A stretch of 64,000 nt of DNA from Rhodobacterales bacterium (GTDB lineage: Bacteria; Pseudomonadota; Alphaproteobacteria; Rhodobacterales; Rhodobacteraceae). The stretch's first letter is position 1. Each line of letters begins with the position of its first letter. The position numbers and the translations under genes are program-made. Below are positions 1 through 64,000 of the stretch, piece after piece. Where the stretch lies: positions 1 to 64,000 of the forward strand of contig JANYFE010000071.1 in NCBI GenBank assembly GCA_025362795.1. The letters are read 5' to 3'. Under the pieces are notes generated by a model that made no database searches, was not told where the DNA came from, and saw only the letters and a list, made by a program, of their open reading frames with translations.

Positions 1-138
1 CTCCTCACACCTTGAATGCCGGGCTGTGGTTCCGGCGCGGTCGTCTCGTCATGGTCATCTCCTCGCATGCGGCAATCATGCCGTTGTTGCGCGGAAAATC
101 CACTTATCCCAACTGTTCAGTTTTCCCGAACCACCTCT
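1..138 (-). mobile_element. End of an IS3-family insertion sequence, cut by the window edge
   Basis: Reading the minus strand, clpS homology stops at about 139 and is replaced by unrelated sequence that contains the first codons of an IS3-type OrfA transposase. The element continues past the left edge of the window, so its far end, target duplication and OrfB cannot be seen. The exact junction base is uncertain because the terminal inverted repeat cannot be compared with the other end. Confidence 0.6.
5..52 (-). pseudogene. IS3-family OrfA N-terminal fragment
   Basis: A 15-codon reading frame on the minus strand gives MTRRPRRNHSPAFKV and then a TGA. The stretch TRRPRRNHSPAFK matches the usual start of IS3-family OrfA proteins (helix-turn-helix subunit, normally about 90-100 residues, continuing FKAKVALAA). 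A GGAG lies just upstream. The frame breaks where the family continues, so the copy is frameshifted or truncated, unless the window edge coincides with an assembly boundary. The family call rests on this short motif only. Confidence 0.55.
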
Positions 139-345
139 GACCGCCACCACACAGGCCCCCTTGCGGTGCGCCGTCATCATCACGCCCAAAGCCTCGCTTT
201 CCGTCATCCGGAACACCGCCTTCAGCACCGAAATCACAAAATCACGCGGGGTGAAGTCGTCGTTCAGCAAGATGACTTTGTACAGCTTTGGCCGCTCGGT
301 GCGGGTCTTGGTGGCGGGCTTGGGCGGGGCGGTGATTTCGGGCAT
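76..345 (-). pseudogene. clpS: ATP-dependent Clp protease adaptor ClpS, C-terminus replaced by IS
   Basis: ClpS delivers N-degron substrates to ClpAP. The frame has the ClpS signature ERPKLYKVILLNDDFTPRDF and then MMTAHRKGACVVAV. Intact family members continue with a segment like FTRDVAETKA and about 25 more residues. Here the frame runs instead into RGGSGKLNSWDKW, encoded by IS sequence, and stops. The last third, with the final strands of the fold and part of the N-end-residue pocket, is therefore missing. The ATG at 345 is preferred over the GTG at 372. No clpA is visible; it could lie left of the window. The protein is probably non-functional. Confidence 0.75.
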
Positions 346-411
346 GTCAGCGGCCGTAGGCTGGGGGTCCACCCCAGCGTGTCACGCGAGGTGCCGGATG
401 GGAAACCCAAC

Positions 412-1077
412 CTACCACGGCACCCGCACCCCCTGCCAATCATAAAACCCGCCGGTATCGGCCACCGTCAGCCCGTCCAGCACCCGCAGCAGATGCCCGG
501 CGGCCTCTGCGGGTGGCATCGCGGCATGTCCACCGCGATAGCCCTCAGTCAGGCCCGTGTCGACCGTGCCCGGGTGCAGCGTCACAACCACCGCCTGCGG
601 ATGACTGCGGGCGACCTCGATCGCTGCGGTGTGGAGCAGCTGGTTCAGTGCTGCTTTCGCGGCGCGGTAGCCGTACCAGCCGCCCAACGCGTTGTCGCCA
701 ATGGACCCGACCCGGGCCGACAGCGCGGCAAAGCGGGCGGGCCGGTCTTTGGGCATCAACCGCAGCGCGTGTTTCAGAACCAGCACCGGCCCCACTGCAT
801 TCAGGGCGAACTGGGCGGCCAAGGCATCAGGCGCGACCTGGCGCAGCGATTTTTCCGGCTTGTGGGGACCAAGCTCAAGCGCCCCAGTGGCGACGAAGAT
901 CAAGTCATAGAGGCCCGTCAGCTCTCCCAACACGCGGGCAACCGCGCTTTCGTCGGTCAGGTCCAGACCGTGTTCGCGCCGCGACAGTGCGGTGATTTGC
1001 GCACCCCGCGCGGCGAGCGTGCCCGCCAAAGCCGCGCCAATGCCGCCGGATGCGCCGATGATCAGAGCGTTGTGCAT
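412..1077 (-). CDS. Short-chain dehydrogenase/reductase (SDR) family protein
   Basis: A 221-residue SDR of the short, C-factor-like type. The N-terminal Rossmann glycine motif is GASGGIG (residues 8-14). The catalytic YxxxK is YRAAK in the segment GWYGYRAAKAALNQ, with the serine probably in LSARVGS. It is cytosolic and NAD(P)H-dependent, and the substrate cannot be deduced. The start is supported by AAAGGAG nine bases upstream. It is divergent from the leucine gene to its right and ends just upstream of clpS on the same strand. No transmembrane or signal segment is seen. Confidence 0.85.
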   Translation of the reverse strand: MHNALIIGASGGIGAALAGTLAARGAQITALSRREHGLDLTDESAVARVLGELTGLYDLIFVATGALELGPHKPEKSLRQVAPDALAAQFALNAVGPVLVLKHALRLMPKDRPARFAALSARVGSIGDNALGGWYGYRAAKAALNQLLHTAAIEVARSHPQAVVVTLHPGTVDTGLTEGYRGGHAAMPPAEAAGHLLRVLDGLTVADTGGFYDWQGVRVPW

Positions 1078-1192
1078 GATATTCTCCTTTGCCCAAAACT
1101 AGCGCGGCAGCGTGTGGCGGCAAGGTGGCCAAATCTGAAAAAGTGGTTAACGAAAAGAGTCAAGCCATTGAATTTGCATGTTTCCAATCACT

Positions 1193-1206
1193 GTCCACAT
1201 GTGGAC
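1193..1206. promoter_or_regulatory. Perfect 14-bp palindrome upstream of the leu leader
   Basis: GTCCACATGTGGAC is its own reverse complement. It sits between the divergent SDR gene and the leu leader peptide, about 55 bases before the leader ATG, where an operator for a dimeric repressor or activator would be expected. No regulator family could be assigned from the sequence. Confidence 0.35.
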
Positions 1207-1261
1207 GCCCCTGCAAAATAGCCCCTTCCTTTCCGCAAAAACCCCCGTATTATCCAACGCC

Positions 1262-1348
1262 ATGACCAAGGGCTGCATCATATCTGCGAACTCGGGGGCA
1301 AACCGCCCCGCGGTAGACCTTGGCCTGCTTCTTCTTAGCCGCCTCTGA
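1262..1348 (+). CDS. Leucine-rich leader peptide upstream of leuA
   Basis: A 28-codon frame not in the ORF track. It starts ATG ACC AAG and ends VDLGLLLLSRL before TGA. Six of the last nine residues are leucine (CTT, CTG, CTT, CTT, CTT, CTC), the hallmark of a leader that senses charged tRNA-Leu. It ends 75 bases before the leuA ATG. Ribosome-dependent attenuation of leuA is established in other bacteria, including predicted alphaproteobacterial cases. That this peptide acts so is inferred from composition and position. No good Shine-Dalgarno sequence was identified for the leader itself. Confidence 0.6.
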   Translation: MTKGCIISANSGANRPAVDLGLLLLSRL

Positions 1349-1414
1349 GCGTACCCCACGGGTGCGACCGCTCGGAAGGTGACAGCGCCCGGCTAAAAGA
1401 AAACCCCGCCAAGG
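1318..1414 (+). promoter_or_regulatory. Candidate translational attenuator masking the leuA Shine-Dalgarno
   Basis: CCTTGGC (1318-1324), inside the leucine-codon run of the leader, is exactly complementary to GCCAAGG (1408-1414), which contains the leuA Shine-Dalgarno sequence. Between them lies a local hairpin, GGGTGC pairing with GCGCCC. There is no U-run, so a classic terminator is not evident. A ribosome stalled on Leu codons would cover 1318-1324 and free the leuA start. This mechanism is inferred. Confidence 0.4.
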
Positions 1415-1423
1415 AATTTCCCC

Positions 1424-3073
1424 ATGACCGACCCCGCCGCACCCCGCGCCGCCAAGGCGCAAACTGACCAACCCCGCGCCGCCAAGGCGCAAACTGACCA
1501 ACCCCGCGTTTTAATATTTGACACCACCTTGCGCGATGGCGAGCAATCGCCGGGCGCCACCATGACCCATACCGAAAAGATGGAGATTGCGACCCTGCTG
1601 GACGAGATGGGGGTGGATATCATCGAGGCCGGCTTCCCGATCGCCTCTGAAGGTGACTTCGCTGCGGTTTCCGAAATTGCCAAACTGTCGCAGACCGCCA
1701 CGATCTGCGGGCTGGCGCGGGCGAATTTCAAGGACATCGACCGCTGCTGGGACGCGGTGCGCCATGCGAAAAGCCCCCGCATCCACACTTTCATCGGCAC
1801 GTCGCCTCTGCACCGCGCGATCCCCAATCTGGACATGGACCAGATGGCCGACCGCATCCACGAAACCGTGACCCATGCCCGCAACCTGTGCGACAACGTC
1901 CAGTGGTCCCCGATGGATGCGACCCGGACCGAACATGACTACCTGTGCCGCACGGTTGAAATCGCCATCAAGGCCGGGGCGACCACCATCAACATTCCCG
2001 ACACGGTCGGCTATACTGCCCCGCGCGAAAGCTCGAACCTGATCCGGATGCTGCTGGAACGCGTGCCAGGGGCCGACACGATCATCTTTGCGACGCATTG
2101 CCACAACGACCTTGGCATGGCGACCGCAAACGCGTTGGCGGCGGTCGAGGCCGGCGCCCGGCAGATCGAATGCACGATCAACGGGCTGGGCGAACGGGCC
2201 GGCAATACCGCGCTGGAAGAAGTCGTCATGGCGATGAAGGTCAGGAATGACATCCTGCCCTACCGCACCCGCATTGATACGACCAAAATCATGAACCTGT
2301 CACGCAAAGTGTCCTCGGTCAGCGGCTTTGCGGTGCAGTTCAACAAAGCCATCGTCGGCAAGAACGCCTTTGCGCATGAAAGCGGCATCCACCAGGACGG
2401 CATGCTGAAGAACGCCGAAACCTTCGAAATCATGCGCCCGCAGGACATCGGGCTGGCTGATACCTCGCTGGTGATGGGCAAGCATTCCGGTCGAGCGGCG
2501 TTGCGGGCCAAGCTGCGCGATCTGGGGTATGAGATGGCGGACAACCAGTTGAACGACGTGTTCGTGCGGTTCAAGGCGCTGGCCGACCGCAAGAAGGAAG
2601 TTTTTGACGACGATCTGATTGCGCTCGTGCAGGACCAGGGCACGCAAGAAGCGCATGACACGTTGCAGGTCAAACGGCTGCGGGTCGTGTGTGGCACGGA
2701 CGGTCCGCAGGAGGCCGAGCTAACCCTGACCATTGACGGCGTGGATTATTCCATCGACGCCACCGGGGACGGTCCGGTCGATGCGGCGTTCAAAGCGGTC
2801 AAGATGCTCTACCCGCACCACGCCGCCTTGCAGTTGTATCAGGTGTCTGCCGTGACCGAAGGCACTGATGCCCAGGCAACGGTTTCGGTTCGGATCGAAG
2901 AGGATGGCCGCATCGCCACAGGCAGCTCTGCCGACACCGATACCATCGTGGCATCGGTCAAAGCCTATGTGAATGCGTTGAACCGGCTGATCCAGCGGCG
3001 GCAAAAGTCGGCACCGGATTCTGATGTAAAGTCGATTTACTACAAGGACTCCTCGCATTCTGGCGTAAAATAG
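1424..3073 (+). CDS. leuA: 2-isopropylmalate synthase
   Basis: Condenses acetyl-CoA with 2-oxoisovalerate, the first committed step of leucine synthesis (cytosol). The 549 residues show the HMGL-like barrel with DTTLRDGEQSPG near residue 31, the metal-binding HCHNDLG near 225 and GLGERAGN near 254. A C-terminal LeuA regulatory domain follows, where leucine inhibits the enzyme in this family. The N-terminal extension before the barrel is lengthened by an exact tandem duplication. AAGGA lies 9 bases before the ATG. The gene stands alone between a leucine leader and a strong terminator, so it is probably monocistronic and leucine-regulated. Confidence 0.97.
   Translation: MTDPAAPRAAKAQTDQPRAAKAQTDQPRVLIFDTTLRDGEQSPGATMTHTEKMEIATLLDEMGVDIIEAGFPIASEGDFAAVSEIAKLSQTATICGLARANFKDIDRCWDAVRHAKSPRIHTFIGTSPLHRAIPNLDMDQMADRIHETVTHARNLCDNVQWSPMDATRTEHDYLCRTVEIAIKAGATTINIPDTVGYTAPRESSNLIRMLLERVPGADTIIFATHCHNDLGMATANALAAVEAGARQIECTINGLGERAGNTALEEVVMAMKVRNDILPYRTRIDTTKIMNLSRKVSSVSGFAVQFNKAIVGKNAFAHESGIHQDGMLKNAETFEIMRPQDIGLADTSLVMGKHSGRAALRAKLRDLGYEMADNQLNDVFVRFKALADRKKEVFDDDLIALVQDQGTQEAHDTLQVKRLRVVCGTDGPQEAELTLTIDGVDYSIDATGDGPVDAAFKAVKMLYPHHAALQLYQVSAVTEGTDAQATVSVRIEEDGRIATGSSADTDTIVASVKAYVNALNRLIQRRQKSAPDSDVKSIYYKDSSHSGVK
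1441..1500 (+). repeat. Exact 30-bp tandem duplication inside leuA
   Basis: Positions 1441-1470 and 1471-1500 are identical 30-base units. They encode a ten-residue segment (PRAAKAQTDQ) twice, in frame, in the non-conserved N-terminal extension of LeuA. Perfect identity suggests a recent slippage event. Confidence 0.95.
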
Positions 3074-3106
3074 CGCCTGAAATGTTGTTAAATCACAATT
3101 GCTTGA

Positions 3107-4282
<1,176 letters not shown>

Positions 4283-4364
4283 TCTTATTCTGTACTTTCG
4301 CGCATCCAATCCGAAAACCGCTGGACAATTTTTCGGATGCGCTCTGATCGCCTGAAAGCGCCCG

Positions 4365-5318
4365 ATGGCCAAGATGCGCACCTATGGTTCCGAAGAATTC
4401 TCCCGCCCGCTGCGGCGGGTGCTGGTGGGCCTATTGGTGCTGCTGCTGCTGGCACTGTTCCTGCTGTGGCGCATCGACAGCCCACGGGTCGAACGGTTCC
4501 GCACCGCCCTGGTCGATGCGGTGGTGCCCAATTTCAGCTGGGCGATGGTGCCTGTCACCAAAGCCGCGTCGATGATCGACAATTTCCAATCCTACGCCCG
4601 GCTCTACGAACAGAACCAGCAGTTGCGCGATGAATTGCAACAGATGAAGGCATGGAAAGAGGCGGCGCTGCAGCTGGAGCAGAAAAACGCCCGTCTTCTG
4701 GACCTCAATCAGGTGCGGCTCGACCCGATGCTGACCCATGTGACCGGGGTTGTCCTGGCCGATTCAGGTTCCCCCTTCCGCCAGTCGGTGCTGTTGAATG
4801 TCGGTGCCCGCGATGGCATCCGCGACGGCTGGGCGACAATGGATGGCATCGGTCTGGTCGGCCGGATTTCCGGAGTGGGCGAACGGACGGCGCGGGTCAT
4901 CCTGCTGACCGACAGCAATTCGCGGGTGCCGGTTGTTGTGCAAGCCACCGGGCAAAAGGCGATCCTGTCTGGCGACAACACCACGCAGCCGCCCCTGGAT
5001 TTCATGGAACACCCCGATCAGGTCCAGCCCGGCGATCAGGTTGTGACCTCTGGCGATGGTGAGGTGTTTCCGGCAGGCCTGCTGGTCGGCACAGTGGCCC
5101 TTGGTGCCGACAAACGGCTGCGGGTGGTGCTGGCGGCAGATTACCAGCGGCTGGAATTCCTGCGCGTGCTGCGCAGCCACGAGGCAGAGCCGATCACCGA
5201 CGCCGGTGCGCTTTTGGCCCCCGAACCGTCGCAACCCTTGCCCGAAGGTTATCAGGGGCCATTGCTTCCCGGTCCGGGGTTGACGCGACCAGCTGTGGCA
5301 GGAGGCGGCAATGGCTGA
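4365..5318 (+). CDS. mreC: Rod shape-determining protein MreC
   Basis: A bitopic inner-membrane protein that scaffolds MreB, MreD, RodA and PBP2 in the periplasm. Of 317 residues, a short cytoplasmic head precedes one transmembrane helix (about 19-40, LVGLLVLLLLALFLLW). A coiled coil (about 75-110, rich in Q, L and E) follows, then the beta-rich MreC domain with VGARDGIRDGWATMDG and PGDQVVTSGDGEVFPAGLLVG. The proline-rich tail after about 285 is likely disordered. The stop overlaps the mreD start by 8 bases, pointing to translational coupling. Confidence 0.95.
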   Translation: MAKMRTYGSEEFSRPLRRVLVGLLVLLLLALFLLWRIDSPRVERFRTALVDAVVPNFSWAMVPVTKAASMIDNFQSYARLYEQNQQLRDELQQMKAWKEAALQLEQKNARLLDLNQVRLDPMLTHVTGVVLADSGSPFRQSVLLNVGARDGIRDGWATMDGIGLVGRISGVGERTARVILLTDSNSRVPVVVQATGQKAILSGDNTTQPPLDFMEHPDQVQPGDQVVTSGDGEVFPAGLLVGTVALGADKRLRVVLAADYQRLEFLRVLRSHEAEPITDAGALLAPEPSQPLPEGYQGPLLPGPGLTRPAVAGGGNG

Positions 5319-5850
5319 CGGCTGGATTTCCTCGCTCTGGCTGCACCGGCTGCTGTTTCTCGCGGTCGCAGCGCTGCTGATGTTTGTCAAACTGCTGCCA
5401 CTGCAATCCACGGCGGGCCATCTGCCCGGCCCGGATTTGCTGCTGTGCCTGATCCTGGCCTGGACTGTCCGGCGGCCGGAATATCTGCCGGTCCTGATGA
5501 TCGCGGCTGTGGTGCTGCTGGAAGACCTGTTGCTGATGCGGCCGCCGGGCCTGTGGACCGGTCTGGTGATCCTGGGGTCCGAATTCATTCGCTCGCGCGT
5601 GGCTTTGACGCGGGAATTGAACTTTGGTGTCGAATGGCTCTTGGTCGCGGGGCTGATGGTAGCGATCTTCGTCAGTTACCGGGTAATCCTGGCAATGTCC
5701 TTTCTGCCTCAACCTGCTTTTGGCTTCGCGCTGGTGCAAATCCTGTGGTCGGTCTTGGCCTATCCGTTCGTCGTGGCCGTATCGCGCTACGGGCTTGACC
5801 TGCACAAGCCGGCCACCGGCGAACTTGACGCTTACGGCAGGCCGCTATGA
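5311..5850 (+). CDS. mreD: Rod shape-determining protein MreD
   Basis: A 179-residue polytopic inner-membrane protein, about the usual length for MreD, with roughly five hydrophobic segments (for example LLFLAVAALLMFVKLL and LLVAGLMVAIFVSY). It is the partner of MreC in the elongation complex. Sequence conservation in MreD is weak, so the call relies on topology plus the invariant position between mreC and mrdA. It overlaps mreC by 8 bases and mrdA by 4 (ATGA). Confidence 0.92.
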   Translation: MADGWISSLWLHRLLFLAVAALLMFVKLLPLQSTAGHLPGPDLLLCLILAWTVRRPEYLPVLMIAAVVLLEDLLLMRPPGLWTGLVILGSEFIRSRVALTRELNFGVEWLLVAGLMVAIFVSYRVILAMSFLPQPAFGFALVQILWSVLAYPFVVAVSRYGLDLHKPATGELDAYGRPL

Positions 5851-7790
5851 AACGCACTTCCCGCGACAGCGAAGACAGCGCCCGCCGCATTACCCGGCGC
5901 GCCCTGTTCATGGGCGGCTGCATGGCCGCGACGATGGCGGGGCTCGGCGCACGTATGCGCTATCTGGGTGTAGAGGAGGCGGATCAGTTCCGCCTTCTCG
6001 CCGAAGAAAACCGCATCAACATTCAACTGATCCCACCAGCGCGCGGCTTGATTCTGGACCGCAATGGCAAGATCATTGCCGGCAACGAACAGAATTACCG
6101 CGTGGTCATCACCCGCGAAGGCGCGGGCGATGTGCAACTGGTGCTGAACCGGCTGTCGCATCTGATCCCGATGACCGAAACCGACATGACCCGCGTGCTG
6201 AAGGACGTGGATCGCAATTCGTCCTTTGTGCCGATTCCCGTGGCGGACCGGCTCAGCTGGGACGACTTTTCAAAAGTCGCCCTGAACGCCCCGGCTTTGC
6301 CCGGTGTGACGCCGGATGTGGGCCTTAGCCGGGTCTATCCGCGCGATACCGATTTCGCGCATGTGGTCGGATATGTTGGCCCGGTGTCGGAAAATGATCT
6401 GGAGGGCTTGGAAAACCCCGATCCCCTTCTGCACATCCCGAAATTCCAGATTGGCAAGATCGGTGTCGAAAAGTGGATGGAAGACACCCTGCGCGGGTCA
6501 GCTGGCAACAAGAAAATCGAGGTCAACCATGTCGGCCGGGTGATGCGCGAACTGGACAAGACCGATGGCGTTTCCGGTGCCAATCTGCGGCTGACCATCG
6601 ACGCCGACATCCAGAATTTCGTGCAGGCCAGGCTGGGTGACCAATCTGCCGCCTGCGTGGTGATCGATGTCACCAATGGTGACCTGATCGCTATCGCCTC
6701 AGCGCCGTCGTTCAACCCCAATCTGTTCGTGCGCGGCATCACACGGCGCGACTACGACGTTCTGACCGGCAATGACTTTCGCCCCCTGGCCAACAAGGCC
6801 GTGCAGGGCGGCTATCCGCCCGGATCGACCTTCAAAATGGTGACCGGGCTGGCCGCGCTGTCCGATGGCAAGATCAGCCTTGATACCGTCGTGAATTGCC
6901 CCGGCTACCTGCAATTCGGCGATCGGAAGTTCAACTGTTGGAAAAAGGGTGGCCACGGCAAAGTCGATGTCCGCTCGGCCCTGACCCAAAGCTGCGACGT
7001 GTTTTTCTATGACGTGGCGCAGCGGGTCGGTATCGACAAGATCGCCGAAATGGGCCGCAAGATGGGCCTCGGGCAGCGCCACGATCTGCCAATGTCGGCC
7101 ATTTCCGAAGGTACGCTGCCAGATCGCGCCTGGAAACAAGAGAAATTGAAGCAAGACTGGCGCATCGGCGACACGATCAATGCGGCGATTGGCCAGGGCT
7201 ATGTCGTGGCCACGCCGCTGCAACTGGCGGTGATGGCGGCGCGGGTGGCAACCGGGCGCAGTGTGGTGCCGCGGCTGATCCGCGAGATCGACGGCAAAGC
7301 GGTTCCCGTCGAGGAGGCTGCCGACCTGGGCTTTGAGACCTCCCACCTGACCGCCGTCCACGACGGCATGATCGGCGTCGTCAATTCCGACCGCGGCACG
7401 TCGTTCGCCGCACGGATAGCCAATGACGCGATGCTGATGGCGGGCAAGTCCGGCACCAGTCAAGTGCGCAATATTTCTGCGGCAGAGCGTGAAACCGGCG
7501 TGGTCGGCAACAATGACCTCCCTTGGAAACAGCGCGACCATGCGCTGTTCGTCTGCTTTGCCCCGGCCGATGCGCCGCGCTATGCGGTGGCGGTCGTGGT
7601 CGAACATGGTGGCGGCGGTTCTTCGGTTGCGGCCCCGATCGCCCGCGACGCCATGCTGCGGGCCTTGACCGGTTCCGTTCCAGACCCCAAGGATTACCCG
7701 GCCAACCAGCGCGGCCGGATTGATACGATGCTCAAGGAACTGAAACTCCGGTCGCCCGACGGCAGCCAGCCCACAGATACAAGGGCCTGA
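5847..7790 (+). CDS. mrdA: Penicillin-binding protein 2 (peptidoglycan DD-transpeptidase)
   Basis: Cross-links peptidoglycan during cell elongation with RodA as glycosyltransferase. The 647 residues have an N-terminal membrane anchor (about 20-35), a dimerisation/pedestal region including ARGLILDRNGKIIAGNEQNY, and a transpeptidase domain. The active-site SxxK is in PPGSTFKMVTG, the SxD in TQSCDVFF and the KSG in AGKSGTSQVR. Length and motif order fit PBP2 (MrdA). It is preceded by an ATGA overlap with mreD and followed after one base by rodA. Confidence 0.96.
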   Translation: MKRTSRDSEDSARRITRRALFMGGCMAATMAGLGARMRYLGVEEADQFRLLAEENRINIQLIPPARGLILDRNGKIIAGNEQNYRVVITREGAGDVQLVLNRLSHLIPMTETDMTRVLKDVDRNSSFVPIPVADRLSWDDFSKVALNAPALPGVTPDVGLSRVYPRDTDFAHVVGYVGPVSENDLEGLENPDPLLHIPKFQIGKIGVEKWMEDTLRGSAGNKKIEVNHVGRVMRELDKTDGVSGANLRLTIDADIQNFVQARLGDQSAACVVIDVTNGDLIAIASAPSFNPNLFVRGITRRDYDVLTGNDFRPLANKAVQGGYPPGSTFKMVTGLAALSDGKISLDTVVNCPGYLQFGDRKFNCWKKGGHGKVDVRSALTQSCDVFFYDVAQRVGIDKIAEMGRKMGLGQRHDLPMSAISEGTLPDRAWKQEKLKQDWRIGDTINAAIGQGYVVATPLQLAVMAARVATGRSVVPRLIREIDGKAVPVEEAADLGFETSHLTAVHDGMIGVVNSDRGTSFAARIANDAMLMAGKSGTSQVRNISAAERETGVVGNNDLPWKQRDHALFVCFAPADAPRYAVAVVVEHGGGGSSVAAPIARDAMLRALTGSVPDPKDYPANQRGRIDTMLKELKLRSPDGSQPTDTRA

Positions 7791-7791
7791 T

Positions 7792-8931
7792 ATGAGCTTT
7801 CTGGAATACCGCGTCAAATTCGCGCCCGCCGGCTTTGCCAAGGTGCTGTATGTCAACTGGGGCCTGTACCTGTTGATCACGGCGGTGGCGGCCATTGGCT
7901 GGCTGATGCTGTATTCGATCGCGGGCGGCGATATGAGCCAATGGGCCGGCCCGCAGATGAAACGCTACGGCGTCGGCATGATCCTGTCGCTTGTCCTCTG
8001 TTTCACCCCGATTTGGTTCTGGCGCAGCATGTCGGGGGCGGCCTATGTGTCGACCTTCATCCTGCTGATCATCGTGCATTTCTTTGGTGCGGTCGGCATG
8101 GGCGCACAGCGCTGGATTGATCTGGGGTTCATCCGCCTGCAACCTTCGGAATTCATGAAGGTCAGCCTGATCATGATGCTGGCGACCTATTATGACTGGC
8201 TTGACGATCGCAAGGTATCGCGCCCGCTCTGGGTGTTGATCCCGGTCCTGCTGATCATCACACCCACCATTCTGGTGATACTGGAGCCGAACCTCGGCAC
8301 CTCGCTGATGCTGATCGTCGCCGGGGCTGCGGTTATGTTCGCCGCCGGGGTCTCGCTGTGGTATTTCGTCGTGGTGATCGGCCTGCTCGGCGGCGGCATC
8401 GCGGGCATCTTCCTGTTGCGTGGGACCCCGTGGCAACTGATCCATGACTACCAGTACAAGCGGATCGACACCTTCCTCGACCCGTCCGCCGACCCGTTGG
8501 GGGCCGGTTACAACATCATGCAGGCCAAGATTGCATTGGGCTCGGGCGGCTGGACCGGCAAAGGCTTCATGCAGGGCACCCAGTCGCGGCTGAACTTCCT
8601 TCCTGAAAAGCACACCGACTTCATCTTCACCACCCTGGGCGAGGAGTTTGGCTTTGTCGGCGCGATCTCGTTGCTGGCGCTCTATGCGACGATCCTGATT
8701 TTCCTGTTCTGGGCGGCGGTCCATAACAAGGACCGGTTTTCCTCGCTGATGATCATTGGCATCGCTGTCAATTTCTTTCTGTATCTCGCCGTCAATCTGG
8801 GGATGGTGATGGGCATGGCCCCGGTAGTCGGCGTGCCCTTGCCGTTCCTGTCCTATGGCGGCTCCGCCACGCTCGTGCTTTTGCTGGCCTTTGGTCTGGT
8901 GCAAAGCGCCATTGTTCACAGGTTGCGCTGA
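7792..8931 (+). CDS. rodA: Rod shape-determining protein RodA (SEDS glycosyltransferase)
   Basis: A 379-residue SEDS-family inner-membrane enzyme that polymerises lipid II together with PBP2. About ten transmembrane segments are visible. The family motifs FLPEKHTDFIFTTLGEEFGF (extracellular loop with the conserved Asp) and LPFLSYGGSATLVLLLAFGL near the C-terminus are intact. It starts two bases after the mrdA stop. Its TGA overlaps the ATG of the following DUF1345 gene, suggesting that gene is co-transcribed. Confidence 0.96.
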   Translation: MSFLEYRVKFAPAGFAKVLYVNWGLYLLITAVAAIGWLMLYSIAGGDMSQWAGPQMKRYGVGMILSLVLCFTPIWFWRSMSGAAYVSTFILLIIVHFFGAVGMGAQRWIDLGFIRLQPSEFMKVSLIMMLATYYDWLDDRKVSRPLWVLIPVLLIITPTILVILEPNLGTSLMLIVAGAAVMFAAGVSLWYFVVVIGLLGGGIAGIFLLRGTPWQLIHDYQYKRIDTFLDPSADPLGAGYNIMQAKIALGSGGWTGKGFMQGTQSRLNFLPEKHTDFIFTTLGEEFGFVGAISLLALYATILIFLFWAAVHNKDRFSSLMIIGIAVNFFLYLAVNLGMVMGMAPVVGVPLPFLSYGGSATLVLLLAFGLVQSAIVHRLR

Positions 8932-9560
8932 TGCTGGCAGTCAAACGACATATGCGGTTTCTGGTGGCTTTCGTGCTGGGGATCACAATCTGGGTGGTCG
9001 CCTCTACCACGCCCGGCGACAGTGCCATGACCGCATTGATGGCGGTGAATGGGTTCTTCGTAACTTACCTTGCCCTGATGCTGTGGCTGTCACTGACCAC
9101 CACCGTCAAAGACCTGCGCCGCCATGCAGAGGCCGATGATGAAGGCTCCGCTCTGATCCTGCTTATTGCAATGGGCGCGGTTCTGGTTAGCCTGACCGCA
9201 ATCTTCCTGGTCTTGAACCGCCCGAACGGCGACCTGCTGCAATCCTGCTTTGCCCTGCTGGCGGCCCCGCTGGGCTGGGCGCTGATCCATGTGTTGGCCG
9301 CCTATCGCTATGCCCATCTGTACTATTCACCCGACCCGGATGCGGGGTTGATGTTTCCCGGCGACACCACGCCAAACCCCGGCGTGGTGGATTTCATGTA
9401 TTTCGCCTTCACCATCGGCATGACGGCACAAGTGTCCGACGTGCAGGTGACAAACGCCACGATCCGCCGCGTCGTGCTGTTTCACGGCATCGGGTCGTTT
9501 TTCTACAACACCGTCATTCTGGCGCTGGCAGTCAATGCCGGCATCGCGCTCAGCCGCTGA
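8931..9560 (+). CDS. DUF1345 family membrane protein
   Basis: A 209-residue polytopic membrane protein with about five hydrophobic helices. The segment YFAFTIGMTAQVSDVQVTN and the terminal FFYNTVILALAVN are typical of DUF1345, a family of unknown function. It overlaps the rodA stop by one base, so it is the last gene of the elongasome transcript. That position is the only functional hint; involvement in envelope growth is inference. Confidence 0.8.
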   Translation: MLAVKRHMRFLVAFVLGITIWVVASTTPGDSAMTALMAVNGFFVTYLALMLWLSLTTTVKDLRRHAEADDEGSALILLIAMGAVLVSLTAIFLVLNRPNGDLLQSCFALLAAPLGWALIHVLAAYRYAHLYYSPDPDAGLMFPGDTTPNPGVVDFMYFAFTIGMTAQVSDVQVTNATIRRVVLFHGIGSFFYNTVILALAVNAGIALSR

Positions 9561-9568
9561 AGGTTACC

Positions 9569-10498
9569 ATGCTCCTCATCTATTTCGCCTCCCCGGCACT
9601 CTGGCCCGAGTACCGCGACCTGCTGCCGGCGCTGCTGGCAGAGTCCGGGCTTACAGCAAAGGTCGTGACCGAGGTCGCCGATCCCGCGGCCGTCGATTAC
9701 ATCATCTATGCGCCCTCTGCCCCGTTACAGGACTTCACCCCCTTCACCCGCTGCAAGGCCGTGCTCAGCCTGTGGGCGGGGGTCGAGCGGATTGTCGGCA
9801 ACCCGACGCTGACCCAGCCCCTGTGCCGCATGGTAGAGGACGGGCTGGCCGAAGGCATGGTTGAATGGGTGGTCGGTCACACCTTGCGCCACCACCTTGG
9901 CATGGACCGTCATATCCTGAACCCGGACCACATCTGGGATCCGACCTGCCCGCCGCTCGCGCGTGAACGTCCGGTCGCTATGCTGGGAATGGGGGCGCTC
10001 GGTCTCGCCTGTGCCCGCGCCCTGCAGGCCCTCAATTTCCCGGTGACCGGCTGGAGCCGCGGCGCAAAACAAATTGCGGGCATCCCGGTGCTGCATGGCG
10101 ACAGCGGCCTGCAAGCCGCCCTGCGCGGTGCTGATATCGTGGTGACCCTGTTGCCCAAAACGCCCGAGACGGAAAACCTGTTAGACGCCCGCCGCCTGGC
10201 CATGATGAAACCTAGCGTCTGTATCCTGAACCCCGGTCGCGGTGCGCTGATCGACGACGCTGCTCTGTTGGCCGCCCTCGGCGCCGGCCACATCGGTCAT
10301 GCAACACTCGATGTGTTCCGCACCGAACCTTTGCCACCGGATCACCCCTATTGGTCCCACCCCCGCGTCACCGTGACCCCCCATATTGCCGCCGACACCC
10401 GCCCATCCGGTGCGGCCCGCGTTCTGGTAGAAAACATCCGGCGCGGCGCGGCGGGCGAACCGTTCCTGCATCTGGTCGACCGAACACACGGGTACTGA
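9569..10498 (+). CDS. ghrA: Glyoxylate/hydroxypyruvate reductase A-like D-2-hydroxyacid dehydrogenase
   Basis: Reduces glyoxylate or hydroxypyruvate with NAD(P)H. Of 309 residues, the nucleotide-binding motif is GMGALGLACARAL (about 141-153). The catalytic segment LNPGRGALIDDAALLAAL carries the family Arg, and VTVTPHIAADTRP the family His. Length and the short N-terminal domain (VLSLWAGVERIVGNP) match the GhrA subgroup rather than PdxB or SerA. It starts eight bases after the DUF1345 stop, so it may be read through from the mre operon. The exact substrate is not proven by sequence. Confidence 0.85.
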   Translation: MLLIYFASPALWPEYRDLLPALLAESGLTAKVVTEVADPAAVDYIIYAPSAPLQDFTPFTRCKAVLSLWAGVERIVGNPTLTQPLCRMVEDGLAEGMVEWVVGHTLRHHLGMDRHILNPDHIWDPTCPPLARERPVAMLGMGALGLACARALQALNFPVTGWSRGAKQIAGIPVLHGDSGLQAALRGADIVVTLLPKTPETENLLDARRLAMMKPSVCILNPGRGALIDDAALLAALGAGHIGHATLDVFRTEPLPPDHPYWSHPRVTVTPHIAADTRPSGAARVLVENIRRGAAGEPFLHLVDRTHGY

Positions 10499-10678
10499 CT
10501 TTCCCCAGCGCGATCCGCCTGTCCTGGTCTGGCATTCTTTGTCCAAGGCCCCGACTAACCTGAATGTTCCCAAACAGCCGATGAAGCCGTGGGGCTGCCC
10601 CCGCTGACGAAGCCGCGCAGCATGCCCAAGCGGCTCCTCCCGAGGGGTCGGCTGACACGCGGCGCAAGTGCAGCCCAC

Positions 10679-11041
10679 CTACCCCAGCAAGATCACCAGC
10701 CACGCCACACCCCCCGCAAGCGCGGTCAGTGCGACCGCGGCAGATCCGCAATCCTTGGCGCGTTTTGCACGGGGGTCGTGGTCTTTTGACAGCCAGTCCA
10801 CAACTTCCTCCAGCGCGGTGTTCATGAGTTCCGCGGCCAACACCAGCAGCCCCAGCGCCAGCACCAGCGCCCGTTCGCCGCGGCTCAGCGGCAGAGCAAA
10901 GGCCATAACGAGATTAAGCCCGTTGACCAACGTCCATTGTCGCAATGATTTCTCGGTGGCCCAGGCCGCGCGCCAGCCGTCCAGTGACCAGATCACCGTA
11001 TTGGCAAAACGCCGCGCCTCGGCTTGCAGCAGCTTTTTCAT
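10679..11041 (-). CDS. dgkA: Diacylglycerol kinase
   Basis: A small integral-membrane kinase that recycles diacylglycerol to phosphatidate. From the ATG at 11041 it is 120 residues, the normal DgkA length, with three hydrophobic helices. The active-site helix AAELMNTALEEVVDWLSKDHDPRAKRAKDCGSA holds the conserved Glu residues and Asp. GGAGG about 13 bases upstream supports this start; the longer track start adds a non-conserved 49 residues. It lies about 55 bases downstream of the IMPACT-family gene on the same strand. Confidence 0.93.
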   Translation of the reverse strand: MKKLLQAEARRFANTVIWSLDGWRAAWATEKSLRQWTLVNGLNLVMAFALPLSRGERALVLALGLLVLAAELMNTALEEVVDWLSKDHDPRAKRAKDCGSAAVALTALAGGVAWLVILLG

Positions 11042-11097
11042 CCGCGTCCCTGCCTCCTCAATTGGCGCATCAGACACAAACTGCCGGCGTCTGTAAA

Positions 11098-11454
11098 TCA
11101 GCCTGCGTGCAGCGCCTGCAGATAGGCCCGTGTCGCGGTGACAACATGGGCAAAACGGTCGCCGCCCAGATTGACCCCGCCATACCACCGCGTCACTACG
11201 ATGACATGACCCGCCAGACCGTCGCGCTGGATCATCTTCAGGATCACCGCTGCCGCCCCGGGCTCGCCATCGTCGTCCTTCGCAGGCTCCCCGCCGATGA
11301 CGACCGCCCAGGAATTGTGGCTGGCCCGGGCGAATTTCTTGACGCGCTTCAGATCGGCCAGAAAAGCTGCCAGTGCCACACGGTCCGCCACCGGCCCGCC
11401 CGATACGGCATAACGCGATCCCCGGTCGCGGACGATGTCCATGATTTGCAACAT
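11098..11454 (-). CDS. IMPACT/YigZ (UPF0029) family protein
   Basis: The conserved IMPACT N-terminal domain covers nearly the whole protein: SHNSWAVVIGG, KDDDGEPGAAAVILKMI and VIVVTRWYGGVNLGGDRF. YigZ proteins are about 200 residues with a second C-terminal domain. This one (118 residues from 11454, up to 142 from 11526) lacks it, as do several alphaproteobacterial forms. Proposed roles of the family are in translation or stress, and biochemistry is unsettled. The start is uncertain: MLQIMDI at 11454 fits the domain edge, but no strong ribosome site is seen for either start. Confidence 0.78.
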   Translation of the reverse strand: MLQIMDIVRDRGSRYAVSGGPVADRVALAAFLADLKRVKKFARASHNSWAVVIGGEPAKDDDGEPGAAAVILKMIQRDGLAGHVIVVTRWYGGVNLGGDRFAHVVTATRAYLQALHAG

Positions 11455-11543
11455 CGTCCCGTCATCAACCGGACTGCGCCCAAGGTCAATCCGCCAACCA
11501 TGCCCGGTTGCGCCCCGCAAACCCACCGCTTATCATCCCGCGC

Positions 11544-11771
11544 ATGTTTACCATCGAATACGAATTTGACGCGACCGTGATCACTCTGGTGGACGAAGGC
11601 AGCGTGCATCTGGGCGAAGATGTGACGATCGAAGCCTACGAGGAATGCATTGTCCTGCAGCAGGTCGACCCGCTAACCGACATGCCGGTGCGCATCACCC
11701 TGTCGCAGCGTCAGGTCCAGGATCTGGCCGCCGCGCTGAACCTGCCAGAGGGCACTTACCGGCTGAAGTGA
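11544..11771 (+). CDS. Conserved hypothetical small protein
   Basis: A 75-residue acidic protein beginning MFTIEYEFDATVITLVDEG. It is predicted to be mostly beta with a C-terminal helix (LSQRQVQDLAAALNL), and has no signal or membrane segment. It looks like a genuine gene by codon pattern and by being intact between two well-defined genes, but no family is recognised. It is divergent from the IMPACT gene; the ATG is chosen because upstream codons overlap the neighbour's leader. Confidence 0.6.
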   Translation: MFTIEYEFDATVITLVDEGSVHLGEDVTIEAYEECIVLQQVDPLTDMPVRITLSQRQVQDLAAALNLPEGTYRLK

Positions 11772-11971
11772 CTGCCCGGACGGCTTTTTCCACAGGCGCC
11801 AAGGTCCAAAAAACCCTTGCATTCCCTTTGTACCCTGCGGGTCCGCCCCGGCGCCAAGCCGACTGACATCAATTTCCGCACCAATCCCCGCCGGAATCCG
11901 CGCTGCGGACCGTTGCACACCTTGACGCGGCGCCGCGCCGCCCGCACATCTTGCCCGACAAGGAGCCTGCA

Positions 11972-12550
11972 ATGCCGCATCCCAACGCCCAAGCCTTCGC
12001 CTTCCTGGCGCACCGCCGGTCGCGGCCGGCCAAGTTGTTCAAAGGGGCGGTGCCGGACCGGGACCAGCTTGTGACCATCCTGACCGCCGCAGCCCGGGTG
12101 CCCGATCATGGCAAACTCGAACCGTGGCGGCTGATCGTGATCGAACGCCCCGCAATGGCTCGGCTGGCGGATCTGGCCGAAGCGCGGGCGCAAGAGCTGG
12201 GCGGTGATACGGAAAAGATCGGCAAGGGACGGGGGCAATTTGATCTGGGCCGGCTGGCCGTCGTGGTGATTTCCCAGCCCAAACCGCACCCCAAAGTGCC
12301 GCCCGCCGAACAACTGGCCTCGGCGCATGCCCTGTGCATGAACATTCTGAACGCGGCAGAGGCGGCGGGCTGGGGGGCGAACTGGCTGACCGGTTGGACC
12401 GCGCATGACCCGGTTTTTGCCGCCCGCGCCTTTGGCTGCACCGCAGACGAAACTGTCGCGGGCATCGTCCATATCGGCACCGCCGCCGAGGATGGCCCCG
12501 ACCGTCCGCGCCCCGACCTTGCCCGCCTCGTCACCTGGGCCGACGCATGA
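11972..12550 (+). CDS. Nitroreductase family protein (YdjA-like)
   Basis: An FMN-dependent oxidoreductase of the small single-domain type, 192 residues. The N-terminal FMN-phosphate motif is HRRSRPAKLF. The segments AARVPDHGKLEPWRLIVI and AAGWGANWLTGW are typical of the YdjA/TdsD-like subgroup. The ATG at 11972 has AAGGAG seven bases upstream; the track TTG at 11951 is unlikely. Its TGA overlaps the ATG of the EI24 gene (ATGA), so the two are translated together. The physiological substrate is unknown. Confidence 0.85.
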   Translation: MPHPNAQAFAFLAHRRSRPAKLFKGAVPDRDQLVTILTAAARVPDHGKLEPWRLIVIERPAMARLADLAEARAQELGGDTEKIGKGRGQFDLGRLAVVVISQPKPHPKVPPAEQLASAHALCMNILNAAEAAGWGANWLTGWTAHDPVFAARAFGCTADETVAGIVHIGTAAEDGPDRPRPDLARLVTWADA

Positions 12551-13272
12551 TATTCGGCGACTTCGGCAAGGCGCTGGGCCAGCTCGCTGACCCGCGTTTT
12601 CTGCGGGTGCTGTGCTATGGCCTGTTGCTGTCTTTGGCCCTGCTGTTCGGCATTTACGCCTTGTTTCTGGGCGTGATCGACCTGTTCATCCCCGGCCATA
12701 TCCAGATCCCCTTCGTCGGCGCGCTCGATGCTTTGCCCAAACTTCTTGGCTGGGCCTCGCTTTTGCTGATGCTGGTGCTGTCGGTGTTCCTGATGGTCCC
12801 GGTCGCCGCCGCCTTCACCGCGTTCTTTCTGGAGGATGTGGCCCAGGCGGTCGAGGATCGTCACTACCCCGGCCTGGCCGCCTCGATCCCCACGCCTTTC
12901 AGTGACACGCTGATCGACACGGTAAACTTTTTGGGCATCCTGATTGTGGTCAACAGCTTTTCGCTGGTGCTGTGGGCCTTTGCCGGACCGTTTGTGCCCT
13001 TCGTGTTCTGGGCGATCAACGGCTACCTTCTGGGGCGCGAGTATTTCACCCTCGTCGCCAGCCGGCGCATCGGCCGCCCCGCCGCCAAGGAACTGCGCCG
13101 CCAGAACAGCGGTCAGGTCTGGCTGGCCGGGGCATTGATGGCCGCGCCCTTGTCGCTGCCGCTGATCAATCTGTTCATCCCGGTGCTGGGGGCCGCCACC
13201 TTCACCCACCTGTTTCACCGGCTGCAAGGCACCTCCGGCTTCAGCCAAAGTTCGATCCCGCGCAGCCGCTAA
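12547..13272 (+). CDS. EI24 domain-containing membrane protein (CysZ-like)
   Basis: A 241-residue membrane protein with about four long hydrophobic segments. It contains EI24/CysZ features such as FLEDVAQAVEDRHYPGL and FWAINGYLLGREYFTLVA. CysZ imports sulphate in enterobacteria. No cysteine-synthesis genes are adjacent here, so that role should not be transferred. It is coupled by a 4-base overlap to the nitroreductase. Confidence 0.8.
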   Translation: MIFGDFGKALGQLADPRFLRVLCYGLLLSLALLFGIYALFLGVIDLFIPGHIQIPFVGALDALPKLLGWASLLLMLVLSVFLMVPVAAAFTAFFLEDVAQAVEDRHYPGLAASIPTPFSDTLIDTVNFLGILIVVNSFSLVLWAFAGPFVPFVFWAINGYLLGREYFTLVASRRIGRPAAKELRRQNSGQVWLAGALMAAPLSLPLINLFIPVLGAATFTHLFHRLQGTSGFSQSSIPRSR

Positions 13273-13279
13273 GGCCGCA

Positions 13280-13558
13280 TCAGCCCTGTTTCATGATCCC
13301 GAAGATATCAAGATCCTTCGCGCCATAATGCTGCGACAGGATGTAGATGGTCACGCACAGCACGGCCCAGACACCCAGAGTGACCACCGTGGTGATCTTG
13401 GCCTTTCGTGCCACCAGAAAATCTGCCGGGGCCGATTTTGGCGTGCCCGGCACCACCGCGCCCGCCTGATCCTGCGAGGTGAACCGGAGCGGCAGCACAC
13501 AGAAAAACACCATGAACCAAGTCACGGCGAACAGCACGATGGCACCGGTCCAGGTCAT
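13280..13558 (-). CDS. DUF1467 family protein
   Basis: A 92-residue protein with two transmembrane helices (residues about 5-22 and 55-75) and the PLRFTSQDQAG segment typical of DUF1467, a family common in alphaproteobacteria with no known function. Its ATG overlaps the stop of the methylmalonyl-CoA epimerase gene (4 bases), a pairing widely seen in this order. The end is 7 bases from the convergent EI24 gene. Confidence 0.85.
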   Translation of the reverse strand: MTWTGAIVLFAVTWFMVFFCVLPLRFTSQDQAGAVVPGTPKSAPADFLVARKAKITTVVTLGVWAVLCVTIYILSQHYGAKDLDIFGIMKQG

Positions 13559-13953
13559 GTCTCTTCCAGTTCAATCAGGGTTCCGGTGAAATCCTTGGGG
13601 TGCAAGAACACCACCCGCTTGCCATGGGCCCCGATCTTCGGTGCGCCCAGTACACGCGCGCCAAGGCCAATCAACCGGTCCCGCGCCGCCAGAATGTCTG
13701 CCACCTCGTAACACAGGTGATGGACGCCGCCGCCGGGATTCCGGTCCAGAAACCCCCGGATCGGCGAGGCATCCCCAAAGGGCGTCATCAATTCGATCTT
13801 GGTGTTGGGCAAGGTGACGAACACCACCGTCACGCCATGATCAGGCAGGTCCGTTGCGGGTCCGACCGCGGCGCCCAGACTGTCGCGGTACTGCGCTGCG
13901 GCGGCGGCAAGGTCCGGCACGGCGATGGCAACATGGTTCAGGCGGCCAATCAT
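13555..13953 (-). CDS. mce: Methylmalonyl-CoA epimerase
   Basis: Interconverts (2R)- and (2S)-methylmalonyl-CoA in propionate metabolism. The 132 residues form a vicinal-oxygen-chelate fold with metal ligands in RLNHVAIAVPD (His), GGGVHHLCYEV (His) and the terminal GTLIELEE (Glu). The start MIGRLNHVAIAV (13953) is chosen because the family begins there; the track start at 14013 adds 20 non-conserved residues. It is co-directional and overlapping with the DUF1467 gene. Confidence 0.93.
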   Translation of the reverse strand: MIGRLNHVAIAVPDLAAAAAQYRDSLGAAVGPATDLPDHGVTVVFVTLPNTKIELMTPFGDASPIRGFLDRNPGGGVHHLCYEVADILAARDRLIGLGARVLGAPKIGAHGKRVVFLHPKDFTGTLIELEET

Positions 13954-14097
13954 CAGGACTCCGGTCTGGGTGCGGCCCTTATGCGAAAGCCAGTCGGTCG
14001 GGGCAAGGGCCAAGACATCGCAGGCACCGGCTGCGGCATTAACCCGCAGTTAAGGATACTGTGCTTCCTTGGTTCATCCCAACCGCAGAGGTCCGCC

Positions 14098-14844
14098 ATG
14101 CCCAATAGCCTCGCCGTCGAATTGCCAGACCTGTCCCAGCGCGGCCTGTCCCCCCTGCCCAATGCGGTGACAGAGGCGTTGCCTCTGCGCGGCCTGACCG
14201 TGCTGGCGGTCGAGGACAGCCGCTTTGCATCCGAAGCGTTGCGCCTGATGTGCCAGCGGCTTGGGGCACGGCTGCGGCGGGCTGAAACTCTGGGGGCGGC
14301 CCTGTCGCATCTGCGGCTCTATCGGCCCGATGTGGTGATCATCGACCTTGGCCTGCCCGATGGCCGGGGCGAGGCGCTGATCCGCGACGTGATCCAGCGC
14401 AGCCCGATTGGTCCCGTGGTTCTGGGCACCTCGGGCGATCCGGATGGCCGCAGTCTGGCACTTGCGGCCGGTGCGGATGGTTTTCTCGACAAACCGCTGG
14501 AAAGCCTTGCCGTGTTTCAGGCAACGCTGCTGCGCCACCTGCCGGCCCGCGCCGCGCCGTTGCTGGCCGGTGCTGACATGGCATTGACCCCCGACACGCT
14601 GGCGCTGCGCGATGATCTGACCCATGCCGCCGCCTTGATCGAGGCCGGGACCGATGCGGCGGGTGAACTGTACCTTGCCGGGTTCCTTGGCGGCATCGCC
14701 CGCCATGCCCATGACCCCGCCTTGGCCAAGGCCGCGGCAGAGGCCGGGGCCGCCCCATCCACCGGGCGGCTTGACCAATTGGGCCGCATGATCCGGTCCC
14801 GTCTGAACGCGCCGGACGGTGCCTTTGACGCGGTCGGCATTTAG
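14098..14844 (+). CDS. Response regulator receiver domain protein
   Basis: 248 residues. A REC domain spans about 32-150. It has acidic residues in VEDSRFAS, a phospho-acceptor Asp in DVVIIDLGLPDGRGEAL, a Thr/Ser in VLGTSGDPDG and Lys in FLDKPLES. The C-terminal about 95 residues are alpha-helical and match no DNA-binding output known to me, so it may be a single-domain regulator with a helical appendage (possibly Hpt- or phosphatase-like). No histidine kinase is adjacent. Start from the ATG at 14098; the track frame begins far upstream inside mce. Confidence 0.8.
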   Translation: MPNSLAVELPDLSQRGLSPLPNAVTEALPLRGLTVLAVEDSRFASEALRLMCQRLGARLRRAETLGAALSHLRLYRPDVVIIDLGLPDGRGEALIRDVIQRSPIGPVVLGTSGDPDGRSLALAAGADGFLDKPLESLAVFQATLLRHLPARAAPLLAGADMALTPDTLALRDDLTHAAALIEAGTDAAGELYLAGFLGGIARHAHDPALAKAAAEAGAAPSTGRLDQLGRMIRSRLNAPDGAFDAVGI

Positions 14845-14879
14845 CGCCGGGCCAGGTCTGTTTTCCGCGACCTGCCGCT

Positions 14880-15609
14880 GGTCCGGCCAGCGATAGCAAA
14901 TCTGGTACAAGCGGTGGCCCGGCAGCGCGAAGATTATGATCAGCCCGTTGAAGAACTGCACATAAAACCCATCAAGGCCCGCCGGCACGATTCCAACCTG
15001 AATGAACGAAACAATCACCGCGCCAATCGTACCGCCGACAATCGCGCCGATGCCGCCTCAGGTTGGGGTGCCCCCCACGAATACGGCGGCCAGGGTCGGC
15101 AACAGATAGGAATCGCCGGCAGTCGACCAGGCGAAATGGATCACCGTCGAATAGATGCCAGCCAGTCCAGCAGCGAACCCCATGAAGGCAAGCGCGTAAA
15201 CCCGGATGCGCCCGCTATCTATGCCCATTTGCGCTGCGCTGTCGGGATTGTCGCCGACGCAATACAGCCATGCCCCGAACTTGTGCCGATCGTACAAAAA
15301 AATTGAAACGACGACGAACAGGATGGCCCAGAACATCTGCACCGGAAACCCGCCGATCGTGCTGGACAACACCTGATACGCGGTCGTGTCCTTCAGCGAC
15401 ACCACAGCAATCGACTTGCCGCCCGTCGCGATCAAAATGGCGCCCCGGATCAGAAAGCTCAGTCCCTATGACGACAAACCGCCATAAACCACCACCGCCC
15501 CGATGGCACTGCCCAGAATGACACCGACGGCCACACCGGCGGCAAAACACAGGAAGGGATCGCAACCGGCCTGTACCCCAATTGCGAATATCCAGGCCGC
15601 AAACGCCAT
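14880..15609 (-). pseudogene. Ribose-type sugar ABC transporter permease, decayed
   Basis: One continuous minus-strand frame encodes an RbsC-like (BPD_transp_2) permease: GAWLYCVGDNPDSAAQMGI, YALAFMGFAAGLAGIY, LPTLAAVFVGGTPT and then GGIGAIVGGTIGAV. It is broken by at least two stops. A TGA replaces the Trp codon normally found in GGTPTWGG (near 15057), and a TAG lies near 15470. The N-terminus is missing and the usual C-terminal stop is lost, so the frame runs into antisense of the response regulator. The right-hand end abuts the binding-protein remnant. Confidence 0.85.
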
Positions 15610-15634
15610 GACAGCCGGAAAAGGCTAATCACGG

Positions 15635-16079
15635 TCAGGCCAGCGGTTTCAGCGCTTTGGCGCTGCCCAGTTCCCGGATCACCCGGTTTTCCTGCGACCG
15701 GTCGGCAACGACGATGGCCTAGTCGCCGGCCTTGAGGCGCGACATACGGATCCCTTCTGCCCCCAGCGCTTTGCCCTGCGGCGCAAGATTGGCACCGATG
15801 TAACCGCCACCAAATTTGGCGCTCACCGTCGGCACATTGACGTTCTGATACATCATCAGAATGCTCGCCTTGGACGCTTCTTCTGCCAGCGGTTCAATCG
15901 AATCCGGCCCCGGATGGCCCGTCACGGCAATGCCATCGGGGGCCGAGGCGACAGCCTCGCGCAACTGCTGGACCATCTTTTTCGCTGACCAGAGAGAAAA
16001 CACGAAGTCAACCTGGGCACCGGAGTCGTTCTGCGCCTGCTTCGCGCCATTGTAGACGATGGTGCCAAAGTCGTCGCCT
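15635..16079 (-). pseudogene. Periplasmic sugar-binding protein (ABC transporter) remnant
   Basis: The minus-strand frame reads GDDFGTIVYNGAKQAQND, FVFSLWSAKKMVQQL, GIAVTGHPGPDSIEPLAEEA and MMYQNVNVPTVSAKFGGGYIG. These are typical of the Peripla_BP_4 sugar-binding family. A TAG at 15719-15721 interrupts it, and homology resumes with AIVVADRSQENRVIRELG before a final TGA at 15635. The N-terminal signal peptide and first lobe, and the C-terminal half, are absent. At about 16080 it joins an oppositely oriented LacI fragment. Confidence 0.8.
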
Positions 16080-16080
16080 T

Positions 16081-16662
16081 GAGCAGTCCTGGATCGACAC
16101 CGACTTCGAAAGCATCGGCCGCCTTGCCGTCGAAAGGTTTGTCAGCCGGGGTTACCGCAACGTCGCAGCGGCCCTCCCGCTTGACGACATCAACCTTTGG
16201 CATTGGCTTCACGCCGCCGTCGCGGCCACCATGGCAGAACACGGCCTGACACTGGAGCCAGGCAACCTCCTGCGCTCGCAGCCCGGCGAGATGGGCGGAT
16301 ACGAGGTGGCCAAACTGCTGTGTCAGCTGCCCCCGCGCCCGACCGCCATTGTGATAAGCGATGAAACGCTGGCAATCAGCCTCTGTGGCGGCCTTGCCGA
16401 AAACGGCGTCCTGCCCGGCCGCGATATCGCCATCATCGGGCGCGACAGCCTGCCGGTGCGGTTCTTGTCACCGGCTCTGACCCGCTATGGCCAGTCTTTG
16501 CGCAACCTGGGGATTGCAATGGGCGAGGCGCATCTTGCGTCAATGCCCGCCTGCCAGCCGTTCTATCTGACGGGAATCGTGCGGAAACGCTGGCCGCCAG
16601 GGCTCACCGAAGGCGAAAGCGATGGATTTGACCTGACACCGACGTCACCCGACCAAAGGTGA
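16081..16662 (+). pseudogene. LacI-family transcriptional regulator, 3' fragment
   Basis: The plus-strand frame from about 16081 encodes only the effector-binding domain of a LacI/GalR regulator: WIDTDFESIGRLAVERFVSRGY, NLLRSQPGEMGGYEVAKLL, PTAIVISDETLAISLCGGLAENG and DIAIIGRDSLPVRFLSP. The N-terminal helix-turn-helix and hinge are missing; the sequence left of about 16080 belongs to the binding-protein remnant on the other strand. It probably once controlled the neighbouring sugar transporter genes and is now non-functional. Confidence 0.75.
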
Positions 16663-16742
16663 CGCGCGCCCAGCGCCACAAGTACACGGCAAGCCCTGGC
16701 CCGCTTTCGCCGCTTGGCAAGTGCTCCGCAACCTGACCGCCG

Positions 16743-17060
16743 TCAGTCCGTCGCCAGATCCCAGCCATCGGGGTAGAAATCATGGGCAAGCGCGATCTCT
16801 GTCGACAGTTTTTCGTTCGCCCAGATCGGCTCGGGCGTCACCGGAATCGGCCCATAGGATGCGATCAGATGCTCGCCCTCCCGCCGCGTCCTGAACCCTT
16901 TCAACCGCAGCGCCCGCTCAAACGCCGGCCAGCTGGCATCGTTCTCCTCGACAAAGAACAGATAATCCACAACCGCCGTCTCTGGCAGCTTCTGGCCCTT
17001 TGGCGCCTTGCGGAAGGTTTCGAACGTCTCGCGCTTTTGCGCCTCATAATTATGGGACAT
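16743..17060 (-). CDS. rraB: RraB-like ribonuclease E inhibitor family protein
   Basis: A 105-residue cytosolic protein. The segment DYLFFVEENDASWPAFERALRLKGFRT and the closing DFYPDGWDLATD resemble the RraB fold (regulator of RNase E activity). RraB binds RNase E and changes its substrate range in enterobacteria. Whether that holds here is inferred. It lies just upstream of the deaminase gene's 3' end on the same strand (3 bases between stop and start), so it is probably the last gene of a hisN-deaminase-rraB transcript. Confidence 0.6.
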   Translation of the reverse strand: MSHNYEAQKRETFETFRKAPKGQKLPETAVVDYLFFVEENDASWPAFERALRLKGFRTRREGEHLIASYGPIPVTPEPIWANEKLSTEIALAHDFYPDGWDLATD

Positions 17061-17063
17061 GAC

Positions 17064-18407
17064 CTACTCCTGCAACCTATTCGCCAGCCTGTTCTGCCGC
17101 TCGACCACCGCGCCCAGATCCATCGTCATCATCTGCCCCGCACCCACCACCTGTCGCCCTTCGACAAACAGATCCCGCACGCGCGGCGGACCTGCCAGCA
17201 AAAACGCCACCGGATCCCACGACCCCGCAGCTTCGATCCCGCTCACATCCCAAACCGCCACATCTGCCCGCTTGCCAACCTCGATCGACCCGCAATCGCT
17301 GCGCCCCAGAACCCGTGCCCCGCCCAATGTCGCAATCTCCAATGCCTCCCGCGCGCTCATCGCATCCGCCCCCTTGGAAACCCGTTGCAACAGCATCGCC
17401 ATCCGCGCCTCACCCGCAAGGCTGCCCGCGTCATTGGACGCAGAGCCATCCACCCCCAACCCCACCTTCACCCCGGCGTCGCGCATCGCCCGCACCGGCG
17501 CAATCCCCGACCCCAGCCGGCAATTCGAACACGGACAATGCGCCACCCCGGTTCCCGACCGGGCAAAAAGATCAATCTCTCGCGTGTCCAGCTTGACACA
17601 ATGCGCGTGCCAGACATCATCCCCGGTCCACCCCAGGTCTTCCGCATACTGCCCCGGTCGGCAGCCGAACATCGCCTGTGAATAGGCCACATCCTCGTCA
17701 TTCTCGGCCAAATGGGTGTGCAGCATCACGCCTTTGTCCCGCGCCAGCAGCGCCGCCTCCCGCATCAGATCCCGCGAGACCGAAAAGGGCGAACACGGTG
17801 CCAGACCGACCCGCAGCATCGAACCGGCACTGGCGTCATGGAATTTATCCACCACCCGGATGCAATCCTTCAGAATGTCCGTCTCTCGTTCGACCAGCGC
17901 ATCCGGCGGCAGCCCGCCTGCGCTTTCGCCAATGCTCATCGCCCCGCGCGTCGGATGAAACCGCAGTCCGACCTCCCGCGCCGCCGCAATCGTGTCGTCC
18001 AGCCGCGATCCGTTCGGATACAGATACAGATGGTCAGACGACATCGAACATCCCGAAAGTGCCAGTTCCGCCAAACCGACCTGGGCCGAGACAAACATCT
18101 CCTCCGGCCCGAACCGGGCCCAGATCGGATACAGCGTCTTGAGCCAGCCAAACAGCAAGGCATCCTGGCCGCCCGGCACGGCCCGGGTCAGGGTTTGATA
18201 CAGGTGATGATGGGTGTTGACCAACCCGGGTGTCACGACACAGCCAGCCGCGTCCACAACGTCGCCGGTTGTGGTCAGGCCCGTGCCGACTGCCGCAATC
18301 ACGCCACCACGCAGCAAGACGTCGCCACCAGCGAATTCGCGGCGACCGGCATCCATCGTCACCACGGCTGTCGCATTGCGGATCAGGAGTTCGCCACGCA
18401 TGGTCAA
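17064..18407 (-). CDS. 8-oxoguanine deaminase (amidohydrolase family)
   Basis: Deaminates 8-oxoguanine to urate. The 447 residues match the Pseudomonas 8-oxoguanine deaminase pattern: metal motif VNTHHHLYQTLTRAVP, the segment WLKTLYPIWARF, SGCSMSSDHLYLYPNG (family SGCTTAADH), the HLAEN metal His, and GVAHCPCSNCRLGSGI followed by GLGVDGSASNDAGSL with the catalytic Asp. Related hydroxyatrazine hydrolases share the fold, but the PxxSPFSVS and DGSASND context favours 8-oxoguanine. It overlaps hisN by 4 bases and is cytosolic, with one divalent metal expected. Confidence 0.85.
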   Translation of the reverse strand: MTMRGELLIRNATAVVTMDAGRREFAGGDVLLRGGVIAAVGTGLTTTGDVVDAAGCVVTPGLVNTHHHLYQTLTRAVPGGQDALLFGWLKTLYPIWARFGPEEMFVSAQVGLAELALSGCSMSSDHLYLYPNGSRLDDTIAAAREVGLRFHPTRGAMSIGESAGGLPPDALVERETDILKDCIRVVDKFHDASAGSMLRVGLAPCSPFSVSRDLMREAALLARDKGVMLHTHLAENDEDVAYSQAMFGCRPGQYAEDLGWTGDDVWHAHCVKLDTREIDLFARSGTGVAHCPCSNCRLGSGIAPVRAMRDAGVKVGLGVDGSASNDAGSLAGEARMAMLLQRVSKGADAMSAREALEIATLGGARVLGRSDCGSIEVGKRADVAVWDVSGIEAAGSWDPVAFLLAGPPRVRDLFVEGRQVVGAGQMMTMDLGAVVERQNRLANRLQE

Positions 18408-19204
18408 CCGTTCAACAGAGCCAAAGCTTCGGCATGAATCGCCCGGTTAGCCGCCGCCAGCACTTGCCCGCCCTGCGGACAGGGCCTGCCCTGCCAGTCG
18501 GTCACGATACCACCCGCCGCCTCGATTACCGCAATCGGGGCCTGCACATCATAGGTTTGCAATCCAGCCTCGATCACCAGATCAATCTGCCCTGCCGCGA
18601 TCAGCGCATAGCCATAGCAATCCATGCCATAGCGCACCAGCCGGGCCTTGCTGGCCACGCGCCGGAACGCGGCAGCTTCTTCTGCAGAGCCCACTTCGGG
18701 AAAGGTGGAAAAGAGAATGGCTTCCGTCAGTGGCCGCGCGGACCGCGCCTTCAAAACCCGGTGCCCCATAGGTCCATTGACCTCGGCGCGGCCAAGCCCG
18801 CCCTCAAACCGCTCTTTGATATACGGCTGGTCAATGATCCCATAAATCGGTCCGGTGCCATCGGCGACAGAGATCAAAACCCCCCAGGTCGGTGTTCCCG
18901 ACAGATAGCCGCGCGTGCCGTCAATCGGGTCCAGCACCCAAGTCAGGCCAGACGTGCCGGCGACCGGGCCGAATTCTTCACCCAAAATCCCGTCGTCCGG
19001 GCGCAGCCGGGCCAGAATGGCCCGCATCCGCTCTTCCGAAAGCCGGTCCGCCACCGTGACAGGATCAAAGCGGTGCTGCTCTTTGGTGTCTGCCGTCAGC
19101 CCCTCTGCGCGGAAATGCAGCAGTGTGGCCTCACGGGCGGCGTCCGCCAATTGGGCGGCGGTCGCCACAAGCTGGTCCGCCAATGCCTTGCCTAAATTCG
19201 CCAT
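18404..19204 (-). CDS. hisN: Histidinol-phosphatase of the inositol monophosphatase family
   Basis: 266 residues with IMPase motifs GEEFGP (first metal ligand Glu) and WVLDPIDGTRGYLSGTPTWG, plus the C-terminal YDVQAPIAVIEAAGGIVTDWQG. The TRGYLSG extension of the DPIDGT motif is characteristic of HisN-type histidinol-phosphatases rather than SuhB. It probably performs the penultimate histidine step. Start ATG at 19204. It is the first gene of a co-directional set with the deaminase (4-base overlap). Confidence 0.85.
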   Translation of the reverse strand: MANLGKALADQLVATAAQLADAAREATLLHFRAEGLTADTKEQHRFDPVTVADRLSEERMRAILARLRPDDGILGEEFGPVAGTSGLTWVLDPIDGTRGYLSGTPTWGVLISVADGTGPIYGIIDQPYIKERFEGGLGRAEVNGPMGHRVLKARSARPLTEAILFSTFPEVGSAEEAAAFRRVASKARLVRYGMDCYGYALIAAGQIDLVIEAGLQTYDVQAPIAVIEAAGGIVTDWQGRPCPQGGQVLAAANRAIHAEALALLNG

Positions 19205-19279
19205 CGCTTCCCCCGCCGCTTTGCACGGCGCTAAACCGTGAAGCAGGCTGGGTCAAGCGGCGGTTGCGTTCAATCCGGG

Positions 19280-19636
19280 TCAGGCAGCTTCGCTCAGAAC
19301 CCGCGCCAGATCAAACAGGCGGCGGCGCTGCGCTTCTGGGATGGCATAGTACGACCGCACCAGCTCCATCGCTTCTTTGTCGGCCATCATGTCATTCCCA
19401 GCCGGGTTGATCACGCCGTTCGCCAGACCTTCGAAAAAGAAGCTTATAGTGACACCCAAGGTTTCGGCGATATCCCACAAACGCGAGGCCGAAACCCGGT
19501 TCATGCCGGTTTCGTATTTCTGGATCTGCTGGAATTTGATCCCCACTTTGTCTGCCAACTGTTGCTGGGTCATCCCGACCATCCAGCGCCGATGCCTGAT
19601 CCTTTTTCCGACATGCGCATCAACAGGGTGTTTCAT
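19280..19636 (-). CDS. XRE-family helix-turn-helix transcriptional regulator
   Basis: 118 residues with a Cro/C1-type HTH (about 14-68: GMTQQQLADKVGIKFQQIQKYE and NRVSASRLWDIAETL) and a short alpha-helical tail that may dimerise. GGAGA lies seven bases before the ATG at 19636; the track start four codons earlier has no such site. A sigma-54-type promoter lies 40 bases upstream, unusual for this family. Proteins of this type are abundant in Rhodobacterales chromosomes; the target genes are unknown. Confidence 0.88.
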   Translation of the reverse strand: MKHPVDAHVGKRIRHRRWMVGMTQQQLADKVGIKFQQIQKYETGMNRVSASRLWDIAETLGVTISFFFEGLANGVINPAGNDMMADKEAMELVRSYYAIPEAQRRRLFDLARVLSEAA

Positions 19637-19675
19637 TCCAGTCTCCATTTACGAGTTACGCTCTTGACTTTATCT

Positions 19676-19693
19676 AAGCAAGAATCGTGCCAA
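19676..19693 (-). promoter_or_regulatory. Sigma-54 (RpoN) type promoter
   Basis: On the minus strand TTGGCACGATTCTTGCTT matches the -24/-12 consensus YTGGCACG-N4-TTGCW at every defined position. The -12 GC lies about 42 bases before the XRE regulator ATG, giving a leader of roughly 30 nt. A bound activator site was not identified. Confidence 0.7.
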
Positions 19694-20057
19694 AATTTGT
19701 TTGCAGGCACATTTTCTTGAATATTGACTGTGTAATCAGAAAAACCTGTCTTTTTGGACAAGTTGAATTATACACCTGAGCAAGAATTCAACGTAAGCCT
19801 GTCTTTATCGCCGTGTGGGGTTGTCACGCCCAATTTACTCTCCCTGCGGGTGTTTTTCATATTGCATTGCAAATTACAATGCATACGGTCCCACATCTTG
19901 CCGTTTTGCAACGAAATACAAGGAAAATCGCCCCGGGCCGGTCCGAAAAGTAAAAATTGACGGCTGTTTCACGCAAACGTCCTCCTGACATTGTTCAGAA
20001 AGTCGCCACAAACCCTTGAAAAACCACAACCTGTGGGTGTATGGGTTCTTTGCAACC
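19694..20057. other. AT-rich intergenic region with short repeats
   Basis: No gene is supported here; the 68-residue track ORF has no family features. The stretch is visibly more AT-rich than its surroundings. It holds an 8-bp inverted repeat, GTTGAATT (19762-19769) with AATTCAAC (19785-19792), and two copies of CCTGTCTTT about 54 bases apart (19744 and 19798). These lie where enhancer sites for the sigma-54 promoter would be expected. Confidence 0.5.
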
Positions 20058-20960
20058 TCAGGCCGAAAGTGCTGCGTCCGACCGTTCAAAAACGGTCAAC
20101 CGCGGCACTCTGCTGGCATAGGCACGGCGCATAAGCTCCGCCAGCGCCGTAATCGCCGCCCCGTGGACCGCTTCGCCGACATAAAGGTTGATCTTCATCT
20201 TCGCCAGTTCCGGCAACGCGCCGCCGTGGTTGATCCGCTCGACGTGGCGCGGTTCCGAACCCTCCAGAATCGTATGCACCGCCAGATCCGCGCTGACCGT
20301 CGCCTCGACCGTGCGGGTGTTGTCACTGTCCACCGCCAGAATCCATGGAATACCTTTCGCATCCAGCCCGGCCTGAACCCCCTGCCGAAAAATGCAGCGC
20401 TGTTCATAGGCCAATGGCAGGGGCCGTTGCCGCCACGCTTGCCCGCCCGGCGCACCCACCCACACCAGTTGCAACTCGGTCAGCGTCTCGCCCCCCGCCT
20501 CGACTCCATGCTCGGTCGTCATGATCATGTCGCATTCGCCCCGCGCGAACATCTCCTGCAAGGCCCGGGTGAACGACGACAGCAACCGCACCTTCACCTT
20601 GGGAAACTCCGCCGCGAACCGCTGCAACACCTGCGGGATGGCCGGATAGACAATGTCATGCGGCACGCCCAGCGTGATCTCCCCCTCAAACTGCGACCGC
20701 GTCAGCAGGCCATACACCTCGTCATTCAGCGCCAGCATCCGCCGGGCATAACTCAGCAGATGTTCGCCAGCAGACGTCAGCCCGACCTTGCGCGTCGACC
20801 GATCCAGAACGTCGCAGCCCAGCGCCTCTTCCAGCCGCTTGATCTGCATCGACACCGCCGATTGCGTCAGGTTCAAAAACCCCGCCGCCCTCGTCACACC
20901 ACCCGCATCAGCAATCGCCACGAAAGATCGCAAAGAGGTCAGGTCCAGATTTCTTGCCAT
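20058..20960 (-). CDS. LysR-family transcriptional regulator
   Basis: 300 residues from the ATG at 20960 (MARNLDLTSLRSFVAIADAGG). The N-terminal winged HTH reads GVTRAAGFLNLTQSAVSMQIKRLEEALG. The C-terminal effector domain starts near residue 95 (GEITLGVPHDIVYPAIPQVL). The usual length for the family is about 300. It is divergent from the DUF1127 miniprotein gene about 130 bases away, the classic LysR arrangement, so that gene or the BI-1 gene beyond it may be its target. The effector is unknown. Confidence 0.9.
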   Translation of the reverse strand: MARNLDLTSLRSFVAIADAGGVTRAAGFLNLTQSAVSMQIKRLEEALGCDVLDRSTRKVGLTSAGEHLLSYARRMLALNDEVYGLLTRSQFEGEITLGVPHDIVYPAIPQVLQRFAAEFPKVKVRLLSSFTRALQEMFARGECDMIMTTEHGVEAGGETLTELQLVWVGAPGGQAWRQRPLPLAYEQRCIFRQGVQAGLDAKGIPWILAVDSDNTRTVEATVSADLAVHTILEGSEPRHVERINHGGALPELAKMKINLYVGEAVHGAAITALAELMRRAYASRVPRLTVFERSDAALSA

Positions 20961-21092
20961 ATCACAAATCCTGATGAGTGCCGTCAAAACCATTCATTTC
21001 CAGAATGTGCCAGACTGTCCTACTAAGATCAAGCCTGCTGATGAATGGGCAATCCACCATCACCCGATTCGATGCACCTGAAAGGACACCAG

Positions 21093-21311
21093 ATGACCGC
21101 CGCAATCCATACTCCCGCCCTTTGCGCAGCCCCCGCCGCCAAGCGCAGCCTGTTCCGGCGCGTCCTCGCCGCATTTGCGACCCGGCGCGAACGGCAGGCG
21201 CTGCTGGCACTTGACGCAGCATTGCTGTCCGACATCGGTCTGACCCGCGATCAGGCCTTGGCCGAAGCCTGCCGCCCAATCTGGGACGCCCCCACCACGT
21301 GGCACCGCTGA
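21093..21311 (+). CDS. DUF1127 small protein
   Basis: 72 residues. The C-terminal half carries the DUF1127 core RRERQALLALDAALLSDIGLTRDQALAEA (consensus L..L.d..L.DIGL.r.q). DUF1127 proteins are small arginine-rich peptides. Some in alphaproteobacteria bind RNA and act in stress or phosphate responses. ATG at 21093 with AAAGGA eight bases upstream; the track start at 21045 is upstream of this site. It is divergent from the LysR regulator. Confidence 0.8.
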   Translation: MTAAIHTPALCAAPAAKRSLFRRVLAAFATRRERQALLALDAALLSDIGLTRDQALAEACRPIWDAPTTWHR

Positions 21312-21432
21312 TCCGGCCCGGTTTGCGATTTAATCGGGAAATCCTTGAAGTTTGGGCCCAGTGCCCCGATATTGCGGGCATAAGGTGGTGCGGATTGCCC
21401 GTGCCATCCGTCAGAACAATCGGAGGCTTTTA

Positions 21433-22158
21433 ATGGCTGACTATCAGACGATCCGAACTTTAGGCGCCGGCGCCCGGACCGCCGAGATCGACCAGGGCCT
21501 GCGGGCTCACATGAACAAGGTCTACGGACTGATGTCCGTGGCCATGCTGATCACTGCGGGCGTGGCTTGGGCCGTCGGCTCCAGCCCTGCGATGATCAAC
21601 GTGATCTTTGGAACCACTGTCCTGCGCTGGATCGTGATGCTTGCCCCCGTCGGTCTGGTGATTGCGTTTGGCGCGATGCTGCCCCGCCTGTCGGTGGCCG
21701 CGGCACAATTGTTCTTCTATGTCTACGCCGCTGCGGTGGGCCTGTCTTTGGCCTTCATCTTCGCGGTGTTCACCGGCACCTCCATCGCGGCGACCTTCCT
21801 GTCGACCGCAATCGCCTTTGGCGGCCTAAGCCTTTACGGCTACACCACCAAACGTGACCTGTCGGCGATGGGGTCGTTCCTGATGATGGGCCTGATCGGG
21901 CTGATCGTGGCTTCGGTCATCAACATCTTCCTGGCCTCGTCTGCCCTGCAGTTCGCCATCTCGGTCATCGGCATCCTGATTTTCGCCGGCCTGACCGCGT
22001 TCGACACGCAAAGCATCAAGGCAGAGTACATCCAGCGTGCGCAGTCCAGCGACGATGAATGGCTGGGCAAGTCGGCAATCATGGGTGCCCTGCGCCTGTA
22101 TCTCGACTTCATCAACATGTTCATGTTCCTTCTGCAATTCATGGGTAACCGCCGCTGA
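21433..22158 (+). CDS. Bax inhibitor-1/YccA family membrane protein
   Basis: 241 residues with seven hydrophobic segments and BI-1 landmarks: HMNKVYGLMSVAMLITAGVAW, YGYTTKRDLSAMGSFLMMGL, IFAGLTAFDTQSIKAEY and LRLYLDFINMFMFLLQFMG. BI-1 proteins are calcium-leak channels or modulators of FtsH-type quality control. In Rhodobacterales the gene is usually single and of this length. CGGAGG is ten bases before the ATG at 21433. The inner membrane is the expected site. Confidence 0.93.
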   Translation: MADYQTIRTLGAGARTAEIDQGLRAHMNKVYGLMSVAMLITAGVAWAVGSSPAMINVIFGTTVLRWIVMLAPVGLVIAFGAMLPRLSVAAAQLFFYVYAAAVGLSLAFIFAVFTGTSIAATFLSTAIAFGGLSLYGYTTKRDLSAMGSFLMMGLIGLIVASVINIFLASSALQFAISVIGILIFAGLTAFDTQSIKAEYIQRAQSSDDEWLGKSAIMGALRLYLDFINMFMFLLQFMGNRR

Positions 22159-22178
22159 ACTGTTCAAGGTCTGAAACC

Positions 22179-22206
22179 AAAGGGCCGGGGGAAACCTCGG
22201 CCCTTA
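22179..22206. terminator. Bidirectional terminator between BI-1 and GNAT genes
   Basis: GGGCCG (22182-22187) pairs with CGGCCC (22198-22203) around a ten-base loop. It is flanked by AAA on the left and TTA on the right, between the 3' ends of two convergent genes. The U-tracts are short, so efficiency is uncertain. Confidence 0.55.
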
Positions 22207-22695
22207 TGCTTTGCCCTGACGCAACATCCTGACCGCCGGAAATGTAATGCCCGGTCGCAGCCCAATCTCGATCGGCCCCAAAACGGCAAAACCCAATGCG
22301 GCATAGAACGGCACCGCTGTCAGGGTCGACAGGCATTCCAACTGGGTCACGCCCTGCCCCGCCGCCTCTGCCAGCACACGCCGCATCAGCCTGCGCCCTA
22401 TACCGCGCCGCAGATGGCCAGGGTCGGTCGCCACATGGCGCACCTGCGCCCAGCCCTGCCCGCGCCCGCTCCACCCGCCAGCGCCCACCACACGGCCCTG
22501 CTCGGTGATCGCAAGGTGATAGCGGCCCGATGTCAGCAGCTCAGGCCGCGCCCGCATGATCAGGGGCACCGCAAGCACCATCGTTGACGGCGGATAGTCC
22601 TTGGCCAAAAGCCGTGGGTAGCAGCGCGCCAGCAAATCATCCACCGCCGCAAGATCAGCGAGCGTCGCGTGGCGCAGGGTCAAAGCATCAGCCAT
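22204..22695 (-). CDS. GNAT family N-acetyltransferase
   Basis: 163 residues. The acetyl-CoA pyrophosphate loop is RHVATDPGHLRRGIGRRLMRRVL (Q/RxxGxG/A form). The C-terminal strand-helix ECLSTLTAVPFYAALGFAVLG is typical of GNAT motif B. The start MADALTLRHATLADLAAVDDLL (22695) fits the fold. The track version adds 14 residues, and its first codons overlap the rpmG terminator. The acceptor substrate is unknown. Confidence 0.85.
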   Translation of the reverse strand: MADALTLRHATLADLAAVDDLLARCYPRLLAKDYPPSTMVLAVPLIMRARPELLTSGRYHLAITEQGRVVGAGGWSGRGQGWAQVRHVATDPGHLRRGIGRRLMRRVLAEAAGQGVTQLECLSTLTAVPFYAALGFAVLGPIEIGLRPGITFPAVRMLRQGKA

Positions 22696-22725
22696 GACAG
22701 CAAGATAAGCGATGATCCACAAATG

Positions 22726-22752
22726 AAAAGGCCGCACCCATCGGCACGGCCT
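22726..22752 (-). terminator. Intrinsic terminator of rpmG
   Basis: On the minus strand AGGCCG and CGGCCT form a stem with a 12-base loop followed by TTTTC. It starts about 25 bases after the rpmG stop codon. Confidence 0.65.
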
Positions 22753-22776
22753 GACATTCGGACGGACAGGCAGATC

Positions 22777-22944
22777 TTACTTGATCTTGCCTTCCTTGTA
22801 TTCCACGTGCTCCCGCTTGACGGGGTCATACTTCTTGACCGACATCTTCTCGGTCATGGTACGGGCATTCTTCTTGGTCACATAGAAGTGCCCGGTGCCA
22901 GCCGTCGAGTTCAGACGGATCTTGATCGTCGCCGGTTTGGCCAT
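22777..22944 (-). CDS. rpmG: 50S ribosomal protein L33
   Basis: A 55-residue protein absent from the ORF track because of its length. It reads [20 protein letters not shown], then [20 protein letters not shown] and [11 protein letters not shown], the full L33 pattern. It lacks the zinc-binding cysteine pairs (C-minus form). AGGAGAAACGACT precedes the ATG. It is a component of the large subunit near the E site, lies between a terminator and the rnpB region, and is probably monocistronic. Confidence 0.97.
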
Positions 22945-23146
22945 AGTCGTTTCTCCTGCATCAGGGCAACACCGCCGCCCCGCGAAATCCTTGAAGCCCG
23001 CCTTTTAGCGACGCCGACCGCAGAGTCAACCGCAAACCGTCCAGAAACCGCGCTAGACCTGCGCATCCCGGCTTTCAGGCGTGCGCTGCGTTAATCGGGT
23101 TCCAGCAGAAAATCGTAGGGACGGGTAAAAGACGCGGGCAAGACGC

Positions 23147-23174
23147 AAAAAAGACAGCGATTTTTCGGTCTTTT
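23147..23174 (-). terminator. Intrinsic terminator of rnpB
   Basis: On the minus strand AAAAGAC pairs with GTCTTTT around the loop CGAAAAATCGCT, followed by further T residues. It lies about 30 bases beyond the RNase P RNA 3' end. Confidence 0.75.
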
Positions 23175-23205
23175 GCGCAAATTAACCTATGGAATCAAGT
23201 GATTT

Positions 23206-23639
23206 GCGCGGATGGCCTATAAGCCGGATTCTGTCCCGGGCCCCGACTTTCGTCGATCACCATGGATGATCATTCCTCTGTCCCGCTTGTTACCAAGGGG
23301 ATCAAGCTGCCAACCCGGGCCTCTGGGCTGAAGCGTCCCTGTGGCGGTATCCTTTCGGACCAAACCCACGCGAGGCCCCTATTCGGCATTGCTCCGGGTG
23401 GGGCTTGCCATACCGTCCCGGTTGCCCGGTCCGTGGTGGGCTCTTACCCCACCGTTTCACCATCACCGTAGCTGTGCGTCGCGGGCCTAAGCCTTTGACA
23501 CCACGGCAGACTTTTCTCTGTGGCGCTTTCCCTGAGGTTGCCCCCGCCGGGGATTACCCGGCACCCTTGCTTCATGGAGTCCGGACTTTCCTCGAAGCCC
23601 CCATTACAGAAAGCCCCGCGATCATCCAGCCATCCGCGC
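23206..23639 (-). ncRNA. rnpB: RNase P RNA, bacterial class A
   Basis: The minus strand has the universally conserved 5' block GAGGAAAGTCCGGACTCC and the 3' block GACAGAATCCGGCTTATAG (GGCTTATAGGCCATCC). It also has the internal AGGGTGCCGGGTAATCCCCGGCGGGGG and the conserved GGTAAGAGCCCACC segment (here GGGGTAAGAGCCCACCACGG). The ends GCGCGGATGG and CCATCCGCGC pair as stem P1. About 434 nt, the normal size for alphaproteobacteria. It is the catalytic RNA for tRNA 5' maturation. Track ORFs in this interval on either strand are artefacts. Confidence 0.97.
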
Positions 23640-23649
23640 AAGCGGCGGC

Positions 23650-24321
23650 TTACGCTGTGGGCTGCGATGCGTCAACCGCGAAGCGACGCGCAAGGTCGGC
23701 CGCCATGCCCGCATCGGTGGTATCCAGCGGCCCCATGGCCCAGGGCCGAAACCGCAACCGGAAGGCCGCCAGCAGGGCTGTTTCCGCAACATCAGGATAG
23801 CCAAACGCCCGAAGTGAACAGAAAAATGTTTTGATATCAGCCTCTTGCGCCACCGGCCAGACGGACACGCCACCCAAAGCCAACCGGCGCCAATCGAATT
23901 TAGCCCCCGGATCACCTTTACGGGTCGGTGCCATGTCAGAATGCCCGATCACCCTATGCGCCGGAATACTCCACCGCGGCATGATTTCAGACAGCAAGAC
24001 TTCAAGCGCCACCATCTGCCGTTCGGGAAACGGCTGCGTCCCCGGATTTGCCAACTCGATCCCGATGGAATTCGAATTTACATCCGCAAACCCCGCCCAC
24101 TCCCCCGCACCAGCATGCCAAGCACGGCGGTCTTCCTCTACCAGTTCTAGCGTCTCGCCGGTCTCCGAAATCAACCAATGGGCCGAAACCTCGGCAACCG
24201 GATCACAAAGCCGATCCCGCGCCGCAGCACAGGTCGCCATTCCGGTGTAGTGCAAAACGATCAGCGATGGCATCGCCCCACCCCTCCGCTCGCCATGGTT
24301 GGGCGAGCGATTGACCGTCAC
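23650..24321 (-). CDS. ampD: N-acetylmuramoyl-L-alanine amidase, AmpD-like (amidase_2)
   Basis: A zinc amidase of muropeptide recycling or wall turnover. The GTG at 24321 gives VTVNRSPNHGERRGGAMPSL, which includes the conserved family N-terminus. Zinc ligands are expected at His in IVLHYTGM, His in RVIGHSDMAPTRKGDPGAKFDW and the Asp of KGDPG. The C-terminal 80 residues form a peptidoglycan-binding-like helical domain (ALRAFGYPDVAE). No signal peptide is seen, suggesting a cytosolic AmpD role. The GTG overlaps the TGA of the upstream lipoprotein gene (GTGA), which supports this start over the internal ATG at 24273. Confidence 0.85.
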   Translation of the reverse strand: MTVNRSPNHGERRGGAMPSLIVLHYTGMATCAAARDRLCDPVAEVSAHWLISETGETLELVEEDRRAWHAGAGEWAGFADVNSNSIGIELANPGTQPFPERQMVALEVLLSEIMPRWSIPAHRVIGHSDMAPTRKGDPGAKFDWRRLALGGVSVWPVAQEADIKTFFCSLRAFGYPDVAETALLAAFRLRFRPWAMGPLDTTDAGMAADLARRFAVDASQPTA

Positions 24322-25055
24322 TGCAGCGCGGTGCGGAAGGGACGCGGATCCCAATCACAGGCAAACCCGTCTCCGTCCGGGTCCAGTGCTTTGCTATCTT
24401 TTTGCGGCCCACCCGCAGCAAGGAAAGCCTGCTGCGCCAAATCAGGCGACGTGTATTTCAGGCAGGCTTTTTGCGGGCTGGTCAGGTAAAAAGACGGGCG
24501 GTTGTACAGTTTTTCACCGACAGCATTCTTGCTGGAAATGGCAAATTCAGCGATGTTCGGCCCAGTATCCCCAGTGCGTTGTGGCAATGCGCCCGGTTGG
24601 ACCACAACATATTGTTCCTTGTTGGCCTCGATACGAGCCTTGTCACTCTCAATGGATTCGCGCGATTTGACGGCGTTGAAATCCTGCTCGTCAGAAACGC
24701 CGCCGGTCACATAGTTCATCTCGGCGGTAGTTTCCTGAATCCCAGCCGGCGCATTGCCGCGCGGACGGTCAGCAGGCAAGCCTGAGGGGTCTGGTGGCGC
24801 CGTACTTGCCGCCGCTGTTGTGGTCCCCGCCTCTGCAGCCGCAATGGCCGACGCCGCCGCATCTGTGGAAAACCCCGCAGCAGGCGCCGCAGCGACACCA
24901 CTATCAGTCGCGGGTTGTGTGGCAGGAATACCAGCGGTGCTATTATGGATGTAACTGTTGTAATCCTCGAACCCGACTCCAGCACCGGAATCGGGAACTT
25001 TGGGATTGCAAGCCGCAAGGCCGAATGCCAAGAAAATCAGGATGGGCGCACGCAT
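24318..25055 (-). CDS. Lipoprotein with C-terminal calcium-type (Excalibur-like) motif
   Basis: 245 residues. The lipobox LAAC follows a hydrophobic signal (MRAPILIFLAFGLAAC), so it is a predicted lipoprotein. Residues about 40-100 are a low-complexity Ala/Thr/Pro linker. The C-terminal part, SPQKACLKYTSPDLAQQAFLAAGG and DPDGDGFACDWDP, has two cysteines and the DxDxDGxxC pattern of Excalibur/EF-hand-like extracellular domains. It is translated just ahead of, and coupled to, the amidase gene, pointing to a cell-wall-associated role. No enzymatic motif is seen. Confidence 0.75.
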   Translation of the reverse strand: MRAPILIFLAFGLAACNPKVPDSGAGVGFEDYNSYIHNSTAGIPATQPATDSGVAAAPAAGFSTDAAASAIAAAEAGTTTAAASTAPPDPSGLPADRPRGNAPAGIQETTAEMNYVTGGVSDEQDFNAVKSRESIESDKARIEANKEQYVVVQPGALPQRTGDTGPNIAEFAISSKNAVGEKLYNRPSFYLTSPQKACLKYTSPDLAQQAFLAAGGPQKDSKALDPDGDGFACDWDPRPFRTALQ

Positions 25056-25090
25056 GGTCTGCCTCGACTTTTATTCACTTTGCGCAGCGT

Positions 25091-26575
25091 TTACCACCAT
25101 TTCGCGGCCTTTGCCACAAAGTGGGCCGCGCGCTCCAAAACATATGCGTGATTTAGCAGTTCGCCCTCTTCCCACGGCCTGCCGATCAACTGCAGCCCCA
25201 GCGGCAGCCCTTTATGGTCGAGGCCCACCGGAACTGAAATTCCCGGCAATCCCGCGAGGTTAACAGTCACAGTGAACACATCGTTGAGATACATCTCGAT
25301 CGGATCGGCATTTGCCATCTCACCCAGTCCAAAGGCGGAAGAGGGAGTCGCAGGGGTCAGGATCGCGTCGATACCTGCAGCGAACACCAGTTCGAAATCA
25401 CGTTTGATCAACGCGCGTACCTTGCGGGCACGGTTGTAATAGGCGTCGTAGAACCCCGCTGACAGCACATAAGTGCCGACCATGATACGCCGCTGTACTT
25501 CAGCCCCAAACCCTTCGGCGCGGGTTTTTTCGTACATGTCGGTGATGGCATCACCCAGCGCAAGTTTCGCGCGGTGGCCGTAACGCACCCCGTCATATCG
25601 CGCGAGGTTGGACGAGGCTTCAGCGGGCGCTATCACATAGTACGCCGGCAATGCATATTTGGTGTGTGGAAGCGAGATATCGACAATCTCGGCCCCCGCA
25701 TCCTTCATCATGGCCACGCCAGAATCCCACAGTTTGTCTATTTCTGCCGGAATGCCATCCATGCGATATTCGCGTGGGATTCCAATGCGCTTTCCACGAA
25801 TATCACCCGTCAGTGCAGCCTCGAAATCTGGCACGGCCAGATCAGCCGAGGTGGCATCCTTGGCATCGTGCCCCGCCATTGCCCCCAGCATGATCGCAGC
25901 ATCGCGGACCGACTTGGTCATAGGTCCGGCTTGGTCAAGCGACGACGCAAAAGCGACAACGCCCCAGCGGCTGACACGGCCGTAAGTTGGTTTTATGCCA
26001 ACAATTCCAGTGAAAGCAGCAGGTTGGCGGATCGAGCCACCGGTGTCCGTGCCCGTCGCTGCCAGACACAGATCCGCTGCCACCGCCGCCGCGGAGCCGC
26101 CCGAAGAGCCGCCGGGTGTCAGCGCAGCAGCGTCATTGTCGCGACGCCACGGATTGACGGCATTGCCGTAGCATGAAGTCTCGTTGGACGATCCCATCGC
26201 AAACTCGTCCATGTTCAGCTTGCCCAGCATCACGGCGCCGGCTTCGAACAGCTTGCTGGTGACAGTACTTTCATACTCGGGCTTGAAACCCTTCAAGATG
26301 TTTGATCCGGCCTGGGATAGCACACCTTTGGTGCAGAACAAGTCCTTGATTCCCAATGGAATCCCGCACATCGCAGGCGCATCGCCCGTCGCGATCCGAC
26401 CGTCGGCCAAACGGGCCTGGTCCAACGCGATTTCCGGGGTCTTGTGGACGAAAGCGTTCAAACCATCGCCCGCATCCATTGCGGTCATACACGCCATTGT
26501 CAGGTCGACCGCACTTAGCTCTCGCTTGCGCAGGGCATCGCGGGCGGCGGAGATGGTCAGTTCGTTCGGGTTCAT
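25091..26575 (-). CDS. gatA: Aspartyl/glutamyl-tRNA(Asn/Gln) amidotransferase subunit A
   Basis: The glutaminase-type amidase subunit of GatCAB, which converts mischarged Glu-tRNA(Gln) or Asp-tRNA(Asn). The 494 residues contain the amidase signature: Lys in [14 protein letters not shown], the Ser-rich loop [18 protein letters not shown] and [15 protein letters not shown] with the catalytic cis-Ser/Ser pair. Full family length. It overlaps gatC by 4 bases and is transcribed after it. gatB is not in the window. Confidence 0.97.
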
Positions 26576-26859
26576 TCCACCACCTTCGGCACTGCAAAAA
26601 ACCCTTCCCTTGCATCAGGCGCGTTGGCAAGAATCTGGCTTTGGATATTGCCGTCCGTCACCACATCCTTTTGTCTTTTCAAACGCATAGGGGTGACGGA
26701 TACCATCGGATCAACGCCAGACACATCAACTTCGTTGAGCTGTTCCATGAAACCGAGAATGCCCGAAAGTTGCCCGGCCAGGCGGGGAAGGTCCGCTTCT
26801 TCCACCCGGATGCGTGCCAGTTTCGCCACTTTTCTGGCTGTGTCGATGTCAATGGACAT
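26572..26859 (-). CDS. gatC: Aspartyl/glutamyl-tRNA amidotransferase subunit C
   Basis: 95 residues with the GatC pattern: [20 protein letters not shown], the middle [21 protein letters not shown] and the conserved end [14 protein letters not shown]. GatC is a small belt that stabilises the GatA-GatB interface. It is the first gene of gatC-gatA. GGAGAAAC precedes the ATG at 26859. The region to the right is a divergent promoter shared with the metallo-hydrolase. Confidence 0.96.
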
Positions 26860-26980
26860 GGGGTTTCTCCATGAAAACTTGGGGATCGTTTAACGGGGCG
26901 AAGGATTGGGTGCAAGCCGGCGAAACAGGTTTGGACAATGCAAGGACCAGCACTAGATTGGGCAAAATAGGGAGAGTATG

Positions 26981-27673
26981 ATGAACATCATCTGGCTGGG
27001 CCATTCAGGGTTTCGCATCGAAATCGGTGCCGCAATTTTCCTTATAGATCCGTGGTTTAGCGGAAACCCGATGTTTCCGGCGGAGCGTCGGGCAGAGGCA
27101 ATCAAGGATGTGACGCATATCCTGCTGACCCACGGGCATGGCGATCACATGGGCGATGTCGCTGGAATTGCGAATGAAATCAATGTGCCTGTCATCGCAA
27201 TCTACGATCTTGCCGGGTTTTTGCAGGCGCGGGACGGGGTGCAGATTGTGGGGTTCAACAAGGGCGGCACTGTCGATTTGAACGGCGTCAAGGTCACGCT
27301 GGTCAATGCCTGCCATTCGTCGACTGCGGGCACAGATAGTGGTGCGGCGGCGGTTGGGTCGGAGTGCGGTTTCATGATCGCGGGCGAAGGCCATGTTCTG
27401 TATGTGTCTGGAGATACTGACATAATGGCCGATATGGACTGGATGGGCGACTATCACAAACCAGACATCGGCATCCTGTCGGCAGGTGGACATTTCACGA
27501 TGGACATGGCCAGAGCGGTTTATGCGGCAAAGCGCTATTTCAAGTTCAAGACGGTCATTCCCTGCCATTACCGGACATTTCCGCTGTTGGAGCAAAACGC
27601 CGATGTGTTGCGCGACGGGTTGCCCGGGGTGCAGGTGATCGAGCCGCAGGTGATGGTGGCGATCACGATTTGA
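26981..27673 (+). CDS. Metal-dependent hydrolase, UPF0173/beta-lactamase superfamily
   Basis: 230 residues of the MBL fold. The metal motif HGHGDHMGD follows ILLT, with His in NACHSST and Asp in YVSGDTDIMADM, and the tail reads VIPCHYRTFPLLEQ. This set is the UPF0173 signature, with MNIIWLGHSGFRIE at the start. Of two adjacent ATGs, the second (26981) has better spacing to GGGAG. The substrate is unknown. It is divergent from gatC and its 3' end faces the candidate sRNA region. Confidence 0.88.
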   Translation: MNIIWLGHSGFRIEIGAAIFLIDPWFSGNPMFPAERRAEAIKDVTHILLTHGHGDHMGDVAGIANEINVPVIAIYDLAGFLQARDGVQIVGFNKGGTVDLNGVKVTLVNACHSSTAGTDSGAAAVGSECGFMIAGEGHVLYVSGDTDIMADMDWMGDYHKPDIGILSAGGHFTMDMARAVYAAKRYFKFKTVIPCHYRTFPLLEQNADVLRDGLPGVQVIEPQVMVAITI

Positions 27674-27755
27674 GCCAGAGTTTGGCTGCAAACTTCCGGG
27701 TGCGAATCGGCCTTGAAATACAGGGTTAACAGGCCGAAAAGGCTGGATAATTCGT

Positions 27756-27797
27756 GTCTTGAACCCGTCTTGACCGCGTCTTCTTTGCGTCTATACG
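27756..27797 (+). promoter_or_regulatory. Four-unit 11-bp-phased promoter-like element, copy 1
   Basis: Consecutive 11-base units GTCTTGAACCC, GTCTTGACCGC, GTCTTCTTTGC and then GTCTATACG. The second and fourth units also supply TTGACC and TATACG spaced by 16 bases, a plausible -35/-10 pair for the plus strand. A closely related element is at 53877. It lies between convergent gene ends, so it serves neither flanking gene. Confidence 0.5.
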
Positions 27798-27803
27798 AAA
27801 AGA

Positions 27804-27890
27804 CGATTGGGCCGCATTAATACTCCGTGCGGCGCAAGGCCGGGGTCGGGAGCACCGGATGCGCCCGACCCCCGCCTTGTGCCGCGCTGG
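27804..27890 (+). ncRNA. Candidate small RNA ending in a long hairpin
   Basis: Inferred, not recognised. A promoter-like element ends at 27797. About 30 bases further is a stem of 22 positions: GCGGCGCAAGGC plus CGGGGTCGGG (27829-27850) against CCCGACC, CCCGCCTTGT and GCCGC (27864-27885), with two non-Watson-Crick positions and a 13-base loop. A smaller alternative stem, CCGCA/TGCGG (27812-27832), would compete with its left arm. No U-run follows, so the hairpin might equally be only a convergent terminator. Confidence 0.35.
27829..27885. terminator. Long GC-rich hairpin between convergent genes
   Basis: This 57-base inverted repeat lies between the stops of the metallo-hydrolase and the small DUF1127-like gene, where a bidirectional terminator is expected. 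The stem is near-perfect over 22 positions. It lacks a clear T-tract on either side. Confidence 0.5.
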
Positions 27891-27896
27891 CCTTAT

Positions 27897-28136
27897 TCAA
27901 TCCCGCCGTAGCGACGGCTGCCCCTTGTCGCGCATCGACGCCGACGTGGGGCCAAGGCCGATGTCGCGGCGCAAATGGTCGCTGAGCCAGATGTCACTGG
28001 CGTTTGGCGGATGGTTGCGCCGCGCGAGTGCAGCCCGCAGATAGGCAAGCCCGACGACGGCGGCACCGTGCCGCAGGATCAGCGCCTCGATGCTGGCAAG
28101 CGGTTTGGTTTCGGGGGTGGAAAAAGTGGCCTTCAT
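27897..28136 (-). CDS. Small conserved protein, DUF1127-like C-terminus
   Basis: 79 residues. The middle has a helical stretch (AVVGLAYLRAALARRNHP). The segment DIWLSDHLRRDIGLGP resembles the L.DxxLrDIGL core of DUF1127-type peptides. Function is unknown; related DUF1127 proteins are stress-linked RNA-binding peptides. GAGGAG lies 8 bases upstream of the ATG at 28136, directly after a CGGCGC-GTAT-GCGCCG hairpin that could modulate access to it. Confidence 0.6.
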   Translation of the reverse strand: MKATFSTPETKPLASIEALILRHGAAVVGLAYLRAALARRNHPPNASDIWLSDHLRRDIGLGPTSASMRDKGQPSLRRD

Positions 28137-28139
28137 GGC

Positions 28140-28166
28140 AAAACTCCTCGGCGCATACGCGCCGCT
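28140..28166 (-). promoter_or_regulatory. Hairpin adjoining the ribosome-binding site of the small gene
   Basis: On the minus strand CGGCGC, loop GTAT, GCGCCG forms a perfect six-bp stem immediately followed by AGGAG and the start codon of the gene at 28136. The proximity suggests translational or stability control, but this is inferred from position only. Confidence 0.3.
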
Positions 28167-28237
28167 TCCTGTTGGGAATGATGCCCGGTGCCAAGACGGA
28201 ATGACCCGATCTGGGTGCCGGACGTGGTTGAGGTTGG

Positions 28238-28266
28238 GGTGGCAAGCCGGGGAGACCGGCTTAGGT
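28238..28266 (-). other. Small stem-loop in the 330-base gap before tadA
   Basis: AAGCCGG and CCGGCTT pair around a TCTCC loop on the minus strand. It lies between the 26-codon frame and the DUF1127-like gene. No T-run follows. Apart from that frame and the two hairpins, nothing else was recognised between 28137 and 28467. Confidence 0.35.
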
Positions 28267-28276
28267 TCTGGTCAGG

Positions 28277-28357
28277 TCAGCCGCGTGCGCAGCGGGTTCC
28301 GTGTGACAGAACATATCCGGTCAGGGCGCCGCGGAGGCTGTGAACAGTTTTCATCAT
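28277..28357 (-). CDS. Possible 26-residue peptide with strong ribosome-binding site
   Basis: Not in the ORF track. On the minus strand AGGAGGGTGTGCC precedes ATGATGAAA, which opens 26 codons (MMKTVHSLRGALTGYVLSHG and six more, ending CARG) before TGA. The Shine-Dalgarno match is unusually good for a chance frame. The peptide is basic with one hydrophobic stretch. It lies upstream of, and co-directional with, the DUF1127-like gene, so it could be a leader peptide or a small protein. No family is recognised. Confidence 0.4.
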   Translation of the reverse strand: MMKTVHSLRGALTGYVLSHGTRCARG

Positions 28358-28467
28358 GGCACACCCTCCTGCTTGGTCGTTGCGGATGCGACCTTTTAGC
28401 GCAGGGCCGGAATATTGCAATCCGATTCCCGCGATGGACTGAAGGTTGTGGCGATGCCGTCACAGGG

Positions 28468-28926
28468 TCAGCGGCGGGATGCAAAGAAGTCGCGCAACAG
28501 GGTTTCCGCGTCGGCGGCGGCGATGCCATCATAAACCTCTGGCGCATGGTGGCATTGGGAATGGCTGAACACGCGCGCCCCGGTGGTCACGCCGCCGGAT
28601 TTGGGGTCCGCCGCGCCATAATACAGCCGCGCGATCCGCGCCGCCGAAATCGCCCCCGCGCACATCGGGCAGGGTTCCAGCGTCACATAGAGATCGGCTT
28701 GTGCCAGCCGCTGTGCCCCCAGCGAGGCGCAGGCAGCGCGGATCACCAGCATCTCTGCATGGGCGGTGGGGTCGGCAAGTTCCCGGGTGCGGTTGCCTGC
28801 CCGCGCCACGACGTCGCCAGCCACCACGACACAGGCGCCGACCGGCACCTCGCCCCGGTTGCCCGCCGCCCGCGCCTGTTCCAGCGCAATATCCATGTAG
28901 GACCGGAAGCTGCGTTGCTCTTTCAT
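28468..28926 (-). CDS. tadA: tRNA-specific adenosine(34) deaminase
   Basis: Converts A34 to inosine in tRNA-Arg(ACG). 152 residues with the cytidine-deaminase zinc motif TAHAEMLVIRAA (HAE) and TLEPCPMCAGAIS (PCxxC), and the tail HHAPEVYDGIAAADAETLLRDFF typical of TadA. The start at 28926 is adopted from the track; MDIALEQARAAG ten codons later also fits the family. It is divergent from the pseudouridine synthase gene and is an essential cytosolic enzyme. Confidence 0.93.
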   Translation of the reverse strand: MKEQRSFRSYMDIALEQARAAGNRGEVPVGACVVVAGDVVARAGNRTRELADPTAHAEMLVIRAACASLGAQRLAQADLYVTLEPCPMCAGAISAARIARLYYGAADPKSGGVTTGARVFSHSQCHHAPEVYDGIAAADAETLLRDFFASRR

Positions 28927-29000
28927 CCTGGCTCAAATACTCTTTGTGTCCGGGGCAGGCAGTCCACGGGGTTGGCCACCCACGCCCAAGGATGACGTCT

Positions 29001-30005
29001 ATGGCCGCAAAAACCAAGCCCCCCGTCGCAAAGACCCATGAGGGTGAACGGATTGCCAAGGTGTTGTCGCGGGCGGGTGTTGCCTCGCGGCGCGAGGCCG
29101 AACGGATGATTGAATTGGGAGAGGTCAGTGTCAACGGCAAGGTGATCACCTCGCCCGCGCTGAATGTCACCGACAAGGACCGCATCCTGATAAAGGGCGA
29201 GCTTTTGGCCGAACCCGAACCGGCGCGGCTGTGGCTGTATTACAAACCCGATGGGCTGGTGACGTCGAATTCCGACGAAAAGGGCCGGGATACGGTGTTT
29301 GACAATCTGCCCGCAGAGATGCCGCGCGTCATGTCGATCGGGCGGCTGGACCTGAATTCCGAGGGCCTGTTGCTGTTGACCAATGATGGCGAGTTGAAAC
29401 GGCGGCTGGAATTGCCGTCGACCGGCTGGCTGCGCAAGTACCGGGTGCGGGTCAATGGCAACCCGACCGATGTGGATCTGGAGCCGTTGCGCAAAGGGAT
29501 CACGGTGGATGGCGAGAAGTTTCAGGCGATGTCGGTGGTGCTTGACCGGATTCAGGGGGCGAATGCCTGGCTGACGGTGGGCATCCGCGAAGGCAAGAAC
29601 CGCGAAATCCGGCGGGCGATGACGGCGATTGAACTGACCGTCAACCGCCTGATCCGCATCAGCTATGGTCCGTTCCGGCTGGGCGATCTGGAACCGGGTC
29701 AGGTCGAGGAAATCAAAGGCAAGGTCTTGCGCGAGCAATTGGGCGAGGGACGGACGCAGGATGATGCGGACAAGCCCAAGCGTTTGGTGACCCGCAGCGC
29801 CGGTGCGCGTCTGAAACCGGGCGAGGGGTTGAAGAAACTGTCCGAGGCTTGGCAAGAGGCCACCCGCGCGCCCCGCACCGCGACTGCCAAACCGGCCGCG
29901 GCCGCCGCGCCCAAGCGCCATGTTGCAAAGGTTGCCACCGCCCCCGCAAAGCCGCGCCGTCCGGAACCGGCAAAGCCGGGTCCGAAGCCCCGTCGCGGGG
30001 AATAA
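29001..30005 (+). CDS. rluB: 23S rRNA pseudouridine synthase, RluB/RsuA family
   Basis: 334 residues: an N-terminal S4 RNA-binding domain (ERIAKVLSRAGVASRREAERMIELGEVSVNGKVI), then the RsuA catalytic domain with the Asp motif IGRLDLNSEGLLLLTNDG and VGIREGKNREIRRAM. A long Ala/Pro/Lys-rich basic tail (about 265-334) follows, common in alphaproteobacterial members. The ATG at 29001 has CAAGGA about 9 bases upstream; 28992 is an alternative in frame. The RluB assignment (U2605) rather than RluE/RluF is by length and context only. Confidence 0.85.
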   Translation: MAAKTKPPVAKTHEGERIAKVLSRAGVASRREAERMIELGEVSVNGKVITSPALNVTDKDRILIKGELLAEPEPARLWLYYKPDGLVTSNSDEKGRDTVFDNLPAEMPRVMSIGRLDLNSEGLLLLTNDGELKRRLELPSTGWLRKYRVRVNGNPTDVDLEPLRKGITVDGEKFQAMSVVLDRIQGANAWLTVGIREGKNREIRRAMTAIELTVNRLIRISYGPFRLGDLEPGQVEEIKGKVLREQLGEGRTQDDADKPKRLVTRSAGARLKPGEGLKKLSEAWQEATRAPRTATAKPAAAAAPKRHVAKVATAPAKPRRPEPAKPGPKPRRGE

Positions 30006-30094
30006 TCGCGGGCATTCCCAGTCTTTGGCCTATAGCCACGGGCGGGGGCTGTCGCATATAGTCCGGCGCAATACAGGTTTGGGACGGAGTTTCC

Positions 30095-30178
30095 ATGTCG
30101 GCCAAAGCACTTCAATCCCTGTCTTTCGTGCTGCTGGTCGGCCTGACCGTTTATGTAGCCTTTGGCGGGGGGCTGTAA
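30095..30178 (+). CDS. 27-residue single-span membrane peptide heading the XpaC-TelA operon
   Basis: Not in the ORF track. ATG at 30095, seven bases after GACGGAG, opens a 27-codon frame: MSAKALQ, a hydrophobic span LSFVLLVGLTVYVAF, then GGGL and TAA. The stop overlaps the ATG of the XpaC-like gene by one base (TAATG), so translation of the two is probably coupled. The frame's good ribosome site, membrane-span composition and coupling argue that it is real. Function is unknown. Confidence 0.6.
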   Translation: MSAKALQSLSFVLLVGLTVYVAFGGGL

Positions 30179-31053
30179 TGGCGCAGCGGTATGGCGGTAA
30201 ATACAGCCCGAACCCGACCGGTGACCCGGTTGATCCGGGGACGCAGCCGATGGTGATGGCCGATACCCCTACTGGGGCAGGGATGAAATCCAACCTTTTG
30301 TTTGCTCTGCCTTTTCTATTCATCTTCAAGGCCTTTGCCAGCCCGGCCTACGGGTTGTTTGTCGGTCTGGGAACGGCGGGGCTGCTGATCCTGGCGGCCT
30401 GGCTGACCCGCGAAGGGATCAAGGCGCAGATGGAATATGACGCGCGCAAGGTTGCCCGGCGTCCCGCCATTCCGCGCAAGCTGTTCGCGGCTTGTCTGAC
30501 CGGCGCCGCGCTGTTGTTGGGCACGATGGGCTGGCAGGGCAATTTCCTTTACCCGTTCCTGTTCGGCATGCTGGGCGCTTTCCTGCACATCGGTGCTTTT
30601 GGGCCGGACCCTTTGAAGGGCAAGGGCGTTGAGGGGGTTGACCAGTTTCAGACCGACCGCGTCGCCCGTGCCGTGGACGAGGGCGAGACTTATCTGGCGG
30701 GCATGAAGGACGCGATCTTGCGGGCGAACGATGGCAAGCTGGAGTTGCGGGTTGACGGTTTTGCCACCCTCGCGCGGGGTCTGTTTCGTACAATCGAGGG
30801 CGACCCCGGCGATCTGACGGCTGCCCGCAAATATCTGTCGATTTATCTGATGGGCGCACGCGACGCGACGGTGAAGTTTGCCGATGTCTATGCCCGCAAC
30901 CGGGACCCCAAGGCGCGGGCTGATTACGAAGCGCTGCTGGGCGATCTGGAGACCAACTTTGCCGCCCGCACCAAGGCGCTGCTGAACGACAGTCACACCG
31001 ATCTGGATGTCGAAATTGCCGTGCTGCGGGACCGGCTGAAGCTGGAAGGCTGA
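30178..31053 (+). CDS. XpaC-like (5-bromo-4-chloroindolyl phosphate hydrolysis) family protein
   Basis: 291 residues. An N-terminal membrane part has hydrophobic pairs near 37-75 and 100-130 (LFALPFLFIFKAFA, GLFVGLGTAGLLILAAWL, LFAACLTGAALLLGTMGW). A soluble helical domain (about 150-291: EGETYLAGMKDAI, LARGLFRTIEGDPGDLTAARKYL) matches XpaC. XpaC and TelA are neighbours in Bacillus too, and the XpaC name reflects an indirect phenotype. It probably forms a membrane complex with TelA. The start ATG overlaps the upstream 27-residue peptide stop. Confidence 0.8.
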   Translation: MAQRYGGKYSPNPTGDPVDPGTQPMVMADTPTGAGMKSNLLFALPFLFIFKAFASPAYGLFVGLGTAGLLILAAWLTREGIKAQMEYDARKVARRPAIPRKLFAACLTGAALLLGTMGWQGNFLYPFLFGMLGAFLHIGAFGPDPLKGKGVEGVDQFQTDRVARAVDEGETYLAGMKDAILRANDGKLELRVDGFATLARGLFRTIEGDPGDLTAARKYLSIYLMGARDATVKFADVYARNRDPKARADYEALLGDLETNFAARTKALLNDSHTDLDVEIAVLRDRLKLEG

Positions 31054-31105
31054 GTGATTTGACCCAAAACCGCCCGGTTTGCGGGCTTGAAGAGTGAGAG
31101 AGACC

Positions 31106-32296
31106 ATGACCGACACCATACGCGATCAGGCCGCCACCGCCCTTTCCGAAGTTGAAAAGGTCACGGCCTCGGTCCTGCCCGAACCCGGCACTGCGATTGT
31201 GCCGCTGGAGGCCGCCTCTGCCCCGCAAGCCGACGCAATCAAGAAGCGCATGGCCGAACTGGACATGACCAACACCCAGTCGATCATCTCTTTCGGGTCA
31301 GGGGCGCAGGCTGAACTGCAGGTGATCAGTCAGGACATGCTGCAAGGCGTCAAGAACAAGGATGTGGGGCCAGCGGGCGACAGTCTGCGCGAGATCGTCT
31401 CGACCATCCGGGGGTTTTCGGGTGAGGAACTGGACGTCAACCGCGAGCGGTCGTGGTGGGAGCGCCTGACCGGAGCGGCCGCCCCTTTGGCGCATTTTAT
31501 GGCGCGGTATGAACAGGTGCAGACCCAGATCGACAAGGTCACCGAAAACCTGATGATGCACGAGACGACACTGCTGAAAGACATCAAATCGCTGGATATT
31601 CTGTACGCCCGCACGCTGACGTTCTATGACGAACTGGGGCTGTATATCGCGGCCGGTCAAGCCAAGCTGAAGGAATTGGACGGCGGCACGATCCCGGCCA
31701 AAGAGGCCGAGGTCAAGGCGGCGGCAGAGCCAGACCAGTTGAAAAAGGCGCAGGAATTGCGCGACATGCGTTCGGCGCGCGACGATCTGGAACGCCGGGT
31801 CTATGACTTGCAGTTGACACGGCAAGTGACGATGCAGTCTTTGCCCTCGATCCGGCTGGTGCAGGAGAATGACAAAAGCCTGGTCGGCAAGATCAACTCG
31901 ACCCTGATGAACACCGTGCCCTTGTGGGAAACTCAACTGGCGCAGGCTGTGACCATTCAGCGGTCGCGCGAGGCGGCAGAGGCCATCAAGGATGCCAACG
32001 ACCTGACCAATGAATTGCTGACCGAAAACGCCAACAATCTGCAGGAAAGCAACAAGATCGTGCGCACCGAGATGGAGCGCGGGGTGTTCGACATTGAATC
32101 GGTCAAGTCCGCCAACGCCACACTGATCGCCACCATTCAGGAAAGCCTGGCCATCGCTGACGAGGGGAAAGCCCGTCGCGCGGCGGCAGAAGTAGAACTG
32201 ACCAAGATGGAAAGCGAATTGAAAGACACCTTGTCCGCAGCCCGTGCCACTAAAACGGGCTTGGGCGAAGACACCGGGGGCGCATTGCAAGGATAA
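31106..32296 (+). CDS. Toxic anion resistance protein, TelA family
   Basis: 396 residues, almost entirely alpha-helical, with TelA landmarks SIISFGSGAQAELQVISQDML, SWWERLTGA, TQIDKVTENLMMHETTLLKDI and MQSLPSIRLVQENDKSLVGKIN. TelA is linked to tellurite and envelope-stress resistance in other bacteria, and the mechanism is unknown. The start MTDTIRDQ at 31106 follows GAGAGAGACC; 31094 is a weaker alternative. The stop TAA shares an A with the ATG of the DUF2927 gene (TAATG). Confidence 0.9.
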   Translation: MTDTIRDQAATALSEVEKVTASVLPEPGTAIVPLEAASAPQADAIKKRMAELDMTNTQSIISFGSGAQAELQVISQDMLQGVKNKDVGPAGDSLREIVSTIRGFSGEELDVNRERSWWERLTGAAAPLAHFMARYEQVQTQIDKVTENLMMHETTLLKDIKSLDILYARTLTFYDELGLYIAAGQAKLKELDGGTIPAKEAEVKAAAEPDQLKKAQELRDMRSARDDLERRVYDLQLTRQVTMQSLPSIRLVQENDKSLVGKINSTLMNTVPLWETQLAQAVTIQRSREAAEAIKDANDLTNELLTENANNLQESNKIVRTEMERGVFDIESVKSANATLIATIQESLAIADEGKARRAAAEVELTKMESELKDTLSAARATKTGLGEDTGGALQG

Positions 32297-33255
32297 TGCC
32301 TGTAGGGCTGTTTTGCGCCAGACTGATCTGCCTGACCGCCCTGATCATCGGGGTGGCCGGGCTTTCCGCATGCGTAACGGCCCCGGTGCCGCCGCCTGCG
32401 GCCGTGCCGATAACGGCTGCGCCGCCGGTTGTGTCACCGCCGCCGGAAACTGCGGCCAGCGCCGCAATTCGGGCCTATTATGCGCAGGTGCAAACGTCGC
32501 TGCTGTCCCAAGGCCTGTTGCGCACCGATATGGGCGGCGCGGATGCGCCCTTTACCGACCGCAACCTGACCGACAATTTCCTGAAAATCGCGCTGTATGA
32601 AGAATATGCGAATGGTCAGATCGGCACGGTTCGCGGGGTCAACCCGATCCGGTTGCTGCGCTGGAACCAGCCCGTGCGGGTTGCGCTTATCTTTGGCGCA
32701 TCGGTACCGCAGGACAAACGTGCCACCGACACGTTGCGGGTCTCTTCGTTTCTGGCGCGGTTGGCGGGCGTGACCGGACACGCGATCGCGCTGAACGACC
32801 GGAACCCGAATTTCTGGATACACATCGCCTCGGTGGACGAGAGGGCGGCGCTGGGCCCGGTGCTGGCGTCCGAATTGAACGAGTTGACGCCGGGCCAGAT
32901 CGCCAGTGTGACCGCAATGGACCGCGACACCTATTGTCAGGTGCTGACCCAGTCCAACCCGCTGACGTCGGCCTATGTGGCCGCGGTTGCCGTGATCCCG
33001 TCAGAACATCCCGACCTGTTGCGGCTGTCCTGCATCCACGAAGAACTGGCCCAGGCATTGGGCCTGCCCAATGACAGCAACGCCGCCCGCCCTTCGATCT
33101 TTAACGATGACGAGGAATATGCGCTGCTGACCCGGCAGGACGAGTTGATGTTGCGCATTCTTTATAACCCGGCGCTATACCCCGGCATGACCGAAGCCGA
33201 GGCGCGACCGATCGTCGAAACGCTTGCAAGCCGTCTGATGGGCGGCGAGAGTTGA
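32296..33255 (+). CDS. DUF2927 lipoprotein
   Basis: 319 residues. The signal sequence with lipobox LSAC lies near residue 26, followed by a Pro/Ala linker. The DUF2927 domain follows (about 85-290), with RWNQPVRVALIFGASV, NFWIHIASVDERAALGP and the cysteine pair in TYCQVL and SCIHEELAQALGLPNDS. The motif CIHEELAQALGL resembles zinc-protease helices (HExxxxxG region), so a degenerate or real peptidase is conceivable. It is the third protein of the XpaC-TelA operon, placed outside the inner membrane. Confidence 0.8.
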   Translation: MPVGLFCARLICLTALIIGVAGLSACVTAPVPPPAAVPITAAPPVVSPPPETAASAAIRAYYAQVQTSLLSQGLLRTDMGGADAPFTDRNLTDNFLKIALYEEYANGQIGTVRGVNPIRLLRWNQPVRVALIFGASVPQDKRATDTLRVSSFLARLAGVTGHAIALNDRNPNFWIHIASVDERAALGPVLASELNELTPGQIASVTAMDRDTYCQVLTQSNPLTSAYVAAVAVIPSEHPDLLRLSCIHEELAQALGLPNDSNAARPSIFNDDEEYALLTRQDELMLRILYNPALYPGMTEAEARPIVETLASRLMGGES

Positions 33256-33282
33256 CCGCGCTGACGCGGCAAAGGAGTAAAT

Positions 33283-34383
33283 ATGGTATTCGGGTTTCTT
33301 AAAGGCGAATTCATTGACGTCATCTCTTGGCTGGATGACACGCGCGACACGATGGTCTGGCGGTTTGAACGGCGCGACAACGCCATCAAATACGGTGCCA
33401 AGCTGACCGTGCGCGAAGGGCAGGCGGCGGTTTTCATCAACGAAGGGCAGCTGGCGGATGTGTTCACGCCGGGGCTGTACGAGTTGCAGACCAACAACAT
33501 GCCGATCATGACCACGTTGCAGCACTGGGACCACGGGTTCCAGTCGCCGTTCAAATGCGAGATTTACTTCGTCAACACCACGCGGTTCAACGATCTGAAA
33601 TGGGGCACGCAGAACCCGATCATGTGCCGCGACCCGGAATTCGGGCCGGTGCGGATCAGGGCCTTCGGCAATTACTCGATGCGGGTTTCGGACCCGGGCG
33701 TATTTATGAAGGAAGTCGTCGGCACGGATGGCGAGTTCACGTCGGACGAGATCTCGAACCAGATCCGCAACGTGATTTTGCAGCAGATGAGCCAGGTTCT
33801 GGCAAAGTCGGGCATCCCTGTGCTGGATATGGCGGCCAATACGATGGATCTGGCCAAGCTGGTGTCGACCGCGATTGCGCCGGCGATTGCGGCTTATGGG
33901 TTGGTGCTGCCAGAGTTTTACATCGAAAATGTCAGCCTGCCGGAAGAAGTGGAAAAGGTGCTGGACAAGCGCACGTCCATGGGAATTGCCGGCGATCTGA
34001 ACAAGTACATGCAGTTCAATGCGGCTGAAGGCATGGCCCAGCCGGGGTCGGCGATGGGGGCCACGATGGGGGCTGCGATGGGGGCCGGCATGGGCTTTGG
34101 CATGGGGCAGCAGCAGGCGGGGCCTTGGGGTGCGGCGCCTGCTGCTGCAGCACCGCCGCCACCGCCGCCACCCGCGAGCCGGGCATGGCATGTCGTCGAG
34201 AATGGCGCGACCAAGGGGCCGTTTTCAGAGGCCGAGATTGCCGCGATGGTGTCTTCGGGCGGGTTGACCAAAGCGGCGCAGGTCTGGACCGCCGGGCAGG
34301 AGGGCTGGAAAGCCGCTGGCGATACCGATTTGTCCCGGTTGTTTTCAATGGTGCCACCTCCGCCGCCACCGCCTGGCCAGTAG
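33283..34383 (+). CDS. SPFH/Band-7 domain protein with C-terminal GYF-type domain
   Basis: 366 residues in three parts. Residues 1-245 are the SPFH (YdjI-like) domain: LKGEFIDVISWLDDTRDTMVWRFE, EGQAAVFINEGQLADVF, NVILQQMSQVLAKSGIPVLDMA. Residues about 248-305 are a low-complexity Gly/Met/Ala then poly-Pro linker. Residues about 306-360 are a GYF_2-like domain, WHVVENGATKGPFSEAEIAAMV. SPFH proteins form membrane-associated rings, and GYF domains bind proline-rich peptides. GGAG is seven bases before the ATG. The zinc-ribbon gene follows after three bases. Confidence 0.85.
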   Translation: MVFGFLKGEFIDVISWLDDTRDTMVWRFERRDNAIKYGAKLTVREGQAAVFINEGQLADVFTPGLYELQTNNMPIMTTLQHWDHGFQSPFKCEIYFVNTTRFNDLKWGTQNPIMCRDPEFGPVRIRAFGNYSMRVSDPGVFMKEVVGTDGEFTSDEISNQIRNVILQQMSQVLAKSGIPVLDMAANTMDLAKLVSTAIAPAIAAYGLVLPEFYIENVSLPEEVEKVLDKRTSMGIAGDLNKYMQFNAAEGMAQPGSAMGATMGAAMGAGMGFGMGQQQAGPWGAAPAAAAPPPPPPPASRAWHVVENGATKGPFSEAEIAAMVSSGGLTKAAQVWTAGQEGWKAAGDTDLSRLFSMVPPPPPPPGQ

Positions 34384-34386
34384 GCC

Positions 34387-35508
34387 ATGGCACCGGTCGC
34401 TGAGGCGCATCTTTATCCATGCGAGCAATGCGGGGCAGAGCTGCGCTTTGCCCCCGGCCAGACCGTCCTGAAATGTGACCACTGCGGGCATGAGCAGAAG
34501 ATAGCCGGTGCCGGCAGCCAAGATGCGACCTTTGCCGAGCATGATCTGGGCAAGGGTCTCAAAGACGACCTGCCCGACAGCGCCAGCGAGGATGTCCGGT
34601 CGACACATTGCCCGAATTGCGGCGCGGTGGTGGAGTTTCAGGGTGCAAACCACGCCACCGAATGCCCATTCTGCGCGACGCCGGTTGTGGTGGACACGGG
34701 TAGCCATCGGCGGATCAAACCGCAGGCCCTGATTCCGTTCCAGTTGGACGAGCCGACGGCGCGCCGGGCTTTGATTGCCTGGCTGGGGTCACTGTGGTTC
34801 GCGCCCAACAGGTTGCTGGAGTTCACCAGAGCCGGGCGGGCGATGAACGGGGTTTACGTGCCCTACTGGACCTTTGATGCCACCACCCACAGCCGCTATC
34901 GCGGGGCCAAAGGGGTGCATTATTACGAGACGCGCACCGTGACGGTGAATGTGAACGGGCGTTCGGAACAGCGTCAGGAGCAGGTGCAGAAGACCCAGTG
35001 GTATCCGGCGTCAGGGGCGGTCGCGCGCCAGTTTGATGATGTGCTGGTGATCGCCTCGACCAGCCTGCCCGCAAAGCTGGGCGACGGGCTGGAGCCCTGG
35101 GATATGGCGGCGCTGCAAGGCTACAGCCCGGACTATCTGGCGGGCTTTCAGGCGGAAGGCTATGTCGTGGCGCTGGCGGATGGCCATCAGACCGGCCGGG
35201 CCAAGATGGCGGCGGTGATCTATCAGGACGTGCGCCAAGCCATTGGTGGCGACGAGCAGCGGATCGACAATATCGACAGCGACTATGCCGCCGAAACCTT
35301 CAAGCATGTTCTGTTGCCGGTCTGGATGGCCGCCTACAAATACGGCAGCAAAAGCTATCGCTTTCTGGTCAATGGCCAGACAGGTGAAGTGCAGGGCGAG
35401 CGGCCTTGGTCGGCGTGGAAGATCGCCTTTGCGGTGCTGGGTGTTCTGATTATGGTGGGGGCGGCGAGCTATGCCTATTACCTGTATGACCCGTCCCAAT
35501 TCCGGTGA
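34387..35508 (+). CDS. Zinc-ribbon membrane-anchored protein (TFIIB-type zinc ribbon)
   Basis: 373 residues. Two zinc ribbons lie near the N-terminus: [10 protein letters not shown] with CDHCGHEQ (about 13-38), and [22 protein letters not shown] (about 75-97). A large domain follows with [20 protein letters not shown], and one C-terminal helix (about 345-367, [19 protein letters not shown]) anchors it in the membrane. Homologues are often mislabelled primosomal protein N'. No helicase motifs are present here. It is the last gene of the XpaC-TelA-SPFH set and overlaps the purC upstream frame. Confidence 0.8.
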
Positions 35509-35573
35509 CCGGTGCCACAGTTGACAACACCCTGACCCTGCGCGATAGCCGCGGCATGTCTGATGGAGGCCGT

Positions 35574-36521
35574 ATGCGCATACTGGACCACGCCCGCATT
35601 GCCGAATTGCCGAACCCGTATTTCGGCAAGGTGCGCGATTGTTACGATCTGGCTGACGGCACGCGCATCCTGATCTCGTCGGACCGGATTTCGGCGTTTG
35701 ATCGCATTCTGGCCGCCATTCCGTTCAAGGGTCAGGTTCTGACCCAGGTGGCGCGGTACTGGTTTGATTCGACGGCGGATCTGTGCCCCAACCATGTGCT
35801 GTCTTACCCTGACCCGAATGTCGTGATCGGCCAGCGGCTGACCATCCTGCCGGTCGAGATTGTCGTGCGCGGCTATCTTGCGGGCAGCACCTCTACCTCT
35901 GTCCTGACGCAATACCGCAAAGGGGCGCGGGCGATGTATGGTCATGTCCTGCCGGACGGTTTGCGCGACAATCAGGCGCTGCCCGCGGCAATCATCACGC
36001 CCACGTCGAAGGCGTTTGACGGGGCACATGATGCGCCGCTGACGGCGGCCGAGATCGTGGAGCAGGGCTTGCTGACCGCCGCGCAATGGGAGGATGTGTC
36101 GGCCAAGGCGCTGGCGCTGTTTGCACGGGGCCAGAAGATGGCGGCGGAACGCGGGTTGATCCTGGTCGACACCAAATATGAGTTTGGCACCGATGCGCTG
36201 GGGAATATTCTGTTGGGGGATGAGATTCACACGCCGGATTCCAGCCGGTTCTGGATTGCTGATGGCTATGAGACAGCGTTTGCGGCCGGAACGCGCCCGC
36301 CGAGTTTTGACAAGGACGTCATCCGGGCCTGGGTTGTGGCGCGGTGCGACCCCTATTCCGATCCGATCCCCCAAATTCCGGCAGCGATGATTGCGGCGAC
36401 GTCACAAGTCTATATCGATGCCTTCGAGGCGATTACCGGTCGAACATTTGTGCCCGACACCAGCTTTGCCACGCCACTGGACCGGGTGCGGGCGCATCTG
36501 GCACCCTATTTCACGGGGTGA
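35574..36521 (+). CDS. purC: Phosphoribosylaminoimidazole-succinocarboxamide (SAICAR) synthase
   Basis: Purine synthesis: CAIR plus aspartate and ATP to SAICAR. 315 residues of the longer PurC form, with [59 protein letters not shown] and [37 protein letters not shown] five bases before the ATG at 35574 decides the start; the track GTG at 35505 is an overlap with the previous stop and lacks such a site. Alphaproteobacteria often have a second, shorter PurC; only this one is in the window. Confidence 0.95.
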
Positions 36522-36587
36522 CGCGCACCTGTTTGCGCTAACAGGCGCGAAACGGTTATGCTTGGGAAAAATCCGGGGGAGGATGGA

Positions 36588-37496
36588 ATGATTCTGAGTG
36601 CGGGCGAAGCCCTGATCGACATGTTGCCGCGCACCAGCCCGGCTGGTGAGCCGTGTTTTGCGCCTTATGCGGGGGGAGCGGTGATGAATACCGCGATCGC
36701 CTTGGGGCGGCTGGGGGCGAAATCATCGTTTCTGACCGGCCTGTCTACCGATCTGATGGGTGATGTGCTGCGCCAGACGTTGCAGGCATCGCATGTCAAT
36801 CTGGACTTTGCCGTGGTGTCGGACCGGCCCACAACGCTGGCGTTTGTCAAACTGACCAACGGGTCGGCCAGCTATTTCTTCTATGACGAAAACACGGCGG
36901 GGCGGATGATGACGCTGGAGGAAATGCCAGCCCTGCCCGACACGATCGGCGCCTATTTCACCGGCGGGATCTGGCTGGCGGTAGAGCCCTGCGGCACAGC
37001 GCTGGAGGCGATGCTGCTGCGCGAGGCCGGCACGCGGGTGGCGATGATTGACCCCAATGTGCGGCCCAGTTTTGTGCGGGACCGGGCGGCCTATACCGCG
37101 CGGATCGACCGGATGATTTCGGCGTCTGACATCGTCAAAGTGTCGGACGAGGATGCGGAGTGGCTGTATGGCACAGTGGAACCGCTGGCGATATTGGCCA
37201 AGGGGCCGAAGGTTGTGCTGATGACCGAGGGGGCCAAGGGGGCCACCGCCTATACCGCGCGGGGCAAGGTTTCGGTGGCGTCGCCCAAGATCGTGGTGGC
37301 GGACACGGTGGGCGCGGGCGACACGTTCAACGCGGGCTTTCTGGCCGCGCTGGACCGGTCCGGGTTGTTGACCAAAGCCGCCGTTGCCAGCCTGTCGGAG
37401 GATGCCCTGCGCGATGCCCTGTCGCTGGGCACTCGCGCCGCCGCCATCACCTGCTCGCGCCCCGGTGCCAATCCGCCTTGGGCGAATGAGGTGTGA
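36588..37496 (+). CDS. PfkB-family carbohydrate kinase (fructokinase-like)
   Basis: 302 residues of the ribokinase fold. The N-terminal [11 protein letters not shown] is typical, with the [30 protein letters not shown] substrate segment. The ATP and catalytic motif [17 protein letters not shown] carries the GAGD catalytic Asp near residue 245. GGGGGAGGATGG precedes the ATG at 36588; the track start ten codons earlier is not supported. The substrate may be fructose, but sequence alone cannot separate it from related sugars. Its TGA overlaps the dtd GTG start. Confidence 0.88.
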
Positions 37497-37933
37497 GGGC
37501 GCTCCTGCAGCGGGTTACACAGGCGTCGGTCACGGTGGAGGGCGCGGTTGTTGGCCAGATCGGGGCGGGTCTGCTGATACTGGTCTGTGCGATGCAGGGC
37601 GATGGCGCGGCGCAGGCGGATCAGCTGGCGGCCAAGATCGCCAAGTTGCGGATCTTCAAGGATGCGGGCGGCAAGATGAACCTGTCGGTCAAGGACGTGG
37701 CCGGTGCGGCGCTGGTGGTAAGCCAGTTCACGCTGGCCGCTGATTTGCGAGGCAACCGGCCGGGCTTTTCACCCGCGGCCGACCCCGAAACCGGCAATCG
37801 GTTGTATCAGCATTTTTCCGCGACCCTGGCGGCACTGGGTATTCCGGTGGCCAACGGAATTTTCGGGGCCGACATGGCGGTCAGTCTGGTGAATGACGGC
37901 CCCGTGACGATCTGGCTGGACACGGCGGTTTAG
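37493..37933 (+). CDS. dtd: D-aminoacyl-tRNA deacylase
   Basis: Removes D-amino acids (and Gly mischarged on tRNA-Ala) from tRNA. 146 residues, standard length, with [17 protein letters not shown] at the start. The cross-subunit catalytic loops are [23 protein letters not shown] (SQFTL motif) and, in place of the usual [14 protein letters not shown] near the C-terminus. It starts at a GTG overlapping the kinase stop (GTGTGA), so the two genes are coupled. It ends four bases into the convergent exported-protein gene. Confidence 0.95.
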
Positions 37934-38451
37934 TTGAACGGGTTCTTGTCGCCCGCAATCGAGTTGCCGCAATCGATCAGATGCTGGATCGAGGCCGACG
38001 AGCCCGACAGCGAATAGTCACGGATTTTATCGCCCGCCTCGCTTCGCAGATGCAGGGTCGAACCTTTTGCGACCTCCAGCACGAAATTCACGCTTTGATC
38101 CTGATCGGGCAGGTCGAACAGCACGGAATTCTGCGTCAGATTCGCACCGGTCAGCGTCCAGGGAGAGCGGTGATCCACCTCTACTTCCAGATTGGCGGTG
38201 TCGCTTTCGCCAAAATCCCAGTCCTGGGAATAGAATTGCAGCCGGATCGTCTTATCCGGGAAGGCCCAGATCGAGAAACTTTCCCCGGGATCGGTCACTT
38301 CGGCCAGACAGGCATAGGTGCCGTCGTCAAAGGTCACGCCTTCCACCATCCAGCTTTTATACTCGTAAAGGACATCCGTGGTGTCCGCCAAGGCAGGCAT
38401 TGCCGCAAACCCCACCAAGCCCGCAATCGCGCCAACTTGCCAAAGTCTCAT
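37930..38451 (-). CDS. Hypothetical exported protein
   Basis: 173 residues with a clear Sec signal ([22 protein letters not shown], cleavage after ALA near 22). The mature part is beta-rich with two cysteines (CLAEV, DCGNS). Segments such as [23 protein letters not shown] and [20 protein letters not shown] suggest a small periplasmic beta-sandwich. No family was recognised, although related proteins occur in Rhodobacterales by general appearance. It converges on dtd with a 4-base overlap. Confidence 0.7.
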
Positions 38452-38575
38452 TCCACACCCCTCCTGTTTTCGATCACGGACAGGATTGGCGAGAGTTGCG
38501 ATTCATGCAAACGAAAAAAACGCGAACATGTTCCTTGGATTGGCCGTGCGGGTAGAAAGCAACATATGGCGGAGG

Positions 38576-40465
38576 CTAGGCCGCCCAATCCCAAGCTGTC
38601 GCGAATTGGCCAAGCGTTGCCGCTATGGCGGCGTCGTCTGTCGGGCCTTGCCGCACGATGTAGGCGACAAGCCCGCGCTTTTTATCCTCGACCACCTGGC
38701 TGACTTGCGCGGCCAATCCGGCGTCCCGCAGGGCGGCGTTCAGCACGCGGGTGATGGCAAGGCGGCGCAGTTCGGGTTTGAAGATCTTGCCGATGGCAGT
38801 TTTCGGCAATTCGGCCAGCACTTCGATATGCTTGGGGACCGCGGCGCGTTCGGTGATGTTCGCGCGGGCATAGGCGATCAGCGTGTCGGCATCCAGCGTG
38901 GCACCCTTGACCAGTTCGACATAGGCGCAGGGCAGTTCGCCGGAATGGGCATCGGGCTGACCAATCGCACCGACAAAGGCGACGGCTGGGTTGCCCATCA
39001 GCGCCTCTTCGATGACGGCGGGGTCGATGTTGTGGCCACCGCGGATGATCAGATCCTTGGCCCGTCCCGTGATGAACAGGTAGCCATCGGCATCGAGCCG
39101 CCCCAGATCGCCGGTGCGCAGATAGGTGCCGTCGGCAAACAGCGTCTTGTTCTTGTCCGCCTCGGTATAGGTATGGCCAGGATAGACGCCGGGGTTGGAC
39201 ACGCAAATCTCGCCCACCTCGTCCAGCGCACAATCGCGCCAGCCCGCGCCTTCGGCCATAAGGATGCGCACCTTGGTGTGGGGGAACGGGATGCCGACCG
39301 AGCCGATTTTCTTGGCGCCTTCCGGTGGGTTGACGGACACCAGACAGGTGCATTCGGTCAGCCCATAGCCTTCGACAATCTGCACGCCGGTGGTTTTCTC
39401 GAACCGGTTGAACAGTTCGATCGGCAAGGGGGCAGAACCGGAAAAGGCATTGCGCAACGTGTCGATCTTTGCATTGACCGGGCGTTGCAACAGGGCAGAC
39501 AGGGCCGTGGGGACGGTGATCAGATAGGTGACGTGCCAGCGTTCAATCAGCTTCCACAGATTGTCGAACACGCCTTCGCCGCGATAGCCCGCCGGGGTTG
39601 GAAAGACGACATGGGCACCCGAGGCGATCATCGACATCAGGACCGGATAGGCCGCAAACACATGGAACAGCGGCAGCGGACACAGCACGGTGTCTTGGGC
39701 CCGGAACAGCAGCCGCGCCCCGAGCCAGCCATTGTAGATCATGCCGGACGCGCGGTGCTGCGCCACTTTGGGCATGCCGGTGGTGCCGCCGGTGTGGAAA
39801 TAGGCGGTGACACGGTCGGCGGGATCGTCGGGAAAGTCCAGCGCATCGGACCGTTGTTTCGCGCATTCGTCCTTCAGGGTCAGCACTTTGGCGGCATGGG
39901 TTGTGGGGTTCTTGGGCCGGACAAAGTTCACCACGATATTCTGCGGAAAACCAAGATAGCGGGCCAGGTCAACCTCCAGCACATGGGTCACGCCGGGGGC
40001 CAGGCTGACCGCCTTGGCCACCCGCTGCGGCAGTTCGGTTTTGGGGAAGGCGCGCAGGGTGACAACCACTTTGGCCCCGGTTTCGCGCAGGATCGAGGCG
40101 ATCTGGTCCGGTTCGAGCAGCGGGTTGATCGGGTTGACCACGCCTGCGACCGCCCCGGCCAGCAAAACGACGGCGGTTTCCATCGCGTTGGGCAGGACAT
40201 AAGCCACGACATCCTGCGGACCGATGCCGAGTTTGCGGAACAGGTTGGCGGCCTGCGTCACCTTGCCATGCAAATCAGCCCAGCTGAGCGTTTCGGCCCG
40301 GTCTTTCGGGCCGGATTGCAACTGAAAGCTGATGGCCGGGCGGGGGCCGAAGGCGGTTTTTGCCCGCGTCAGAAACTCGTACATCGTGCGGGCCAGATCC
40401 AGGTCATCATAGGGTGCCTCGGCCTCGATCGCCCTGATATCCGCCAGATTGCTGAAACTGCCCAT
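38576..40465 (-). CDS. Acyl-CoA synthetase (AMP-forming), FadD-like
   Basis: An adenylate-forming ligase of 629 residues. The P-loop-like motif is YFHTGGTTGMPKVAQH (about 218-233), the A5 motif EGYGLTECTC, A7/A8 YLRTGDLGRLDADGYLFITGRAKDLIIRGGHNIDP, and the C-terminal catalytic Lys is in LPKTAIGKIFKPELR. The start MGSFSNLAD (40465) is chosen over the longer track frame. The acyl specificity (medium/long chain or other carboxylate) is not deducible. The 753-residue plus-strand ORF opposite it is an antisense artefact. Confidence 0.9.
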   Translation of the reverse strand: MGSFSNLADIRAIEAEAPYDDLDLARTMYEFLTRAKTAFGPRPAISFQLQSGPKDRAETLSWADLHGKVTQAANLFRKLGIGPQDVVAYVLPNAMETAVVLLAGAVAGVVNPINPLLEPDQIASILRETGAKVVVTLRAFPKTELPQRVAKAVSLAPGVTHVLEVDLARYLGFPQNIVVNFVRPKNPTTHAAKVLTLKDECAKQRSDALDFPDDPADRVTAYFHTGGTTGMPKVAQHRASGMIYNGWLGARLLFRAQDTVLCPLPLFHVFAAYPVLMSMIASGAHVVFPTPAGYRGEGVFDNLWKLIERWHVTYLITVPTALSALLQRPVNAKIDTLRNAFSGSAPLPIELFNRFEKTTGVQIVEGYGLTECTCLVSVNPPEGAKKIGSVGIPFPHTKVRILMAEGAGWRDCALDEVGEICVSNPGVYPGHTYTEADKNKTLFADGTYLRTGDLGRLDADGYLFITGRAKDLIIRGGHNIDPAVIEEALMGNPAVAFVGAIGQPDAHSGELPCAYVELVKGATLDADTLIAYARANITERAAVPKHIEVLAELPKTAIGKIFKPELRRLAITRVLNAALRDAGLAAQVSQVVEDKKRGLVAYIVRQGPTDDAAIAATLGQFATAWDWAA

Positions 40466-40620
40466 GCGTCCCCCAAATCGCCCCTGCAAGGCCTGTCGTT
40501 TTGGCAAGGATGGGGCCAAATACGGGATTTGCCAAGGAAAAGCACACGCGTTGCCTGCATTCGCCGGATTGCCTGCGTCGCCAAAACCCGCATTATCTTC
40601 GGGCCGGGAAAAGGGGACAC

Positions 40621-41139
40621 ATGGCGGAAATCGACCTGACCGCAGATTGCAGCCGCTGCGCCGCCTTGTGCTGCGTGGTGCTGCCGTTCGACAAGTCCGA
40701 CGCCTTTGGCTTTGACAAGGCGGCGGACGAGCCTTGCCGGCATTTGTCGGGTGACAACCGCTGTGCCATTCACAGCCAGCTTAGCCAGGCGTTTTCCGGC
40801 TGTGTGCAGTTCGATTGCCACGGGGCCGGGCAGCGGGTGTCGCAAGAGGTGTTCGAAGGCAAAAGCTGGCGGACCGAACCGGCACTGCTGGGGCCGATGA
40901 CGGAGGCGTTCCGGGCGATGCGCAAACTGCATGAGGCGGTTTTGCTGCTGCAAGCGGCAGAGCGCCTGCCTTTGACCGAGGCGCAGGATGTGACCCGGCA
41001 AAGCTTGATCGCGGCGCTTGAACCAGACCGAAAGCGCAGCACAACCGAACTGGCAGTATTGGAAAGCGGGCAGAGTTTGAAGGCCGTCCGGCTTTTTCTG
41101 GCGTCGTTACGCGAGGGGATCAGGCGACCCCGTCGGTGA
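40621..41139 (+). CDS. Cysteine-rich protein of YkgJ-like type
   Basis: 172 residues. The N-terminus carries DCSRCAALCCVVLPF, then PCRHLSGDNRCAIHSQ and FSGCVQFDCHGAG, eight cysteines with CxxCxxxCC spacing that suggest metal binding as in YkgJ (UPF0153) proteins. The C-terminal half is helical (MRKLHEAVLLLQAAERLPLTEA). The ATG at 40621 follows AAAAGGGGAC. It converges with and overlaps the ABC exporter by 20 bases. Function is unknown. Confidence 0.65.
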   Translation: MAEIDLTADCSRCAALCCVVLPFDKSDAFGFDKAADEPCRHLSGDNRCAIHSQLSQAFSGCVQFDCHGAGQRVSQEVFEGKSWRTEPALLGPMTEAFRAMRKLHEAVLLLQAAERLPLTEAQDVTRQSLIAALEPDRKRSTTELAVLESGQSLKAVRLFLASLREGIRRPRR

Positions 41140-42901
41140 ATTGCAGCCGGGCCAGCCGCGCATAAAGCCCGTCTTCGGCCACCAGTGCATCATGGGTGCC
41201 GACCGAGACGATGCGGCCCTGATCTATGACCACAATGCGGTCGGCGCGTTTCACTGTGGCCAGTCGGTGGGCGACAACCATCACCGTGCGCCCCACTGCC
41301 AGCCGTTCGACCGCCTGTTGCACCGCGCGTTCGCTTTCGGCATCCAGCGCCGAGGTCGCCTCGTCCAGCAGCAGCACGGGCGCATCGCGCAGGATTGCGC
41401 GGGCGATGGCCACCCGTTGTTTCTGGCCGCCCGACAGCATCACGCCACGTTCGCCCAGAAAACTGTCATAGCCTTCCGGAAGGGCCATGATGAAGTCATG
41501 CGCGGCCGCTGCACGTGCGGCAGCCTCTACTTCGGCATCGGTGGCCTGGGGGTGCCCAAAGCGGATGTTATCGCGGGCGGAGGTGGCAAAGATCACCGGA
41601 TCCTGGGGCACCAGGGCAATGGCCTTGCGAAAATCGGCACGCGCTAGGTCGCGCAGGTCGAGGCCATCCAGCAGGATCGCGCCTTGCTGGGGGTCAAAAA
41701 AGCGCAGCAGAATCTGGAAGATCGTCGATTTTCCAGCGCCAGACGGACCCACCAGCGCCACGGTTTCGCCCGGACTGATGGTCAGTGTCACATCCCGCAG
41801 GGCGGATGTGCCAAGCCGCGAGGGATAGGCAAACCCCACGCCGCGAAACTGCACCTCGCCCCGCACCGGGCGCGGCAGGGTTTTGGGTTCGGCACGGTCC
41901 TGCACGGGGTCTTTGGCGTTCAGCATTTCAACCAGCCGCTCGGTTGCGCCGGCAGCGCGCTGCAATTCGCCCCAAATCTCTGACAGGGCGCCCACTGCGC
42001 CCGCCACCATCACCGCATAGATCACGAACTGCACCAGCTGCCCGGGCGTCATCACCCCGGCCCGCACATCATGCGCCCCGATCCACAGCACGCCGACCAC
42101 GCCGGCAAAGGCCAGGAAAATCACGATGAAGGTCATCACCGACCGGGTGCCGATGCGTTTGCGGGCGGATGCGAAACTTTTCTCGGTGACAAAGGCGAAA
42201 TCGGCCCGGGTCTGGTCTTCGTGCGTAAAGGCCTGCACCGTTTGCACGGCACTGAGGGCCTCGGAGGCTTTGCCGGAGGATTGCGCAATCCAGTCCTGAT
42301 TTTCCCTGGAGGAGGCCCGCACCCGCCGGCCTAGCACGATGATCGGCACCACCACGGCGGGCACGATCAGCAGCACCATCAGCGTCAGTTTGGACGAGGT
42401 CAGCATCAGCAGGACCAACCCGCCGACCAGCATAAGCACGTTGCGCAGGGCGACGGAGACGGACGAACCGATCACCGACAGGATGAGGGTGGTGTCGGTG
42501 GTGATGCGGCTGAGAACTTCGCCGGTCATGACGTTTTCGAAATAGGCCGGAGACATCCCCATGACGCGGTCGAACAGGGCGCGGCGAATGTCGGCGACGA
42601 CCCTTTCGCCGAGCCGCGTCACGAAATAATAGCGGATGCCGGTGCCCAGCGCGAGGATCACGGCAATGACCATCGCCGCGCCGAAGTACTGATCCAGCAG
42701 CGCCGCGCGTTCCACGCCAAAGCCATCGATCACCCGGCGCACCGCCAAGGGCAGAATCAGACTGACGGATGCCGTGGCGACCAGTGCGACGCCCGCCATG
42801 GCAACCATGCCGCGATAAGGCCGGATGAACGGGGCCAGCCCGCGCAAGGCCCCCACTTGCCGCGACTTTGCCCGGTCTTCGCTGCCATCCTGATACGCCA
42901 T
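41120..42901 (-). CDS. ABC transporter, fused permease and ATPase (MsbA/exporter type)
   Basis: 593 residues: a six-helix membrane domain (about 30-320), then an ATPase domain. Walker A is LVGPSGAGKST, the Q-loop ALVPQDPVIF, the signature LSGGQKQRVAIARAILRDAP, Walker B VLLLDEATSALD and the H-loop VAHRLATV, all intact. It is a homodimeric exporter of the lipid/drug type (BmrA/MsbA-like), substrate unknown. The start ATG at 42901 (MAYQDGSED) is chosen because homologues begin near here; the 801-residue track frame adds about 200 out-of-family residues antisense to the hydrolase. Confidence 0.93.
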   Translation of the reverse strand: MAYQDGSEDRAKSRQVGALRGLAPFIRPYRGMVAMAGVALVATASVSLILPLAVRRVIDGFGVERAALLDQYFGAAMVIAVILALGTGIRYYFVTRLGERVVADIRRALFDRVMGMSPAYFENVMTGEVLSRITTDTTLILSVIGSSVSVALRNVLMLVGGLVLLMLTSSKLTLMVLLIVPAVVVPIIVLGRRVRASSRENQDWIAQSSGKASEALSAVQTVQAFTHEDQTRADFAFVTEKSFASARKRIGTRSVMTFIVIFLAFAGVVGVLWIGAHDVRAGVMTPGQLVQFVIYAVMVAGAVGALSEIWGELQRAAGATERLVEMLNAKDPVQDRAEPKTLPRPVRGEVQFRGVGFAYPSRLGTSALRDVTLTISPGETVALVGPSGAGKSTIFQILLRFFDPQQGAILLDGLDLRDLARADFRKAIALVPQDPVIFATSARDNIRFGHPQATDAEVEAAARAAAAHDFIMALPEGYDSFLGERGVMLSGGQKQRVAIARAILRDAPVLLLDEATSALDAESERAVQQAVERLAVGRTVMVVAHRLATVKRADRIVVIDQGRIVSVGTHDALVAEDGLYARLARLQFTDGVA

Positions 42902-43006
42902 AACTCGCCCCCGCCTGTCGCCCGGTGCATCTATGCCCGACACGCCCGTACCGCAAGCGCACAACCCCTTTCGCCCAAGCCCGCGTCGTGCTTGATTGCC
43001 GCAGCG

Positions 43007-43828
43007 ATGACCCAGCATTTCACCACACCTGACGGAACCCGTCTTGCCTATGCTGTACAGGGCAGCGGTGTGCCGTTGCTGTGTCTGCCGGGTTTGACAC
43101 GGACTATGGCGGATTTCGAGTATGTTCTGCCCCACTTGCCGTGTCGCGTGATCCGCATGGATTATCGCGGTCGTGGCGGCAGCGACTGGACCGGAGCGGT
43201 CAGCTATACCGTGCTGCAAGAGGCGCAGGATGCGTTGGCGTTGCTGGATCATCTGGGAATTGACCGGTTTGCGGTGCTTGGCACCTCGCGCGGCGGGCTG
43301 ATCGGGATGCTGCTGGCGGTGCTGGCGAAACCACGGCTGCGGGGGCTGTGCCTGAACGATGTCGGCCCGGTGATCGAGCGGGCGGGGCTGGACCGGATAG
43401 CCAATTATGTCGGGCGCAACCCGGCGGCGGCCGATCTGGAGGACTATGCGCTGCGGCTGGGCCGCAATTCGCCGGGCTTTGCCCATGTGCCCGCTCACCG
43501 CTGGCAGGCGGAAGCGGCAAAGCACGCCAAGATGACGGCTGAGGGGTTGCAGATTCCCTACGATCCGGCCCTGCGCGAAGCGTTCATGGCGGGGCTGGCG
43601 ACGCCACCGGCCGATCTGTGGCCGCTGTTCGAGGCCGGTGCTGGGCTACCACTTGCCCTGATCCGCGGGGCCAATTCGGACCTGCTGGCGCAGTCGACGG
43701 CGGACGAAATGCTGCAGCGACGCCCGGACATGATCTTTGCCAATGTGCCCGACCGCGCCCACATCCCGTTTTTGGATGAACCGGAAAGCCTTGGTGTGAT
43801 AGACCAATTCCTGAAAGCCCTGACATGA
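43007..43828 (+). CDS. Alpha/beta hydrolase
   Basis: 273 residues. The oxyanion region is LLCLPGLTRTMADFEY. The nucleophile elbow GTSRGGLIGM carries the Ser (near 96), the acid is probably Asp in RGANSDLLA and the His is in PDRAHIPFLDEPE. This is a complete triad of the epoxide-hydrolase/esterase type. The ATG at 43007 is preferred over the long track frame, which overlaps the ABC gene promoter. It is coupled by ATGA to the dehydratase gene. The substrate is unknown. Confidence 0.85.
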   Translation: MTQHFTTPDGTRLAYAVQGSGVPLLCLPGLTRTMADFEYVLPHLPCRVIRMDYRGRGGSDWTGAVSYTVLQEAQDALALLDHLGIDRFAVLGTSRGGLIGMLLAVLAKPRLRGLCLNDVGPVIERAGLDRIANYVGRNPAAADLEDYALRLGRNSPGFAHVPAHRWQAEAAKHAKMTAEGLQIPYDPALREAFMAGLATPPADLWPLFEAGAGLPLALIRGANSDLLAQSTADEMLQRRPDMIFANVPDRAHIPFLDEPESLGVIDQFLKALT

Positions 43829-44793
43829 ACATCGAGATGATCGAGGCTGCGGCGCTGCGCCTGCAGGGCCATGCCCGCCGGACGCCACTGCTGAATGCCC
43901 CGTTGCTGGACCGGATTGCCGGGCGGCGGGTGTTTGTGAAGGCCGAATGTCTGCAATGGACCGGCAGTTTCAAGTTTCGCGGGGCGTGGTCGGCGCTGAC
44001 GGCGATGCCACCAGAGGTGCGCCGCCGTGGGGTGATTGCGTTTTCATCGGGCAATCATGCGCAGGGGGTGGCCTGGGCCGCCGCCTTGCATCAGGTTCCA
44101 GCGGTGATTGTGATGCCCGCCGACGCGCCTGCAGTGAAGATCGCCAACACACGGGCTTATGGCGCGGAGGTGGTGCTGTATGACCGGCTGACGCAGGACC
44201 GCGATGTGATCGGGGCTGCGCTGGCCGCCGAACGCGGGCTGACGCTAATCAAGCCCTATGACGAACCGCTGGTGATTGCCGGGCAAGGCACCGTCGGGCT
44301 GGAGATTGCGGAACAGGCGGCGGACGCCGGAATCGTGACCGCCGACGTCGTGACGTGCTGTGGCGGCGGCGGGCTGACTTCGGGCATCGCGCTGGCGCTG
44401 GCGGCGCGTGCGCCACAGATGCGGGTGCGTCCTGCCGAGCCTGCGGGGTTTGATGACACCGCCCGATCACTTGCTGCGGGGCGGATCGAGCGGAACGCGG
44501 CGCTTGGTGGGTCTGTCTGCGATGCGATCATCACGCCGCAACCGGGGCAGATCACCTTTCCGATCCTGCAACGGTTGTGCGGGCCGGGGCTGGTCGTGTC
44601 GGATGACGAAGCGTTGCACGCGATGGCGCTGGCCTTTGCCCATCTGCGGATTGTGGTCGAACCGGGTGGCGCGGTGGCACTGGCCGCTGCGCTGTTCCGC
44701 GCCGATCTGCCTGACACGGTGATCTGCACGGCGTCGGGCGGCAATGTTGAACCGGCCATTTTCCGAACCGCGCTGGAGCGGTTTCCGGGCTGA
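43825..44793 (+). CDS. Threonine/serine dehydratase-like PLP enzyme
   Basis: 322 residues of fold-type II PLP enzymes. The PLP lysine is in WTGSFKFRGAWSAL (near 52). FSSGNHAQGVAWAA (SGNHAQG) binds the PLP or substrate, and the Gly-rich phosphate loop is CCGGGGLTSGIA. Length without the C-terminal ACT domains fits catabolic TdcB-type or ectoine-utilisation EutB-type dehydratases rather than biosynthetic IlvA. It follows the hydrolase with a 4-base overlap. No ectoine genes are visible, so the substrate is left open. Confidence 0.88.
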   Translation: MNIEMIEAAALRLQGHARRTPLLNAPLLDRIAGRRVFVKAECLQWTGSFKFRGAWSALTAMPPEVRRRGVIAFSSGNHAQGVAWAAALHQVPAVIVMPADAPAVKIANTRAYGAEVVLYDRLTQDRDVIGAALAAERGLTLIKPYDEPLVIAGQGTVGLEIAEQAADAGIVTADVVTCCGGGGLTSGIALALAARAPQMRVRPAEPAGFDDTARSLAAGRIERNAALGGSVCDAIITPQPGQITFPILQRLCGPGLVVSDDEALHAMALAFAHLRIVVEPGGAVALAAALFRADLPDTVICTASGGNVEPAIFRTALERFPG

Positions 44794-44857
44794 CGCATTT
44801 CAAACCCTGGCTGTGCCAACTGGCGCGAAACCCTGCTCAACCTTGCTGGAATCGAAC

Positions 44858-45646
44858 ATGTCCTTGATCTACCTGCCCCACATCCGCCTGAACGCCCGCA
44901 TCGAGGGGCCGGTTGGTGCGCCCGCCCTGGTCTTCGCCCACGCCCTGGGCACCGACCTTTCGATCTGGGATGGCGTGCTGGCGCAGCTGCCGCGACGGTT
45001 TCGGGTGCTGGCCTATGACCAACGGGGCCATGGCGGGTCAGACACCCCCGCCCCGCCCTATGCGATGGGGGCGCTGGTGCGGGATTGCGAAGCCCTGATG
45101 GATCATTTCGCGCTGAAAGACGCGGTCATCATCGGTGTCTCGCTGGGGGGGCTGGTGGCACAGGGGCTGGCGGTCAAGCGGCTGGATCTGGTGCGCGGGG
45201 TAGTGTTGTCCAATACCGCCGCGCGGATCGGCACGCCCGAAATGTGGCAGACGCGGATGCTCGAAATCCGCGAGACTGGTCTGGACGCTTATGTCGATGG
45301 CGCAATGCAGCGAATCCTGGGCGTGGGGTATCGCACCAATCCCGCCCTGCCCTATCTGCGCGACCTGCTGACCCGGACCGCGCCCGATGGCTGGCTCGGG
45401 TGCGCCGCCGCGATCGCCGGCGCTGATTTCTACACAACGACCGCCAGTCTGCGCTTGCCTGCGCTGGTGATTGCCGGGGCCAATGACGGGTCTACCCCGC
45501 CCGATCTGGTGCGGGAAACCGCGGAATTGATCCCGGGCCACCGCTTTGCCCTGATGCGCGGCGCGGGGCATTTGCCGATGGTGGAAAAGCCCGCCGAATA
45601 TGCCGCGCTGCTGGAAACATTCCTGGCCGAAATTGGCCATGGCTGA
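44858..45646 (+). CDS. Alpha/beta hydrolase, 3-oxoadipate enol-lactonase-like
   Basis: 262 residues. The pattern HALGTDLSIWDGVLAQLPRRFRVLAYDQRGHGGSD, the nucleophile in VIIGVSLGGLVAQGLAV, Asp in IAGANDGSTPPD and His in GAGHLPMVEKP are typical of PcaD-type enol-lactonases. PcaD opens the lactone in the beta-ketoadipate pathway. The rest of that pathway is absent here, so the exact substrate is unproven. The start at 44858 (MSLIYLPH) is internal to the track frame and follows 64 bases after the dehydratase stop. Confidence 0.78.
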   Translation: MSLIYLPHIRLNARIEGPVGAPALVFAHALGTDLSIWDGVLAQLPRRFRVLAYDQRGHGGSDTPAPPYAMGALVRDCEALMDHFALKDAVIIGVSLGGLVAQGLAVKRLDLVRGVVLSNTAARIGTPEMWQTRMLEIRETGLDAYVDGAMQRILGVGYRTNPALPYLRDLLTRTAPDGWLGCAAAIAGADFYTTTASLRLPALVIAGANDGSTPPDLVRETAELIPGHRFALMRGAGHLPMVEKPAEYAALLETFLAEIGHG

Positions 45647-45710
45647 GGTCGCAATCAGACCACCCAAGCCGCAATTCAGGCCGTAGCCTTGACCCAAAGC
45701 GGAGGCCGCC

Positions 45711-46946
45711 ATGAAACTTGCCGATCTTGAAATTTTTGTCGTGGCGCCCCCCGCGCCGGGTTGGGGCGGCCGGTACTGGATTTTCACCAAGCTTACGACG
45801 GATACCGGCATAGTGGGCTTTGGCGAATGCTATGCCTCGACCGTCGGGCCCATGGCCATGAAAGCGGTGATCGAGGACGTCTTCGAACGCCACATGCAGG
45901 GGTCGAACCCCGAAGACATCGAACTGATGTACCGCCGCGCCTATTCCGCTGGTTTCACCCAACGCCCGGATCCGACCGTGATGGGTGCGTTTTCGGGGTT
46001 GGAGATTGCGTGCTGGGACATTCTGGGCAAGGCGCGTGACCGACCGGTCTGGGCCTTGCTGGGCGGCCGGATGAACGATCGGATCCGGTCTTACACCTAT
46101 CTGTATCCCGAACCGCATCAGGACGCGATGGAGTTCTGGGTCAACCCGGACCTGCAGGCCGCAGAGGCGGCGCGCTGTGTCGCCCTGGGGTTTACGGCGG
46201 TCAAATTCGACCCGGCCGGTCCCTACACGATCCGGGGCGGCCATGAACCGGCGATGAGCGACATCAGCCGGTCCGTGGCGTTCTGCAAGGCGATCCGCGC
46301 GGCAGTGGGCGACCGTGCGGACCTTTTGTTCGGCACACACGGCCAGTTTTCGACCCCCGGGGCGATCCGGCTGGGGCGCGAGTTGGAGCCGTACAATCCC
46401 TTGTGGTATGAAGAACCAATTCCGCCGGACAATCTTCTGGAATTCGCCGAAGTGGCCAAATCCGTGCGGATTCCGCTGGCAACAGGTGAGCGGCTGACGA
46501 CGAAGGCCGAGTTTGGTCTGCTGCTGCGGGCCGGTGGGGTGAAAATCCTGCAACCGGCGCTGGGGCGGGTCGGCGGCATCTGGGAAGCCAAGAAGATCGC
46601 GGCGATTGCCGAAGTGTACAACGCCGAGATGGCACCCCATCTGTATGCCGGGCCGGTGGAATGGGCTGCGAACATCCATTTCGCGACGTCGATCCCCAAC
46701 CTGTTGATGGCGGAAACCATCCAGACCGGCGGGGCGTTTCATCTGGCGCTGATCAAGAACTCGATCCAGTGGGAGGACGGCTATATCATCCCGCCCGAAG
46801 CGCCCGGACTGGGGATCGAATTTGACGAAGACCTTGCCCGCGCCCATCCCTACACCGGCACTGGCCTGCACCTGCAAATGCAGGAAGCGCCGTGCGACTA
46901 TCGCCACGGCAATCGGTTCGCCGGTGGTGCGCCGACAAAAACGTAG
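45711..46946 (+). CDS. Mandelate racemase/muconate lactonizing enzyme family protein
   Basis: 411 residues of the enolase superfamily. The N-terminal capping domain is followed by a barrel with metal-ligand region LFGTHGQFSTPGAIRLG, LWYEEPIPPDNLLEFAEVAKS (Glu) and IPLATGERLTTKAEF (Glu), then ILQPALGRVGGIWEAKKIAAIA (catalytic Asp replaced by Gly/Arg context) and MAPHLYAGPVEWAAN (His-type base region). It probably dehydrates a sugar acid or similar; the subgroup could not be fixed. GGAGG precedes the ATG by 9 bases. Confidence 0.8.
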   Translation: MKLADLEIFVVAPPAPGWGGRYWIFTKLTTDTGIVGFGECYASTVGPMAMKAVIEDVFERHMQGSNPEDIELMYRRAYSAGFTQRPDPTVMGAFSGLEIACWDILGKARDRPVWALLGGRMNDRIRSYTYLYPEPHQDAMEFWVNPDLQAAEAARCVALGFTAVKFDPAGPYTIRGGHEPAMSDISRSVAFCKAIRAAVGDRADLLFGTHGQFSTPGAIRLGRELEPYNPLWYEEPIPPDNLLEFAEVAKSVRIPLATGERLTTKAEFGLLLRAGGVKILQPALGRVGGIWEAKKIAAIAEVYNAEMAPHLYAGPVEWAANIHFATSIPNLLMAETIQTGGAFHLALIKNSIQWEDGYIIPPEAPGLGIEFDEDLARAHPYTGTGLHLQMQEAPCDYRHGNRFAGGAPTKT

Positions 46947-46949
46947 ATC

Positions 46950-47026
46950 TGGCGACCCCGGGAGGACTTGAACCCCCAACCCCAGACTTAGAAGGTCCGT
47001 GCTCTATCCAGTTGAGCTACGGGGCC
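46950..47026 (-). tRNA. tRNA-Arg, anticodon TCT
   Basis: 77 nt on the minus strand including encoded CCA. The acceptor GGCCCCG pairs with CGGGGTC, the D stem is GCTC/GAGC, the anticodon stem CGGAC/GTCTG with loop CTTCTAA places TCT at positions 34-36, and the T stem GGGGG/CCTCC carries loop TTCAAGT. All four stems close. It reads AGA arginine codons (and AGG by wobble), rare in GC-rich genomes. Confidence 0.97.
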
Positions 47027-47057
47027 GATGAATGGTCTTTTGCGACAGCAGCGCGCG

Positions 47058-47531
47058 TCACGCAAGGGTGCGCGTCATGTAAACGGAGTTGGGGTCAAGC
47101 GTGTAGTCGGCAAAGGGGGCGCATTCGGTAAAGCCGGCCTTGAGGTAAAGCCCGCGGGCCGGGGCAAACATGTCTTGCGAACCGGTCTCCAGGCTGAGCC
47201 GTTGCAGGTCCGCTGCCCGCGCCTCGGCGACCAGATGGTCCAGCATCAGACGCGACAAGCCGCGGCCGCGCAGTTCCGACAGGACATGCATCGACTTGAT
47301 TTCGGCATGCGCGGCATCCATCCGCTTGAACGCCCCCATGCCAACCGGCTGGCCCTGTTCGCGCATCACGTAGAACTGCACGTCGGGCACCGCCAAGGCG
47401 TGCGCATCCATCATATGAATGCTTTCAGGCGGCGTATCGGCGTGCATATCGGCGGTGTGGCGCGCCATCAACGTCGCGAGGTCGGGCCCCAAGGGGCTTT
47501 CCCGCGTGATGTCCAGGCGCGCCTGCGGCAT
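47058..47531 (-). CDS. GNAT family N-acetyltransferase
   Basis: 157 residues. The acetyl-CoA loop is IKSMHVLSELRGRGLSRLMLDHLV (RGxG/A type) and the C-terminal motif is RGLYLKAGFTECAPFADYTLDPNSVYM, as in YitI/PhnO-like small-molecule acetyltransferases. The start ATG at 47531 shares its A with the stop of the upstream exported-protein gene (TGATG), so the two are translated together. The substrate is unknown. Confidence 0.88.
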   Translation of the reverse strand: MPQARLDITRESPLGPDLATLMARHTADMHADTPPESIHMMDAHALAVPDVQFYVMREQGQPVGMGAFKRMDAAHAEIKSMHVLSELRGRGLSRLMLDHLVAEARAADLQRLSLETGSQDMFAPARGLYLKAGFTECAPFADYTLDPNSVYMTRTLA

Positions 47532-48979
47532 CAGTTGCCGCCCATCATCTGCTGGCCGTTGACCGAAAGGCTGCCCGGTTTACTGGCGTCGATTTCCCAG
47601 ACCAGTTCGCCATTGTCGCCCGGCTTGGCCATGCCTTGCGCCATGGCAACACCCATCGAGGCCTGGCCCTTGATCTCGTCCGGCGCATTGGCCAGCGCGG
47701 CGTTCAGCTTGTCGATCCCGGTCAGCGTGACCTTAGCGGTGCCAGTCGGCATCGGCATTCCCGGGCCGGCCACCATGGTGCCTTCATAGGTCAGCGCATA
47801 ACCATCGCCGCTGACATCGCCCGGGTTGAGGGTGATGGTCACGGTGCCCTTGGGCAACAGCGCCGCCATCAGCTTGCCCTGGAAAGCCGCGTCGGGTTCG
47901 GTGCCTTCGGGCAGATCGAACACGCCAAGCCCCACGGTCGCGGCACCTGCCGCATCAAAATCCGTGACTTGCACGTCAAGCGACAGTTTCTGCGGCAGGA
48001 TCGGCGCGGCCCAGTCCGGCACGATGCCGGCAGGCAGGGTCAGACCCGACAGCGTGAACGCCTCGCGGAACTTGCCATCCGCGACGATGCCATTCGCCTC
48101 GATCGCAAAGCCCAGTTCGTCAATGGCGACCAGACCCATCGGCGTTTCAACCGACAGTTTGCTGACCGTGCCAGAGCCGGTCAGGTTGCCAAAGAACGGC
48201 AGCGCCTCGGTCAGGATTGTCTTGATACCGGCTTTGTCGGCCTGCATCGCGGTCTTGTCGGGATGTGCCACGACCCAGGCGATGGTTTTGTAGATGCCGT
48301 CCATCATAAAGCCTGTGCCCTTGGCCGTTTCGGTCAGGCTTTCCGCCTTGACGGTGAGCGGCATACCGGGTTGACCGTCGCCCATCGGCGGCATGGTCAC
48401 GGTTTCACCAAGCCCCGAAGCCTCGATCTTGGTCTCGCTGTCGACGCCGCCGGCGGCATTGGCGGTGCCCGTCAGGGTAAACGTGGCCGTGTCGACGGTA
48501 ATTTCGGCCGTTGTGGGGGGTTGGTTCGGCGCGGAAACCGCTTCGATGACCTTGACGCCGTTGAACCCGCCAGTGCCCGAAGAGAACGTCATCAGGCTTT
48601 CATCAAAGACGCCGTCCAGCGTGAGTTGGGCGAAATCCTCTTTGATGTCAAATGCGTTGGGCGCGGAAAAGGCGATCGAAACGGCCTGATCCTGTTTCAC
48701 GCCCCAAGTGCCATCGCCATTGTCGGTCAGGCTCATCTTCAAAGGGGTGACGGTGCCGGTCGCACCGCTGTCTTTCGCCAACGCAATCAACGGTGTGGGG
48801 TCAAGCGTCAGGTCATATGTGTCGCCATTCACTTCGACACTGACGACGCCGTCGGTCGTGCCAAGGTAAGTCTGGAACACCTCTGTCAGGTGGGCCGCGC
48901 CCTCGTCAGTGGCAGGATCGGCGAACGCGGCGCCCGCGAAAAGAAATGGTACGGCGGCCAGAACAACGGTCTTGGTCAT
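47531..48979 (-). CDS. Large exported protein, probably DUF2125
   Basis: 482 residues from the ATG at 48979. A Sec signal MTKTVVLAAVPFLFAGAAFA is cleaved near 20. The mature protein is acidic, beta-rich and lacks cysteines, with long stretches of alternating polarity (LTLDPTPLIALAKDSG, VTITLNPGDVSGDGYALTYEG) and the ending GELVWEIDASKPGSLSVNGQQM. The pattern recalls DUF2125, a periplasmic family of alphaproteobacteria, but the family call is from memory of general features only. Translation is coupled to the downstream GNAT gene. Confidence 0.6.
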   Translation of the reverse strand: MTKTVVLAAVPFLFAGAAFADPATDEGAAHLTEVFQTYLGTTDGVVSVEVNGDTYDLTLDPTPLIALAKDSGATGTVTPLKMSLTDNGDGTWGVKQDQAVSIAFSAPNAFDIKEDFAQLTLDGVFDESLMTFSSGTGGFNGVKVIEAVSAPNQPPTTAEITVDTATFTLTGTANAAGGVDSETKIEASGLGETVTMPPMGDGQPGMPLTVKAESLTETAKGTGFMMDGIYKTIAWVVAHPDKTAMQADKAGIKTILTEALPFFGNLTGSGTVSKLSVETPMGLVAIDELGFAIEANGIVADGKFREAFTLSGLTLPAGIVPDWAAPILPQKLSLDVQVTDFDAAGAATVGLGVFDLPEGTEPDAAFQGKLMAALLPKGTVTITLNPGDVSGDGYALTYEGTMVAGPGMPMPTGTAKVTLTGIDKLNAALANAPDEIKGQASMGVAMAQGMAKPGDNGELVWEIDASKPGSLSVNGQQMMGGN

Positions 48980-49022
48980 AAGAAACCTCTTGGTTGAAAT
49001 GCCCCGTCGGGGCGGTTGTAAA

Positions 49023-49334
49023 TCAGTGCGTCCAGACGCCCTTGCGGTCGGTCGCAAAATTCTCACCATAGCCGCGCTGCCGGATCACGGCTTTGCGTGG
49101 CTTTGGTTCCGTTACGTCGAAAGCGATGCCTTTGGAACGTGCGTAATCTTCGGCGGCGTCGCGGCTGTCAAACCGCAGGTGAACCTGCGAGTCCATGTCA
49201 CTGGACGAGGTCCATCCCATCAAAGGATCAACCTCTCGTGCGCTGTCGGGTGCGAATTCCAGCACCCAGCCTTTCGCCTTGGCCGTGCCAGACTGCATGG
49301 CGGTCCTGGCCGGTTGGTAGATCCGCGCACGCAT
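49023..49334 (-). CDS. ETC complex I subunit, NDUFS4/AQDQ-like
   Basis: 103 residues with the NDUFS4-type features [62 protein letters not shown] and [17 protein letters not shown]. In alphaproteobacteria this accessory subunit belongs to NADH:quinone oxidoreductase and helps assemble the peripheral arm. It is not adjacent to the nuo operon in this window, which is usual. It lies directly upstream of the exported-protein gene on the same strand. Confidence 0.9.
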
Positions 49335-49410
49335 GGCAATCCTCCGCTTAGTTGCAGAGCTTTATTCCGAATTGAAGGAAAAAACGCAAGGCCCGTTGGA
49401 GTTTGGCGGT

Positions 49411-49531
49411 AGCTGTCGGCTGACCACTGGGAGTGGGTGGGGTGTGTGGTGCGGCCAGCCGACAGTTGAGTTTGCTGCTTGCCCTTGCACTTTGCCGTAT
49501 CCATTGGGCACTTTCAACCAAAAGCTGTCGG
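49411..49531. repeat. Inverted and direct repeats of AGCTGTCGG upstream of uvrB
   Basis: CTGTCGGCTG (49413-49422) and CAGCCGACAG (49456-49465) are exact inverted copies with a 33-base G/T-rich loop. A further AGCTGTCGG occurs at 49523-49531. The remaining 49335-49659 interval holds no gene that I could support; the 86- and 64-residue track ORFs have no family features. Confidence 0.5.
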
Positions 49532-49619
49532 TTTTCGAAGTGTTTTCCCTAAAATTGAATTGCCTTTGTTTACCGCCTGTCAGGCGACGTTAACGAGCCG
49601 TCAAAGGCCCCTTCCCCGT

Positions 49620-49634
49620 GAACAAAAACGGAAT
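49620..49634 (+). promoter_or_regulatory. Putative LexA (SOS) box of uvrB
   Basis: GAACAAAAACGGAAT matches the alphaproteobacterial LexA-binding motif GAAC-N7-GAAC with one mismatch in the last base. It lies 25 bases upstream of the uvrB ATG, where repression would block transcription or initiation. uvrB is a LexA target in many bacteria. Confidence 0.6.
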
Positions 49635-49659
49635 AGATTGGCACACGGAGGGAATCACC

Positions 49660-51840
49660 ATGCCGCACAATAACGCCAACGCTCTGTCCGAACGTCCTGA
49701 AGTGTTGACCCGGCCCAAGTTGGAGGGCGGCCGCCGCTTTGTGATGCAAACGCCCTTCACCGCGGCAGGCGACCAGCCCACGGCGATTGCAGAGCTGTCA
49801 GCCGGGGTGGTGGCAGGCGAACGGGATCAAGTGCTGTTGGGGGCAACCGGCACCGGCAAGACCTTCACGATGGCCAAGATCATCGAAGAAACCCAGAGGC
49901 CCGCGATCATCCTCGCCCCGAACAAGACGCTTGCCGCGCAATTATACGCTGAATTCAAGGGCTTTTTTCCCGACAATGCCGTCGAGTATTTCGTCAGCTA
50001 CTACGACTATTACCAGCCTGAAGCCTATGTCGCCCGCACCGACACCTTCATCGAGAAGGAAAGCCAGATCAACGAACAGATCGACCGGATGCGCCACTCG
50101 GCCACCCGTTCTTTGCTGGAGCGCGACGATGTGATCATCGTAGCTTCGGTGTCGTGCATCTATGGCATCGGCTCGGTTGAAACCTATTCGGCGATGACGC
50201 AGGAGCTGGTGGCGGGGCAAAGCTATGACCAGCGCCGGGTGATGGCGGAACTGGTTGGCCAAGCCTACCGCCGCAATGATCAGGCCTTTACGCGCGGGTC
50301 GTTCCGGGTGCGGGGCGACAGCCTGGAAGTCTGGCCCGCGCACCTTGAAGACCGGGCGTGGCGGTTTTCATTCTTTGGCGATGCGCTTGAAACGATTGTC
50401 GAATTCGACCCATTGACCGGGCATAAGACCGATAATTTCGACCAGATCCGCATCTATGCCAACAGCCACTACGTCACCCCCCGCCCCACGCTGCAACAGG
50501 CCACCAAGGCGATCAAATTCGAGCTGCAACAGCGGCTGGACCAGTTCATCAAAGAGGGCAAGCTGCTGGAGGCGCAGCGGCTGGAACAACGCTGCAATTT
50601 CGACATCGAGATGATAGAGGCGACGGGGTCTTGCGCGGGGATTGAGAACTATTCCCGCTATCTGACGGGCCGTGCGCCGGGCGAGCCGCCGCCGACGCTG
50701 TTCGAATTCATCCCGGACAATGCCATTGTTTTTGCAGACGAATCCCACGTATCGGTGCCGCAGATCGGCGGCATGTACAAGGGCGACTACCGGCGCAAAT
50801 TCGTGCTGGCCGACCACGGGTTCCGCCTGCCGTCCTGCATGGACAACCGGCCTTTGAAGTTCGAGGAATGGGATGCGATGCGGCCCCAGTCGGTATTCGT
50901 GTCGGCCACGCCTGCGGCATGGGAGTTGGAACAGACTGGCGGCGTCTTTACCGAACAGGTGATCCGGCCAACCGGTCTGGTCGATCCGCAGATCGAGATT
51001 CGCCCGGTCGAAATGCAGGTCGATGACCTGCTGGACGAGGTGCGCCGGGTGGCTTTGGCGGGCTACCGGACGCTGGTGACGACGCTGACCAAGCGGATGG
51101 CGGAGGATCTGACCGAATACATGCACGAACGGGGCATTCGCATCCGCTATATGCATTCGGACATCGACACGCTGGAACGCATTGAAATCCTGCGGGATTT
51201 GCGGTTGGGGGCGTTTGATGTGCTGGTCGGGATCAACCTGCTGCGCGAGGGCTTGGACATTCCGGAATGCGGTCTGGTGGCCATTCTCGATGCCGACAAG
51301 GAAGGCTTCCTGCGATCAGAAACCTCGCTGATCCAGACCATTGGCCGGGCCGCCCGCAACGTCGATGGCCGCGTGATCATGTATGCCGACCGCGTCACCG
51401 GCAGCATGGAGCGGGCGATCGGCGAGACGACCCGGCGGCGCGAAAAGCAGGTCGCCTATAACCTTGCGCATGGCATCACACCGACCACGATCCAGAAGAA
51501 TGTCGATGACGTGCTGCACGGCCTTTGGAATGGCGACACCGATCAGGCGCGGATCACCACCAAGGTCGATCAACCGATGATTGGCTCGAATCTGGCAGCG
51601 CATCTGGATGCGATCAGGCTGGCGATGCGCAAAGCTGCCGAGAACCTGGAGTTCGAGGAAGCCGCGCGGTTGCGCGACGAGGTCAGGCGGTTGGAGGCGG
51701 TGGAACTCGCCGTGGCAGACGACCCGTTGGCGCGGCAGTCCGATGTGGATGCGGCGGTGGACAACGCGGTGAAACGCGGCGGCAGATCAACCGGAGGGCG
51801 ACCGGGTCAACGCGGCGGCAAGCCGCGGCGGGGGAGGTAG
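49660..51840 (+). CDS. uvrB: Excinuclease ABC subunit B
   Basis: Nucleotide-excision repair helicase-like subunit that verifies damage and loads UvrC. 726 residues. Walker A is [16 protein letters not shown], the beta-hairpin [25 protein letters not shown], motif [14 protein letters not shown], motif [16 protein letters not shown] and [12 protein letters not shown]. The C-terminal UVR coiled coil [16 protein letters not shown] is near 685, with a basic tail. GGAGGGAATCACC precedes the ATG at 49660; the GTG at 49618 would place the SOS box inside the gene. Confidence 0.97.
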
Positions 51841-51977
51841 AGGGCAGTCGGGGTGCAGTGTGCGGTAGCTGACGCCCCATTTTGATCTTAAGACATTGAT
51901 TTCCTTGGCCGCGCAAAGCTTGCCATGTGCAGCAATCCGCTTCATGCTGTTGCCATCATTGTCTGACGAGGTTCCCG

Positions 51978-52640
51978 ATGCAAAAATCGTTTCTGTTTGG
52001 CCTGAGTCTGCTGATTTTACCTTTGGCGTCGCCAGTCTTTGCGAATACCGCCATCAATTGCGCCAAGCCGACGGCAGAATCCGTGCGGCTGCTGTGCAAG
52101 GCGAACGACATCAAGGCCCGCCGGGTGCAAACAACAGTGGGGGCCGCCGTTGTGGGGGCACTTCTGGGCAACATTCTGGCACAGCAGAGTGGCGGCAACC
52201 GGACCAACGCCACGGTCGCCGGGGCAGTTGCCGGCGGTTTGACGGGCTATTGGCTGAGTGTACAGAACGAGATTTCTGCAAAAAACGCCTCACAATCCGC
52301 CCGTGCCGCAGAGCTGAAAACCAAGGCTGCGACCGATGCCAAGGCGCAACGGACCAGCGCCTCCAACCTGCATACAGAGTTGAAAACCGTGCTTCTGCGT
52401 TCGCCCGGTGCTGGGGAAGACCCCAAGCGGCATCAAGAGCAGCTGGCCCAGATCGCGCAAGCCGCCGATCTTGGAATGCGGCAGGCGCAAGAAAGCGGTC
52501 AAGGCTATACGGCGGTCGGGCAAGGGCTGGGAACGCCCGTTGATGGCAAGGGCATGTTCGCGGCAAGTGCGAACGATTTTTATAAAACCCGGACCGACGC
52601 CTGCGCTCAGATGACCCGGCCCGGGTCTTATTGCAGCTAG
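51978..52640 (+). CDS. Hypothetical exported protein with glycine-zipper
   Basis: 220 residues. The signal peptide MQKSFLFGLSLLILPLASPVFA is followed by a cysteine pair (NCAKPT, LLCKAND). A glycine-zipper stretch (VGAAVVGALLGNILAQQ and VAGAVAGGLTGYWLS) resembles outer-membrane rcsF/17-kDa antigen anchoring segments. The C-terminal half is helical and polar (HQEQLAQIAQAADLGMRQAQESG). It is probably periplasmic or membrane-associated; the function is unknown. The start at 51978 follows GACGAGGTTCCCG; the track start adds 17 codons. Confidence 0.65.
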   Translation: MQKSFLFGLSLLILPLASPVFANTAINCAKPTAESVRLLCKANDIKARRVQTTVGAAVVGALLGNILAQQSGGNRTNATVAGAVAGGLTGYWLSVQNEISAKNASQSARAAELKTKAATDAKAQRTSASNLHTELKTVLLRSPGAGEDPKRHQEQLAQIAQAADLGMRQAQESGQGYTAVGQGLGTPVDGKGMFAASANDFYKTRTDACAQMTRPGSYCS

Positions 52641-52641
52641 G

Positions 52642-52896
52642 TCAGGTCCGCCTGACGAGCCGGAGCAGCACCAGCAAGATCACCGCGCCCAGCGTGGCAT
52701 GAATGATCGACGCCAGCGCGCCGCCGCCAAAGCCAAGGCCGATCCGCGGAAAGATCAGTCCGGCCAGAAATGCCCCAACAACACCCACCACGATGTTGCC
52801 GACCAGGCCAAAGCCATAGCCCTCCACGATTTTTCCGGCAAGCCAGCCGGCTATTGCTCCGATGATCAGAATGAAAAGCAAGCCTGTGATCGTCAT
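52642..52896 (-). CDS. GlsB/YeaQ/YmgE family stress-response membrane protein
   Basis: 84 residues with three transmembrane helices and the transglycosylase-associated (GlsB/YeaQ) pattern IIGAIAGWLAGKIVEGYGFGLVGNIVVGVVGAFLAG. The family is abundant in stress-induced inner-membrane miniproteins, and the older transglycosylase name is not supported by chemistry. AAAGGAG precedes the ATG. It converges with the exported protein gene, one base between the stops. Confidence 0.88.
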   Translation of the reverse strand: MTITGLLFILIIGAIAGWLAGKIVEGYGFGLVGNIVVGVVGAFLAGLIFPRIGLGFGGGALASIIHATLGAVILLVLLRLVRRT

Positions 52897-52948
52897 GATA
52901 AACTCCTTTGCCCGATGATTTACCCCGGCGCCTCGTTAAACGCCGGTG

Positions 52949-53266
52949 TCAGAAAACGGCAGCCACCTCGTACATCACCGGTTCAAACCGGCTGCACAGG
53001 GTGGCGAATTTGCGATTGCGGGCCCGCATTTCCGGTGTTCGCAACATCGCCAGGAAATCCTCACGGCGCATCCACTGCGAATAATTGGCGATCCGGGTTT
53101 GGGCATCGTTAACGTGCAGGCCGGAACCAACGAAACCGGGCTGGTGGCGGATGAATTCGGCATAGGCGGAGGTCAGCTCTTCCAACAGATCCGCACAGGT
53201 GCCTGGCGTCATCTCAAAGGTGGTGATCACGGTTTGGCCTTGAAATCCTTGGGAAATCTGGGTCAT
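52949..53266 (-). CDS. Antibiotic biosynthesis monooxygenase (ABM) domain protein
   Basis: 105 residues of the dimeric alpha-beta barrel fold. The segment VITTFEMTPGTCADLLEELTSAYAEFIRHQPGFVGSGLHVND, with ANYSQWMRREDFLAML, is typical of ABM proteins. Members include small oxygenases and haem-degrading proteins; the exact role is not assignable. AGGGAGG precedes the ATG at 53266. It is co-directional with, but 50 bases from, the GlsB-like gene. Confidence 0.8.
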   Translation of the reverse strand: MTQISQGFQGQTVITTFEMTPGTCADLLEELTSAYAEFIRHQPGFVGSGLHVNDAQTRIANYSQWMRREDFLAMLRTPEMRARNRKFATLCSRFEPVMYEVAAVF

Positions 53267-53368
53267 CGCGGCCTCCCTTTACGATAAGCATAGCCCGTGG
53301 CATGGCTTGCGGCAAGAGGGGTTCGCAGCTAGGGTTACACAACGCCAACCTGCACAAAAGGCTGAAAA

Positions 53369-53560
53369 ATGAAGAAGATGCTGGACGCAGACGACCCGTT
53401 TTTCCGAGTGGTGTGGCGGAGGTGGGCGACGGCGGTTTTGCCGTTGGCCTGGGGCGGGTACGAGCTGTGGTCGGGCAACCCGATGTGGGCGTTTTTGTTT
53501 GGCGCGACAGGGGCTTACGCGGGCTGGGTGCTGATCATCAAGGGGCCTTCGGGCAGCTGA
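53369..53560 (+). CDS. Small two-span membrane protein
   Basis: 63 residues. Start MKKMLDADDPFFRVVWRRWATAVLPLAWGGYEL, then NPMWAFLFGATGAYAGWVLIIKG: two hydrophobic spans separated by a short loop, with the cytoplasmic N-terminus acidic then basic. No family name is recognised, but small proteins of this size and look recur in Rhodobacterales. The 3' end overlaps the convergent lipoprotein gene by 23 bases. Confidence 0.6.
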   Translation: MKKMLDADDPFFRVVWRRWATAVLPLAWGGYELWSGNPMWAFLFGATGAYAGWVLIIKGPSGS

Positions 53561-53837
53561 GCGTGCCATGCATTTCGCCTGAATCGCCGGTAAGGGCGGT
53601 TTCGCTGGCTTTACAATGGGTTACCTCGGGAATCAGGGCAATCATCGTCGCCCGGATCGCCGCATGTTCGCCGCCTTTCGCATAGCCAAGACGGATCACC
53701 TCGACCAGGTTGTCGGTCCAGTAGACAGTATACTGCCGCCCATCGCGGGTCACATCGGCGCGCTGTGCGCCGATCATCACCGGAGACGGTTGGGCGCCGC
53801 AAGCAGCAAGCAAAATCAAGGGGATAAGGGATTTCAT
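53538..53837 (-). CDS. Small lipoprotein
   Basis: 99 residues from the ATG at 53837. The signal MKSLIPLILLAACG has a lipobox LAAC (Cys at residue 13). The mature part has segments DVTRDGRQYTVYWTDNLVEVIRLGY and MIALIPEVTHCKASETALTGDSGEMHGTL with two further cysteines. Its function is unknown. It reads away from a CtrA-type site 24 bases upstream of its start, so that site could serve it as well as the BrnA-like gene on the other side. Confidence 0.65.
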   Translation of the reverse strand: MKSLIPLILLAACGAQPSPVMIGAQRADVTRDGRQYTVYWTDNLVEVIRLGYAKGGEHAAIRATMIALIPEVTHCKASETALTGDSGEMHGTLSCPKAP

Positions 53838-53860
53838 CGGGGCAGTCTGGCCGGGATTGG

Positions 53861-53875
53861 TTAACGGCTGGTTAA
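53861..53875. promoter_or_regulatory. CtrA-type binding site TTAA-N7-TTAA
   Basis: TTAACGGCTGGTTAA at 53861-53875 is an exact TTAA-N7-TTAA, the full-site consensus for the alphaproteobacterial master regulator CtrA. It lies between divergent genes. A third TTAA lies at 53935-53938. Binding in this organism is inferred. Confidence 0.5.
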
Positions 53876-53876
53876 T

Positions 53877-53918
53877 GTCTTGAACCCGTCTTGCCCGCGT
53901 CTTGCCGGCGTCTACACG
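53877..53918 (+). promoter_or_regulatory. Four-unit 11-bp-phased promoter-like element, copy 2
   Basis: Units GTCTTGAACCC, GTCTTGCCCGC, GTCTTGCCGGC and GTCTACACG follow each other with an 11-base period; the first unit is identical to that of copy 1 at 27756. TTGCCC and TACACG, 16 bases apart, could serve as -35 and -10. It begins two bases after the CtrA-type site and leads into the BrnA-like gene. Confidence 0.5.
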
Positions 53919-53979
53919 CTGGTCTAGGGCTTTGTTAACCTGATCTTGGCAAATTCGGCCTTCAACCCCGGAGGCCACG

Positions 53980-54483
53980 ATGTCCAATCTTGCCAAGCAG
54001 ACCCCCAAACAGCGCGCCCATTACACCTATATGATGGACGTCATGCAGCGTCTGGAATGGGATTTGCACAACACGATCGAAATCACCGGGCGCATCCCGG
54101 AGGAATGGCACGAGATTGCCAGCCGCCGCCCCGAACGGCCCGGTATCAAGGTCAACCTGCGGCTGGAAGAGGACGTGGTGAAGTTCTTCAAGTCGATGGG
54201 CGACGGCTACGGCCCGCGGATCAATGACGTGCTGAAAAGCTATATGTACGCCCGGCTGGCGGGGGTGATCAAAGGCGCCGACACCATCAACCATTTCAAG
54301 GAGCGCGCCGAAAAGCATTCCGGCCGCAAGCCGCGCTTTGGCGACATGGCAGAGCGGGCCGGCACCGATTGGCAGGACGCCCCGGACGGCCCGGGGATGG
54401 ACAAGGCGAAGATCGTCGAACACTTGCAGCAACGCTTTGCCGAAGAGGGCATGCCGGACGGAGATACGATGCGCGTGACGTGA
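53980..54483 (+). CDS. BrnA-like antitoxin family protein without a toxin partner
   Basis: 167 residues. The middle segment PGIKVNLRLEEDVVKFFKSMGDGYGPRINDVLKSYMYARL matches the BrnA-type ribbon-helix-helix/DNA-binding core (usually tvrLdpeVlawFrasGkGYqtrINavL). N- and C-terminal extensions make it longer than typical BrnA (about 90 residues). BrnA normally follows the toxin gene brnT, and none is seen nearby. It may act only as a regulator. GGAGG precedes the ATG at 53980. Confidence 0.65.
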   Translation: MSNLAKQTPKQRAHYTYMMDVMQRLEWDLHNTIEITGRIPEEWHEIASRRPERPGIKVNLRLEEDVVKFFKSMGDGYGPRINDVLKSYMYARLAGVIKGADTINHFKERAEKHSGRKPRFGDMAERAGTDWQDAPDGPGMDKAKIVEHLQQRFAEEGMPDGDTMRVT

Positions 54484-54495
54484 GCGGGTTGCGAT

Positions 54496-54529
54496 TTGTA
54501 CGAATTGCAAGTATTGTACGTAACGCAAG
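54496..54529 (+). promoter_or_regulatory. Direct repeat, candidate antitoxin operator
   Basis: TTGTACGAATTGCAAG (54496-54511) and TTGTACGTAACGCAAG (54514-54529) are near-identical copies with an 18-base period. They lie just upstream of the Phd-like antitoxin gene, where such proteins usually autorepress. Assignment as the operator is inferred from the position. Confidence 0.5.
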
Positions 54530-54543
54530 ATTTGGAGGGTGGC

Positions 54544-54819
54544 ATGATCGAGGTGACGGTTTCGGCGGCGCGAGAGCGATTGGCGGAGCTTTTGGGTCAG
54601 GTGGAACATGCCGGCGAATTGGTGACGATCACCAAGCATGGCAAACCCATCGCGGCGATTGTGCCGATGGGCGACCTGGCCCTTATGGAAAGCGCCGAGG
54701 ATGCGTTCTGGCGGCGTCGGCTGGCTGAGGACGAGGCGGACCCTGACTATGACCCGAACGATACCGTTTCGGCGGAAGAGGTGTTCGCCGGTCTATCCAA
54801 GGGTGAAGCCGCGGAATGA
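54544..54819 (+). CDS. Phd/YefM family antitoxin
   Basis: 91 residues. The Phd/YefM fold reads VSAARERLAELLGQVEHAGELVTITKHGKPIAAIVPMGDL (N-terminal DNA-binding), followed by an acidic tail (AEDEADPDYDPNDTVSAEEVFAGLSKG) that would wrap the toxin. The start ATG at 54544 follows GGAGGGTGGC; the earlier track ATG at 54496 lies inside the repeats. It overlaps the RelE-like toxin by 4 bases (ATGA), and is probably the autorepressor of the pair. Confidence 0.88.
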   Translation: MIEVTVSAARERLAELLGQVEHAGELVTITKHGKPIAAIVPMGDLALMESAEDAFWRRRLAEDEADPDYDPNDTVSAEEVFAGLSKGEAAE

Positions 54820-55079
54820 GCCGGTGGACCATTGAGTTCAGCCGTAAAGGCCGCAAGGATTTTGACGCGATCCGAGATATGCGACTGGCAAAGCGGATCA
54901 GAGCAGCGATCCATGCGCTGGCCGATGACCCGAGGCCGCAGGGTTGCCGCAAGCTGGAGGGGCGGGAGAATGAGTGGCGGGTCCGGGTGGGGACTTGGCG
55001 CATCATTTACCGGATTGAGGATGGGCGGCTGGTTGTGGTTGTGGTGGGCGTAGGGCCGAGGGGTGAGGTGTATTGGTAG
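54816..55079 (+). CDS. RelE/ParE superfamily toxin
   Basis: 87 residues with the RelE pattern WTIEFSRKGRKDFDAI, RIRAAIHALADDPRPQGCRKLEG, EWRVRVGTWRIIYRIEDGRLVVVVVGVGPRGEVY. The conserved Arg residues (KLxGxxxxWRxRVGxxRxxY) expected for mRNA cleavage are present. Translation is coupled to the antitoxin. RelE toxins cut mRNA in the ribosome; ParE members target gyrase. The fit is closer to RelE, but the activity is not proven. Confidence 0.88.
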   Translation: MSRWTIEFSRKGRKDFDAIRDMRLAKRIRAAIHALADDPRPQGCRKLEGRENEWRVRVGTWRIIYRIEDGRLVVVVVGVGPRGEVYW

Positions 55080-55127
55080 GGTGGGTGGAAGCCACCGAAG
55101 GCGATGGGGCGGTGGGTTGCAACCACT

Positions 55128-55850
55128 CTACAGCTGCCTGGCACTGATTTTTTGATCCCGCTCGTGCTGTTCAAGGTCAGAAAAATTGGGCAGAAGCCTC
55201 CAATAGCTTTCACAGTGCTTCTGAAGACTGATTGATTGTTGAAGATAATTAACGGACTGGAACCAGAAAATTAGCCTGCCTTTTGAAAGCAACTCAAGTG
55301 ATCGCACCACAAGAGCAGTCACTTCATTCCAGCTAAAATCTTCAGAAATACCAAGTTTACGTAGGCGCTTTCCCGCCGGAGCTTGGCCGGCCTTTAAAAT
55401 ATGGCCAAGGTTTTCATCGCGCCACGCTTTCAATCTGGCAACAGTGTCAGATCCCTTCAAAGAAGCAACTTCATCGCAGAACTGGGAAACTTCCGTTGCG
55501 ACCAATGAAAGTTGGAGTTGCGCTTCTGGCCAGTCGGGGTGCGCAAGATTTCGGCCACGAACAATTTCATCTACCTTGCTGGCAATAGAACTCGCGAACC
55601 TCGGCAGCGAGTAGCCGTTATCCTCCCACATCCTCACCGTCCAGAGTATCAACTCATTTAGTACGGCCGAACACTGGATAAAAACCGCACGACCTGCGTC
55701 GGAGTTTACTATCTTCTGATAGTTCTCGGGTCGATCAATGATCGTTCTAGCGAATGCTAAAAGTTCGCCGCCGATAGCGGCTTGATCGTCATGCTTTTCA
55801 ATAGCCAAGTCGATCCACGGATTATTCACAAAATCTCTGACGCTAGCCAT
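55128..55850 (-). CDS. Hypothetical protein with Rx5H motif, possible HEPN-type RNase
   Basis: 240 residues, mostly helical, no signal or membrane span. The motif RDENLGH in [14 protein letters not shown] (Rx5H) resembles the catalytic R-x4-6-H of HEPN nucleases such as AbiU2-type (RNKHVAH-like). The base composition is visibly lower in GC than its neighbours, suggesting horizontal acquisition. The ATG overlaps the lepA stop by eight bases on the same strand, and it lies beside the toxin-antitoxin pair. No family was firmly recognised. Confidence 0.6.
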
Positions 55851-57642
55851 CCATCTTCAACGCCGCAATGAACGCTTCCTGCGGAATCTCGACCTTGCCG
55901 AACTGGCGCATCTTCTTTTTGCCCGCCTTCTGCTTGTCCAGCAGCTTGCGCTTCCGGCTTGCGTCGCCGCCGTAGCATTTTGCGGTCACGTCTTTGCGCA
56001 TGGCGCTCAACGTCTCCCGCGCGATTACCCGGCCGCCAATTGCGGCCTGAATCGGGATCTTGAACATGTGGCGGGGGATCAGGTCTTTAAGTTTCTCGAC
56101 CATCGCGCGGCCGCGCAGGTCGGCGCGGTCGCGGTGGACCATCATGCTGAGGGCGTCAACCGGTTCGTCGTTGACGAGGATCGACATCTTGACGAGGAAA
56201 TCCTCGCGGTATTCGCTGATCTGATAATCGAAGGAGGCATAGCCCTGCGACACCGATTTCAGGCGGTCGTAGAAGTCGAACACCACTTCGGCGAGTGGCA
56301 GGTCATAGACGACCATCGCGCGGTTGCCAGCATAGCTGAGGTCCATCTGGATGCCGCGGCGTTCCTGACAGAGTTTCAGGATGTCGCCCAGATATTCGTC
56401 GGGCACAAGGATGGTGGCCTTGATGCGCGGTTCCTCGATATGGTCGACGAAGGTGAGGTCGGGCATGTCGGCGGGGTTGTGCAGGTCGCGCACCTCGCCG
56501 TCTTTCATATAGAGTTTGAAGACGACGGAGGGCGCGGTGGTGATGAGTTCAAGGTTGTATTCGCGTTCCAGCCGGTCGCGGATGACTTCGAGGTGCAAAA
56601 GTCCGAGGAAGCCGCAGCGGAAGCCGAAACCCAAAGCGGCGCTGGTTTCCATTTCGGAGGAGAAGCTGGCGTCGTTGAGCGACAGCTTTTCGATCGCGTC
56701 GCGCAGGTTTTCGAAATCGGCGGCGTCGACCGGGAACAGGCCGCAGAACACCACGGGCTGGGCGGGTTTGAAGCCGGGCAAGGGGGTGGTGCAACCGCGG
56801 CGTTCGTGGGTGACGGTGTCGCCGACGCGGGTGTCGCGGACCTGTTTGATCTGGGCGGTGAAGATGCCGATCTCACCGGGCCCCAGTTCGGCGATATCGA
56901 CCATCTGGGGTTTCAGGACGGCGAGTTTCTCGATGCCATAGACGGCGTTGGTCTGCATCATGCGGATGCGGTCGCCTTTGCGGACGACGCCGTCCATGAC
57001 GCGGATCATGACGACAACGCCAAGGTAGGCATCGTACCAGCTATCGACGAGCATCGCCTTGAGCGGCGCATCGGGATCGCCTTTGGGGGCGGGCAGGCGG
57101 TGGACGATGCCTTCCAGCACGTCGGGGATGCCGAGGCCGGATTTGGCGGAGATCAGGATGGCGTCACTGGCGTCAAGGCCGATGACATCCTCGATCTGCT
57201 GGCGGATGCGGTCGGGCTCGGCGGCGGGCAGGTCGATCTTGTTCAGGACCGGGATGATTTCGTGACCGGCATCAAGGGCCTGGTAGACGTTGGCGAGGGT
57301 CTGGGCTTCCACGCCTTGGGACGCATCCACCACCAGCAGGGAACCTTCGACGGCGCGCATGGAGCGGCTGACCTCGTAGCCGAAGTCGACATGGCCGGGG
57401 GTGTCGATCAGGTTCAGGATGTAGGTCTGGCCATCGCGGGCCTTGTATTCGATGCGGACGGTGTTGGCCTTGATCGTGATGCCGCGCTCGCGTTCGATAT
57501 CCATGCTGTCGAGCATCTGCGCCTTCATGTCGCGGTCGGCCACGGTGCCGGTCGACTGGATCAGGCGATCCGCAAGGGTGGATTTGCCGTGGTCGATATG
57601 GGCCACGATGGAGAAGTTGCGGATGAGGGAAAGCTGGGTCAT
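55843..57642 (-). CDS. lepA: Elongation factor 4 (back-translocating GTPase LepA)
   Basis: 599 residues, full family length. G1 [17 protein letters not shown]3 [17 protein letters not shown]4 [13 protein letters not shown] and G5 [12 protein letters not shown] are intact. The LepA-specific C-terminal domain ends [25 protein letters not shown] with [23 protein letters not shown]. The start ATG at 57642 ([22 protein letters not shown]) is the family start; the longer track frame adds 30 Pro/Arg-rich codons. LepA acts in the cytosol on stalled or late ribosome assembly. Confidence 0.97.
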
Positions 57643-57891
57643 GCGGGCGATATAGCGGGAAGCCGGGGGTCGTGGAAGGGGGCTTGCGACGGGCGGGGGT
57701 CTAGGGATTGCGCGGTCTGGCAAGCGGCGCACAGATTGTAGCGGAATTGGAAACGAATGTGGGCAAAGACTGGCTCAAACCCCTGAAAGCCTTGAAAAAT
57801 CACTATCGAATCGGCATAATCATCCGCAATGAATGACCGGTGGCCGGGGAAAACCCCGCCAACACGGCGCAGGTGAGATGAGGGCAGAGCA

Positions 57892-58206
57892 ATGAAGAGA
57901 GCAGTTTTTGGGGCTGGGTTTGCGGCGCTGGCGTTGGGGTTCATGGCCACCGCAGCTTCGGCAGGTCCGATCCAGAGCGCGTGCTTGCAGGCGGGACGCA
58001 ATGGCGCGAATGCGGGACTGTGTTCCTGTATCCAGCAGGTTGCCGATGTAACGCTGGGCAATTCCGACCAGCGGCGGGCGGCCGCGTTTTTCCGCGACCC
58101 TGACAAGGCGCAGCAGGTGCATATGTCGAAGACGCGCAATGATGACGAATTCTGGAATCGCTACACCATATTTGGCCAGCAAGCGGAAATGGCCTGCGCG
58201 CAGTAG
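57892..58206 (+). CDS. Hypothetical exported protein
   Basis: 104 residues with a Sec signal (MKRAVFGAGFAALALGFMATAASA). The mature part contains four cysteines (SACLQAG, LCSCIQQV, MACAQ) in CxnCxC spacing and a helical middle (DQRRAAAFFRDPDKAQQVHMSKTRND). No family is recognised; similar short Cys-rich exported proteins occur in Rhodobacteraceae. It is transcribed divergently from lepA across a 250-base region with no other feature seen apart from a short CGGGG/CCCCG stem. Confidence 0.65.
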   Translation: MKRAVFGAGFAALALGFMATAASAGPIQSACLQAGRNGANAGLCSCIQQVADVTLGNSDQRRAAAFFRDPDKAQQVHMSKTRNDDEFWNRYTIFGQQAEMACAQ

Positions 58207-58258
58207 ACGGACGCGCACCGCCGTTCATCATGCCAAAGTGGCCTGATGAACGCCAGTT

Positions 58259-58906
58259 TTAGCCGAACCTCACGAGCGGCAGGGTCAGTCCTTTGGCGTT
58301 GTCGGGATCCTGATCTGGGATGCCGAGGGTTTGGCATACCGGAATGACGCCGGCCCAGACCGGCCAGTCTTTATCCTCTGGCGGGTCGGCTGGCATGCCG
58401 GCGGACACTTTGGCCGAAGCCTCGTCGATGGTCAGGGACAGGATCGTGGTGGCTTTCAGCTCTTGGGTCGTCATCGGGCGCAGCTGCGGCCAGCGCCCGG
58501 GAAACATCTGATCCATCATCGCTTGCAGATGGCGGGTCTTGGCCTCGGCATCGTCCACCAGACGGGCTTGGCCGAACAGCATCACAGAGCGGTAGTTGAT
58601 CGAATGTTCAAAGCCGGACCGGGCCAGCAGCAGCCCATCGGTGATGGTGACGGTCAGGCAGACCTGAGCGCCTTCGCCAGTGCGCAGCATCCGGCTGGCG
58701 GCGGAACCGTGCCAGTAGACCTGATCACCGATCCGCCATTGCAGGGTTGGCGTGACAAAGGGTGTGCCATTCAGGACATAGCCGACATGGGCGACCGGAC
58801 AGGCATCAAGGATCGCGTCGACCGTGGCACGGTCATAAGCGGCCTTTTCCGGCGTGCGGCGGACACGGGTGCGGTCTGAAGGGGCGGCGGAGGGGCGTTT
58901 GGTCAT
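58259..58906 (-). CDS. Pyridoxamine 5'-phosphate oxidase-like flavin-binding protein
   Basis: 215 residues of the split-barrel FMN-binding fold. The segments FVTPTLQWRIGDQVYWHGSAASRMLR, QVCLTVTITDGLLLARSGFEHSINYRSVMLFGQARLV and LKATTILSLTIDEASAKVSAG are typical of the PNPOx-like, nucleotide-binding subfamily (pfam12900 type). It probably binds FMN or F420-like cofactor; the substrate is unknown. It converges with the exported-protein gene on the left and is divergent from the region right of it. Confidence 0.85.
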   Translation of the reverse strand: MTKRPSAAPSDRTRVRRTPEKAAYDRATVDAILDACPVAHVGYVLNGTPFVTPTLQWRIGDQVYWHGSAASRMLRTGEGAQVCLTVTITDGLLLARSGFEHSINYRSVMLFGQARLVDDAEAKTRHLQAMMDQMFPGRWPQLRPMTTQELKATTILSLTIDEASAKVSAGMPADPPEDKDWPVWAGVIPVCQTLGIPDQDPDNAKGLTLPLVRFG

Positions 58907-59023
58907 GCGGCGTCCTTTTGGCCCGGTGTAGCAGGTCGTTCGATTTGATCAAATATTTTGGTGACCGGGACAGGGCGAATGTTCTGCGAAAATTCTGAAA
59001 GAGGAAATTCGCGGAACACAGCA

Positions 59024-59575
59024 TCAGCGGAACGCCGGGCCGTGCGACCACAGGGTGAGGGACCAGCGGATGCCCCGGCTAACCGGGGTGACGCGGTGCA
59101 GGGTGAAGCTGGGGAAGATGATGGCGGTGCCCCGGGTTGTCGGCGCTTGGCGGATGGTGCTGTCGGGGCGCAGTTCCAGGGTGCCGCCGTCGTAATCGGC
59201 AGGGTCGGAGAGTTGCACCACGATGGTCAGTTTGCGCCGGGCGGCCAGCACCCCTGCCCCGATGTCACTGTGCCAGTCGAAATGGCCTTCGCGTTCGGCG
59301 GTATAGCGGGCAACCTGCGGGCTTTCGGCAAAATCGCTGAGGTCAAAATTATAGGCCTCGCGGTTGGCCTGCGCCACGACCCGCATCATCCGGTCCAGCA
59401 CCCAGGCGGCTTCGGGCAGGTCATCAAGCCAGCTGAGATCGGCGCGGCGGATCTGGTGGGCGGTGGTGGCACCAACCAGCCCTGCGTCCTTGAGCGGGCT
59501 TGCCGCACAAAGCGCCGTGAGAGCCGCGCATTCGGCGGCGGAGAGGGCATCGGGGATCAGATGGAATGGCGTCAT
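59024..59575 (-). CDS. 2-oxoglutarate/Fe(II)-dependent dioxygenase, PiuC/prolyl hydroxylase-like
   Basis: 183 residues of the double-stranded beta-helix fold. The Fe ligands are HxD in GHFDWHSDIGAG and the distal His in SFTLHRVTPVSRG, with the 2OG-binding Arg in that RGIRWSL segment. The protein is shorter than PiuC (about 225) but close to its core. Location near copper genes is noted; PiuC is otherwise tied to iron uptake. The substrate is unknown. Confidence 0.85.
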   Translation of the reverse strand: MTPFHLIPDALSAAECAALTALCAASPLKDAGLVGATTAHQIRRADLSWLDDLPEAAWVLDRMMRVVAQANREAYNFDLSDFAESPQVARYTAEREGHFDWHSDIGAGVLAARRKLTIVVQLSDPADYDGGTLELRPDSTIRQAPTTRGTAIIFPSFTLHRVTPVSRGIRWSLTLWSHGPAFR

Positions 59576-59620
59576 GGCGCACCTTGAGGGCGGCTCCCGT
59601 GCGGGAGCCGCGGGATTGGG

Positions 59621-60190
59621 TTACGGCGCGGGCTTTGCCGACATGTCCATCGTGCCCATGTCATGCGCCGGCGCGGTGGTATCTGCGGTGCCGGGTTCGA
59701 CGGCGGCGGATTTGGCGTCATAGGGCGTCGGCCCCATGCCGGGGTCGGTGGTGCGCAGGTTGTCGACCGGAACGGTCACAGTGACCGCGCCGGCATGCAG
59801 GAACGTCAGGGTCAGCTGCAACGTGTCACCGGGTTTCGGTTTCTGGCTCAGGTCCGACAGCATGACATGGTCGGCCACATTGGTCAGCAGGCGCGACTGG
59901 CCGGCCTTGACGGTGAAGCCTTCGGGGACATCCCGCATATGCATGACCCCGTTGGCGTCTTCGGTGTCGTTCATCAGCATCGCCATGCCGGCCACCGGGC
60001 TGCTGGCCGACAAAAGGATGTCATCGGCATCCTCGTGGTTGTCGATCAGCAGAAAGACCACGCCATTGGCCCCGATGACGCGGGCATAGGGATCGTGGAT
60101 ATGGATGCCTTTGTGGGCGGCGGCGGGCAGGGATGTGGCGATAGTAAACAGCAGGGCCGCAGCCAGGGCGGCAAATTTGATCGGGCGCAT
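59621..60190 (-). CDS. Copper chaperone PCu(A)C-like periplasmic protein
   Basis: 189 residues from the ATG at 60190. The signal peptide is MRPIKFAALAAALLFTIATSLPAAA. The PCuAC core follows: HKGIHIHDPYARVI, then NDTEDANGVMHMRDVPEGFTVKAGQ with the H(M)x10MxnHxM-type copper ligands. The C-terminal tail (AHDMGTMDMSAKPAP) is rich in His and Met, an extra copper-binding tail. It delivers copper to cytochrome oxidase assembly. The longer track frame runs 337 codons upstream through the DUF2946 gene in antisense-like frame and is not used. Confidence 0.88.
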   Translation of the reverse strand: MRPIKFAALAAALLFTIATSLPAAAHKGIHIHDPYARVIGANGVVFLLIDNHEDADDILLSASSPVAGMAMLMNDTEDANGVMHMRDVPEGFTVKAGQSRLLTNVADHVMLSDLSQKPKPGDTLQLTLTFLHAGAVTVTVPVDNLRTTDPGMGPTPYDAKSAAVEPGTADTTAPAHDMGTMDMSAKPAP

Positions 60191-60225
60191 GAAGTCCTCG
60201 CATTTGAACGGAAGGGATGGCGGGT

Positions 60226-60576
60226 TCAAGACAAGGCGGGGGGTGCGCGTGCGGCGGGGCGTTGCCGCATCAGCAGGGGCAGAGCCGGCGGGGCGGTGGC
60301 GAGTTTTTCGGCAGTGGCGGCGCGGCAGGGGGACCGGGCGACGGTAACAGCCGTCAGCAGCGCCATGGGCGCGCAGGCCAGACAATGACCGCAGGGATGG
60401 CCCGGTCTGACCGGATGGCCGCCCGCGTCGATCAGGAGCGTGACCGGGCCGCTGGCGCCGCAGACAATCTGCCCGGTGGCGCCCTGCATCTGGCTGCGTG
60501 CCACGGCATCCGCGACCGAGCCGAACAGCAGGCTCAGCGCAAACAGGACACGGACAAGAGGGTAAAGGCGGCGCAT
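60226..60576 (-). CDS. DUF2946 family protein
   Basis: 116 residues from the ATG at 60576. A hydrophobic start (MRRLYPLVRVLFALSLLFGSVADA) acts as signal or anchor. The motif HPCGHCLACAP with HxC and CxxC residues fits DUF2946, a family often found with copper-resistance and PCuAC genes. Its role is unknown but metal binding is likely. It sits directly upstream of the PCuAC gene on the same strand (35 bases), suggesting one transcript. Confidence 0.72.
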   Translation of the reverse strand: MRRLYPLVRVLFALSLLFGSVADAVARSQMQGATGQIVCGASGPVTLLIDAGGHPVRPGHPCGHCLACAPMALLTAVTVARSPCRAATAEKLATAPPALPLLMRQRPAARAPPALS

Positions 60577-60651
60577 GGCACTGTTTAGCGGGCCGGACGG
60601 CTGGCGTCCATGCGGGTAGGCGGGTTGGCGGAAAAGCGACCGTTGCAAATA

Positions 60652-60679
60652 CAAAGGCCCTGTCGCGGAGACAGGGCCC
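60652..60679 (-). terminator. Intrinsic terminator of rpmB
   Basis: On the minus strand GGCCCTGTC and GACAGGGCC (reading as GGCCCTGTC, loop TCCGC, GACAGGGCC) form a perfect nine-bp stem followed by TTTGTATTT. It begins 24 bases after the rpmB stop. Confidence 0.8.
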
Positions 60680-60702
60680 TGGATCAGTCGCGACAGACAG
60701 GA

Positions 60703-60996
60703 TCAGGCGGCAGCGGTCGCTTGCGCCTTGACGATGTCTTTCTTGATCTTGGTGGCAGCGGGCGACAATTCTTCTGCCTTGGCCTTGGCCAGATAGGCGT
60801 CCAGACCGCCGCGGTGATCGACCGAGCGCAGCGCAGCCGCAGAAATCCGCAGCTTGAAGCTTTGCGCCAGAACGTCGGAAATCAGCGTGACTTCGTTCAG
60901 GTTCGGCAGAAAGCGGCGACGGGTCTTGTTGTTGGCGTGGCTGACCTTGTTGCCAGACATCGGGCCTTTGCCCGTAAGTTCGCAAACGCGCGACAT
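60703..60996 (-). CDS. rpmB: 50S ribosomal protein L28
   Basis: 97 residues with the L28 pattern [33 protein letters not shown], then [24 protein letters not shown]. The start at 60996 is used; the track frame adds seven codons. L28 is part of the large subunit near the L1 stalk. It is monocistronic with its own terminator. Alphaproteobacterial L28 is longer (about 97) than the E. coli form (78), as seen here. Confidence 0.97.
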
Positions 60997-61201
60997 CTTG
61001 GTATTCCTTTGTAACACGGGACTGGAAGCGCGGGCCGGGGCCAGGCTCCGAATGGGATTTGTGGCGTTTAGGGGGAATCGGGCGGGGCGTCAATGGGGAA
61101 GCGGCGGTTTCGTGGGCGAGGCGGGAGCCTCCGGCGGGGATATTTGGGGACAGATGATGGCGGGGGTTGTTTGGAACGGTCTGGCGGGGCGATAAGAGCA
61201 T

Positions 61202-63553
61202 ATGCGGTTGAATTTGCCCATAGAAGACGTGTTGCCTGCCTTACGCGCTGCGATTGCGGCGCGGGGGATGGCGGTGTTGCAGGCACCGCCGGGGGCGGGC
61301 AAGACGACGCGAGTGCCGCTGGATTTGCTAGAGTCCGGGTTAATCCGGGGGCGGATCGTGATGCTGGAACCGCGCAGGCTGGCGGCGCGGGCGGCGGCGG
61401 AGCGGATGGCGGAGGTGCTGGGGGAGAAGGTCGGCGCGACCGTCGGCTACCGGGTGCGGGGCGAGTCTCGCGTGGGGCCTTTGACGCGGGTTGAGGTTGT
61501 GACGGAGGGCATCCTGACCCGGATGATCCAGGGCGATCCGGGGCTTTCCGGCGTCGGCTGTGTCATCTTTGACGAGTTCCACGAACGCAGCCTGAACGCC
61601 GATCTGGGGCTGGCGCTGTGTCTGGAGGTGCGGGGGGCGTTGCGCGAGGATCTGGTGCTGGTGGTGATGTCGGCAACTTTGGATGCAGCACCGGTGGCGG
61701 CGCTGATCGGGGCGGAGGTGGTCACGTCAATGGGGCGGGCGTTTGCGGTCGAGACGCGGTGGCTGGCGCGGCCTTCGGATGCCCGGTTCGAGGTGGCGAT
61801 GGCGGGGTTGATCCGGGCTGCGCTGGAAGAGGTGCCGGAGGGCGGGTTGCTGGCGTTTTTGCCGGGGGAAGGGGAAATCCGGCGGGTTTTGGCGATGCTA
61901 TCGGGGCTGGAGGGCTGTGTGGTGCTGCCTTTGTATGGCGCGATGGAGTTTGCGGCGCAGCGGGCGGCTTTGGGGCCGGTTGCGGGGCGGCGGGTGGTGC
62001 TGGCAACCTCGATTGCCGAGACGTCTTTGACGCTGCCGGATATTACCGTCGTCGTGGATGGCGGGCGGGCGCGGCGGGCGCGGTTTGATGCGGCGTCGGG
62101 AATGTCGCGGCTGGTGACGGAGCGGGTGACGAAGGCGGAGGCCGAGCAGCGGCGCGGGCGGGCGGGGCGGGTAGCCGAGGGCGTCTGTTACCGGATGTGG
62201 ACCAAGGGCGAGGAAGGCGGGATGGTTGCGTTTCCGCCTGCCGAGATCGAGGCCGGGGATTTGACCGGGCTGGCGCTGGAACTGGCGCTGTGGGGGTCAT
62301 CGGAACTGGCGTTTGTGACGCCGCCGCCTGCGGGGCCATTGGCGGAGGCGCGGTTGTTGCTGGAGCGGTTGGGGGCGTTGGCCGGGGGGCGGATTACCGA
62401 ACATGGGCGGGCGCTGGCGGCTTTGCCGCTGCATCCAAGGTTGGCGCATATGCTGGTGGTTGCCGGGAGTGGGGGGGCTTTGGTCGCGGCATTGCTGGCG
62501 GAGCGGGATGTGTTGCGGGGGGAGGCTCCGGATCTTGCGCTGCGGGTGGCGGCGGTGCGGGAGGGGACGGGCGACCGGGCGGTCGTCGAACGGGTGAAGG
62601 TGGAGGCGCGGCGGTTGGCGCGGCTTGTGCCTGAGCGGGAGGCGCGGAGTTTGGGGGAGATGGCGGCGCTGGCTTATCCGGACCGGATCGGGTTGGCGCG
62701 CGGGGCTGGCGGGCGGTTTCTGCTGTCGGGGGGCAAGGGGGCGGTGGTGGCGGGGCCGCTGGCATCGGCGCGGCTGATCGTGGCGTTGGATCTGGACGGC
62801 GATGCGCGGGAGGCGGCGGTGCGGCAGGCCGTTGAGTTGAGTGAGGCGGAGTTGCGGGGGTTGTACCCTGTGGAATGGCGCGAGGTTTGCGAGTGGTCGC
62901 GGCGGGAGGGGCGGGTTGTGGCGCGGCGGCAGGAGTGTTTCGGGGCGCTGGTGCTGGGGGAGCGGGTTTGGGATGCGCCTGTAGAGCGGGTGGCTTTGGC
63001 GGCGTTTGAGGGGATGCGGGACTTGGGGCTGCCTTGGACTGCGGCGGCAAGGCGGCTGCGGGCGCGGATGGGGTTGTTGGGGATGGATGTGTCGGAGGGG
63101 GTTTTATTGGCGGATCCTGGGTGGGTGCTGCCCTGGCTCGCGCGGGTGCGGACGGAGGCGGATATTCGCGGGCTGGATTTGAGCGAGGCGTTGCTGGGGA
63201 TGCTTTCGTGGGACCAGAAGGCGGAGTTGGACCGGGTGGTGCCGTCGCATTTTGTGACTCCGCTGGGGCGGCGGGTGGCGATTGACTATGATGGGGTGCC
63301 CTCGGTCGAGGTAAGGGTGCAGGAGATGTTCGGGGTTTCGGTGCATCCTTTGGTAGGGGGCGCGCCGCTGCGGGTGACGCTGCTGTCGCCGGGGGGGAAG
63401 CCTTTGCAGGTGACGCAGGATGTGCCGGGGTTCTGGCGGACGTCGTATCTGGATGTCAGGAAGGACATGCGGGGCGCGTATCCGAGGCACCCGTGGCCGG
63501 AGGAGCCTTGGGCCGCGGAGCCTACGGTACGGGCGAAGCCGAGGGGGACGTGA
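61202..63553 (+). CDS. hrpB: ATP-dependent helicase HrpB
   Basis: 783 residues of the DEAH-box HrpB family. Walker A APPGAGKTTRVPLDLL, motif Ia LEPRRLAARAAAERM, Walker B FDEFHERSLNADLGLAL (DEFH instead of DEAH, as usual in HrpB), motif III VVMSATLDA, motif IV/V LATSIAETSLTLPDITVVVDGG and motif VI QRRGRAGRVAEGVCYR. A long HrpB-specific C-terminus ends EVRVQEMFGVSVHPLVGG. Function in bacteria is poorly defined. The G/C-skewed codon use is typical of this organism. Confidence 0.95.
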   Translation: MRLNLPIEDVLPALRAAIAARGMAVLQAPPGAGKTTRVPLDLLESGLIRGRIVMLEPRRLAARAAAERMAEVLGEKVGATVGYRVRGESRVGPLTRVEVVTEGILTRMIQGDPGLSGVGCVIFDEFHERSLNADLGLALCLEVRGALREDLVLVVMSATLDAAPVAALIGAEVVTSMGRAFAVETRWLARPSDARFEVAMAGLIRAALEEVPEGGLLAFLPGEGEIRRVLAMLSGLEGCVVLPLYGAMEFAAQRAALGPVAGRRVVLATSIAETSLTLPDITVVVDGGRARRARFDAASGMSRLVTERVTKAEAEQRRGRAGRVAEGVCYRMWTKGEEGGMVAFPPAEIEAGDLTGLALELALWGSSELAFVTPPPAGPLAEARLLLERLGALAGGRITEHGRALAALPLHPRLAHMLVVAGSGGALVAALLAERDVLRGEAPDLALRVAAVREGTGDRAVVERVKVEARRLARLVPEREARSLGEMAALAYPDRIGLARGAGGRFLLSGGKGAVVAGPLASARLIVALDLDGDAREAAVRQAVELSEAELRGLYPVEWREVCEWSRREGRVVARRQECFGALVLGERVWDAPVERVALAAFEGMRDLGLPWTAAARRLRARMGLLGMDVSEGVLLADPGWVLPWLARVRTEADIRGLDLSEALLGMLSWDQKAELDRVVPSHFVTPLGRRVAIDYDGVPSVEVRVQEMFGVSVHPLVGGAPLRVTLLSPGGKPLQVTQDVPGFWRTSYLDVRKDMRGAYPRHPWPEEPWAAEPTVRAKPRGT

Positions 63554-63620
63554 GGGGGACCCCGGCTGGTCTGTTGCCAAGAACGGGATGGCGTTTGGTG
63601 GAACCGGATCGTCCCTTGTC

Positions 63621-63644
63621 TGGCAGGCTCCATCGAGCCTGCCA
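63621..63644. terminator. Perfect hairpin after hrpB
   Basis: TGGCAGGCTC and GAGCCTGCCA pair over ten bases with a CATC loop, 68 bases after the hrpB stop. It is the first of four strong hairpins in the 63554-63986 interval, which contains no supported gene. No T-run follows. Confidence 0.5.
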
Positions 63645-63667
63645 CAGAGCCACCTCTCCGCCTGACC

Positions 63668-63834
63668 CCCGGTGGCCCAAAGCCACCGGGCAGCGCCCGA
63701 CCCGCCCCCGGCGGGCGCTTCGCTCCCGCCGGGTCGTGCGCTGCCCTCTGACTGTACTTGCGGAACCGGTCGCGTGGCCATGTGGCACTGTGAGCGGGGC
63801 CGATCTTCCCCCGGAAGATCGACTTGTTCCGCTC
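63668..63834. repeat. Cluster of three further strong hairpins in the hrpB downstream region
   Basis: CCCGGTGGC/GCCACCGGG (63668-63690, loop CCAAA); CCCGGCGGG/CCCGCCGGG (63707-63733) nested within CAGCGC/GCGCTG (63691-63743); and CGATCTTCC/GGAAGATCG (63801-63821, loop CCC) nested within GAGCGG/CCGCTC (63792-63834). Whether they are RNA elements, REP-like repeats or binding sites cannot be told from one copy each. Confidence 0.6.
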
Positions 63835-63986
63835 AGCCCAAGGCGGGTTGGGGGTGGCAAGCTGGCAGGCCTTGTGAGCGATCCTCGCTCCGGACACGGC
63901 GCCCGTGACCCAACGGCATGGACCTTCCCCCTTGCCCCCCTCCCCTCCCCCATTGCACTCTCGCTTCCAACCTCGGAGGCACACCC

Positions 63987-64000
63987 ATGTATCCCCATCT
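63987..64000 (+). CDS. Start of a gene continuing past the window
   Basis: CGGAGGCACACCC precedes an ATG at 63987, giving MYPH and a partial fifth codon CT before the window ends. The Shine-Dalgarno match supports a real start. Five residues do not identify a product; the start MYPHL also opens 2,4-dienoyl-CoA reductase (FadH)-type proteins, but that is only a guess. Confidence 0.4.

Follow-up and report, generated by a model that had tools for sequence, protein, structure and literature searches.

The window, a stretch of 64,000 nucleotides from a Rhodobacterales bacterium (contig JANYFE010000071.1, positions 1 to 64,000), carries six open reading frames arranged head to tail on the plus strand between positions 30095 and 35508. 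In order, they encode a 27-residue microprotein with a single transmembrane (TM) segment (30095..30178; MSAKALQSLSFVLLVGLTVYVAFGGGL), XpaC (30178..31053), TelA (31106..32296), a DUF2927 lipoprotein (32296..33255), an SPFH-GYF protein (33283..34383), and a protein with two zinc ribbons and a C-terminal TM segment, here called ZnR (34387..35508). An earlier note on this DNA had described six tightly packed genes, and all six reading frames are indeed present, with one-base TAATG overlaps at exactly two junctions (microprotein/XpaC and TelA/DUF2927) and gaps of 52 nt (XpaC/TelA), 27 nt (DUF2927/SPFH), and 3 nt (SPFH/ZnR) at the remaining ones. Pfam names four of the six proteins: XpaC (PF10112, 70.8 bits against a cut-off of 29.8), TelA (PF05816, 342.6 bits against a cut-off of 30), the DUF2927 lipoprotein (PF11150, 194 bits), and the SPFH-GYF protein (PF13421, 342.7 bits against a cut-off of 24, and GYF_2, PF14237, 53.9 bits). 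The microprotein had no Pfam match, ZnR drew only weak zinc-ribbon model matches, and an NCBIfam search of the six proteins returned nothing convincing. Sequence searches for PDB relatives gave none useful for TelA, DUF2927, SPFH, or ZnR. By hydropathy, XpaC has an N-terminal TM region, in which three segments exceed the threshold, followed by a cytosolic domain, and TelA is soluble, with no TM segment; the DUF2927 protein carries a lipobox (LSAC, Cys26). The suggestion, made in the same note, that the components span the cytosol, the inner membrane, and the outside is supported, the outer compartment being the periplasm.

The operon was delimited as running from the microprotein to ZnR, because purC follows it only in the window and in two fetched loci. 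On the 5' side, tadA (on the reverse strand) and rluB are found in most relatives. A sigma-70-like promoter candidate, TAGCCA-18-TATAGT (30033..30062, plus strand), is a weak match (9/12) located ∼32 nt 5' of the microprotein ATG. At this position many relatives carry a TTCCCCCTAGC-N18-CCTA element; the commonest arrangement 5' of the microprotein among 115 relatives is TTCCCCCTAG-N18-CCTA, and 47 of the 115 score above the 99% level set by random windows for this element. The exact N18-CCTA element was found as a single copy, with no further copies, in 7 of 15 genomes searched, and its sites lie ∼1.2 kb 5' of telA, which corresponds to the start of the operon. Assigning the promoter of the window to the TTCCCCCTAGC element was rejected for want of a confident match; because the window version is degenerate, the relevance of the element to the window is only suggestive. 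An alternative TelA start at the in-frame GTG at 31094 was likewise set aside in favor of the ATG at 31106, which is preceded directly by GAGAGA.

Conservation was assessed in 81 Rhodobacteraceae genomes representing 80 genera. TelA and XpaC were each present in 73 genomes, SPFH in 74, and DUF2927 in 77. TelA and XpaC are absent from the identical eight genomes (G014, G022, G029, G030, G033, G045, G059, and G061), a coincidence with a probability of 3e-11 under independence when kinship between genomes is ignored. Seven of these eight also lack SPFH, and the eighth contributed a weak 28-bit match that is unrelated. The order XpaC-TelA-DUF2927-SPFH-ZnR is kept in 55 of 61 loci; among the six exceptions, one is at a contig end (L036), three have the two halves apart (L038, L040, and L051), one is without DUF2927 at the locus (L072), and in one XpaC has moved (L076). 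The complete six-gene set was found in 64 of 80 named loci, including those of Rhodobacter capsulatus and Ruegeria atlantica, and most of the named loci without the full set are cut by contig ends. The six-gene arrangement is not due to chance, as the order is kept in 55/61 loci and the microprotein lies beside xpaC in 56/61, with no comparable score for any other reading frame. The gene-neighborhood check proposed in the earlier note thus reveals one co-conserved and co-inherited unit.

Among the most surprising parts of this unit is the conserved microprotein, which is a real gene tied to xpaC, and the mini-peptide of the earlier note is borne out accordingly. A profile built from 22 of the peptides was run on the 61 loci (27,455 reading frames) and identified a homologue directly 5' of xpaC in the 56 loci mentioned above, mostly at 20-56 bits, while the best score elsewhere was ∼6 bits. 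The distance from the peptide stop to the xpaC start is between -4 and +4 nt in all 56, and the peptide adjoins xpaC in all 64 complete named loci. The consensus is about MSxTGLQKLAYVLLxxLxxYVxxGGL. Aligned pairs sharing 65% identity or more diverge by 0.257, 0.135, and 0.523 at codon positions 1, 2, and 3, the pattern of a protein under selection. The microprotein also moves with xpaC and is missing where xpaC is missing: in one genome (G023) xpaC lies ∼200 kb from telA and the peptide gene has stayed beside it (L280), and in two Paracoccus loci (L256 and L270) and one Tabrizicola locus (L209) neither xpaC nor the peptide was found in the ∼3 kb upstream of TelA-DUF2927-SPFH-ZnR. No such peptide stands alongside the diverged XpaC paralogues (L281-L284). 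Other alphaproteobacterial families likewise have short TM reading frames 5' of xpaC, and the kinship of these frames to the peptide is only putative. KdpF and CydX are small accessory subunits of membrane proteins, about 27-40 residues long with one TM segment. The microprotein resembles them in size, in its single TM segment, and in having a gene that adjoins or overlaps that of its membrane-protein partner, but the partner here is XpaC. By this comparison, the microprotein may act as an accessory subunit of XpaC, with its translation coupled to that of xpaC.

In the SPFH-GYF protein, the SPFH domain is followed by a Gly/Met-rich linker, a poly-Pro tract, the GYF_2 domain (residues 302-348), and a C-terminal PPPPPPPG tail. 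Both the SPFH and GYF_2 domains were found in all 47 relatives, and the poly-Pro tracts, one preceding the GYF domain and one C-terminal, are conserved. The earlier note had counted the GYF/poly-Pro fusion in the combination that it singled out as its strongest lead. The idea that the fusion is special to this operon had to be abandoned, as SPFH-GYF is widespread: Vibrio, Tsukamurella, and others have SPFH proteins in which GYF-like ends with flanking poly-Pro were read by eye; some other SPFH proteins, also read by eye, have a zinc ribbon there or an end that is HTH-like. Proline-rich PPPPG-like peptides are bound by GYF domains, which makes it plausible that the SPFH protein could self-assemble through its GYF domain. 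The neighboring ZnR protein holds its two zinc ribbons at Cys 12/15/30/33 and Cys 75/78/93/96, and its C-terminal TM segment spans residues 346-364. None of the eight Cys ligands varies among 51 relatives. Its predicted model (pLDDT 90.5) contains the two ribbons together with beta strands of great length and a helix at the C-terminus, and a fold search of this model against the PDB gave no significant match.

Equally surprising is the DUF2927 lipoprotein, for which a metzincin-like fold is predicted with an EExxQxxGxxxD site. No paper on DUF2927 was found in the literature searched. Its AlphaFold model (pLDDT 92.8) was matched in the PDB mostly by metzincins among the top 50 (MMPs, snapalysin, and archaemetzincin), with a probability of up to 0.99, a target TM of about 0.6, and a best E of 0.014; the fold search also returned models of a phage Zn-protease (E 4e-5) and a viral M10 protein (E 3e-4). 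As in M10 matrix metalloproteinases, snapalysin, and archaemetzincin, the model has the active-site helix and Gly register, with E249-E250-x-x-Q253-x-x-G256-x-x-N259-D260 in the register of the metzincin HExxHxxGxxH. Unlike the HExxHxxGxxH/D zinc motif of those enzymes, all three zinc His positions are replaced. All 50 relatives share E249, E250, and G256, and 49 of the 50 share Q253, N259, and D260. Cys214 and Cys246 are also invariant and likely form a disulfide. A sequence-level link to M10 was rejected, as hhalign was not significant (P 0.16-0.37), but the alignment fell in the same register, pairing E249 with His and E250 with Glu. Because this profile comparison is not significant, it is the predicted fold and the register of the motif that carry the relation to metzincins. 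The diverged DUF2927 paralogues keep the EE, Q, G, and D of the site but not His248, and none of those inspected bears HExxH. Rather than a pseudoenzyme, the protein could be a working hydrolase whose ligands are an unusual E/Q/N/D set: E250, which corresponds to the general-base Glu of metzincins, is invariant, and the persistence of E249, Q253, G256, and D260 in the diverged paralogues suggests a retained site. With three of three zinc-binding His positions replaced and the M10 alignment not significant, we regard this as unlikely. We favor a catalytically altered metzincin that would serve as a periplasmic binding or sensor module. DUF2927 is not obligatory, as three genomes without TelA and XpaC retain the operon-type protein and it is missing from the four-gene core in other alphaproteobacterial families. 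The weight that the earlier note gave to the combination with DUF2927 is, to this extent, not supported.

TelA was found in 19 of 192 alphaproteobacterial genomes (17 over the cut-off) and ZnR in 10. Outside the family, a contiguous XpaC-TelA-SPFH-ZnR core lacking DUF2927 occurs in three further alphaproteobacterial families (L094, L095, L097, and L098). In other Pseudomonadota, ZnR and SPFH adjoin as a lone pair, and the SPFH-ZnR pair also stands alone in Vibrio and Tsukamurella; Bacillus, Listeria, and Cytobacillus have the XpaC-TelA pair. As the earlier note had stated, the two sets of genes are known separately. A TPM protein, the YdjH-type partner, is found with either pair, as SPFH-ZnR-TPM in Enterococcus (whose ZnR is related to that of the window at E=4e-24) and as XpaC-TelA-TPM in Vescimonas. 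Because each pair occurs alone and TPM joins either one, the operon is a union of two otherwise separate pairs that have a partner in common in other organisms.

In the window, XpaC and TelA are adjacent and in the same order as in B. subtilis xpaC-yaaN and Listeria lmo1966-1967, but here they are joined to SPFH-ZnR, and a 27-residue peptide overlaps xpaC. The other half resembles B. subtilis pspA-ydjG-ydjH-ydjI in placing a PF13421 SPFH protein, the same family in both organisms, beside a double-zinc-ribbon TM protein, and differs from it by the addition of XpaC-TelA, the microprotein, and DUF2927. The window SPFH protein has GYF_2 in place of the C-terminal zinc ribbon of YdjI, and neither PspA (PF04012) nor a TPM-domain protein (YdjH) was matched among the six operon proteins. 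Two groups of membrane-stress genes that are apart in Bacillus are joined in one conserved Rhodobacter-type operon. Both xpaC-yaaN and pspA-ydjG-ydjH-ydjI are sigma-W regulon operons (PMC3498285), and ydjG/H/I and yaaN appear in one table of transcriptome data from cells that overproduce lipoproteins, membrane proteins, or secreted proteins (PMC3514339). In B. subtilis, PspA is brought to the membrane by YdjI with YdjG/H (PMC8581546). In Listeria, disruption of telA is quoted as increasing nisin susceptibility 4-fold (Collins 2010, as quoted in PMC12791056) and tellurite susceptibility 2-fold (as quoted in PMC12791056). The link of both halves to envelope stress drawn in the earlier note is thus a published one. 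In the family sample, PspA exceeded the cut-off in 17 of 81 genomes, as compared to 73 of 81 for TelA. Taken together, the recruitment of PspA by YdjI/G/H, the shared regulon and transcriptome table, the Listeria telA effects, and these counts suggest that XpaC-TelA may take the place of PspA on the SPFH-ZnR platform. The genome of the window does encode PspA on another contig (G000:C73), with no gene of the module within about 8 kb, so TelA is not the sole candidate for a PspA-type role there.

The explanation we prefer, with somewhat better than even confidence, is a membrane-surveillance and repair module made from a single transcript, in which XpaC-TelA would be physically joined with SPFH-ZnR, two envelope-stress modules that are separate in many other bacteria. 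XpaC and the tail-anchored, YdjG-like double zinc-ribbon protein would form an inner-membrane platform on which the cytosolic SPFH protein oligomerizes, its GYF domains possibly reading the conserved poly-Pro tracts of neighboring subunits. Where the membrane is damaged or under stress, this scaffold would recruit soluble TelA, which would thereby act as PspA does in B. subtilis; the proposed recruitment would resemble that system in bringing a soluble partner to a membrane platform. The microprotein would belong to the module as the accessory subunit of XpaC, and the DUF2927 lipoprotein as its binding or sensor component on the periplasmic side. A bolder version, a self-contained repair machine in which TelA replaces PspA, XpaC needs the 27-residue peptide as an obligate subunit, and a damage signal in the periplasm is sensed or processed by the EExxQxxGxxxD metzincin, appears doubtful.

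Alternatively, peptide-XpaC-TelA and SPFH-ZnR could be two functionally independent modules that merely have a common promoter in Rhodobacteraceae. Each pair does occur alone in other phyla, and the halves lie apart in three genomes (G004, G018, and G062). Their joint absence from the same genomes, their contiguity in at least four alphaproteobacterial families, the TPM partners found with either pair, and their co-regulation in B. subtilis (PMC3498285) weigh against independence, which we consider rather improbable. Less probable still is a toxic-oxyanion (tellurite) resistance operon whose membrane proteins serve export or exclusion. The family names point this way, as does the 2-fold effect quoted for Listeria, and the telA of R. 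sphaeroides figures among listed tellurite determinants (O'Gara 1997, as cited in PMC6955997), which a narrower oxyanion role would fit too. Near-universal presence in the family agrees better with a general role than with a metal niche, however, and Pfam identifies neither a transporter nor a reductase among the six genes; the quoted Listeria effect is larger for nisin, and the B. subtilis homologues are envelope-stress genes of the sigma-W regulon. An anti-phage defense system, brought up by the phage challenge suggested from the initial sequence reading and by the original naming of Psp-type proteins for phage stress, is very improbable given the negative PADLOC search (no convincing match, best 14.8 bits) and a distribution like that of core genes, in which synteny with tadA-rluB is stable, unlike defense islands.

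The membrane-surveillance and repair module thus remains our preferred reading of the operon. The conserved microprotein is an addition to this operon and is missing from its annotation-based name; in Paracoccus ferrooxidans, the sole annotated relative inspected in full, the annotation names the TelA, DUF2927, SPFH, and zinc-ribbon genes singly. For DUF2927, the predicted fold supplies a structural hypothesis. TelA and XpaC are widespread families, and we know of no established mechanism for either. Their union in one operon with SPFH and zinc-ribbon partners, in the tractable Rhodobacter, makes TelA and XpaC function directly testable.

Upstream of the peptide gene, many relatives (for example, at loci L047 and L259) carry a promoter-like element, TTCCCCCTAGC-N18-CCTA, and in each of the seven genomes with an exact match to it, that match is the only one. 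The window counterpart, at 30033-30062 and likewise 5' of the peptide gene, is degenerate, and the match there is uncertain.

The SPFH proteins of loci L165, L166, L167, and L278 have an HTH-like end in place of the GYF end, and one of the four is annotated as 'SPFH and helix-turn-helix domain-containing protein'. Most family genomes also encode a second DUF2927 protein away from the operon (G000:C45:17987-18589 in the window's own genome; relatives at L176-L179), in open frames of ∼455-650 aa, which shares the EExxQxxGxxxD motif with the operon DUF2927 protein. The window's own genome additionally contains a PspA-family gene (G000:C73:24583-25251, locus L171; 66 bits), in whose vicinity no member of the six-gene module was found. 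In Enterococcus, the SPFH-ZnR-TPM genes (L272) adjoin dnaX, recR, tmk, and cyclic-di-AMP receptor genes, a site close in kind to that of B. subtilis xpaC-yaaN (L274; tmk-darA).

Within the operon, a cytochrome b561-type gene recurs between the SPFH and ZnR genes in approximately one-sixth of the loci (L039, L043, L045, L048 with two copies, L050, L056, L057, L061, L065, L081, and possibly L066). Five of the six proteins tested from this interval matched PF01292, the L039 protein being the one without a match. The cytochrome b561-type gene may tie the six-gene module to redox state.
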